Shown in pieces: positions 1 to 41,142 of a stretch of 41,142 nucleotides of DNA (the first letter of the stretch is position 1; every line of letters begins with the position of its first letter). The notes beneath the pieces are model-generated. The model was not told the origin of the DNA. It was given only the letters and a program-made list of their open reading frames with translations, and searched no databases. The stretch is from Arenicella sp. (GTDB lineage Bacteria; Pseudomonadota; Gammaproteobacteria; Arenicellales; Arenicellaceae), in the NCBI GenBank assembly GCA_023301745.1, contig JALZVW010000077.1:1-41142 (forward strand). Reading direction: 5' to 3'. The position numbers and the translations under genes are program-made.

Positions 1-184
1 GTACTTTAGTGCTTCCTACCTAGTCAAAGTCTCACTGTAATGTCGAAAGAGCCCAAAGGCCGCTTCGAGTATACAACGGGCGGTTATGATTTTCTAATCA
101 GGCTCTAAGTTGCTGTGAGTTCAGCTGGTCGATGCAACATATTCGTTAAATCGAATCTGGCTACGTATGAGTCAATCTGTCTTT

Positions 185-1069
185 CTATTCTTCATCTATC
201 TGACTGAGACGCTCATCCACGAAATCATAAAAATTCATTCTTTCAGATATCTCCCAAACTTCATGATCCCAATCAACAGTAGTTCCAATATCGGCACCTA
301 CTCTTAAGAAACATTGAGCATTTCCTGAACCATCAGGAAAAAACTCAAGCAAGTCATCAAACTTATATTCAGTCGGAACCGCATTTTGTTCTTTCGCAAT
401 AGGGTTCATCATTTCACCCATAACCGTCAACTGATTACTACTCAGTACGAAGCTAGAATCATGACCACCAAAACCGTCATGTATTGAATAAAATTCAACC
501 AAATCACTTGGTAGAGACCAGTTATATTTAACTAAAGCATCATTGAGTGATGCTTTTTTATTGGGTTGACCACCAGTATAAACTTGAAAATAGTCCCGCC
601 CGTCAGATAGTTTCATATCCAAGAGATAGTGAAGCCTCCATTCAAGATCTATTTTTTCCGCATAGATGAACTTAACCCGTTCTTTCATTTGTAAAATCAA
701 CTGCGGTACTTTTTGATTGATTGGCTTAAAAACACTATCTATCGCTTCACCCAACTCCTTCCCATTTAAAAAATACCATGGACTCTCTTGAGGGATATTT
801 CCAAGCTGGTAATAACTCTCACTATTCCTGGAGGAAAATATTAATTTCAAACCATCAAAACCATATTCATTTAACAGGAATACTTCTAGGCTTGTTGTTC
901 TAATGAACTCTGGATCAAATTCTTTATCCTGGTCTCTCTCCAAATCTTGCAGATATTTTTTGGTTTCCGTGTTTGTTAATTCCTTGCTGTCACTGCCCTT
1001 ATATTTCACTGCGCCTCCATAAGCAGAGAAAGTCATTATGCTGATGAGAAAAAGTATGATTTTTTTCAT
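185..1069 (-). CDS. SMI1/KNR4 (SUKH)-like domain protein with N-terminal signal peptide
   Basis: ORF 185..1093; likely start at the internal Met (MKKIILFLISIMTFSAYGG, signal peptide-like). C-terminal half has SUKH-like text (WSLPSDLVEFYSIHDGFGG...FLRVGADIGTTVDWDHEVWEISERMNFYDFVDERL). Confidence 0.6.
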   Translation of the reverse strand: MKKIILFLISIMTFSAYGGAVKYKGSDSKELTNTETKKYLQDLERDQDKEFDPEFIRTTSLEVFLLNEYGFDGLKLIFSSRNSESYYQLGNIPQESPWYFLNGKELGEAIDSVFKPINQKVPQLILQMKERVKFIYAEKIDLEWRLHYLLDMKLSDGRDYFQVYTGGQPNKKASLNDALVKYNWSLPSDLVEFYSIHDGFGGHDSSFVLSSNQLTVMGEMMNPIAKEQNAVPTEYKFDDLLEFFPDGSGNAQCFLRVGADIGTTVDWDHEVWEISERMNFYDFVDERLSQIDEE

Positions 1070-1283
1070 ATAAAATTTAGAACCTAATAACAAACTAATA
1101 ATAGTGGATTAATGTGAACGGAGTTCGTTGGGGACAGGCGCAATTGAAAGTTCAAAAAATAGCTTGTTAGATTTCGCCCTTCATAATATACACTTTGAGT
1201 GCCTCAGAGCCTTTTGCCCAATTTAAATCGACACACTGAAAAGGCGCTAGTTTGCCCTAAGCGGACATTGATCATAATTCAAC

Positions 1284-1307
1284 GGCCTAACTCATTAGGC
1301 CTTTTTT
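1284..1307 (+). terminator. Intrinsic terminator-like hairpin GGCCTAA-ctca-TTAGGCC followed by T6 on the + strand
   Basis: Perfect 7-bp inverted repeat, 4-nt loop, T-tract on + strand; abuts the stop codon of the minus-strand VOC gene. Confidence 0.6.
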
Positions 1308-1689
1308 AAGCTGTTTTTTCTTCGATCATGAGTAAGTTTCCACAACCGTCTTCAAATACATTCTGAATACCCCACCTCGGATTATTTAGTTCTGGGCGAA
1401 GTGTTATATCGGCGGCTTTTAGCCTTTCAATTTCAGCCGCCAAGTTATTGGTCTCCAACACAATTATGGGCAAATTAGCTTCGAAAGCTGATCTTTGAGA
1501 CCTATCGGCAAAACTGTCCTTGCAGGGCTCTAACAAGATAGCTGTTCCATCTGGCGCATCCCCTGAAACGACTATAGCTAAGTTGGCAGTAGGATCATAT
1601 TCTTTGGACTCAAAACCTAACTTTGTGGTGTAGATTTTATGAGCCTCGACCGGATCCTGAACTGGTACGCTAACTAATGAAATTTTCAA
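1306..1689 (-). CDS. Glyoxalase/bleomycin resistance (VOC) family protein
   Basis: 127 aa: MKISLVSVPVQDPVEAHKIYTTKLGFESKE...GIQNVFEDGCGNLLMIEE, typical VOC fold pattern. Confidence 0.85.
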   Translation of the reverse strand: MKISLVSVPVQDPVEAHKIYTTKLGFESKEYDPTANLAIVVSGDAPDGTAILLEPCKDSFADRSQRSAFEANLPIIVLETNNLAAEIERLKAADITLRPELNNPRWGIQNVFEDGCGNLLMIEEKTA

Positions 1690-1848
1690 TGTCTAAGCCT
1701 CATTTGATTTTGTAACACGATATAAGAGGTAATTAAATAAAAGGGGTGTAGAGCCTAATTAAATGTGCCTTTTTCCTAATAGCCAAATTTCTGCTTGGAG
1801 TATTCCACAGCCTTTTTCCGATCACTATAGTCCTTTTGCATTAAGGCC

Positions 1849-1874
1849 GAATTTACCCTTAGAATTTACCCTTA
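1849..1874. repeat. Perfect 13-bp tandem duplication (GAATTTACCCTTA x2)
   Basis: gaatttaccctta|gaatttaccctta read directly in the intergenic region. Confidence 0.9.
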
Positions 1875-1977
1875 ACAGACATTTGCAAAAGATTTTTTCA
1901 TCGACACCATTGATTCTTCTGTTGTCGTAATAACTACATATTTTCTGAGAGTGACTCTAAGTGAACTAAGTAAGATG

Positions 1978-2463
1978 CTAGTTCCCATTCAACGCAATAA
2001 TTTCACTAATCAATTCAACAGAAAATAACGATTTAGACAAGTACTGTTGAGCTCCCTGTTTAGCGACCAGAATAAGCCCTAAATCGGTCTCAATAACGCG
2101 TTCAGTATCAGCCCACAATAATGCTGTTTGTGTATAAGGGGTCTGTGTGCGGACCCCCTCTTGATCGATACTTAAACTCACTTCACTATTAGCGCTTCGC
2201 CCCCACATCTGCCGTGCTAGCCACCATGTTCGTCGATATCGAACATGAATCAACTCCAACACAGCCAAAGCAATTAACAGAAACCCTAAGAATTTAGATT
2301 GCTCAGTAAAAACGAGCAAGCACACGGCGCAAGCAAACAATAATGCAGGAAATAGAAAGTTTGGCTTCGCTCTTTTTCCATACGGTAAAGACTGATCAAA
2401 GCACTCAGCAAGGTAATCTCGAGATAATGTAAACTGGGTATTATAAGGCTCCATAGATACCAC
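1978..2463 (-). CDS. YcxB-like membrane protein
   Basis: 161 aa; two hydrophobic segments followed by SLSIDQEGVRTQTPYTQTALLWADTERVIETDLGLILVA..., YcxB-like C-terminal pattern. Confidence 0.6.
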   Translation of the reverse strand: MVSMEPYNTQFTLSRDYLAECFDQSLPYGKRAKPNFLFPALLFACAVCLLVFTEQSKFLGFLLIALAVLELIHVRYRRTWWLARQMWGRSANSEVSLSIDQEGVRTQTPYTQTALLWADTERVIETDLGLILVAKQGAQQYLSKSLFSVELISEIIALNGN

Positions 2464-2649
2464 TTGTTGTGCCTAACGCCATAATTACGCCTTCAGACAT
2501 ATGTATTATTTCCATTCGATACCTATAAGTTTTCGCTATGACACAAGGTTGTCGTTTTTTGCCCTAAACATGTCTGCCCCAAAAGATAAGGGCCGCATAT
2601 TTTAGTAACCGTTAAAGGCTTGCTCGTATGTTGCAACAAACATTGAAAC

Positions 2650-3405
2650 TCAAGCAGTGCGTTGTCGTACAACCTCATACAAACAAACGCCGGTTGCAAC
2701 AGAGACATTCAAACTTGAGACCACGCTGCCTGCCATTGGAATACTCACCAGTGAATCGCATTTCTTCTCAGTTAAACTTCTTAGGCCCTTGCCTTCAGCG
2801 CCCATAACAATGGCGACGGCGCCACTTAAGTCCTCTTGGTAAACCGAATGCTTGGCTTTATCTGAGGTGCCTATCATCCAGACACCGTGCTGTTGTAGGT
2901 GTTCCATGGTGCGAGCGAGGTTAGTGACTCTGAAGATCGGCATGGTCTCGGCTGCACCACTCGCTACCTTCTGAACAACAGACGTCATTGGGCTGGCGTT
3001 ATCTTTAGCGACCACCACGGCATCAGCGCCAGCGGCATCGGCGGTGCGTAGGCAAGCGCCAAAATTATGCGGGTCTTGAACTTGATCGAGTATTAACAGT
3101 AACGGGGTTTTATCATCGCTCATTTTTTTCATAAACGAATCGAGTTCTTTGTCGCCGCCGTCTTGCTTAGGCTTCGCTTGAAGAGCAATGCCCTGATTTT
3201 GTTCGCTGCCCGATTGTCGAGAAAGTTCGCGCTTGTCCACCGAGTGAACCGGCAGGCCTAACTGCCTCACTTGCTGTACAACGCTCTGCTGTGAGGCATT
3301 ACTGGTATTCATTACCACCCAAAGCGCGACAGCGCGCTCTGGGTTGACTTCTAATACCGCGTTAACCGCGTGGTGACCAAGCACCCATGAAAGTTGTTGA
3401 GCCAT
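2650..3405 (-). CDS. rlmB: 23S rRNA (guanosine(2251)-2'-O)-methyltransferase RlmB
   Basis: SpoU/TrmH motifs: LDQVQDPHNFGACLRTADAAGADAVV, IVMGAEGKGLR, IPMAGSVVSSLNVSVATGVCLYEVVRQR; directly downstream of rnr. Confidence 0.95.
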   Translation of the reverse strand: MAQQLSWVLGHHAVNAVLEVNPERAVALWVVMNTSNASQQSVVQQVRQLGLPVHSVDKRELSRQSGSEQNQGIALQAKPKQDGGDKELDSFMKKMSDDKTPLLLILDQVQDPHNFGACLRTADAAGADAVVVAKDNASPMTSVVQKVASGAAETMPIFRVTNLARTMEHLQQHGVWMIGTSDKAKHSVYQEDLSGAVAIVMGAEGKGLRSLTEKKCDSLVSIPMAGSVVSSLNVSVATGVCLYEVVRQRTA

Positions 3406-3417
3406 TATCTCTACGCT

Positions 3418-5727
3418 TTATTTATGCTTCTTATTCTTACTTTTGGATTTGCCATAAGGCGATGAACGCTTTGCTTTGTCGTCACCGCCGTTTTGGCTGC
3501 CCTTTTGACCGCTCTTTTGACCTCGGTGAGCTGACTTTTTACCCGGCTTACCACGACTGAATTTTTCATTCTTAACATCGGTGAGTGAAAAATCTATTCG
3601 CCCTTGCTCCATATCAACACGAGCCACTTGAATCTCTAAGCGATCGCCTGTTTGATAGACCTTACCACTATGCTCGCCCACCAACCGTCGGTGGTCAGCT
3701 TCATAGCGATAGTAGTCTTGCCCTAATGATGTGATGTGCACAAGGCCGTCAACATAGAACTCTTCAAGCTCGATGAAGACGCCAAATTCCGTAACGCTAG
3801 AGACGACACCAAATAAGTTCTCGCCAATTTTGTGACTCATGAATTCACACTTCAGCCATTGAACCGCTTCGCGAGTGGCGGCTTCAGCACGACGCTCGGT
3901 AGTCGATGTCTGCTCGGCGGTTTTCGCCACCTGAGTGAATTTTTCGTCGGTATCTTGTAGGTCAGGCTTATCGATTAATCGTCTTATCTGACGATGCACT
4001 AATAAATCTGAATAACGGCGAATCGGCGATGTGAAGTGCGTATACGAATCAAAATTAAGCGCGAAATGCCCCGAATTTTCAACGTCGTAACGCGCTTGCT
4101 TCATGCTTCTCAATAATGCCATTTGCACAATTTTAGCGGTCAGCGGGTCGTCAACCTTGTTAATAACTTCAGAAAAATCTTTAGGCGTTGGCTCATCGCC
4201 GCCCCCTAAAAGAAGCTTAAACTGGCGCAAAAACACTCTGGCATCGCCAATTCTGTCTTCATCTGGAGAGTCATGAACACGATAAATGCCCGCCGCACCT
4301 GAATCATCTAGCATTAATGAGGCGCAAATATTGGCCGCCAACATACACTCTTCAATTAGACGATGCGCATCATTTCGAGCCCGTGCTTCAACACGCTCAA
4401 TTTTTCGATTGTCGTCAAAGATAATCACTGGCTCAGGTATTTCGAACTCAATTGTTCCGGTGGCACGGCGACGCTTACCGAGCTTATTCGATAAGGCATA
4501 TAAATCATGAATCGCGGGCTGTAAGTCAGCGTCTATATTTGAAGCGCCGGCCTCGCCCGATATCAACGCGGCGACTTGGGTATAGCTTAAGCGAGCATGC
4601 GAATACATAACGGCTTGGTAAAAATCATAGCTTTCAATTTCGCCATCGGCGTCCACCACCATATCGCACACAAAGCACAAACGATTTACTTTCGGGTTAA
4701 GCGAGCATAAGCCGTTTGACAAAACTTCGGGCAACATTGGTATGACATTGTTCGGAAAATAGACTGAGGTGCCCCGCTCCCACGCTTCTTGATCTAGCGG
4801 GCTTTGCTCTTGCACATAGCTAGAGACATCGGCAATGGCCACTACCAGCCGGTTTCGACCATTGTCTAAGGGTTGGCAATACACCGCATCATCAAAATCT
4901 CGCGCATCTTCACCATCAATAGTAACTAATGGTAAGTCTCGGATATCGGTTCGTCCCTTAAAGTCTTTCTCGGTCACCTCATCAACAAATGATTCAACTT
5001 GTCGTTTAACGCCCGATGGCCATTCGTGTGGCAGTTGGTGTTTTCGAATAGCGATTTCAATTTCCATTCCGGGCGACAGATAGTCGCCCAAAACTTCAAC
5101 GATCTCGCCTAAGGGTTGAAAGTTTTTAGTCGGGTACTTGGTGATCTTAATCGACACAACTTGCCCATTTTGGGCGCCCGCTGTGTGCTCAGGCAAAACG
5201 TAAACATCTTGCCCAATACGCTGATCATCTGGCACCACAAAGTGCGCATTGCTTTCATTAAAATAACGGCCAACGATCACTAGGTTACCGCGTTCAACGA
5301 TATCGGTGATTTGGCCTAGTAGTTTCTGCCGGCGATCTCGCCCGGTAACGCGCACATTGACAATGTCATTGTGCAATGCATCGCGCATGTCCTGCGCACG
5401 CAGAAAAACCTTCTCTCGGGTTTCGTCAGTCAATACATAACCATGCCCATCGACATGGCCGACAATACGCCCGCGGTGCTCGATAATGGCGTGCTTCATT
5501 GCCCAACGGTGTTTACTAATCTGAGAGACTTTTCCTTCGTCTCGCAACACTTCTAGTATATCAAATGTTTCTTGCCGACCATCCTTGCCGACTCGGCCTA
5601 GCGTCTCGGCTATGGCTTTGGTGTTCGCAGGCTCTGTGCGCTGCGATAAATACTTTAAAACAATGTCAGTACTTAACCGCTTATGTTTTCTTGTAGATTG
5701 TTTTTTATTGTTTTTTTTGTTACTCAA
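3418..5727 (-). CDS. rnr: Ribonuclease R
   Basis: RNB catalytic motif DGEDARDFDDAVYC, S1 domain, Lys-rich C-terminus; 769 aa. Confidence 0.97.
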   Translation of the reverse strand: MSNKKNNKKQSTRKHKRLSTDIVLKYLSQRTEPANTKAIAETLGRVGKDGRQETFDILEVLRDEGKVSQISKHRWAMKHAIIEHRGRIVGHVDGHGYVLTDETREKVFLRAQDMRDALHNDIVNVRVTGRDRRQKLLGQITDIVERGNLVIVGRYFNESNAHFVVPDDQRIGQDVYVLPEHTAGAQNGQVVSIKITKYPTKNFQPLGEIVEVLGDYLSPGMEIEIAIRKHQLPHEWPSGVKRQVESFVDEVTEKDFKGRTDIRDLPLVTIDGEDARDFDDAVYCQPLDNGRNRLVVAIADVSSYVQEQSPLDQEAWERGTSVYFPNNVIPMLPEVLSNGLCSLNPKVNRLCFVCDMVVDADGEIESYDFYQAVMYSHARLSYTQVAALISGEAGASNIDADLQPAIHDLYALSNKLGKRRRATGTIEFEIPEPVIIFDDNRKIERVEARARNDAHRLIEECMLAANICASLMLDDSGAAGIYRVHDSPDEDRIGDARVFLRQFKLLLGGGDEPTPKDFSEVINKVDDPLTAKIVQMALLRSMKQARYDVENSGHFALNFDSYTHFTSPIRRYSDLLVHRQIRRLIDKPDLQDTDEKFTQVAKTAEQTSTTERRAEAATREAVQWLKCEFMSHKIGENLFGVVSSVTEFGVFIELEEFYVDGLVHITSLGQDYYRYEADHRRLVGEHSGKVYQTGDRLEIQVARVDMEQGRIDFSLTDVKNEKFSRGKPGKKSAHRGQKSGQKGSQNGGDDKAKRSSPYGKSKSKNKKHK

Positions 5728-5829
5728 ATTTTATTCTTATTCCTAATTTCTCTATCGATAAAGCCTGTCGCGACTACTCGCAAAAGCACTTTAAGAAAGC
5801 GCCTTTGCATAGTATTACGTCGGCGGCGT

Positions 5830-7125
<1,296 letters not shown>

Positions 7126-7200
7126 TTATTTCTGTTTATTGTCGAACACTCAATGGTCGACTTTATCTAAATAGGTTAACTAGCGATTAACTTAGTACCA

Positions 7201-8163
7201 TTAACTAAGCTTTACTAGTGTTTTTAAATCGGCACTAAAGCCCGTTGCCGGTCTAGCTCGCCCGAATTGCTCGCCAATACGATCATAACGACCACCTTGG
7301 GCAACTGTGCGGCCACGCCCTGCAACAAAGGCGTTAAAGGTAAGCCCAGTATGATATCGATAACCGAGCACATCAGCCAAATCAATATGAATATTAAGAT
7401 CACTGTCTGAGTCTAAATGACTCAGCACCACCTCTAGTTGAACCAAAGAGGTCTCTATTTCATCATTGCCGGCAAAAGCAAGGCGTGCCGACTCGATAAC
7501 ACCTTCTGAACCAGCCAGGCTTAATAGTTTGCGAAAGGGCGATATATCTAACTTGTCATCTAAGTCATTCAGATCTGGAGCCGATTTTCGCAGAAGCACA
7601 TCACGCAAAATTTGCTCTAATGCGCCTTCAATATTTTGTTGTTTTAACAAGGCTCGATAAATACCAACATGACCCAGGCTCAAGGTAACATCGCTGGCAT
7701 TGCTTAACCGCAAGGTCGCCAGCATCGCTTCAATCACGTCAATGTCAGCACGTTCATCAGCAATACCAAAACACTCAGCGCCTATTTGCAATAACTCGCG
7801 CTGACCGCCCATTTGAGACGGTTGAGTGCGCAGCACAGTGCCCGCATAACAAAGCTTATTAATATCAAAGTCGGCCAAGTAATGGGAGTCTATACGGGCA
7901 ATCTGGGGAGTAATATCAGCCCTAATGCCCAACATACGATGAGTATGTTGATCCATAAACTTATATGTTTGAGTATCCAGTTCTTCGCCAGTTCCTGTTA
8001 GCAAAGAATCTACAAATTCCATCACTGGTGGCATCACAAGTTGAAAACCACGACCAATTAAGTCATCTGTTACGCTGCGACGCAGCATTTCTAACTTAAT
8101 AGCCTCGTCAGGCAGAATTTCTTCAACACCTTCTGGTAGTAGCCAGTTAGCGTCATTTACCAT
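7201..8163 (-). CDS. hisZ: ATP phosphoribosyltransferase regulatory subunit HisZ
   Basis: HisRS-like paralog: WLLPEGVEEILPDEA...MPPVMEFVDSLLTG...GIRADITPQIARIDSHYL...YHTGLTFNAFVAGRGRTVAQGGRYD; located between hflC and purA. Confidence 0.92.
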   Translation of the reverse strand: MVNDANWLLPEGVEEILPDEAIKLEMLRRSVTDDLIGRGFQLVMPPVMEFVDSLLTGTGEELDTQTYKFMDQHTHRMLGIRADITPQIARIDSHYLADFDINKLCYAGTVLRTQPSQMGGQRELLQIGAECFGIADERADIDVIEAMLATLRLSNASDVTLSLGHVGIYRALLKQQNIEGALEQILRDVLLRKSAPDLNDLDDKLDISPFRKLLSLAGSEGVIESARLAFAGNDEIETSLVQLEVVLSHLDSDSDLNIHIDLADVLGYRYHTGLTFNAFVAGRGRTVAQGGRYDRIGEQFGRARPATGFSADLKTLVKLS

Positions 8164-8286
8164 GGCGAATCGCCTTCTTGGAAAGAGTCACGTTAATTAC
8201 GGGCGGATTATACGTGAACCCGCTTTTGAGTACAGCCTTGAGCGTTAAAAACAAACAGAAAAGTGAATCGTTGTGAACGTTAACTA

Positions 8287-8319
8287 AAAAAGGCAGTCAT
8301 CTCTGACTGCCTTTTTTTG
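8287..8319 (-). terminator. Bidirectional intrinsic terminator downstream of hflC
   Basis: aaaaaAGGCAGTCA-tctc-TGACTGCCTttttttt: perfect 9-bp stem with A/T tracts on both sides. Confidence 0.9.
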
Positions 8320-8325
8320 CTTGGC

Positions 8326-9195
8326 TTACTTTGTCGACGAATTGAAATGCTTGAAGAAATCAGAATTCGGATCCAAAATTATTAAATCACCTGAAGAATT
8401 AAAGGTGTTTTTATAAGCACTCATACTACGATAGAAATCATAAAACGATTCGTCGGCACCAAATGCATCGGCGTAGATTTTAGTCGCTAAGGCGTCTGCG
8501 TCACCACGAGTAAGCTGCGCATTTTTCTCAGCTTCAGACACTAGCTCAACGCGTGTACGATCTGCGTTTGCACGTATTTCAATCGCTTTTTCATTACCGG
8601 TTGCTCGATATTCATTAGCAATACGTTGACGCTCAGAGCGCATTCTCTCGTAGACGTTCGACTGAATTTGGTCGGCTAAATCGACACGCTTTAAACGTAC
8701 ATCAACAACCTCTACACCAATCGATACCGCTTCTTCGACAATTGCGGCTTGCACCACATTCATGATTTCAACACGGTCACCGGCAACGACATCGCTAATA
8801 GTACGCTTTGCAATTTGAGCCTTGAGACTATTATTGATCTTCTGTTCCAAGCGATTTTCAGCATTAGCTCGGTTTTTAACCGATTTATAATAAATCTGTA
8901 AATCCTTGATTTTCCACTTAACAAAGCTGTCAACGAGCAACTCTTCTTTGTTAACCGTAATGAAACGCTCAGGCGCTCTATCCATGGTTTGAATACGAAT
9001 ATCATAAGTCTGGATGGTATTCGCGATTGGAATTTTAAAGTTAATTCCAGGCTGAATTTCTTCACCTGAGAATTCACCAAATTGAAATTTCAACCCGCGT
9101 TCCCATTCGTTAACAGTAAACACAGTGCTGGCAAAAACCACTACAGAAATAACTAGGGCAAAAACAATACCCATTAAAATTTTATCAGATTTCAT
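8326..9195 (-). CDS. hflC: FtsH protease modulator HflC
   Basis: SPFH/band-7 protein, 289 aa (VNEWERGLKFQFGEF...IQTYDIRIQTMD), contiguous with hflK. Confidence 0.95.
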   Translation of the reverse strand: MKSDKILMGIVFALVISVVVFASTVFTVNEWERGLKFQFGEFSGEEIQPGINFKIPIANTIQTYDIRIQTMDRAPERFITVNKEELLVDSFVKWKIKDLQIYYKSVKNRANAENRLEQKINNSLKAQIAKRTISDVVAGDRVEIMNVVQAAIVEEAVSIGVEVVDVRLKRVDLADQIQSNVYERMRSERQRIANEYRATGNEKAIEIRANADRTRVELVSEAEKNAQLTRGDADALATKIYADAFGADESFYDFYRSMSAYKNTFNSSGDLIILDPNSDFFKHFNSSTK

Positions 9196-10389
9196 TTATC
9201 GACCTCCTCGCTTTTCGTTGGCGGTATTTTGAGCTTTTGATACTTTGCCCGATGCTTCTGATGTTGGTAAAACATCATCACGACGAACAGACGTAGAGCC
9301 GCTAGAACTTCGTTTATTGTTCTCAATAATTTTATCTATCGGCAAATACATCAAGCTGTTGCCGCCACCGGCATTTTGATCCATTAACACTTTACTGCTG
9401 TCAGCAAGCACGTCTTCCATGGTTTCAATGTACAAGCGTTTCTTAGTAATAGCCGGCGCTTTTTGATATTCGGTTAAAACCTTATTAAATCGCTCAGCCT
9501 CACCCGTTGCTTCAGCAACAACCTTGGCTTTATAAGCTTCAGCTTCTTGTAAAATTCGAGCCGCTTCACCTCGAGCATTCGGTACTAACTTCTTAGCGTA
9601 AGCCTCAGCCTGATTGGTCAACTTAGTCTTATCTTGGTCAGCACGAACAACATCATCAAAGGCATCACGCACTTCACGTGGCGGCTTTGCGTCTTGAATT
9701 TCAATCGACTGAATCTGAATGCCGGTCTGATATCTATCTAAGATATTTTGCAGCAAGGTTTCAGTTTCGGAGTCAACAATCGGTCTATCAGTGGTCAATA
9801 AGTCATCCATCGTGGTGCTACCAACAACTTCACGCAACGCGCTTTCGGTGGCACTTCGAACCACACGATCTAAGCCGCCGCGTTGAAATATATCACCAAC
9901 ATTGAACACTAAGTCTTCAATTGATTTAATTGTATATTGAACCGCCATCGTCACATCAACGATATTCTGATCGCGAGTTAACATGAGCGCTTCTTTGAGC
10001 TCAGGAGAATCATTTCTATAACCGACTTCAACCGTTCTAACTTGTTGAGTGTCAATAATGATTTTTTCTTCTAACGGCCAAGCGATGAAATTCAAGCCCG
10101 CACCAACGGTTTGTTTGAACTTTCCAAAGCGCAATTCAATACTTTGATTACCCTCATCAACTTGATAGAAAGACTGCGTTCCCCAATAAAAGACTGCGGC
10201 CAAGAGAATCAGCAACCAAGGCGAAAACAAACCCTTGCTCTTGCCGCTACCGCCACCGCCGCCAAAGCGTTTTCGAACGTTATCAATGATTTGATCAATG
10301 TCAGGGCTTTGGCTGCCCTTATTTTTATTACCGTTACCCCAAGGGTCGCGGTTTCCTGAGTTGCCTGAGCCAGGTTCATTCCAAGGCAT
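9196..10389 (-). CDS. hflK: FtsH protease modulator HflK
   Basis: MPWNEPGSGNSGNRDPWG..., SPFH domain, 397 aa. Confidence 0.96.
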   Translation of the reverse strand: MPWNEPGSGNSGNRDPWGNGNKNKGSQSPDIDQIIDNVRKRFGGGGGSGKSKGLFSPWLLILLAAVFYWGTQSFYQVDEGNQSIELRFGKFKQTVGAGLNFIAWPLEEKIIIDTQQVRTVEVGYRNDSPELKEALMLTRDQNIVDVTMAVQYTIKSIEDLVFNVGDIFQRGGLDRVVRSATESALREVVGSTTMDDLLTTDRPIVDSETETLLQNILDRYQTGIQIQSIEIQDAKPPREVRDAFDDVVRADQDKTKLTNQAEAYAKKLVPNARGEAARILQEAEAYKAKVVAEATGEAERFNKVLTEYQKAPAITKKRLYIETMEDVLADSSKVLMDQNAGGGNSLMYLPIDKIIENNKRSSSGSTSVRRDDVLPTSEASGKVSKAQNTANEKRGGR

Positions 10390-10485
10390 GTGTTATTTCT
10401 CCAAAAAGGGAATTAAGACCGGTTAAGGTCTGATAGTGGTCGAGTTTAGCAAAGATATAGTGATTAGGGTGAGTACAAGCAAGCC

Positions 10486-11769
10486 CTAGAGCCTTTTTAT
10501 TGCATTAATGTCATCTTGTTTCTCTAACCAGCCGAAATCAGCGGGCGATAGTTCGAGTTCTATGTCAAAAGAGCCGTCATCGTTAATGCTTTCAGTTTTA
10601 ACCAAGCTCTTTTGATACAGCGCAGCCCTTAGCTTACCATTACCTGCAGGTAAATCGACCCGACACCGCATGTGCAGTAACGATAAATATTCGGTTATGG
10701 CATCGAGCAATAGGTCAATGCCCTCGCCGGTATGCGCAGAAAGCCAAATTGCATTGACTAAACCCTTATCATTACGCTTTACCTTAGCGACTGTGCCGTT
10801 AAGGTCAATTTTGTTAAAGATCATGATCGTCGGAATATCCGAAGCATCAATCTCAACCAGGACTTTATCAACCTCGGTGATGCAGTCTTCTCGATAATTA
10901 CTAACAACGTCGACAACATGCAGCAATAGGTGAGCATTACTCACCTCTTCGAGTGTTGAATGAAACGCGTTAACTAAGGAATGAGGCAAGTCTCGAATAA
11001 AGCCAACGGTATCGGAAAGAATGGTCGCACCAAACTCCGGCAGCTCAACACGGCGCATGGTTGTATCTAAGGTAGCAAAAAGCTGATCTTCAGCGTAGAC
11101 ACCGGCGTTGGTAATATTATTGAATAGGCTTGATTTGCCAGCATTGGTATAACCAACTAAAGAGACCGTAGGCACGGGCACTTTAGCTCGCGACTTACGG
11201 CGTAGTTGACGTTGCGCCGAGACCACATCCAAACGCTTATTCAGCACTTTGATGCGGTGCCCAATAAGCCGTCTATCCGTTTCTAATTGAGTTTCGCCTG
11301 GGCCACGTAACCCAATGCCACCCTTTTGCCGTTCAAGGTGAGTCCAGCCGCGCACCAAACGCGTAGAGAGGTGTTGCAACTGGGCTAACTCTACTTGAAG
11401 CTTACCTTCGTGACTGGTGGCGCGTTGAGCAAAGATATCAAGAATCAAACCCGTTCGATCGAGTACTCGAACTTTTAACGCCCGCTCTAAGTTTCGTTCT
11501 TGAATGGGGCTGACAGAATGATTGAGAATCACCAGATCGATTTCTAACGACTCGATTATCGCGCCGACCTCTTCAACCTTACCTTTGCCAATATAAGTTG
11601 AGGCATCAGGCGAACGCCTAAACGCCGTCAGCGTATCCACAACAATCGCACCCGCTGATGTAGCAAGCAATTGAATCTCTTCAAGTATTTCTTGATCTTC
11701 TTGCGATGAGTCACGTTGATAAACTATCAACGCGTTGGGGTGAGTCTTTGCTTGGGCGAGTTCGAACAC
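10486..11769 (-). CDS. hflX: GTPase HflX
   Basis: GPGETQLETDRR, G1 GYTNAGKSSLFN, DTVGFIRDLPHSLVNAFHSTLEE; 427 aa. Confidence 0.97.
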   Translation of the reverse strand: MFELAQAKTHPNALIVYQRDSSQEDQEILEEIQLLATSAGAIVVDTLTAFRRSPDASTYIGKGKVEEVGAIIESLEIDLVILNHSVSPIQERNLERALKVRVLDRTGLILDIFAQRATSHEGKLQVELAQLQHLSTRLVRGWTHLERQKGGIGLRGPGETQLETDRRLIGHRIKVLNKRLDVVSAQRQLRRKSRAKVPVPTVSLVGYTNAGKSSLFNNITNAGVYAEDQLFATLDTTMRRVELPEFGATILSDTVGFIRDLPHSLVNAFHSTLEEVSNAHLLLHVVDVVSNYREDCITEVDKVLVEIDASDIPTIMIFNKIDLNGTVAKVKRNDKGLVNAIWLSAHTGEGIDLLLDAITEYLSLLHMRCRVDLPAGNGKLRAALYQKSLVKTESINDDGSFDIELELSPADFGWLEKQDDINAIKRL

Positions 11770-11997
11770 GATATAGTTTTAACAGAAATTATGTGTGCCA
11801 GCCAACTAAAACAAAATCAGTTAGAAGCGAATTTGAGTTAGCTAGGTTAACCATACGCTCAGACTAATATCTATTTAAGTACCTGTGAGAACACACGCTA
11901 GCAGCAAACTGGCATAGTGAGGCCTAGCAATTAAGCTCATGCTCTCTATTAGTTAGTGCGCCCATCTCTAAATGGGCTACAACGTTAATTAACAGAC

Positions 11998-12234
11998 TTA
12001 TTCGTCTTCTTCAAAATCAATGCGAACCGCTTTTGAAGGCACAACGGTAGAGACCGCATGCTTGTAGATCATCTGATTAACTGTATTACGTAATACGATC
12101 ACAAACTGATCAAATGATTCAACTTGGCCTTGCAATTTAATGCCGTTGACCAAGTAGATTGAAACTGGAATTCTTTCCTTACGTAACGCATTTAAGAAAG
12201 GGTCTTGAAGCGCTGTTCCTTTATTTTGTGCCAT
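11998..12234 (-). CDS. hfq: RNA chaperone Hfq (short form, ~78 aa)
   Basis: [78 protein letters not shown]; the ORF track extends 15 codons upstream of the canonical start. Confidence 0.97.
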
Positions 12235-12500
12235 TATTCTTATTCTCTTTTTAATTCTAATATGCGGTAAATAGACCATTCGCGGTCGTGATTAATTAGT
12301 GACCACGATCAACTATAAAAACCATAACTAAATAATATAAACGCTATTTGCAAGCCCAAACGCAGCTTTTCAAACAAATTACACTAAACGACTTACACTA
12401 TGGCCTTAAAAATTCTCGACCTTCTAAAGGCAAAAATCATAAGCATTACTGAGAGGCTCTTAGAACCCAATCAAGGAGGAAACATGGCCTAAAGACCATC

Positions 12501-12539
12501 AGTCGGCAACCTCAGTCGGTAACCTTAGTCAGTAACCTT
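12501..12539. repeat. Three 13-bp tandem repeats (AGTCGGYAACCTY)
   Basis: AGTCGGCAACCTC|AGTCGGTAACCTT|AGTCAGTAACCTT, contiguous; in the miaA-hfq intergenic region. Confidence 0.85.
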
Positions 12540-12823
12540 AGCCCACACAAAGCAACACTAAGTTTAGATATTAATAATAACGCTAACAGGTGAAATATCG
12601 ATGACCGATGCCAAGGTTCTCATCTTGCCTCACTTATCTATGGTCTTATCGTTATTTATCAATAGGCTTAGAACCTTATTCAACGTAACGCCGCCTGATA
12701 AGTTAACTATAAATCACTTAATTACGAGGCATTACTTAACTAACGCACTAACTTTCCCCTCAGAATGTTCCCATGATTATAAGCTAGTTTATATCTGCAA
12801 AATGATTAATTAACGCTCATTTA

Positions 12824-13780
12824 TTATATAAATTGTTCAACAAGCGTTACAAGGTCTTGAAATTCCTTGTTTTCTAGGCCGTGGTCGACCCACCAAAGCA
12901 AGTTACTTTGGTTTCTTAGCCAGGTCAGTTGTCGCTTGGCAAGTTGGCGTGTCGCAACCACTCCTTTTTCTCTCATGCGGTCTGCATCTATCTCGCCTCT
13001 TATGTATTCGAGCATTTGTCGATAGCCGATCATTCTCATCGACGACGCATCAGCATCAACACCATTGTCTAATAGACCTCGAACTTCTGACTCTAAGCCG
13101 GCATCAAGCATAATGTCAAAACGGCGACCAATACGCTCATGCAACACGGCACGATCTGAGAACGAGAGCGCGATCTTGATTAGAGGGTTCGGCGGCGGCA
13201 ATTTTCGACTGGCATTGTATTCAGCAACCGGCTTACCACCCGATAACACTATCTCTAGCGCACGTTGAATGCGCTGAGCATCCATTGAGTCAATTCGTTC
13301 TGCGCTTCTAGGGTCTAAGACCGCTAGGCGCTGATGAAGGGCCGACCACCCGAGACTCTCGGCCTCACTGGTAATTCTTGCTCTCAGCTCTTGATCGGCT
13401 TGCGGTAACTCAGTTAAACCTCGCTCTAAGGCATTAAAGTAAAACATTGTTCCACCGGCTAGCACCGGCATTTTGCCACGTTCGGTAATATCTTTGATCA
13501 GGGCACTGCAGTCTTTAAAGAAATCAGCCACTGAATAATTTTCATTCGGTTGCCTGACATTGACCAAATGATGAGGGTAATTGGTCAAAAAATCGGGGTC
13601 TGGCTTAGCGGTACCGATGTCCATGCCGGTGTACACTAACGACGAATCGACACTAATAATTTCAGCATCGACGCTCTCGTAGAGTTGCGCGGCGGCGTCG
13701 GTCTTACCGGTGGCCGTTGGCCCCATAATACAGACAATCGGAATTTGCTCAGGCGCTAAAGAAAGTTGACGTTTCATCAC
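12824..13780 (-). CDS. miaA: tRNA dimethylallyltransferase MiaA
   Basis: CIMGPTATGKTDAA...ISVDSSLVYTGMDIGTAKP...GGTMFYFNAL; start overlaps the mutL stop. Confidence 0.96.
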   Translation of the reverse strand: MMKRQLSLAPEQIPIVCIMGPTATGKTDAAAQLYESVDAEIISVDSSLVYTGMDIGTAKPDPDFLTNYPHHLVNVRQPNENYSVADFFKDCSALIKDITERGKMPVLAGGTMFYFNALERGLTELPQADQELRARITSEAESLGWSALHQRLAVLDPRSAERIDSMDAQRIQRALEIVLSGGKPVAEYNASRKLPPPNPLIKIALSFSDRAVLHERIGRRFDIMLDAGLESEVRGLLDNGVDADASSMRMIGYRQMLEYIRGEIDADRMREKGVVATRQLAKRQLTWLRNQSNLLWWVDHGLENKEFQDLVTLVEQFI

Positions 13781-15687
13781 TGACCGCGTTTAAACCAACC
13801 ATCAAGCTGGCTGATGGACATCTGAACCCAGGTAGGTCGACCATGATTGCACTGGCCGCTGCGTTCAGTCGCTTCCATATCACGTAATAAGGCATTCATT
13901 TCAGCAATTGACAGCAGGCGGTTTGCTCGTACCGAGCCGTGACAGGCCATTGAAGAAAGCACTTCGTGCATGGTTTCTTCGATTCTATTGCTGTGTTCAG
14001 TCGCCACTAAGTCAGACAATACATCTCGAACCAGCTGTGACACGTCAGAGTTAACCAGCACATCAGGAACCGTTCGCACCACTAGTACTTTTTCATCAAG
14101 TTGCTCGACTTCTAAACCTAGCTTAGCAAACAGATCTTGTTGTTGGTTCCAAGCCATTATCTCGGTTTCACTAACCTCAATGGTGACCGGCACTAGCAAT
14201 GGTTGCTGGGCAATCGATGCCGAGTTCATTGACGACTTCAACCGCTCGTAGGTAATGCGCTCATGCGCGGCATGCATGTCAACTAAGACTAAGCCCTGCT
14301 CATTTTCGGCCAAGATATAAATACCTTTGAGCTGTGCCAAGGCATAGCCCATGGGTGGAATAACGCCCGCTTGGATTTTCGGCGTTAGTGCGACATTTAA
14401 ACCCGACTCGCTTAGCGACCTTGACGGGTCTGGTCGAAAGGCTGAATCGGCGACTTGTTTATACCCACCGATTTGCTCTCTGACTTGATCTGCCGTTAAA
14501 CGGTCGCCCGTTTGATAGCGATTATTATCGTCATATCGAATCGGCGATTGTTGATTCATTTGTGACTGACTGGCTAAACGAGCGGCCATTCCAGACATCG
14601 CATTCGGGTTAATCGGCTTAGGCGCCGCGGCACCCTGCTCGGCATCTACCTGAAGACTTCCAACCTCACCGGCACTTGCCCCCACATAGCGTTGAATAGA
14701 GCGAAATACAAAACCATGAACACTTCGGCTTTCTCGAAATCGCACCTCATGCTTGGTCGGGTGCACATTGACATCAACACCGGCTGGATCCATTTCCAGA
14801 TACAACACATATATTGGGTGGCGGCCGTGAAACAAAACGTCTTGGTAACCCAGACGAACCGCATGAACGATGGTTTTATCACGAATCAGACGTCCATTGA
14901 GAAAGAAGTACTGCATGTCAGCTTGGCTACGTGAAAAGCTGGGCAAACCAGCCCAACCAGAGAGCCTCATATCGTCACGCCGCTCATCAAAATACAAACT
15001 ATTTTCGGGTACGTTATCGCCACAGACCATTTTCAAACGACGTGCGTCGTCAGCCGGCACACTAGGCAGGTGCAAGACAACTCGACCATTGTGTTGCAAC
15101 TTAAACGCCACATCAAAACGCGACAATGCCATGCGACGAACCACTTGATCTAAATGCTTAAATTCAGTGTTATCGGTTCGCAAAAACTTGCGGCGTGCCG
15201 GAGTATTATAAAACAGGTCACGGGTCTCAATCGAGGTGCCAACCGGGTGAGCTACGGGCTCTGGCTCGGTGGTCTTATTATTTCCGTCACTGGACACCAT
15301 CCACGCTTGATCAGAACTCATTTCACGAGACCTGATCGTCATTCTGGTAACCGAAGCAATGCTTGGCAGTGCTTCACCACGAAAGCCTAAGGTTGCGATT
15401 TGCTCAAGATCCGTCAGATTTTCAATTTTACTGGTCGCGTGACGAGACAAGGCCATCGCTAGGTCCTGCTTTAAGATGCCATGCCCGTTGTCGGTGATTT
15501 TTAAGCGCTTTACGCCCGCGTTTTCAACCTCGATATCAATACTTGTGGCGCCAGCATCGAGCGCATTCTCGATCAACTCTTTGAGCATAGACGCTGGCCG
15601 CTCAATAATTTCGCCGGCCGCAATCTGATTGATAAGACGAGGGTCTAGTGCGTGTATACGTTGCTTAGTTAAGGTATTGTCGATCAT
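13777..15687 (-). CDS. mutL: DNA mismatch repair protein MutL
   Basis: INQIAAGEIIERPASMLKELIENALDAGATSIDIEV...GFRGEALPSIASV; 636 aa. Confidence 0.98.
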   Translation of the reverse strand: MIDNTLTKQRIHALDPRLINQIAAGEIIERPASMLKELIENALDAGATSIDIEVENAGVKRLKITDNGHGILKQDLAMALSRHATSKIENLTDLEQIATLGFRGEALPSIASVTRMTIRSREMSSDQAWMVSSDGNNKTTEPEPVAHPVGTSIETRDLFYNTPARRKFLRTDNTEFKHLDQVVRRMALSRFDVAFKLQHNGRVVLHLPSVPADDARRLKMVCGDNVPENSLYFDERRDDMRLSGWAGLPSFSRSQADMQYFFLNGRLIRDKTIVHAVRLGYQDVLFHGRHPIYVLYLEMDPAGVDVNVHPTKHEVRFRESRSVHGFVFRSIQRYVGASAGEVGSLQVDAEQGAAAPKPINPNAMSGMAARLASQSQMNQQSPIRYDDNNRYQTGDRLTADQVREQIGGYKQVADSAFRPDPSRSLSESGLNVALTPKIQAGVIPPMGYALAQLKGIYILAENEQGLVLVDMHAAHERITYERLKSSMNSASIAQQPLLVPVTIEVSETEIMAWNQQQDLFAKLGLEVEQLDEKVLVVRTVPDVLVNSDVSQLVRDVLSDLVATEHSNRIEETMHEVLSSMACHGSVRANRLLSIAEMNALLRDMEATERSGQCNHGRPTWVQMSISQLDGWFKRGQ

Positions 15688-15702
15688 GAGATTTTAAGAC
15701 AT

Positions 15703-17664
15703 TTATCCGGGTATTTTTAATATTTGGCCTAGTCGCACGGTACGGTCACGCAGGCCATTGGCGCGCATTATGGCTTTAATTGTCACGCCGTACTCCTCAG
15801 CAATTTCAGATAAGGTATCACCGCGAGTCACTTTGTGTTTACTATCGCGCTTGGCCGGTGAACGGCCGCCCGGTATCTTAATTCTCTGACCCTTGTAAAC
15901 GGAGTCTCGCGATAATCCATTATGACGTTTTAAGGCACTGATTGTTACATTATAGCGCGCCGAGATCTTAGAGAGCGAGTCCCCTCGTTTGACGATATGT
16001 ACGCTGGGCTCTGCGCCCGATGTACGCGCGCTTTGAGATACTTTTTCACTTCCAGGCAGCTTGAGTTTTTGGCCCAAAACAGCCGTATTATTGCGTAATT
16101 TATTGATACGCTTTAATTCTTTGACGGTCGTTCCATACTTAAATGCGATGCTCGAAAGTGAGTCGCCTCGTTTGACGGTATGCCGTTTTGACGCTCTGTT
16201 TTGAACCGTCGACGACGCTATGTTCGGCGACGAGTAATTGGCTTGGCTGTAATAAGGTGTTTGTTCATAATATTCGCCTAAAGCCGTATGAATAGCCTTA
16301 GCGATTTTTTTTTGGTACTTAGAAGTGCGTAGCTTTTTTTCTTCATTGAGATTGGTAATAAACCCGGTCTCGATTAATATCGAAGGAATATCCGGTGATT
16401 TAAGCACCGCAAACGACGCTTGCTCAACCCGTTTCGAATGCAATCGCCCAACCTTCGCTAACTCCTTTAAAACACGGCCGCCTAAATTCACACTTTCACT
16501 AATCGTGTTAGTCATCGATAAATCCACCAATACCTTGGCGAGCACCGCGTCTTTATTGGCTAAGCTTACACCACCAATCAAATCAGCCGCATTCTCTTTT
16601 TTGGCTAGTGCCCGCGCCATTGCACTGGTAGCGCCGCGTTGAGACAAAGCAAAGACAGACAAACCATTGGCGCTTTTTTTGGTAAACGCATCGGCATGAA
16701 TTGATACAAAGATATCAGCGCCTTTTTCTTTCGCCATTACACGGCGCCGAGTCAGATCAATGTAGTAGTCCCCTTCTCTGACCAGAAACGCCTGCATCCT
16801 AGAATCAGCGTTAATTTCTTTTAACAGGCGCTTTGCTATTGATAAGGTAATTTCCTTCTCTCGACTACCTCGATGACCGCTTGCCCCGGGGTCTTCTCCG
16901 CCGTGACCAGCATCAATCGCGATGGTGATTTTTTGTTGCGTTCGACTAGGTTCATTAATAACGGTCGCGGCTGGTACATCACTCAAACTCTGTTGATCGG
17001 CTGAACTCGTCGACACGTCGGTAGACGGCGCCAAATCCGCGATGCTTTCGTCAACAGCACTCGACTCCACAATATCCACAATAGTAGGGGCTTGTGAGTC
17101 GGCGCTTTGATTTAAAGCCCCTGTGGCATCGGTCGATGTCGGGTCAAATTGAGTATCAACTAAATCAAGCACCAAACGATGACCGTATAACTCATTAGGA
17201 GTAAGTACAAAGCTATGTGCCTGTAGGGGAATTTTCAACTCAAAAACAAAGCGAAGCATACCCTCTTGCGGAGAGCCTGTGCGCATTCCAGCCAAATGGT
17301 GATTTTCGGTCTGCATAGTTGGAAGAATCGCTTTTAAACCAGCATTTTCGATATCGACGACAATGCGTTCAGGATTCTTCAGGCCAAAAACCTTGTGCTT
17401 AATATTTTCAGAAACATCAAATACAACACGGGTTTTATCCGGTGAGTGCCAAAGTCGTACACTATTGATTTGTCTCGCGCCTTGTTGCGCCAATAACTCG
17501 CTTGGCGCAAGCAGCAAAAAGCCTAACAGCAACACCGACAGGGCAGCCAGAAAGATTGACGAGCAACGCAATCGGCTTAGCTGGCTTCGTTTAATTAAGG
17601 GTATTTCTACCTGTTTGGCCTTGAGTGCCAGTAGATTGTGAGTCACTGAATGACGTTTACTCAA
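15703..17664 (-). CDS. amiB: N-acetylmuramoyl-L-alanine amidase (AmiB/AmiC-like: AMIN + Amidase_3 + three LysM)
   Basis: ITIAIDAGHGGEDPGASGHRGSREKEITLSIAKRL, AMIN domain upstream; three C-terminal LysM units (HTVKRGDSLSSIA, HIVKRGDSLSKIS, HKVTRGDTLSEIA). Confidence 0.94.
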   Translation of the reverse strand: MSKRHSVTHNLLALKAKQVEIPLIKRSQLSRLRCSSIFLAALSVLLLGFLLLAPSELLAQQGARQINSVRLWHSPDKTRVVFDVSENIKHKVFGLKNPERIVVDIENAGLKAILPTMQTENHHLAGMRTGSPQEGMLRFVFELKIPLQAHSFVLTPNELYGHRLVLDLVDTQFDPTSTDATGALNQSADSQAPTIVDIVESSAVDESIADLAPSTDVSTSSADQQSLSDVPAATVINEPSRTQQKITIAIDAGHGGEDPGASGHRGSREKEITLSIAKRLLKEINADSRMQAFLVREGDYYIDLTRRRVMAKEKGADIFVSIHADAFTKKSANGLSVFALSQRGATSAMARALAKKENAADLIGGVSLANKDAVLAKVLVDLSMTNTISESVNLGGRVLKELAKVGRLHSKRVEQASFAVLKSPDIPSILIETGFITNLNEEKKLRTSKYQKKIAKAIHTALGEYYEQTPYYSQANYSSPNIASSTVQNRASKRHTVKRGDSLSSIAFKYGTTVKELKRINKLRNNTAVLGQKLKLPGSEKVSQSARTSGAEPSVHIVKRGDSLSKISARYNVTISALKRHNGLSRDSVYKGQRIKIPGGRSPAKRDSKHKVTRGDTLSEIAEEYGVTIKAIMRANGLRDRTVRLGQILKIPG

Positions 17665-17795
17665 TAGTGTGAATATTTGTCGAGCAATTACATCAGGTTT
17701 TTAGGCCAAGTGCGAGTACTTATAACAAGCGTTAAGAAAACAACAAGCGATTAACCAAGATCAGCGATAACGAGTTTTCTAAAAAAGAAAATGAA

Positions 17796-17835
17796 GAGCC
17801 GAGCCAGCTAAAAAATTAGCACGCTGGCCCGGCTC
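17796..17835 (-). terminator. Strong intrinsic terminator between tsaE and amiB
   Basis: Minus strand: GAGCCGGGCCAGC-loop(14)-GCUGGCUCGGCUC (13-bp stem with one G-U pair), followed by UUCAUUUUCUUUUUU. Confidence 0.88.
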
Positions 17836-17868
17836 AGGAGTGTTAAGCGAAACTAAAAACTATTAGCC

Positions 17869-17925
17869 TTACTCAACCCAAAGAGGGGGGGGATTATCTT
17901 TGGCTGTTAAAAAGTCACCAACCAC
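17869..17925 (-). other. Candidate 18-codon micro-ORF with a Pro-Pro-Pro motif (VVGDFLTAKDNPPPLWVE*)
   Basis: GTG GTT GGT GAC TTT TTA ACA GCC AAA GAT AAT CCC CCC CCT CTT TGG GTT GAG TAA on the minus strand; AAAAGG 4 nt upstream of the GTG; terminator about 35 nt downstream of the stop. Confidence 0.35.
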
Positions 17926-18065
17926 AAAACCTTTTAACGACTACGATATTGACATAAATTTATTTAATTATCTGTAAAACAGTGTGTCATTTAAATTAGG
18001 CAAGTAATGTATTTAAATCAGTGGCTTTGGGTCGCTCTCGGCCTGACGCCAAGCGCATATAGAGT

Positions 18066-18557
18066 TTAAACCGTCAGAACAATATTTCGCTGGTCGACAG
18101 CATCGAGCGCCTTGCTGATGTTAACCTCAGCGTTCGCCATTTGAAGATAACCAGCGCCTCGAATAGGCCATTCTATGAGAAAAAGACTGGTATTCGACCA
18201 CAGATCGTCCAGCGCCAGATACTCGAGCTCACTAGGGTCTTCTAGCCGATAAAGGTCCATATGGTATATAACGCCTTGATCCACCTGATACTCTTGCACC
18301 AAATTATAAGTTGGGCTAGTTACCGCGCCGACATAACCAAACGCTTGAATGATCGATTTGCTTAAGGTCGTTTTGCCTGCGCCCATCTCCCCTTGCAAGT
18401 AAACGCATGACGGAAAGGTTAATTGCTTAGCGATCTTTTGACCTATTAACTCGGTCTCTTGGAGGCTAGTGGCGCTATATGAGTGCTGCTGTCGGTGTGT
18501 TTCAATATTCACAATAGATAAGGCCTCGTTATACACAAGGATTGCGTTAGAATACAA
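18066..18557 (-). CDS. tsaE: tRNA (adenosine(37)-N6)-threonylcarbamoyltransferase complex ATPase TsaE
   Basis: Walker A YLQGEMGAGKTTLSKSIIQAFG, VTSPTYNLVQEY, IYHMDLYRLEDPSELEYL; a GTG start near 18512 is plausible. Confidence 0.95.
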   Translation of the reverse strand: MYSNAILVYNEALSIVNIETHRQQHSYSATSLQETELIGQKIAKQLTFPSCVYLQGEMGAGKTTLSKSIIQAFGYVGAVTSPTYNLVQEYQVDQGVIYHMDLYRLEDPSELEYLALDDLWSNTSLFLIEWPIRGAGYLQMANAEVNISKALDAVDQRNIVLTV

Positions 18558-18562
18558 CTATT

Positions 18563-19690
18563 ATGACAGCTACGCAGGCCAACTCAAACGGCACCTCAAA
18601 GAATATCGATAGCAATAGCTCGCTGAAAATGTCTGACGAGCAGTTATCTCAACTCGCGTCGAACATTAAGCAATGGGGCATTGAAATCGGCTTTGATGCG
18701 GTTGGGATCAGCGACGGCGATCTGTCTGAACATGAAGTTCATCTAAATGCCTGGCTCGATAAAGGCATGCAAGGCGAGATGGACTACATGCAAAAACATG
18801 GTAGCAAGCGCACTAATCCTAGCCAACTGGTTGAAGGAACAAAGCGGGTGATATCGGTGAGAATGGATTATGCGCCAGCCGACATCAGAGCCGCCGAACA
18901 GGTCATTGAAGACGATACTATAGGCTATGTGTCGCGTTACGCACTTGGTCGCGACTATCACAAAGTGCTACGAGCACGACTTAAAAAGTTAGCACAACGG
19001 GTGCAACAAGAAATTGGCGAATTTGGCTATCGCGTATTCACTGACAGCGCGCCAGTAATGGAAAAAGCCTTGGCCGAAAAAGCAGGTTTGGGCTGGATCG
19101 GCAAACACAGTAACTTGTTAGACTCTAAAACGGGCTCATGGTTTTTTCTTGGAGAGATCTATGTCGACCTACCCTTACCGATCGACAAAGCCGCGACAAA
19201 CCATTGTGGCAGTTGTCAAAAATGCATCGATATTTGCCCCACTCAAGCCATTGTCGGGCCGTATCAGGTTGACGCTCGGCTGTGTATTTCCTACCTAACG
19301 ATCGAACTCAAAGGCGCTATTCCGGTTGACCTGAGAAGCAAGCTCGGCAACCGAATTTACGGCTGCGACGACTGCCAATTTGTCTGCCCGTGGAACAAGT
19401 TTGCACAAACAACAAAGGAGCCTGACTTTACTCCGAGAGAGCAACTAACCGATAGAAAATTAGTTGACCTCTTTGCTTGGAGCGAAGATGAGTTTCTAAA
19501 AAACACCGAAGGCACAGCCATTAGACGCATCGGTTATCAATCTTGGCTACGTAACATTGCTGTTTCTTTGGGCAATGCCCAGACCAACAAAGCGGTAGTA
19601 TCAGCCCTTAATCAAAAACTCTTAACAGCCGAGCCGCTCCTAGAAGAGCATATACTCTGGGCCTTAGAGCAACACAAACAACAGACTTAA
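18563..19690 (+). CDS. queG: Epoxyqueuosine reductase QueG
   Basis: Fe-S motifs CGSCQKCIDICPTQAI and YGCDDCQFVCPWN; 375 aa; true start may be the internal MSDEQL (~18629). Confidence 0.96.
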   Translation: MTATQANSNGTSKNIDSNSSLKMSDEQLSQLASNIKQWGIEIGFDAVGISDGDLSEHEVHLNAWLDKGMQGEMDYMQKHGSKRTNPSQLVEGTKRVISVRMDYAPADIRAAEQVIEDDTIGYVSRYALGRDYHKVLRARLKKLAQRVQQEIGEFGYRVFTDSAPVMEKALAEKAGLGWIGKHSNLLDSKTGSWFFLGEIYVDLPLPIDKAATNHCGSCQKCIDICPTQAIVGPYQVDARLCISYLTIELKGAIPVDLRSKLGNRIYGCDDCQFVCPWNKFAQTTKEPDFTPREQLTDRKLVDLFAWSEDEFLKNTEGTAIRRIGYQSWLRNIAVSLGNAQTNKAVVSALNQKLLTAEPLLEEHILWALEQHKQQT

Positions 19691-19714
19691 AGGTCATGCC
19701 ACGTAAACCATAAC

Positions 19715-20209
19715 ATGTCATTATTTCCAGACTATCAATCAGATGCACTCTATTTCTCCATGGATGACCCGCTTGAGTTAATGTCGAGGAACTCGCCTCA
19801 CCCATTCGACTTAGACGATCACTCATGGCAAACCATCGAACACTATTACCAAGCAATGAAGTTCGAAAACGCGGGTTACCGAGAGAAAATTCGCGTGGCC
19901 GAAACCTCCGAACTGGCAAAGCGGCTCGGCAATGCACGGTTTAAGAAGCGTCGTGGTGACTTAAAGCAAGTAAAAACAACCCTGATGACTAGGGCGGTTT
20001 ATATACAAGCTAAAACCCATAATGAAGTGTGCGAACGATTGTTAGCCACAGGCCAGTCCAAACTCGTTGAAAATAGCCAATTTGATTATTATTGGGGCTG
20101 TGGGCGAGACCATCGCGGCGACAACCATTATGGCCAGACACTAATGAATGTTAGAAGCAAACTCGTCGATCAAGCCACGGTGCGTTTAGACCCTCTTGCC
20201 TCGGACTAA
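19715..20209 (+). CDS. NADAR (YbiA-like) family protein
   Basis: LELMSRNSPHPFDLDDHSWQTIEHYYQAMKFENAGYREKIRVAET...YYWGCGRDHRGDNHYGQTLMNVRSKL, typical NADAR motifs. Confidence 0.88.
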   Translation: MSLFPDYQSDALYFSMDDPLELMSRNSPHPFDLDDHSWQTIEHYYQAMKFENAGYREKIRVAETSELAKRLGNARFKKRRGDLKQVKTTLMTRAVYIQAKTHNEVCERLLATGQSKLVENSQFDYYWGCGRDHRGDNHYGQTLMNVRSKLVDQATVRLDPLASD

Positions 20210-20290
20210 TTACTATTTCGACATCAAAAAAAACGCCACTGTATTTCAATTAATCTGAAATCATACATAGAAACAACCCTGTACTTAGTT

Positions 20291-20947
20291 ATGACAACAA
20301 TACAAAAAGCTCTATTTTTATTATTAACCTTCGCGTCGTACTCAATAAACGCACAAACCTCGTTGCCCAACACCATCACCGAAATGCGCGTTGAGCTCGA
20401 CATCGTCAATTATGATCTGAGTAACAAAGACGCTCGTGTAAAACGTCTAAAAGAGCTCGTTCCGCACACCGAAACGCTTGCGAAAAAAAATAAAGATGAC
20501 GCCGGTTTTCAAATGATGGCCGGCTTCTACAATGCCCAATACGCAGGTTATAAAGGAGGTGTAGGGGCACTAAAATACGCAAAGGCGGCGCGTAAATTCT
20601 TAGAAAAATCGATCGAACTAGACCCCAGCCTTCATGGCTCATCCGCACACATCGTGCTTGGGTCTCTATATGCCCATGTTCCTGGCTGGCCAATCGGCTT
20701 TGGCGATAAAAAGAAAGCCGTATTAAATTACCAAGCGGCGCTTCAATTATCGCCTGACGGCATTGACTCAAACTTCACCTACGCCATTTATCTATATGGC
20801 CAAAAGAAATTCGCCGAAGCCAAAATCTACCTAGAAAAAGCAGACAAGGCACCCGCTAGAGCTGATCGTTTAAAAGCAGACAAAGACTTAAAGAAACAGA
20901 TTCAAAATGGGCTAGAAAAAATTGAGCAAAAGCTCGCTGAAAAATAG
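20291..20947 (+). CDS. Exported tetratricopeptide-repeat protein
   Basis: Signal peptide MTTIQKALFLLLTFASYSINAQ; helical repeats with SIELDPSLHGSSAHIVLGSLYAHVPGWPIGFGDKKKAVLNYQAALQLSPDG. Confidence 0.75.
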   Translation: MTTIQKALFLLLTFASYSINAQTSLPNTITEMRVELDIVNYDLSNKDARVKRLKELVPHTETLAKKNKDDAGFQMMAGFYNAQYAGYKGGVGALKYAKAARKFLEKSIELDPSLHGSSAHIVLGSLYAHVPGWPIGFGDKKKAVLNYQAALQLSPDGIDSNFTYAIYLYGQKKFAEAKIYLEKADKAPARADRLKADKDLKKQIQNGLEKIEQKLAEK

Positions 20948-21062
20948 AGTTCAGCTAATTATCAGACTGTTTCGGCCAAACTCTAAAGCACTAACATTAA
21001 ATGAGAACGATTAAGACCTCGGCAAAAGCTCGACGGGGCTTAAGCTAACAGGCATAAAAAAA

Positions 21063-21081
21063 GCCAGCACTGAGGCTGGCC
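21063..21081 (-). terminator. Intrinsic terminator downstream of rpmB-rpmG
   Basis: Minus strand GGCCAGCCTCAGTGCTGGCTTTTTTTATG: GCCAGC/GCTGGC stem followed by a T-tract. Confidence 0.85.
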
Positions 21082-21104
21082 TTTTCAATCAAAGCTAAAA
21101 CTAA

Positions 21105-21260
21105 CTACTTAATTTTAGCTTCTTTATATTCAACGTGCTTACGAACCACTGGGTCATACTTTTTCATGACCAATTTCTCAGTCATTGTACGCTTGTTCTT
21201 AGTAGTCGTGTAATAGTGACCAGTTTTGGCTGTTGAAACCAATTTGATTTTATCTCTCAT
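21105..21260 (-). CDS. rpmG: 50S ribosomal protein L33
   Basis: Translated by eye: [51 protein letters not shown]; too short for the ORF track. Confidence 0.97.
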
Positions 21261-21277
21261 AATTGCTTACCTCAGCT

Positions 21278-21514
21278 TTATACTTTCACGCCAGAGGCGC
21301 GTAAGTCTTTTAATACAGTGTCGATACCTTTTTTGTCGATAATACGAATGCCTTTTGAAGACACACGTAAACGAACCCAACGGCTTTCACTTTCAACCCA
21401 AAATTTACGGTAATGCAGATTCGGCAGGAAAGTGCGGCGCGTGCGATTTTTCGCGTGCGATACATTGTTACCAAACGTCGTACCTTTACCAGTCACCTGA
21501 CATACTCTAGACAT
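21278..21514 (-). CDS. rpmB: 50S ribosomal protein L28
   Basis: [65 protein letters not shown]... Confidence 0.98.
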
Positions 21515-21814
21515 TGTTCTAACCTTTTAAATAATAATACTGTTTACCCTAGATTGATAAACTAAAACAGCTTTAAACCCGGCACCGCTAGTTATCTAGC
21601 AGAATAATGAGCAGCCGTTTTTTACAATCAACCTAAGTGTTTGTTTTTTCTAGAATGCGTGACCTAACAGCCTCGTCATTCCGTTCTAGGGGGCGATTTA
21701 TACCAGAAACCCATTGAAAATAAAACTGATTCTCACTTTTTTACGCTTTATTTCTTAGGCTTTTGTAGCTTTTGGCAATTCGGTCTACCAAATAGCCCAA
21801 AACCTAGTGCAAAG

Positions 21815-22525
21815 CTAACCCAAAGCGCCCATTTCAGCGAACGAAAGCACCTCAGACTCCCCCACAATAAAGTGATCTAAGAGTTTAACGCCCACCATCT
21901 CTAAAGCAAGGTAAAGCGCCTGAGTTAATGATTTATCTGCCGCACTTGGCTCACACACTCCAGACGGGTGATTATGCGCGACAATCAAGGCAGCGGCATT
22001 GTGTTTTAAGGCCTCTTTAACGACTTCTCGTACCGGCACTGAGGCGCTATCGATGGTGCCGCGAAAAAGCGCTTGATGATGAATGACTCTATGTTTGCTA
22101 TCGAGAAACATAACAAAAAACGATTCGTACGGCTTATCTCGGAGTTGCAATGTCAAATAATCTCGACTCATTTGAGGATTAGCTATAGCGTCGCCTTTCT
22201 CCATTTGCTCCATCAGGTATCTGCGCCCTAACTCCAAAGCGGCTTGAAATTGAACGTATTTTGCTGTGCCAATACCCTTAAATTGGCACAACTGTGTTGC
22301 TGAGAGGTTCAACAAGGCCCTTAAACCTCCTGCCTCCAAAAGAGCATCTCGCGCCAAATCTAGAGCGGTTTTACCCGGCAAACCGGTTCTGATAAAAATC
22401 GCTAACAACTCGGCATCGGCAAGTGAGCCAGGGCCATTGGCTAACAGCTTCTCTCGAGGCCGTTCACCCTCTGGCCATTCTTTGATTGGTAAATTCTGGA
22501 TATTTTTTTGAAAAAACATGATCAC
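21815..22525 (-). CDS. radC: RadC family protein (MPN/JAB domain)
   Basis: IKEWPEGERPREKLLANGPGSLADAELLAIFIRTG...LIVAHNHPSGVCEPSAAD. Confidence 0.95.
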   Translation of the reverse strand: MIMFFQKNIQNLPIKEWPEGERPREKLLANGPGSLADAELLAIFIRTGLPGKTALDLARDALLEAGGLRALLNLSATQLCQFKGIGTAKYVQFQAALELGRRYLMEQMEKGDAIANPQMSRDYLTLQLRDKPYESFFVMFLDSKHRVIHHQALFRGTIDSASVPVREVVKEALKHNAAALIVAHNHPSGVCEPSAADKSLTQALYLALEMVGVKLLDHFIVGESEVLSFAEMGALG

Positions 22526-22770
22526 TCTCCTTAAGTTAAATCAGCTATTTGGTTTGCAACTATGCGTGCAGGGCTGACAGCCATTCCTTAGCTGTGTCAA
22601 TAATTAAAGCATAAGTTGCCAGTAGACACAAAGATTACAAGCGTGTTGACAGCAAGATTATCGACACCCTCTAAATAAACACATGACAAACGCGTGAGCA
22701 ATCAGGGATAATCTCGTTCTTATAAATAGATGAGTATTTAACAATAATTACTATAAATGGCCTCAACACA

Positions 22771-23970
22771 TTGAAAAGTCTAACGAATAAACGAGTACTG
22801 CTCGGCGTGAGCGCTGGCATCGCTGCCTACAAAACTCCCGACTTAGTCCGAAAGCTCGGTGAATTAGGCGCGCAAGTGCAAGTAATACTTAGCAAAAACG
22901 CAGATCAATTCGTAGCACCACTGTCACTTCAAGCCGTTAGCGGTCATGCCGTACACAGCTATGCGATGACCGCCGAAAGCGAAACTGGCATGGGTCATAT
23001 CGACCTTGCTCGTTGGGCCGACGCTGTTTTGATTGCGCCTGCGACGGCCAACATGATGGCTCGCCTTTGCCAAGGCAATGCCGATGAGCTACTGACGACC
23101 GTTTGCGTCGCCACCGAGGCGCCGATAGCCGTCGCGCCGGCAATGAACCAGCAGATGTGGCAAAACGCGGCCTCTGAAGCCAATATCGCGACCCTACAGT
23201 CTAGGGGTGTACATATCTTAGGTCCTGACGCTGGCGAACAAGCCTGTGGCGAAGTCGGGCCCGGCCGTATGCTACAACCGGCGGATATCGCACAACGTGT
23301 TGGTGCCCTGTTTCAAAGCACGGAACTAACTGGCAAACGTGTAATGATCACCGCCGGCCCCACATGGGAAGCATTAGACCCGGTACGTGGCATTACCAAT
23401 CATAGTTCCGGCATGATGGGCTACGCGCTAGCCCAAGCCGCGATTGAAGCGGGTGCCGAGGTAACACTGGTGAGTGGGCCGACCCACATTTCAAAGCCCG
23501 AACACGCAACAATCATAAACACCGTGTCGGCGCTGGACATGCACTCGGCGGTAATGAGTTCTATTGATGAACAAGATATTTTCATCGCGGTCGCCGCGGT
23601 TGCTGACTACCGTCCGATACAATCAGCGGATCAAAAAATCAAGAAGAACGCCGACGAAATGACGATCACCATGATCAAAAACCCGGATATTTTAGCGGAT
23701 GTAGCCGGGCGTGAAAAACCACCTTTTTGCGTCGGTTTCGCCGCCGAAACCAATAATGTAATCGACTACGCTCGAGGCAAACTGGTTCGCAAAAAATTAG
23801 ACATGATTGCCGCAAATCATGTTGGCGGCTCTGAAACGGGCTTCGGCACGCCTGATAATGCTATTACGCTTATTACTGAGGAGTCTGTTATCGAACTACC
23901 AAGGCAGGCTAAGACGGCACTTGCTCGTACACTTATTGCAGAAATCACCAAAGCGTATAAGGCTCAATAA
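22771..23970 (+). CDS. coaBC: Bifunctional phosphopantothenoylcysteine decarboxylase / phosphopantothenate-cysteine ligase
   Basis: TTG start; RVLLGVSAGIAAYKTPDLVRKL...APAMNQQMW...VMITAGPTWEALDPVRGITNHSSGMMGYALAQAA. Confidence 0.97.
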   Translation: MKSLTNKRVLLGVSAGIAAYKTPDLVRKLGELGAQVQVILSKNADQFVAPLSLQAVSGHAVHSYAMTAESETGMGHIDLARWADAVLIAPATANMMARLCQGNADELLTTVCVATEAPIAVAPAMNQQMWQNAASEANIATLQSRGVHILGPDAGEQACGEVGPGRMLQPADIAQRVGALFQSTELTGKRVMITAGPTWEALDPVRGITNHSSGMMGYALAQAAIEAGAEVTLVSGPTHISKPEHATIINTVSALDMHSAVMSSIDEQDIFIAVAAVADYRPIQSADQKIKKNADEMTITMIKNPDILADVAGREKPPFCVGFAAETNNVIDYARGKLVRKKLDMIAANHVGGSETGFGTPDNAITLITEESVIELPRQAKTALARTLIAEITKAYKAQ

Positions 23971-24009
23971 AGAAACAAACAACTTGTCGGTTAAACGCCC
24001 CCTATTTAC

Positions 24010-24468
24010 ATGAAAACAGCTATTCAACTTAAAATATTAGACCCCCGTATAGGCACTGAATTTGAAGTGCCCAATTATGCAACAGACGGGTCTGCCGGCA
24101 TGGACCTTCGAGCATGCGTACAACAAGAAACCAGTATCTCGCCAGGTGAGACGGTCTTAATTCCGACCGGCATGTCGATCTACGTAGCCGACCCATCGTT
24201 AGCCGCGGTACTTCTTCCTCGGTCAGGTTTAGGCCATAAGCACGGAATCGTGTTGGGCAACCTCACGGGCCTAATCGATTCAGATTACCAAGGCCCTTTG
24301 ATGGTGTCGTTATGGAACCGTGGAAGCAAAGAATTCACGGTGCAGGCAGGCGATCGAATAGCTCAGATGGTATTTGTGCCAATCGTGCAAGCTAAATTCG
24401 AAATCGTTGACGAATTCATTGAGTCTGATCGAGCCACTGGCGGCTTTGGACACACGGGTGTTAAATAA
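24010..24468 (+). CDS. dut: dUTP diphosphatase
   Basis: [64 protein letters not shown]. Confidence 0.98.
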
Positions 24469-24551
24469 CTCTATCAGCGAGATTGATAGTCACCATTAAC
24501 TCTTTCAAGTGACGGTCGTATTAGTTTTTTGACACGTCTTTGCTATACTAC

Positions 24552-24583
24552 CCATCGAAATTGCAAACTGCTTGCTCGATGGA
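24552..24583 (+). promoter_or_regulatory. Hairpin in the gltA 5' region
   Basis: CCATCGA-aatt-GCAA-actgc-TTGC-TCGATGG: 7-bp outer stem and 4-bp inner stem, ~80 nt upstream of the gltA ATG. Confidence 0.4.
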
Positions 24584-24660
24584 CACTTAAAATAACAGTG
24601 TCGTAACTTAAGTTATTAGAGTCTCGACGTAAGAAAATAAACAAAGTTATTGAGGAAATC

Positions 24661-25944
24661 ATGTCAGATACCCTGTCAATTAAAGACAACCGAACTGGAA
24701 AAGAATACCAAATCGAAATCGTAGACGGTAACATCAGCGCTGCCCAGCTTCGCCAGATTAAAGAAAACGAAGGTGATTTCGGCATGATGAGCTACGACCC
24801 TGGCTACTTAAACACCGCCAGCTGCACGAGCCGCATTACTGACCTACACGGTTCAGAAGGGATCTTGCGCTATCGAGGCTACCCAATTGAACAACTTGCC
24901 GAAAAAAGCACCTTTTTAGACGTTGTCTATTTGTTATTTAATGGCGAGCTACCAAATGCTCAACAGTCTAGCGATTGGGAAGAGCGCATCACGCACCACA
25001 CAATGCTGCATGAGAAAACCAAACGTCTCATGGGCGGTTTCAACTATGACGCACATCCGATGGGCGTATTTATCTCAACCGTTGCGGCTCTTTCTACCTT
25101 TTACCCCGATGCAAAAGAAGTAGACGATAAAGAGATTCGCATGCTTCAAGCGTGCCGTCTAATCGGCAAAACGCCGACGATCGCCTCTTACGCCTACCGT
25201 AACAGTAAAGGCTTGCCTTATATTTACCCTGACAATGAGTTGAGCTACACAGGCAATTTCTTGAATATGATGTACCGCATGGTCGAGCCACGTTATCAAG
25301 CTCACCCGGTTCTAGAAAAAGCGCTTGATGTGCTGTTTATCTTGCATGCCGACCACGAACAGAACTGTTCAACCAGCGCCATGCGTAACATCGCTAGTTC
25401 AAAGGCTGATCCATTTGTTTCAGTAGCGGGTGCGGCGGCGGCCTTATACGGCCCATCGCACGGTGGTGCTAACGAAGCGGTGTTGAATATGCTTCGTGAA
25501 ATCGGAACTAAGGACAAAGTTGCCGACTACGTTAAACGCTGTAAAGGCGGCGAACTTCGTCTTATGGGCTTTGGTCACCGAGTTTATAAAAACTACGATC
25601 CACGTGCACGCATCGTGAAAGGTATCGCAGACGAAGTATTTGAAGTTACCGGCCGTAACCCACTTATTGACGTTGCGATGGAACTTGAACGTATTGCGCT
25701 TGAAGACGATTACTTTGTGAAACGTAACTTGTACCCGAATGTAGATTTCTATTCAGGTTTGATTTACGAAGCCATGGGCTTTCCAATGGAAGCCTTTACC
25801 GTGCTATTTGCGATACCTCGTACCGCAGGCTGGTTGGCACAGTGGATGGAATTAATGGACGACCCTGAATTTCGTATTACACGCCCACGTCAGAACTACC
25901 AAGGTTCAGGCGAGCGCCACGTTCCTGACAATTACCGAAGTTAG
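24661..25944 (+). CDS. gltA: Citrate synthase
   Basis: MSDTLSIKDNRTGKEYQIEIVDGNISA...CSTSAMRNIASSKADPFVSVAGAAAALYGPSHGGANEAVL...MGFGHRVYKNYDPRA; 427 aa. Confidence 0.98.
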   Translation: MSDTLSIKDNRTGKEYQIEIVDGNISAAQLRQIKENEGDFGMMSYDPGYLNTASCTSRITDLHGSEGILRYRGYPIEQLAEKSTFLDVVYLLFNGELPNAQQSSDWEERITHHTMLHEKTKRLMGGFNYDAHPMGVFISTVAALSTFYPDAKEVDDKEIRMLQACRLIGKTPTIASYAYRNSKGLPYIYPDNELSYTGNFLNMMYRMVEPRYQAHPVLEKALDVLFILHADHEQNCSTSAMRNIASSKADPFVSVAGAAAALYGPSHGGANEAVLNMLREIGTKDKVADYVKRCKGGELRLMGFGHRVYKNYDPRARIVKGIADEVFEVTGRNPLIDVAMELERIALEDDYFVKRNLYPNVDFYSGLIYEAMGFPMEAFTVLFAIPRTAGWLAQWMELMDDPEFRITRPRQNYQGSGERHVPDNYRS

Positions 25945-25970
25945 TTCGAGTAATTATTTTATTGATTTAA

Positions 25971-25998
25971 AAAGCGACTCTTATGAGTCGCTTTTTTT
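25971..25998 (+). terminator. Intrinsic terminator downstream of gltA
   Basis: AAAGCGACTC-ttat-GAGTCGCTTTTTTT, perfect 8-bp core stem. Confidence 0.93.
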
Positions 25999-26245
25999 AT
26001 GTCTATCGTTAGCGAATTTAGCCTCAGAGCCTAAATAAATGTGAAGTCCGCCGCCCTGTTTACAGATTGCCAACTCAACTCATAAGCATTGATCACAAAA
26101 GGGCTATAAAATGCACACTAAAGAAGCATAATCGTCAATGTTTAAACCATTATTGGGCAAAATCACTTAGGTACAAAAAAAGAGTCACAAAAAGCCAGAA
26201 AATTTGCTTTAATACACACTTACCAAAAGAAATTTGGATATCATC

Positions 26246-26285
26246 TTAGGCCTCGAAATGGGCCTAACCAAACGCGAAAATCGCG
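26246..26285 (+). promoter_or_regulatory. Tandem hairpins immediately upstream of the sucA start
   Basis: TTAGGCC-tcgaaatg-GGCCTAA (26246..26267), then CGCGA-aaa-TCGCG (26273..26285), 10 nt before the ATG at 26296. Confidence 0.45.
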
Positions 26286-26295
26286 ACCAAGAATA

Positions 26296-29103
26296 ATGTC
26301 GAATAATTCAACCCCGTCTCTCGATCCACTCAGCATGCTGAATGGGCAAAATATTGCTTTCTTGGAAGATGTTTACGAACAATACCAAGAAGACCCAAAT
26401 TCAGTCTCAGCTGAATGGCAACAATATTTTTCAAACCTTGCGACGTCGTCAGCCAGCACCACCGACGCGAGCTCATCGTCAGGCTCAGGCCTAGACGCCG
26501 TAGCGGCGACCAAACAAGGCTCAGTATCTCGCCTGATCAGCACCTACCGCGCGATGGGCCATAAGCGAGCCAAGATTGACCCTATTGATGAAATGGAAGT
26601 GCAAGACGCGAAAGAGCTCGAACTTGAATACCATGGTTTGTCAGACGCTGATCTCGATACCATCTTCGACACCGGCCCACTGCGCGCACCAGATCGTTTA
26701 CCGCTGCGCGATATCGTGGCAATTCTAAAGCACAGTTATTGTGGCCCTATTGGCTACGAATATGGTCATATGGCAAGTGCCGAGCAGCGACGCTGGTTAC
26801 GCACAAGTTTAGAAAAACCAATTGGCCACCAGCCATTCGATGTCGATCAACGTAAGCACATTCTTAACCGTGTTACCGCCGCCGAAGGGATGGAACGTTA
26901 CCTGCACAATAAATATGTCGGCCAAAAACGGTTCTCATTAGAAGGCGGTGAAAGCTTAATTCCGATGCTCGATCACATCATCCAGCAAGGTGGTGCCGAA
27001 GGCATTAAAGAATTTGTAATCGGTATGGCACATCGAGGCCGTCTGAATGTATTGGTTAATACCTTAGGCAAAACGCCTCGCAATTTGTTCTCCGAGTTTG
27101 AAGGTAAACACGACGTCAATGAGTTGGCTGCCAGTGGTGATGTAAAATACCATCAAGGTTTTTCGTCTGACATTCAAACCAAAGGCGGCACAGTGCATTT
27201 GTCGCTGGCATTTAATCCGTCGCACCTAGAGATTGTTAGCCCGGTTGTCGAAGGTTCAGTGCGCGCGAGGCAAGAGCGCCGAGACGACTCTACCGGTAAA
27301 ACGGTACTGCCGATCTCGATTCATGGCGACGCCGCCTTTGCCGGCCAAGGTGTGGTCATGGAAACCTTCCAGATGTCAGGTTGCCGTGGCTACCATACTG
27401 GCGGAACGGTGCATATCGTAATCAATAACCAAATTGGTTTTACCACTAGCCACCCAGAAGACACTCGTTCGGCCCCCTACTGTACTGAAATTGCAAAAAT
27501 TGTTGGGGCCCCCATTTTTCACGTTAATGGAGACGACCCTGAAGCGGTGGTCTTCGCGACCAAACTTGCACTAGAATTCCGTCAGAAATTTCACAAAGAC
27601 GTGGTAATCGATTTAGTCTGTTATCGCCGTCATGGTCATAACGAGTCTGACGAGCCGTCAGTCACGCAACCAGTGATGTATAAAAACATCAAAGCCTTAG
27701 CAACAACTCGCCGCATCTACGCCCAGCGCTTAATCGACGAAGGCATCATTACGGCTGATGATGAAAAGAAAATGAACGCTGATTACCGCGCCTCGATGGT
27801 GGCCGGTGAACGTGTAGTGCCTGAGTTTGTGGAGGTGCAGCAAGGTGATCATACGGTCGATTGGTCTCCTTACTTTAATATCAAATGGGATCACCCGACT
27901 AGCACGGCGTTTAATGCTAAGCGTTTAGATTTTTTAGCTGAGCGCTTGCTCGATATACCGGGCGGTTTCGAATTGCACGCTCGAACCAAGAAGATAATGC
28001 AAGATCGCCAGAAGATGAAAGACGGCGAGCTCGCGCTAGATTGGGGTATGGCTGAGAACCTCGCCTATGCCACATTAATCGATGAGAATTTTTCGGTGCG
28101 CCTCTCTGGCCAAGATTGTGGGCGCGGCACGTTCTTTCACCGTCACGCTACCTTGCACAATACGGTGAATCGAGACGTACACATTCCGCTTCGCAACATC
28201 AAGGAAAAACAGCCTGAGTTCTTAGTAATTAACTCGCTACTCTCTGAAGAAGCGGTGCTCGCGTTTGAATATGGCTACTCCTGTTCTGACCCGAAGACGA
28301 TGGTGATCTGGGAAGCCCAGTTCGGTGATTTCGCTAATGGTGCACAAGTCGTTTTAGACCAATTCATTTCAAGTGGCGAAGACAAGTGGGGCCGCCTGAG
28401 TGGCCTGACCATGTTCTTGCCACACGGTTATGAAGGTCAAGGTCCAGAACATTCGTCGGCACGATTGGAGCGTTATTTGCAGCTTTGTGCCCAGCACAAC
28501 ATGCAAGTGTGTTACCCGAGCACGCCAGCGCAGATGTTTCACATGATTCGCCGTCAAATGCTGCGCCCTTACCGAAAACCATTGATCGTAATGACGCCGA
28601 AAAGCTTGTTGCGTCATAAGTTGTCAACATCATCATTAGAAGATTTACACAGCGGTGAATTTCAAACGGTGATACCAGAAGTCGACAAACTAACCAATAA
28701 AAGCGTCAAACGAGTCGTGCTTTGCACAGGTAAAGTCTACTTTGACTTGCTTGAGCAACGCCGTGAAGAAAAGATTAAAGACATTGCGATTTGTCGTGTC
28801 GAACAGCTTTATCCATTCCCTCGTGACGCGGTTGTTAATGAATTGAAACGTTACCCGAATGCCGATGAGGTAGTATGGTGCCAAGAAGAGCCTAAGAACC
28901 AAGGCGCGTGGTACCAAATAATGCACCACATTAAGGCCAGCATTGAAGACCGACATACGCTGCTTTATGCCGGCCGAGATGCTTCGGCATCACCAGCGGC
29001 TGGTTACTTAGCGGTTCACCGTGAACAGCAAGCAACTCTGGTCAAAGCCGCGCTTTCGCCGCTTGATGAGAGCGATACTAAAAAAGTTGAGACGATTAAT
29101 TAA
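26296..29103 (+). CDS. sucA: 2-oxoglutarate dehydrogenase E1 component
   Basis: 935 aa; IGMAHRGRLNVLVNTLGK, HGDAAFAGQGVVMET, LPHGYEGQGPEHSSARLERYLQLC. Confidence 0.98.
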   Translation: MSNNSTPSLDPLSMLNGQNIAFLEDVYEQYQEDPNSVSAEWQQYFSNLATSSASTTDASSSSGSGLDAVAATKQGSVSRLISTYRAMGHKRAKIDPIDEMEVQDAKELELEYHGLSDADLDTIFDTGPLRAPDRLPLRDIVAILKHSYCGPIGYEYGHMASAEQRRWLRTSLEKPIGHQPFDVDQRKHILNRVTAAEGMERYLHNKYVGQKRFSLEGGESLIPMLDHIIQQGGAEGIKEFVIGMAHRGRLNVLVNTLGKTPRNLFSEFEGKHDVNELAASGDVKYHQGFSSDIQTKGGTVHLSLAFNPSHLEIVSPVVEGSVRARQERRDDSTGKTVLPISIHGDAAFAGQGVVMETFQMSGCRGYHTGGTVHIVINNQIGFTTSHPEDTRSAPYCTEIAKIVGAPIFHVNGDDPEAVVFATKLALEFRQKFHKDVVIDLVCYRRHGHNESDEPSVTQPVMYKNIKALATTRRIYAQRLIDEGIITADDEKKMNADYRASMVAGERVVPEFVEVQQGDHTVDWSPYFNIKWDHPTSTAFNAKRLDFLAERLLDIPGGFELHARTKKIMQDRQKMKDGELALDWGMAENLAYATLIDENFSVRLSGQDCGRGTFFHRHATLHNTVNRDVHIPLRNIKEKQPEFLVINSLLSEEAVLAFEYGYSCSDPKTMVIWEAQFGDFANGAQVVLDQFISSGEDKWGRLSGLTMFLPHGYEGQGPEHSSARLERYLQLCAQHNMQVCYPSTPAQMFHMIRRQMLRPYRKPLIVMTPKSLLRHKLSTSSLEDLHSGEFQTVIPEVDKLTNKSVKRVVLCTGKVYFDLLEQRREEKIKDIAICRVEQLYPFPRDAVVNELKRYPNADEVVWCQEEPKNQGAWYQIMHHIKASIEDRHTLLYAGRDASASPAAGYLAVHREQQATLVKAALSPLDESDTKKVETIN

Positions 29104-29190
29104 AGCGCCTCAAGGCGATAACAATTACATACGTACCCGAAATTAAACACTAATGAAGCTGCAGACTAACCCTATGCAGGAGCAAGCAAT

Positions 29191-30384
29191 ATGTCAGTTG
29201 AAGTAAAAGTTCCAATTCTTCCAGAATCTGTCGCCGATGCGATCGTTGCCGTATGGCACAAGAAAGTGGGCGATGCGGTAAGCATCGACGAAAATTTGGT
29301 TGATATCGAAACCGAGAAAGTGGTGCTAGAAGTACCGGCTACGGTTGATGGTGTTATTAAAGAAATTCGTGCTGAAGAAGGCGCGACTGTTGGTGAGCAA
29401 CAAATCATTGCGATCATCGAAGAAGGCGCTACGGCCTCAGCCCCAGTGAGCGAAGAAGCCGCTACGCCAGCGGTTGCAGACGAGACCGCTAATGACGACG
29501 ACGCCGACAAACTAAGCCCAGCGGTTCGTAAGATGCTGGCCGAAAATAATTTGACCGCGAGCACAATCAAAGGCACTGGCAAAAATGGCCGACTGCTTAA
29601 AGAAGACGTTCAAAATGCATTAAAATCGGCGCCAGCCACAACGGCTCAAGCGACAGAGCCCGCTAAAACGGTTCAAGCGGGTGAACGCAATGAACGCCGG
29701 GTGCCAATGACGCGTTTGCGCACAACCATTGCGCGTCGCCTAAAAGAAGCCCAAGACACACAAGCCATGCTTACCACGTTCAACGACGTCAATATGCAAG
29801 CCGTAATGGATCTTCGTAAACAATACAAAGAGCTATTTGAGAAGAAGCACGGCACTCGCTTGGGCTTTATGTCGTTCTTCGTAAAAGCCGCTATTGAAGC
29901 GCTCAAACGGTTCCCTGCTGTGAACGCATCAATCGACGGCAATGACATCGTCTATCACGATTTCTACGACGTCGGCATTGCCGCATCGTCACCGCGTGGC
30001 TTAGTGGTACCAGTGTTACGTGACGTAGATCAATTGAGTTTCGCCGGGGTTGAAAAAACCATCGGTGAGTACGGCAAGAAAGCCAAAGACGGCAAGCTAA
30101 CCATGGACGACTTAGTGGGCGGTACCTTTACCATCTCTAACGGTGGCACCTTTGGCTCGATGATGTCGACACCAATCGTTAATCCACCACAAAGCGCCAT
30201 TTTAGGAATGCACCGCATCGAAGATCGGCCTGTTGCCGAAAATGGCGAAGTAGTAATACGCCCAATGATGTATTTGGCACTGACCTACGATCACCGAATC
30301 ATTGACGGTTCAGAGTCGGTATTGTTCTTGCGCACGATCAAAGAGTGCTTAGAAGACCCCGCGCGCTTACTTTTAGAGCTGTAA
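29191..30384 (+). CDS. sucB: 2-oxoglutarate dehydrogenase E2 (dihydrolipoyllysine-residue succinyltransferase)
   Basis: Lipoyl domain with [12 protein letters not shown]3/E1-binding domain [15 protein letters not shown], catalytic [17 protein letters not shown]. Confidence 0.97.
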
Positions 30385-30446
30385 GCCGATCAAAGCCGAG
30401 TCACTATTGAGTGCCTCGGCCTGTTTTAATTAGAATTTTTTAATAG

Positions 30447-31880
<1,434 letters not shown>

Positions 31881-31921
31881 AACTCGGTTTAATTCTTAAT
31901 ATAAACTTAAGCCGTAATTTT

Positions 31922-31950
31922 AAAGCCTCCATTTTTATGGGGGCTTTTTT
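31922..31950 (+). terminator. Intrinsic terminator downstream of lpdA
   Basis: AAAGCCTCCAT-tttt-ATGGGGGCTTTTTT. Confidence 0.9.
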
Positions 31951-32121
31951 ATGCCTATGTATGGCGAGGCACCCTCAAATAGCATGAAAACAAAAAAGTA
32001 AGCAAATAGCGCATATTTATGCTGTTGGTTTTCATTACAATACCCGAAAAATAAAAGGTGATCCGTGATTAATAGACTCTGATATAGTTACAAAAATATT
32101 TTCTGGAATAAGATTATCCTT

Positions 32122-33855
32122 ATGATTATCAAAATCTTAAAGAGCTTTTTTATCAGCACTACCTTGTGTGTAACTGTTATAGCTTTTGCGCCATTAACTC
32201 ATGCTACCGATACACGAGCAGCAGGATTGACTCCGATTATTATGTTGTTGCTTGATGATGACAATGAAGAAATCGACATGGCGAGTGCATCACGGTTCTT
32301 GATGCAAGCCACATACGGGCCAACCTTAGATGAAATAACGGCCCTTACTAATAGCAGTTATGAAAAATGGATAGATAATCAGTTTTCTCTGCCAGCGACA
32401 AACCACATCGAATACGGCTTAGAGATAGGACATTTTCGTCCGGGCGGCACAATATTTCAAGGGCCGGTGCCCGGCAGAACGCAACGGTATTCGGTATGGA
32501 ATCATATCGCAATGAACGCGCCAGACCAACTGCGCCAAAGAATGGCGTTCGCCTTGAGTCAAATTTTTGTTGTTAGTGATCGAGCCGTCTCTTCTCACTC
32601 TATTGCTACTGGATATTACGACCTTTTAGTCGATAATGCGTTTGTTAGTTACCGAGAGCTTCTAGAGAAAGTTGCCCTAAACCAGTTTATGGGTAGATTT
32701 CTTGGTATGGCGGGTAACCAAAGAGCGAATCCTGATTTGAATATCATACGGCCTGATGAAAATTTTGCTCGTGAGATCATGCAGTTGTTTAGCATTGGCT
32801 TAGTTGAATTAGAGCTTGATGGCACACCTAAGCTTGATGCCAATGGCAACCAAATTCCGACTTACGCACAAAGTGATGTTGAAGAACTAGCCAAAGTTTT
32901 TACAGGTTGGCATTTAGAGTTCATTAGCGATGCAACATTTGACCAAACAAACCGTGGATTAGACAACCGGTACCTCGGACCAATGCGTGCATTTGCAAAC
33001 TTTCATGATGTGAGCAGCAAAACACTACTCAGTGTGCCTGGCTTTAATTCGGTAATACCACCAAACCAAACGGCCGAACAAGAACTAGAACAAACCCTCG
33101 ACATTCTGGCTAATCACCCTAATACGGCACCGTTCATTAGCAAACAGTTAATCCAGCGTTTTGTAACAAGTAACCCAACGCCCGCCTATGTCAGACGTAT
33201 TTCAACCGTATTCAATGAAACGGATGGTGATTTGCAAGCGGTGATTAAAGCCATCTTATTGGATGCCGAAGCTCGTCAAGGTCATCTACGCAACCCCGAA
33301 ACGTTCGGTAAAATCAAAGAGCCGATATTGAAGCTAACCGGTTTTTGGCGCGGTGTTGGTCTGTTATTAAATGTACCTCTTGCCGGCCCCTCAAGTATAA
33401 GGTTTGAGCAAATGGAACAGACTCCTTTGAGTGCGCCATCGGTGTTTAATTTTTTCAGGCCAGACTTTTCACCATCAGGCGTATTGTCTCAAAATGGCTT
33501 GTTTTCACCTGAATCCCAATTACTCACTTCGACGAGCATTGTTACTATGGGCTCGACACTGACTGACTTTTCATTGATTTCTAATCAGAGCCAAAACCCC
33601 AATAGTGCTACATTCACCGCAATTGCAACAGACCATTTAGAACTACTTGTACCAGACGACTTAGTGCGGCCTGAGGCACTCGTCGAACATTTAAATATTG
33701 TCTTGCTGGCCGGCAGTATGACGGACGAAATGAGAGAAATTCTTCTCAATCTACACTCTGGTTCTGACGGTTATGCGGCATTAAACAAGCTTAACGTTGT
33801 GAATGATATTTTATATTTAATTACCCTGTCACCAGACTTTAATGTTCAGCGCTAA
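32122..33855 (+). CDS. DUF1800 family exported protein
   Basis: Signal peptide; ASRFLMQATYGPTLDEI...WNHIAMNAPDQLRQRMAFALSQIFVVS...NFAREIMQLFSIGLVEL...TPLSAPSVFNFFRPDFSPSG, characteristic DUF1800. Confidence 0.92.
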   Translation: MIIKILKSFFISTTLCVTVIAFAPLTHATDTRAAGLTPIIMLLLDDDNEEIDMASASRFLMQATYGPTLDEITALTNSSYEKWIDNQFSLPATNHIEYGLEIGHFRPGGTIFQGPVPGRTQRYSVWNHIAMNAPDQLRQRMAFALSQIFVVSDRAVSSHSIATGYYDLLVDNAFVSYRELLEKVALNQFMGRFLGMAGNQRANPDLNIIRPDENFAREIMQLFSIGLVELELDGTPKLDANGNQIPTYAQSDVEELAKVFTGWHLEFISDATFDQTNRGLDNRYLGPMRAFANFHDVSSKTLLSVPGFNSVIPPNQTAEQELEQTLDILANHPNTAPFISKQLIQRFVTSNPTPAYVRRISTVFNETDGDLQAVIKAILLDAEARQGHLRNPETFGKIKEPILKLTGFWRGVGLLLNVPLAGPSSIRFEQMEQTPLSAPSVFNFFRPDFSPSGVLSQNGLFSPESQLLTSTSIVTMGSTLTDFSLISNQSQNPNSATFTAIATDHLELLVPDDLVRPEALVEHLNIVLLAGSMTDEMREILLNLHSGSDGYAALNKLNVVNDILYLITLSPDFNVQR

Positions 33856-33865
33856 GGAAAGAATA

Positions 33866-35251
33866 ATGATAAATAGACGAAACTTTTTAAAAGCCAGCGC
33901 CGCATCAACATTAACAGGTGCTGGAGCCTTAAACCTGTCGCAAGCTTCAGCGTTCGCCGCACAAACGCCAACTGATTTCAAAACCATCGTTTGTGTTTAC
34001 TTAGATGGGGGTAATGATTCATTTAATATGCTCGTGCCAAATACAACAGCAGAATACAATGCTTATGCACAATCAAGGCAAGCACTTGCGCACGATCGCT
34101 TAGCTCTGCAGAGCATCTCGCCGAGGGGGTTAGGTGCAAACAGTTTTGGTTTACACCCAAACATGCCCGAATTGAAAAACATGTTTGATAATGGTGAGGC
34201 GTCATTCATCGCCAATGTAGGGCCGCTTATTGAGCCAACAAATAAAGCCGACATCGCGAATGGCAGTGCGTTTCTGCCAACAGGTTTAGGCGGGCATAAC
34301 ACCGGGAGTTCTTATTGGAAAGGCGACCATGACAGCACAGTTAATGCCTCTGGAGACGGGATTGGTGGCCGGCTGGCCAACGAATTTGTTAATAACGCTG
34401 AACTCCCTATGCTTATTTCATCAGGCGCTGGTTACGATTTATTTTTAAATCATGCCGAACAACCAGTTTACGGAATTTCTCCTGCTGGCTTGGTGTTAAT
34501 GAGAGATTATAATTTATCTCAATCAGCTAGGTTCGCCGCTGCGCCGGCGACAGCAAGACGTGCGGCGTTAGAAAAATTAAATATGCTTGGGGTTAACGAT
34601 AAAAATTTATTTATGCAACACTCTGGTCAATTACTCAGCCAAGGTCTTAACTTAAGCCTCACTGCGCAAGAGCTTTTAGGTGGTATTCCCCCGCTAGAGG
34701 TAGAATTTCCGGCCGCCCCATTCACTAACGTCTCACGACATCTTAGGCGTGCGGCAGAAATGATTTCAATTAGAGAAGGGCTAGGAATGCGGCGACAAAT
34801 CATTTATGTACGAGCTACCGGTTTTGACACACATGATGCACTGAATGCATTTCATGCCCCTGCAATGGCTGAACTCAGTGCAAGCTTGGCGGCATTCAAC
34901 GAGACAATGAAACAGTTGGGTATGGATTCAAGCGTACTTACTTATACCGCATCAGATTTCAGTCGCACATTAACTAACACTGGCGACGGAACGGATCATG
35001 CTTGGGGCGGCCCTCAGGTATTAATGGGCGGCGGCATTAAAGGCGGCGAATTATTTGGCTCTTACCCTGTTTTAGAGCTTGATAGTGATGATGATTACAA
35101 CGGTGACGGTCGTATAATCCCGACAACATCGGTGACTCAGCATGCCGCAACCATCGCGAAATGGTTTGGCGTACCGCAAAGCCGTTTGTCTGCTGTGGTG
35201 CCTAATATAAGCAATTTTTCAGGCCAACAAGACCTAGGTTTTTTTGCATAA
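33866..35251 (+). CDS. DUF1501 family protein with Tat-like signal
   Basis: MINRRNFLKASAASTLTGAGALNLSQASAFA; FKTIVCVYLDGGNDSFNMLVP...HAWGGPQVLMGGGIKGGELFGSYP; the ORF track start (33842) overlaps the upstream gene. Confidence 0.93.
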   Translation: MINRRNFLKASAASTLTGAGALNLSQASAFAAQTPTDFKTIVCVYLDGGNDSFNMLVPNTTAEYNAYAQSRQALAHDRLALQSISPRGLGANSFGLHPNMPELKNMFDNGEASFIANVGPLIEPTNKADIANGSAFLPTGLGGHNTGSSYWKGDHDSTVNASGDGIGGRLANEFVNNAELPMLISSGAGYDLFLNHAEQPVYGISPAGLVLMRDYNLSQSARFAAAPATARRAALEKLNMLGVNDKNLFMQHSGQLLSQGLNLSLTAQELLGGIPPLEVEFPAAPFTNVSRHLRRAAEMISIREGLGMRRQIIYVRATGFDTHDALNAFHAPAMAELSASLAAFNETMKQLGMDSSVLTYTASDFSRTLTNTGDGTDHAWGGPQVLMGGGIKGGELFGSYPVLELDSDDDYNGDGRIIPTTSVTQHAATIAKWFGVPQSRLSAVVPNISNFSGQQDLGFFA

Positions 35252-35473
35252 CAGCTAAATCGCTTAAAGCCACAACTACTCACGACTACCAACTACTGAG
35301 ACACCCATTAAGACAACTACTTGATCACCCATAACTAATACTTGTCTAAACTATAAGCGCAGTTCTTTCTCTAACTAGCGAGTAGTACTTTCAAGTTTTA
35401 GTCGAGCTTATCCTGCCCTTTTAAGAAGCCGGTAGGCGATAAGGAGATACTGAAGTCAGGTTGTGTATTGAAT

Positions 35474-35608
35474 ATGCACTCTAAATTTCAAAACGATTTG
35501 ATGCTGCGCGCTGATCTTTATTTGGCTAAGCAGTCTGCTAAACATATTGTCATGGCGCGCGACAAATTGTTCGATGGCTTATCTGACTCAAGCGCCGAGT
35601 TAAGCTAG
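35474..35608 (+). CDS. Small hypothetical ORF (44 aa), possibly a gene remnant
   Basis: MHSKFQNDLMLRADLYLAKQSAKHIVMARDKLFDGLSDSSAELS*; frame open upstream to ~35404; no recognised family. Confidence 0.25.
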   Translation: MHSKFQNDLMLRADLYLAKQSAKHIVMARDKLFDGLSDSSAELS

Positions 35609-35622
35609 ACATATATGGATAC
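35608..35622. repeat. 15-bp direct repeat copy 1 (GACATATATGGATAC)
   Basis: Identical to 37504..37518; the pair brackets the ELWxxDGT gene. Confidence 0.85.
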
Positions 35623-35865
35623 TTCAATAAATTCACAAAAGGTAGAGGTTCTTTATATGGTTCTATAGTCACTAAGTTTTTTACAGTGAGCGTTTTTTTA
35701 TACTCTGAAATATCCTCTATTTTTAAGTGCATGTCTTATGATCATAGAGTATATTAAATAGAGTCTTAATGGCTACTCTGAAATAGTGTTGCCGGAGCAA
35801 CTATTATTTCTGCTCAAGAGTTTTACAGAAATAAAAACGAATATCAATTTACAAGGATTTTTGCT

Positions 35866-37452
35866 ATGAATTTAAAATTTGGATTATTTTTTATTTTTAT
35901 AATTTTCTCTACTTCGCAAAGCTACAACATAGTGTCTGCTGCTTCTGTGCCAGTTAAGGCCTGCTCTGATGTGTTTGAGTTCAATGGCGAAGCTTATTTT
36001 TGTGCCGAGCATCGTGAGAAAGGTAAAGAGGTCTTTAGAAGCAATGGTGAGCCAGAAGGAACATCAATCTTACGTGACATCGATCTGGGCCCAGGTGACT
36101 CATCTCCCAGTGGCTTTTTCAAGCTAAATGATTTTCTGTATTTTACAGCTGAAAATACTGCGTCAGGTTTATCTCTATGGCGTACAGACGGCACGTCGGA
36201 AAATACTATCCTAGTAAAAAGCTTAGCTGGTAGTTTCGCCGGTGATGTTGAAATTGTCGCGCAAGACGATGAGCGAGTGTTCTTGCAAACTAGGGGTAAT
36301 CAACTGTATGTGAGTGATGGTACGACCGCTGGGACTAAGCTAGTGGACGCGAGCGTAACATCAGACTTTGCTGGCCTTTCGTTTGCTATCAGAAGTAGTT
36401 ATTTTTTGGATGATGATAGTTTATTTTTCGTATCCTTCAACACACTTTATCGGCTTAGAATTAGTGAAAATATTTCTAGTGAAATATTTTCGTTTCCGAC
36501 CAGCCAAGGAGCGTGTGGCTTTGATGCTTTTTTGGAACAAGCGGCTTCTGTGCCGGGTAGACTTGTTCTGAGAAGTTCGATCAACCCCTGTGGTGACGCT
36601 GGTCAAACTCTGTGGATAAGTGACTATACTGCAGCAGGAACTCGTATGACCGAGCCGTCGGAGATGCGAATTTTAGCGAATTTTGGCGAGGGCGCCTTAC
36701 TGTGCTCATTAGTTGATTCAGCTTATCTTACGTTTTCAGGTAATGCGCTTGTATCCGTTCGAGCGGGCTTCGATGACGGTAGCTTTTGTCAAAACTCAGT
36801 GGTTGAACATGCGCATAATAGTGCGATTTATTTTCACCAAGTTGGTAGTACGGACCTATGGTTTAAAGATTTTTCAGCGAGGGCGCCAAAGATAATAGAA
36901 TCCGCGTCCACGTTCAATGATCAGAGTGGGCTGCGTGATTACGCAAGCATAGGTAGTGATTTGTATTTGGCGACTGCATCATTCGGAGGTGACTCCGCCC
37001 TTTTTCAGTTCGACAGTTCAAGTATTGAGCTTGTTGAATTGTCGAAATTTAATGACCAGCAGTTGATAGGGTTTCATCGCGCAGGTAATCAACTGTTTAT
37101 GCTTTTCCCTGAATTTTCTAGGGATTCTTCACGCGAAAATGGGATACGAGTCGACCTCACACTCAGGATGTTTCAGCCGGGTGGCTCGACAACATTAGTG
37201 AGGCGCATAGCAGGTCAAGGCGAAAACGATCAAGTGACAATGTGGAATGAAGGTAGTCGTCTATATTTTCAAGTATTGTCTGAGGGTGACCTCTTTCACT
37301 CAAATGGCACGAGTGAGTCTACTTATCGCTTGACGTATATTGAGCCCGATAGGGAGGTCGACATCACTCCAGAGCAAGAAGCTGCAGCGAAGGTAATCCC
37401 AGGGATCATTTTTTTGTTGATGGATGATGAAGAGTCGAAGGAATCGAACTAG
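35866..37452 (+). CDS. ELWxxDGT-repeat secreted protein
   Basis: Signal peptide; repeats KEVFRSNGEPEGTSIL, LSLWRTDGTSENTILV, NQLYVSDGTTAGTKLV, QTLWISDYTAAGTRM, GDLFHSNGTSESTYRL. Confidence 0.85.
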   Translation: MNLKFGLFFIFIIFSTSQSYNIVSAASVPVKACSDVFEFNGEAYFCAEHREKGKEVFRSNGEPEGTSILRDIDLGPGDSSPSGFFKLNDFLYFTAENTASGLSLWRTDGTSENTILVKSLAGSFAGDVEIVAQDDERVFLQTRGNQLYVSDGTTAGTKLVDASVTSDFAGLSFAIRSSYFLDDDSLFFVSFNTLYRLRISENISSEIFSFPTSQGACGFDAFLEQAASVPGRLVLRSSINPCGDAGQTLWISDYTAAGTRMTEPSEMRILANFGEGALLCSLVDSAYLTFSGNALVSVRAGFDDGSFCQNSVVEHAHNSAIYFHQVGSTDLWFKDFSARAPKIIESASTFNDQSGLRDYASIGSDLYLATASFGGDSALFQFDSSSIELVELSKFNDQQLIGFHRAGNQLFMLFPEFSRDSSRENGIRVDLTLRMFQPGGSTTLVRRIAGQGENDQVTMWNEGSRLYFQVLSEGDLFHSNGTSESTYRLTYIEPDREVDITPEQEAAAKVIPGIIFLLMDDEESKESN

Positions 37453-37503
37453 TGTGGTGCTGGAGCCAAATTTCGTTATGAACGGCATCGTCTCAACTAC
37501 TGG

Positions 37504-37518
37504 GACATATATGGATAC
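37504..37518. repeat. 15-bp direct repeat copy 2 (GACATATATGGATAC)
   Basis: Identical to 35608..35622. Confidence 0.85.
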
Positions 37519-37845
37519 CTCCCCTAACTTCGCTTAAGGACTACGAGTAGTTTCTGTCAGCCTAAATAGTCAAATGAAACTCGCTTCTTTGTCCTCCGCG
37601 ACTACTCAGGTTTTACTCTGACCCCAACTCTTCCCAACTCTTCATTTATTTTTAGGGGTTTACGTACGGAATCGCTATGATTTTTGAATTGATATATTCG
37701 GTGTTCCTTTTTACTCAAAAGCATATCCTAGATATGAGTGAGAAGTGACTTATGTACCTTTATTAGGTATAACGAGAAGAAGGAACTTCTAACAGCAAAA
37801 TCGATCGAAATGAGGCTCGCTCAATAGAGAAAGGTGAACCCATAA

Positions 37846-37884
37846 AAAAGCGAAGCCAACCTAGATGATTGACTTCGCTTTTTG
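37846..37884 (-). terminator. Intrinsic terminator downstream of tRNA-Arg
   Basis: Minus strand AAAAGCGAAGTCAA-loop-TTGGCTTCGCTTTTTT; stem with one G-U pair. Confidence 0.9.
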
Positions 37885-37888
37885 TAGT

Positions 37889-37964
37889 GGTGCGCCCGGA
37901 GGGATTCGAACCCCCGACCAATTGGTTCGAAGCCAACTACTCTATCCAGCTGAGCTACGGACGC
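37889..37964 (-). tRNA. tRNA-Arg(UCG), CCA encoded
   Basis: Minus strand GCGTCCGTAGCTCAGCTGGATAGAGTAGTTGG-CTTCGAA-CCAAT...GGGGGTTCGAATCCCTCCGGGCGCACCA; anticodon loop CUUCGAA gives anticodon UCG. Boundaries +/-1 nt. Confidence 0.93.
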
Positions 37965-37999
37965 ATGTCTTTACTAATTCTATAATACTTCTTTAAAAC

Positions 38000-38081
38000 G
38001 GCGAACTCTATTATTCGCCTAGTCCCTAGGCTCACCCTTCGGGCTGCCTTTGGCAGTTCAATTTCGTTCCAGACGAAATTG
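38000..38081 (-). repeat. Chain of back-to-back short hairpins between the partial and intact tRNA-Arg copies
   Basis: GGCGAA/TTCGCC (38000-38019), GCCTAG/CTAGGC (38017-38031), CCC/GGG (38035-38043), CTGCC/GGCAG (38044-38056), CAATTTCGT/ACGAAATTG (38059-38081). Confidence 0.8.
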
Positions 38082-38082
38082 T

Positions 38083-38102
38083 CAGCTGAGCTACGGACGC
38101 AT
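38083..38102 (-). pseudogene. Partial tRNA-Arg: duplicated 5' end (acceptor 5' strand and D-arm start)
   Basis: CAGCTGAGCTACGGACGCAT identical to 37947..37966 at the 5' end of the intact tRNA. Confidence 0.85.
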
Positions 38103-38142
38103 ATTCTTTCAGTTCAAAGAGACTCTCTCTTTAAGTTGGGCG

Positions 38143-38148
38143 ATTATA
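38143..38148 (-). promoter_or_regulatory. Putative -10 box (TATAAT) for the tRNA-Arg transcript, with GC-rich discriminator
   Basis: Minus strand TATAATCGCCCAAC; lies upstream of the partial tRNA copy. No convincing -35 identified. Confidence 0.5.
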
Positions 38149-38245
38149 ATGCAAACTGCCCAAGGTTTCGACCAGTGATTACAATCTCGGCAACAAAAAA
38201 GTTCTATACTTTCAGGCATACCGATTAAGTTCACGTTTTCTACTA

Positions 38246-41142
38246 ATGCCAGCAGCAAAAAAAAAAGCAAAACCTCACACTAGAGAGCCATGGCCAACGC
38301 CTATTAGCTATCCTGAAAACTTGCCGATTAGCCTTCGTCGAGAAGAAATAGCCAAGGCAATTAAAGACAACCAAGTTGTGATTTTGGCGGGGGAAACAGG
38401 CTCTGGTAAAACCACACAGTTGCCTAAAATTTGTTTATCACTGGGTTACGGCGAGAGAGGCTTGATAGGCCACACTCAGCCGCGCCGCATTGCCGCAAGA
38501 ACCGTGGCTGACCGTATCGCCTCTGAACTTAAGACGCCGCTAGGCGAAGGCGTTGGTTACCAGGTAAGGTTTACTGACAATTCAGGTAAGAACACCCGAA
38601 TAAAGCTAATGACCGACGGCGTATTGCTGGCCGAATTTCAACACGACCGCTTGCTGAAAAAGTACGACGTTATCATCATTGATGAAGCACACGAGCGAAG
38701 TTTGAATATCGACTTCTTGTTAGGTTTATTAAAACCACTTTGTCAAAAGCGCCCAGAACTCAAAGTCATTATCACCTCGGCGACCATTGATTTAGAGAAG
38801 TTTTCTAAACACTTTACCTTACGCGGTAAGCCCGCCCCTATTATCGAAGTCTCGGGGCGCACCTACCCGGTGAAGACACTGTATCAAGAACCTGCCACAG
38901 AAGAACAGAATCTACCGGATTTGATCACCAACACGGTCACTCAAATAATTCGCGGTGAGGCTAAGGGTGACTACAACGCCAGCGGTGATATCTTAGTATT
39001 TTGCGCAGGTGAACGTGAGATACGCGATGCCGCGCAAGCCTTACGGCGTGCTCAGTTGCCGCTTGAAGTATTACCGCTGTATTCTCGCTTAAGTGTTAGC
39101 GAACAAAACAAGGTGTTTAGATCAGCGCATAGACGCAAGGTGGTGTTAGCGACCAATGTAGCTGAAACCTCGATAACGGTGCCGGGTATCGCCTACGTGA
39201 TTGACCCAGGGTTGGCACGCATCTCACGTTATAGTTTTCGCTCCAAGGTGCAACGTTTACCGATTGAGGCGGTCTCTCAAGCCAGCGCGAATCAACGCCA
39301 AGGCCGTTGTGGCCGTGTTTCAAATGGTGTTTGCATTCGCCTTTATTCAGAGCAAGATTTCAAGCAACGAGCCCAATTCACACCCGCTGAGATATTGCGC
39401 AGCAACCTCGCTTCGGTGATTCTAAAAATGCTGCGCTTAGGCATTAAAGATGTGACGCAATTTGAATTTCTCGACCAGCCAGACAGCCGACTACTTAATG
39501 ACGGCTTTAAACTGCTTGAAGAACTAGGCGGCGTTAACGATGAGCGCAAGCTGACGCCCGTTGGCCGACAAATGAGTGACCTCTCGGTTGACCCCAAATA
39601 TGCGCGTATTCTTATTGAAGCCAACAAATTAGGCTGTTTACGAGACACTCTAATCTTAATCAGTGGCCTAAGCATTCAAGACCCACGCGAGCGACCGGCC
39701 GATAAACAACAAGCGGCCGACCAAGCTCATCAGCAATTGCACCACAATCAATCTGATTTTTTTAGTTATTTGCACCTATGGCAGGCGATTAACAATTCTC
39801 GAGATGAATTAAGCAATACAAAGTTTAAGCAACATTGTGTTGAGCGCTATTGGTCTATCGCGCGTATTTTTGAATGGCGTGAACTGTTCCGCCAATTATT
39901 GACTCAAGGCAAATCACTGGGTTGGAAGGTTGATGAATGGGCTTCACTTACATTGCCAGAACCTGGCAAGAAAAAAGCCAAACCCGACTCGAACTTTAAT
40001 CAACGCTATGAAAAATTGCACCGCGCTTTATTGAGCGGGTTATTGAGTAACATTGCGACCAAAGACGTTGACGGTGAATACCTAGCAACACGCAGTCGAC
40101 ACGTGCATTTATTCCCCGCCTCGGCCCAGGCAAAGCGTAAACCTAAATGGATTATGTCGGCTGAGTATTTAGAGACATCGCGTTTGTTTGCTCACACCAT
40201 TGGCGAAATAAAACCTAATTGGGTGAGTGATACCGCCAAGCACTTGTGTCGCTACAACTACAGCAGCCCACATTACCATGTGCGCTCAGGAAGCATTAAA
40301 GCCTATCGTGAGACCTTGCTCTACGGCCTAACTCTGCGCGACAAAGAAGCGGTAAATTACGCACCGATTAATGCCACTGAAAGCCGACACGTGTTTGTAC
40401 AACAAGCGCTGGTTGAAGGGCGTTATAAGCCAAAAGGGAAAATCGCTGAATTTGTAACACACAATGAAGCGCTAATCTCAGATATAGAAAAACTTGAAAC
40501 CAAGACACGCAAACGAAACCTATTGGTGAATGAACGCATCATTTTCGATTTTTACCATGAACGTTTGCCTGAGCAAATTCATAATCGACATGCGTTAGAA
40601 CACTGGTTATCTCAAGCAAACGAGGGGGTTTTAAAACTCAATCGCGAAACCCTGTTACAAGCTGAGTTAGACACACAACAGACGTCACAATTCCCCGACA
40701 AAATAGTGGTTCACGGAAAAGAAGTGAGCATTATCTACAAGTTTGACCCTGGTAAACACAGTGACGGCGTGACCATGATCGTGCCAATTTTGGTATTAGC
40801 CCCCTTTCCAAAACACATTGGTGATTGGTTAGTCCCTGGCCTCTTGAGGGAAAAATGCATTGCCTTGATCAAGACATTAGCCAAGCCAATTCGGCGCAAC
40901 TTTGCTCCCGCGTCGGATGCCGTAGATCGAATTTTCGATAAACTAGTGCCCTGTGATGCGCCGCTGACTCAAGTGCTGGCCGAACAATTGTTTCGTGCCA
41001 GGGGGGTGAAGGTCAGCGCGGCCGACTTCAGCACAGACAAACTCGATGACTTCTATCGAATGAATTATCGAGTGATCGACACTGACGGCTCGCTAATCGA
41101 AGAGGGTCGAGACCTCGCTCACCTAAAACAAAGTTACGCCAA
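38246..41142 (+). CDS. hrpA: ATP-dependent RNA helicase HrpA (3'-truncated by window end)
   Basis: Translated by eye: [95 protein letters not shown]...[18 protein letters not shown]; absent from ORF track because it has no stop in the window. Confidence 0.95.

Follow-up and report, generated by a model that had tools for sequence, protein, structure and literature searches.

A four-hairpin repeat in a duplicated tRNA-Arg copy of Arenicella belongs to a class-wide family found in tRNA loops

The window analysed here, i.e., the whole stretch of 41,142 nucleotides that makes up contig JALZVW010000077.1 of Arenicella sp., an uncultured marine bacterium (assembly GCA_023301745.1), carries an intact tRNA-Arg(TCG) gene and, beside it, the gene of the RNA helicase HrpA (Table 1). 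On the plus strand the 20-bp sequence CAGCTGAGCTACGGACGCAT is present twice (37947-37966 and 38083-38102), as the initial annotation had reported, with a bracketed segment (37967-38082) of 116 bp; the first copy corresponds to the 5' end of the intact tRNA plus two leader bases. The order of parts that had been read from the minus strand, i.e., TATAAT, a leader hairpin, a tRNA fragment broken after AGCTG, a chain of hairpins, an AT-rich spacer, the intact tRNA and a terminator, was recovered in our analysis, and the predicted fold of the minus-strand transcript 37889-38137 is more stable than 200 out of 200 shuffled sequences (z = -4.2). The proposed chain of five hairpins within the 116 bp is real as a chain, but the unit conserved in the family has four hairpins and 71 nt, and the fifth hairpin (GGCGAA/TTCGCC) spans the junction between element and spacer, outside the family unit. 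The element lies in the D-loop of the duplicated tRNA copy (CAGCTG^element^ATAGAG; the intact tRNA reads GATAGAG, one G-to-A difference), and the breakpoint in the D-arm noted earlier agrees with the insertion point found in relatives.

Table 1 Features of the tRNA-Arg locus in the window.
Feature	Position	Strand	Evidence
Terminator-like hairpin after the intact tRNA	37844..37883	-	Seen in the sequence; not listed by a simple scan
Intact tRNA-Arg(TCG)	37888..37964	-	ARAGORN; Rfam RF00005, 67 bits
Spacer with duplicated leader (TCGCCGTTTTAAAGA... followed by AGTAAAGACAT), preceding the intact tRNA	37965..38004	-	Compared with the empty site and the leader (38116-38142)
tRNA remnant ATAGAGT on the right-hand side of the insertion, continuing the D-arm	38005..38011	-	Corresponds to GATAGAGT in the intact tRNA
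Element, 71 nt, four hairpins	38012..38082	-	Family covariance model R1, 88.2 bits, E 2.7e-19 (a training-member score, the window copy being one of the 18 sequences used to build R1)
Hairpin 4, 5 bp (GCCTA/TAGGC), loop with GGGA	38017..38031	-	Compensatory changes in 5/5 pairs; GGA nearly invariant family-wide
Hairpin 3, 3 bp (CCC/GGG)	38035..38043	-	Pairs nearly invariant
Hairpin 2, 5 bp (CTGCC/GGCAG)	38044..38056	-	Alignment A3: compensatory changes in 5/5 pairs
Hairpin 1, 9 bp, loop CTGGA	38059..38081	-	Alignments A1 and A3: compensatory changes in 9/9 pairs
tRNA-Arg 5' fragment (GCGTCCGTAGCTCAGCTG) of the interrupted copy, left of the insertion	38083..38100	-	Same sequence as the intact tRNA has at its 5' end
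Leader hairpin AAAGAGA...TCTCTTT	38116..38132	-	Seen in the sequence, folds; absent from empty sites
Promoter-like TCGAAA-17-TATAAT	38143..38171	-	Position common to the empty site (TCGAAA-17-TATACT)
HrpA RNA helicase gene, divergent neighbour, runs off the window; synteny marker	38249..41142	+	NCBIfam TIGR01967, 1261.7 bits

Searches of relatives at the DNA level retrieved stretches with 75-87% identity in several congeners and in a single genome from outside the genus, and most of these matches adjoin tRNA genes. Eighteen copies were aligned without a covariance model (alignment A1), giving a consensus of 72 positions (ACAAATTCGnCnGGAGCGAATTTGAACTGCCnnAGGCAGCCCnAAGGGTGAGTCTCAnGGATGAGnCGAATA) with four hairpins and compensatory changes in 17 of 22 pairs, and the covariance model R1 was built from these copies. 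In a class-wide alignment of 85 distinct sequences (A3), double compensatory changes were found in 20 of the 22 pairs and 97.8% of the cells pair, with a covariation score of 0.588 against 0.140 in shuffles and at most 0.068 when slid; A3 was fitted to the model and is hence biased towards structure, and the model-free A1 agrees with it. Family members are ~71-76 nt long and have no coding capacity. The four-hairpin model and the compensatory changes bear out the earlier suggestion of a compact structured element. Rfam matched only the tRNA in the window, permissive settings giving just a chance match, and the element was rejected as a known RNA family for want of an Rfam match.

Using model R1, one full-length copy was found in the genome of the window and ~100 copies in the genus Arenicella, where 18 of 19 genomes are positive. 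Positive genomes numbered 43 of 110 in the order, 152 of 369 in the class and 67 of 299 in a sample of the phylum that extends beyond the class, with some positives among the genomes outside it, and a pattern scan of named genomes detected a copy in Mariprofundus erugo. The initial annotation had allowed for a sequence confined to this locus and lacking conserved structure, which is clearly not the case given the class-wide homologues and their compensatory changes.

The copies are strongly associated with tRNA genes. Of 88 Arenicella copies, 53 are no more than 250 bp from a tRNA called by ARAGORN, compared with ~0.8 expected if ~45 tRNAs in 3.3 Mb are assumed (or 8 if insertion is confined to 10% of the genome), counts that come from related genomes with some insertions common by descent and in which tandem copies are counted singly. 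The copy is on the same strand as the tRNA in 49 of these 53 cases. Within the wider sample, 31 of 79 copies are found at this distance, and the neighbouring tRNAs include Arg, Lys, Glu, Ser, Pro, Gly, Gln and others. The same element thus adjoins numerous other tRNA genes, and each of them is accompanied by a fragment of its own tRNA, which is the pattern that the initial annotation had proposed to look for. Near-tRNA copies in Arenicella mostly sit in the T-loop (TTCG^AAT) or D-loop of a broken tRNA beside an intact one; T-loop copies are flanked by TTCG and A(A)TCC, and D-loop copies by CAGCTG and ATAGAG or, in tRNA-Ser, by GTGGTCG and ATGCG. Over all copies, near tRNAs or not, the junction is G^A in roughly 70-75% (G at base -1 in 72-75%, A at base +1 in 68-78%), and tandem copies join as ...GAAT|ACAA.... 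At four loci (L050, L085, L086, L100) a near-complete tRNA is interrupted in its T-loop and followed by an intact one, and these interrupted tRNAs are probably dead, since the match of their 3' ends to the acceptor strand has been lost. Where a copy follows a tRNA, it typically lies 75-82 nt away, with the terminator of that tRNA in between.

Exact inverted matches to the right flank gave a weak signal upstream (7, at most 7 in controls) and a stronger one downstream (11, at most 7 in controls). Targeting of hairpin loops in general was dropped as a rule because re-paired flanks score nearly as well (stem score 9.48 vs. 9.16, 12/200), and insertion into a hairpin loop looks convincing in single cases (L103, L111, L112). 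The apparent target rule that we keep from these comparisons is therefore limited to G^A plus the enrichment in tRNAs and in enterobacterial ERIC repeats. Elements at L059 and L038 come after a tmRNA-like 3' end (CCGCCTCCACCA) with a terminator, and tmRNA may also be a target.

Outside tRNAs, the element interrupts a repeat at GTG^AATCC in E. coli (panC-rpnC), Salmonella (nirD region and pduE region) and Klebsiella. We take this repeat to be ERIC from its core AATCCCC...GGAGC...GTAAGTGACTGGGGTG, by comparison with the ERIC primer motifs. The interruptions are ~70 nt long, score 49-62 bits to R1 and lie outside its training set. Insertions within ERIC and their folding were reportedly described in 1997 by Cromie, Collins and Leach and by Sharp (Mol Microbiol; cited in PMC3696847), and may correspond to our ~70-nt interruptions. 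One element is also nested inside hairpin 1 of another (L092, L112). In high-copy genomes the element is carried within larger repeats that have inverted ends, and multi-copy activity of its own was rejected for these genomes, as the flanks show passengers in the larger repeats. Because these high-copy sets are passengers, the case for independent mobility would rest on the diverse and unrelated insertion sites. Larger MITE-like repeats with inverted ends (e.g. TAGCCCGGATATTGCACC...) contain the element at L135-L141, L142-L146 and L149-L154. One copy (L096:1501-1573) lies within a long open frame matching DUF6079 and leaves the frame unbroken, and another (L088) abuts a gene for an N-6 DNA methylase.

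A comparison with close relatives, which the initial annotation had recommended, retrieved syntenic sites in two congeners (G010 and G007), where the tRNA-Arg beside hrpA has an empty 5' side and the HrpA proteins are 86-88% identical to that of the window; in G007 an element flanks this tRNA on its opposite side (L052). The promoter-like sequence of the window aligns with that of the empty sites, which argues that the tRNA-Arg promoter is ancestral and now stands ahead of the fragment, and which supports the earlier reading of a single promoter upstream of the fragment. Relative to the empty site, the window has gained the element, the remnant ATAGAGT, the spacer, and a second leader with the tRNA 5' end, and the start of the spacer (TCGCC...TTAAAGA) resembles the leader just downstream of TATAAT. 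The proposed insertion into a tRNA whose 5' end is duplicated holds, but the duplication does not look like a standard target duplication; it appears instead that the leader and the 5' part of the tRNA were tandemly duplicated around the insertion, which accounts for the arrangement. Repeated units of this type are also seen at L069 and L189. Across Arenicella species, the element is found on either flank of the tRNA-Arg(TCG) gene (37888-38102 in the window; L028, L031, L052, L055, L056), in the 5' D-loop in the window, G015 and G017, and in the 3' T-loop in G007, G016, G006 and G015.

We consider it probable that a small non-autonomous structured repeat inserted at G^A in the D-loop of a tRNA-Arg(UCG) copy and that a tandem duplication left an intact tRNA, a reading whose observed part comprises the family, its structure and insertion point, the repeated tRNA-loop and ERIC association, the syntenic empty site and the shared promoter position. 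A copy of the repeat, presumably moved by an enzyme acting in trans, would have entered the G^A step in the D-loop of the tRNA-Arg(UCG) gene copy. Duplication of the leader and tRNA 5' part, before or together with the insertion, would leave the intact tRNA directly downstream and behind the ancestral promoter, with the interrupted copy decaying to its 5' fragment. The element would then be transcribed within a precursor that probably consists of leader, tRNA fragment, four hairpins, spacer, intact tRNA and terminator, from which RNase P would free the tRNA.

Alternatively, the element could be a conserved functional RNA (a processing module, an attenuator or an sRNA) that accompanies tRNA genes under selection and whose mobility is incidental. 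The strong covariation on one strand, the nearly invariant GGA loops and the prevalence of the tRNA's own strand are consistent with such a role, as is the upstream linker of T-loop copies, which carries GAGAA in 21 of 45 cases (1.3 expected) and pairs with the tRNA 3' fragment on the far side of the element (8.71 pairs vs. at most 8.07 in re-paired controls). However, the presence of the element at a given tRNA is patchy, with empty sites, its position 5' or 3' of the tRNA varies, and copies are also found in ERIC, MITEs and coding genes, and we therefore regard this alternative as rather unlikely.

The decoy RNAs of the Csr/Rsm system (CsrB, RsmZ) are likewise chains of hairpins with GGA loops; the element differs from them in being a dispersed repeat, as yet a candidate RNA, that has GGA in two of its four hairpins. 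Among the class-wide copies, GGA is found in the loop of hairpin 1 in 78/85 and of hairpin 4 in 79/85, whilst the stems vary freely. Hairpin 4 has the A(N)GGA loop by which Csr/Rsm-binding RNAs are recognised, and in 44 of the 85 copies it reads exactly CANGGAYG, the consensus reported for P. aeruginosa RsmA (for E. coli CsrA, RUACARGGAUGU and AUGGAUG are reported; PMC7705225). Hairpin 1 usually has CNGGA and not ANGGA, though, and hairpin 4 of the window (UAGGGACU) falls short of the full consensus, lacking its C-A. Within the phylum sample, CsrA is present in 62 of 67 element-bearing genomes compared with 182 of 299 overall, a correlation that is confounded by phylogeny, at least in part; in five element-bearing genomes no CsrA was detected, two of these genomes being at least 95% complete. 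The loops could equally be conserved by a DNA-binding enzyme. We thus treat CsrA binding as a lead and think it improbable that hairpins 1 and 4 are CsrA/RsmA-binding hairpins by which each insertion would bring a decoy or control site into a transcript, a role that can be compatible with mobility. More doubtful still is the combined reading, in which a class-wide mobile RNA module with candidate CsrA/RsmA hairpins, moved by an enzyme of an unrecognised kind, targets tRNA genes; insertion would then go with duplication of the tRNA end and provide an abundantly transcribed unit with a CsrA site or decoy. If the GGA loops do bind CsrA, the family would represent a dispersed regulatory RNA. Finally, a plain tandem duplication of the tRNA 5' end around unrelated filler, which the resemblance of spacer and leader to a tandem copy of the leader and tRNA 5' part might suggest, was rejected as barely credible, since the filler is recognisable as a member of the family with homologues in 152 of the 369 class genomes.

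Returning to insertion of a mobile repeat as the preferred reading, no mobilising enzyme was identified when the counts of Y1_Tnp and RVT_1 domains were compared with copy number in Arenicella. Terminal inverted repeats were not found in the element, whose consensus ends in ACAA... and ...GARTA, nor was a short target-site duplication, as the T-loop and ERIC junctions have no repeated target bases. These features, together with hairpins near the ends, a fixed orientation and the G^A target, would fit transposition on single-stranded DNA by an IS200/IS605- or RAYT-type (HUH, Y1) transposase. Nevertheless, G015, which has the most copies in Arenicella (25; 99% complete), has no Y1_Tnp match, and G002, with zero copies, has eight (Spearman -0.32, p 0.18), leaving this mechanism a minority option in our estimate, albeit one whose donor enzyme may have been lost since. 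The REP/RAYT foot motif (GTAG or GGAG at the hairpin foot) is absent from the element, the conserved GGA sitting in the hairpin 1 loop. Reverse transcription of an RNA copy by a group II or retron type enzyme, followed by insertion into a tRNA, could be imagined from the insertions in sense-strand loops of abundant structured RNAs, but is very unlikely, as G015 has no RVT_1 match and copy number is independent of the RVT_1 count (rho -0.02). A resident Y1 transposase or reverse transcriptase is thus unsupported as mobiliser in Arenicella, where G015 lacks both and the counts do not track the copies; a lost enzyme or one of another family may be compatible with these searches. The element also differs from tRNA-targeting integrative elements, since it has no integrase and inserts in loops instead of at an att site at the tRNA 3' end. 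An association with IS91 was rejected: one copy (L075) lies in a weak match to the IS91 zinc domain only, and suspected cases at L082 and L101 were not confirmed.

Among known systems, the element resembles the bacterial MITE-like repeats ERIC, YPAL/RU-2, RU-3, NEMIS and RUP (reviewed in PMC2229807) in being small, non-coding, strongly folded, dispersed and devoid of its own transposase. It differs from them in having neither terminal inverted repeats nor a TA target duplication, in consisting of several adjacent hairpins instead of one long hairpin, and in its strand-specific insertion in tRNA loops. Rickettsia palindromic elements (RPE), which are ~100-200 bp long with 12-bp terminal inverted repeats and occur in tmRNA and RNase P RNA genes (PMC2229807), are similar as small repeats inside structured RNA genes, whereas the host gene of our element is a tRNA that survives through a second copy. 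Within the openly accessible literature, a scope that leaves out most subscription journals, we came across no account of this element in tRNA loops, or in any organism other than enterobacteria. As far as searched, the class-wide family in tRNA loops is new, and the tRNA association may already be published. A 71-nt repeat without an Rfam entry that is present in ~40% of the sampled Gammaproteobacteria and repeatedly interrupts duplicated tRNA copies offers a genome-level system for how tiny non-coding bacterial elements move and why tRNA loops are targets, and it places the sequences that interrupt ERIC in E. coli and Salmonella within a far broader family.

Intergenic ATGGATG palindromes and GCAGGAGC motifs (e.g. 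CATGGATGGCGGAAGGTAGTACAACGCAGGAGCAGTTG) recur near several of the loci (L034, L035, L051, L053, L072, L113), and from their sequences these look like further repeat families with GGA loops.
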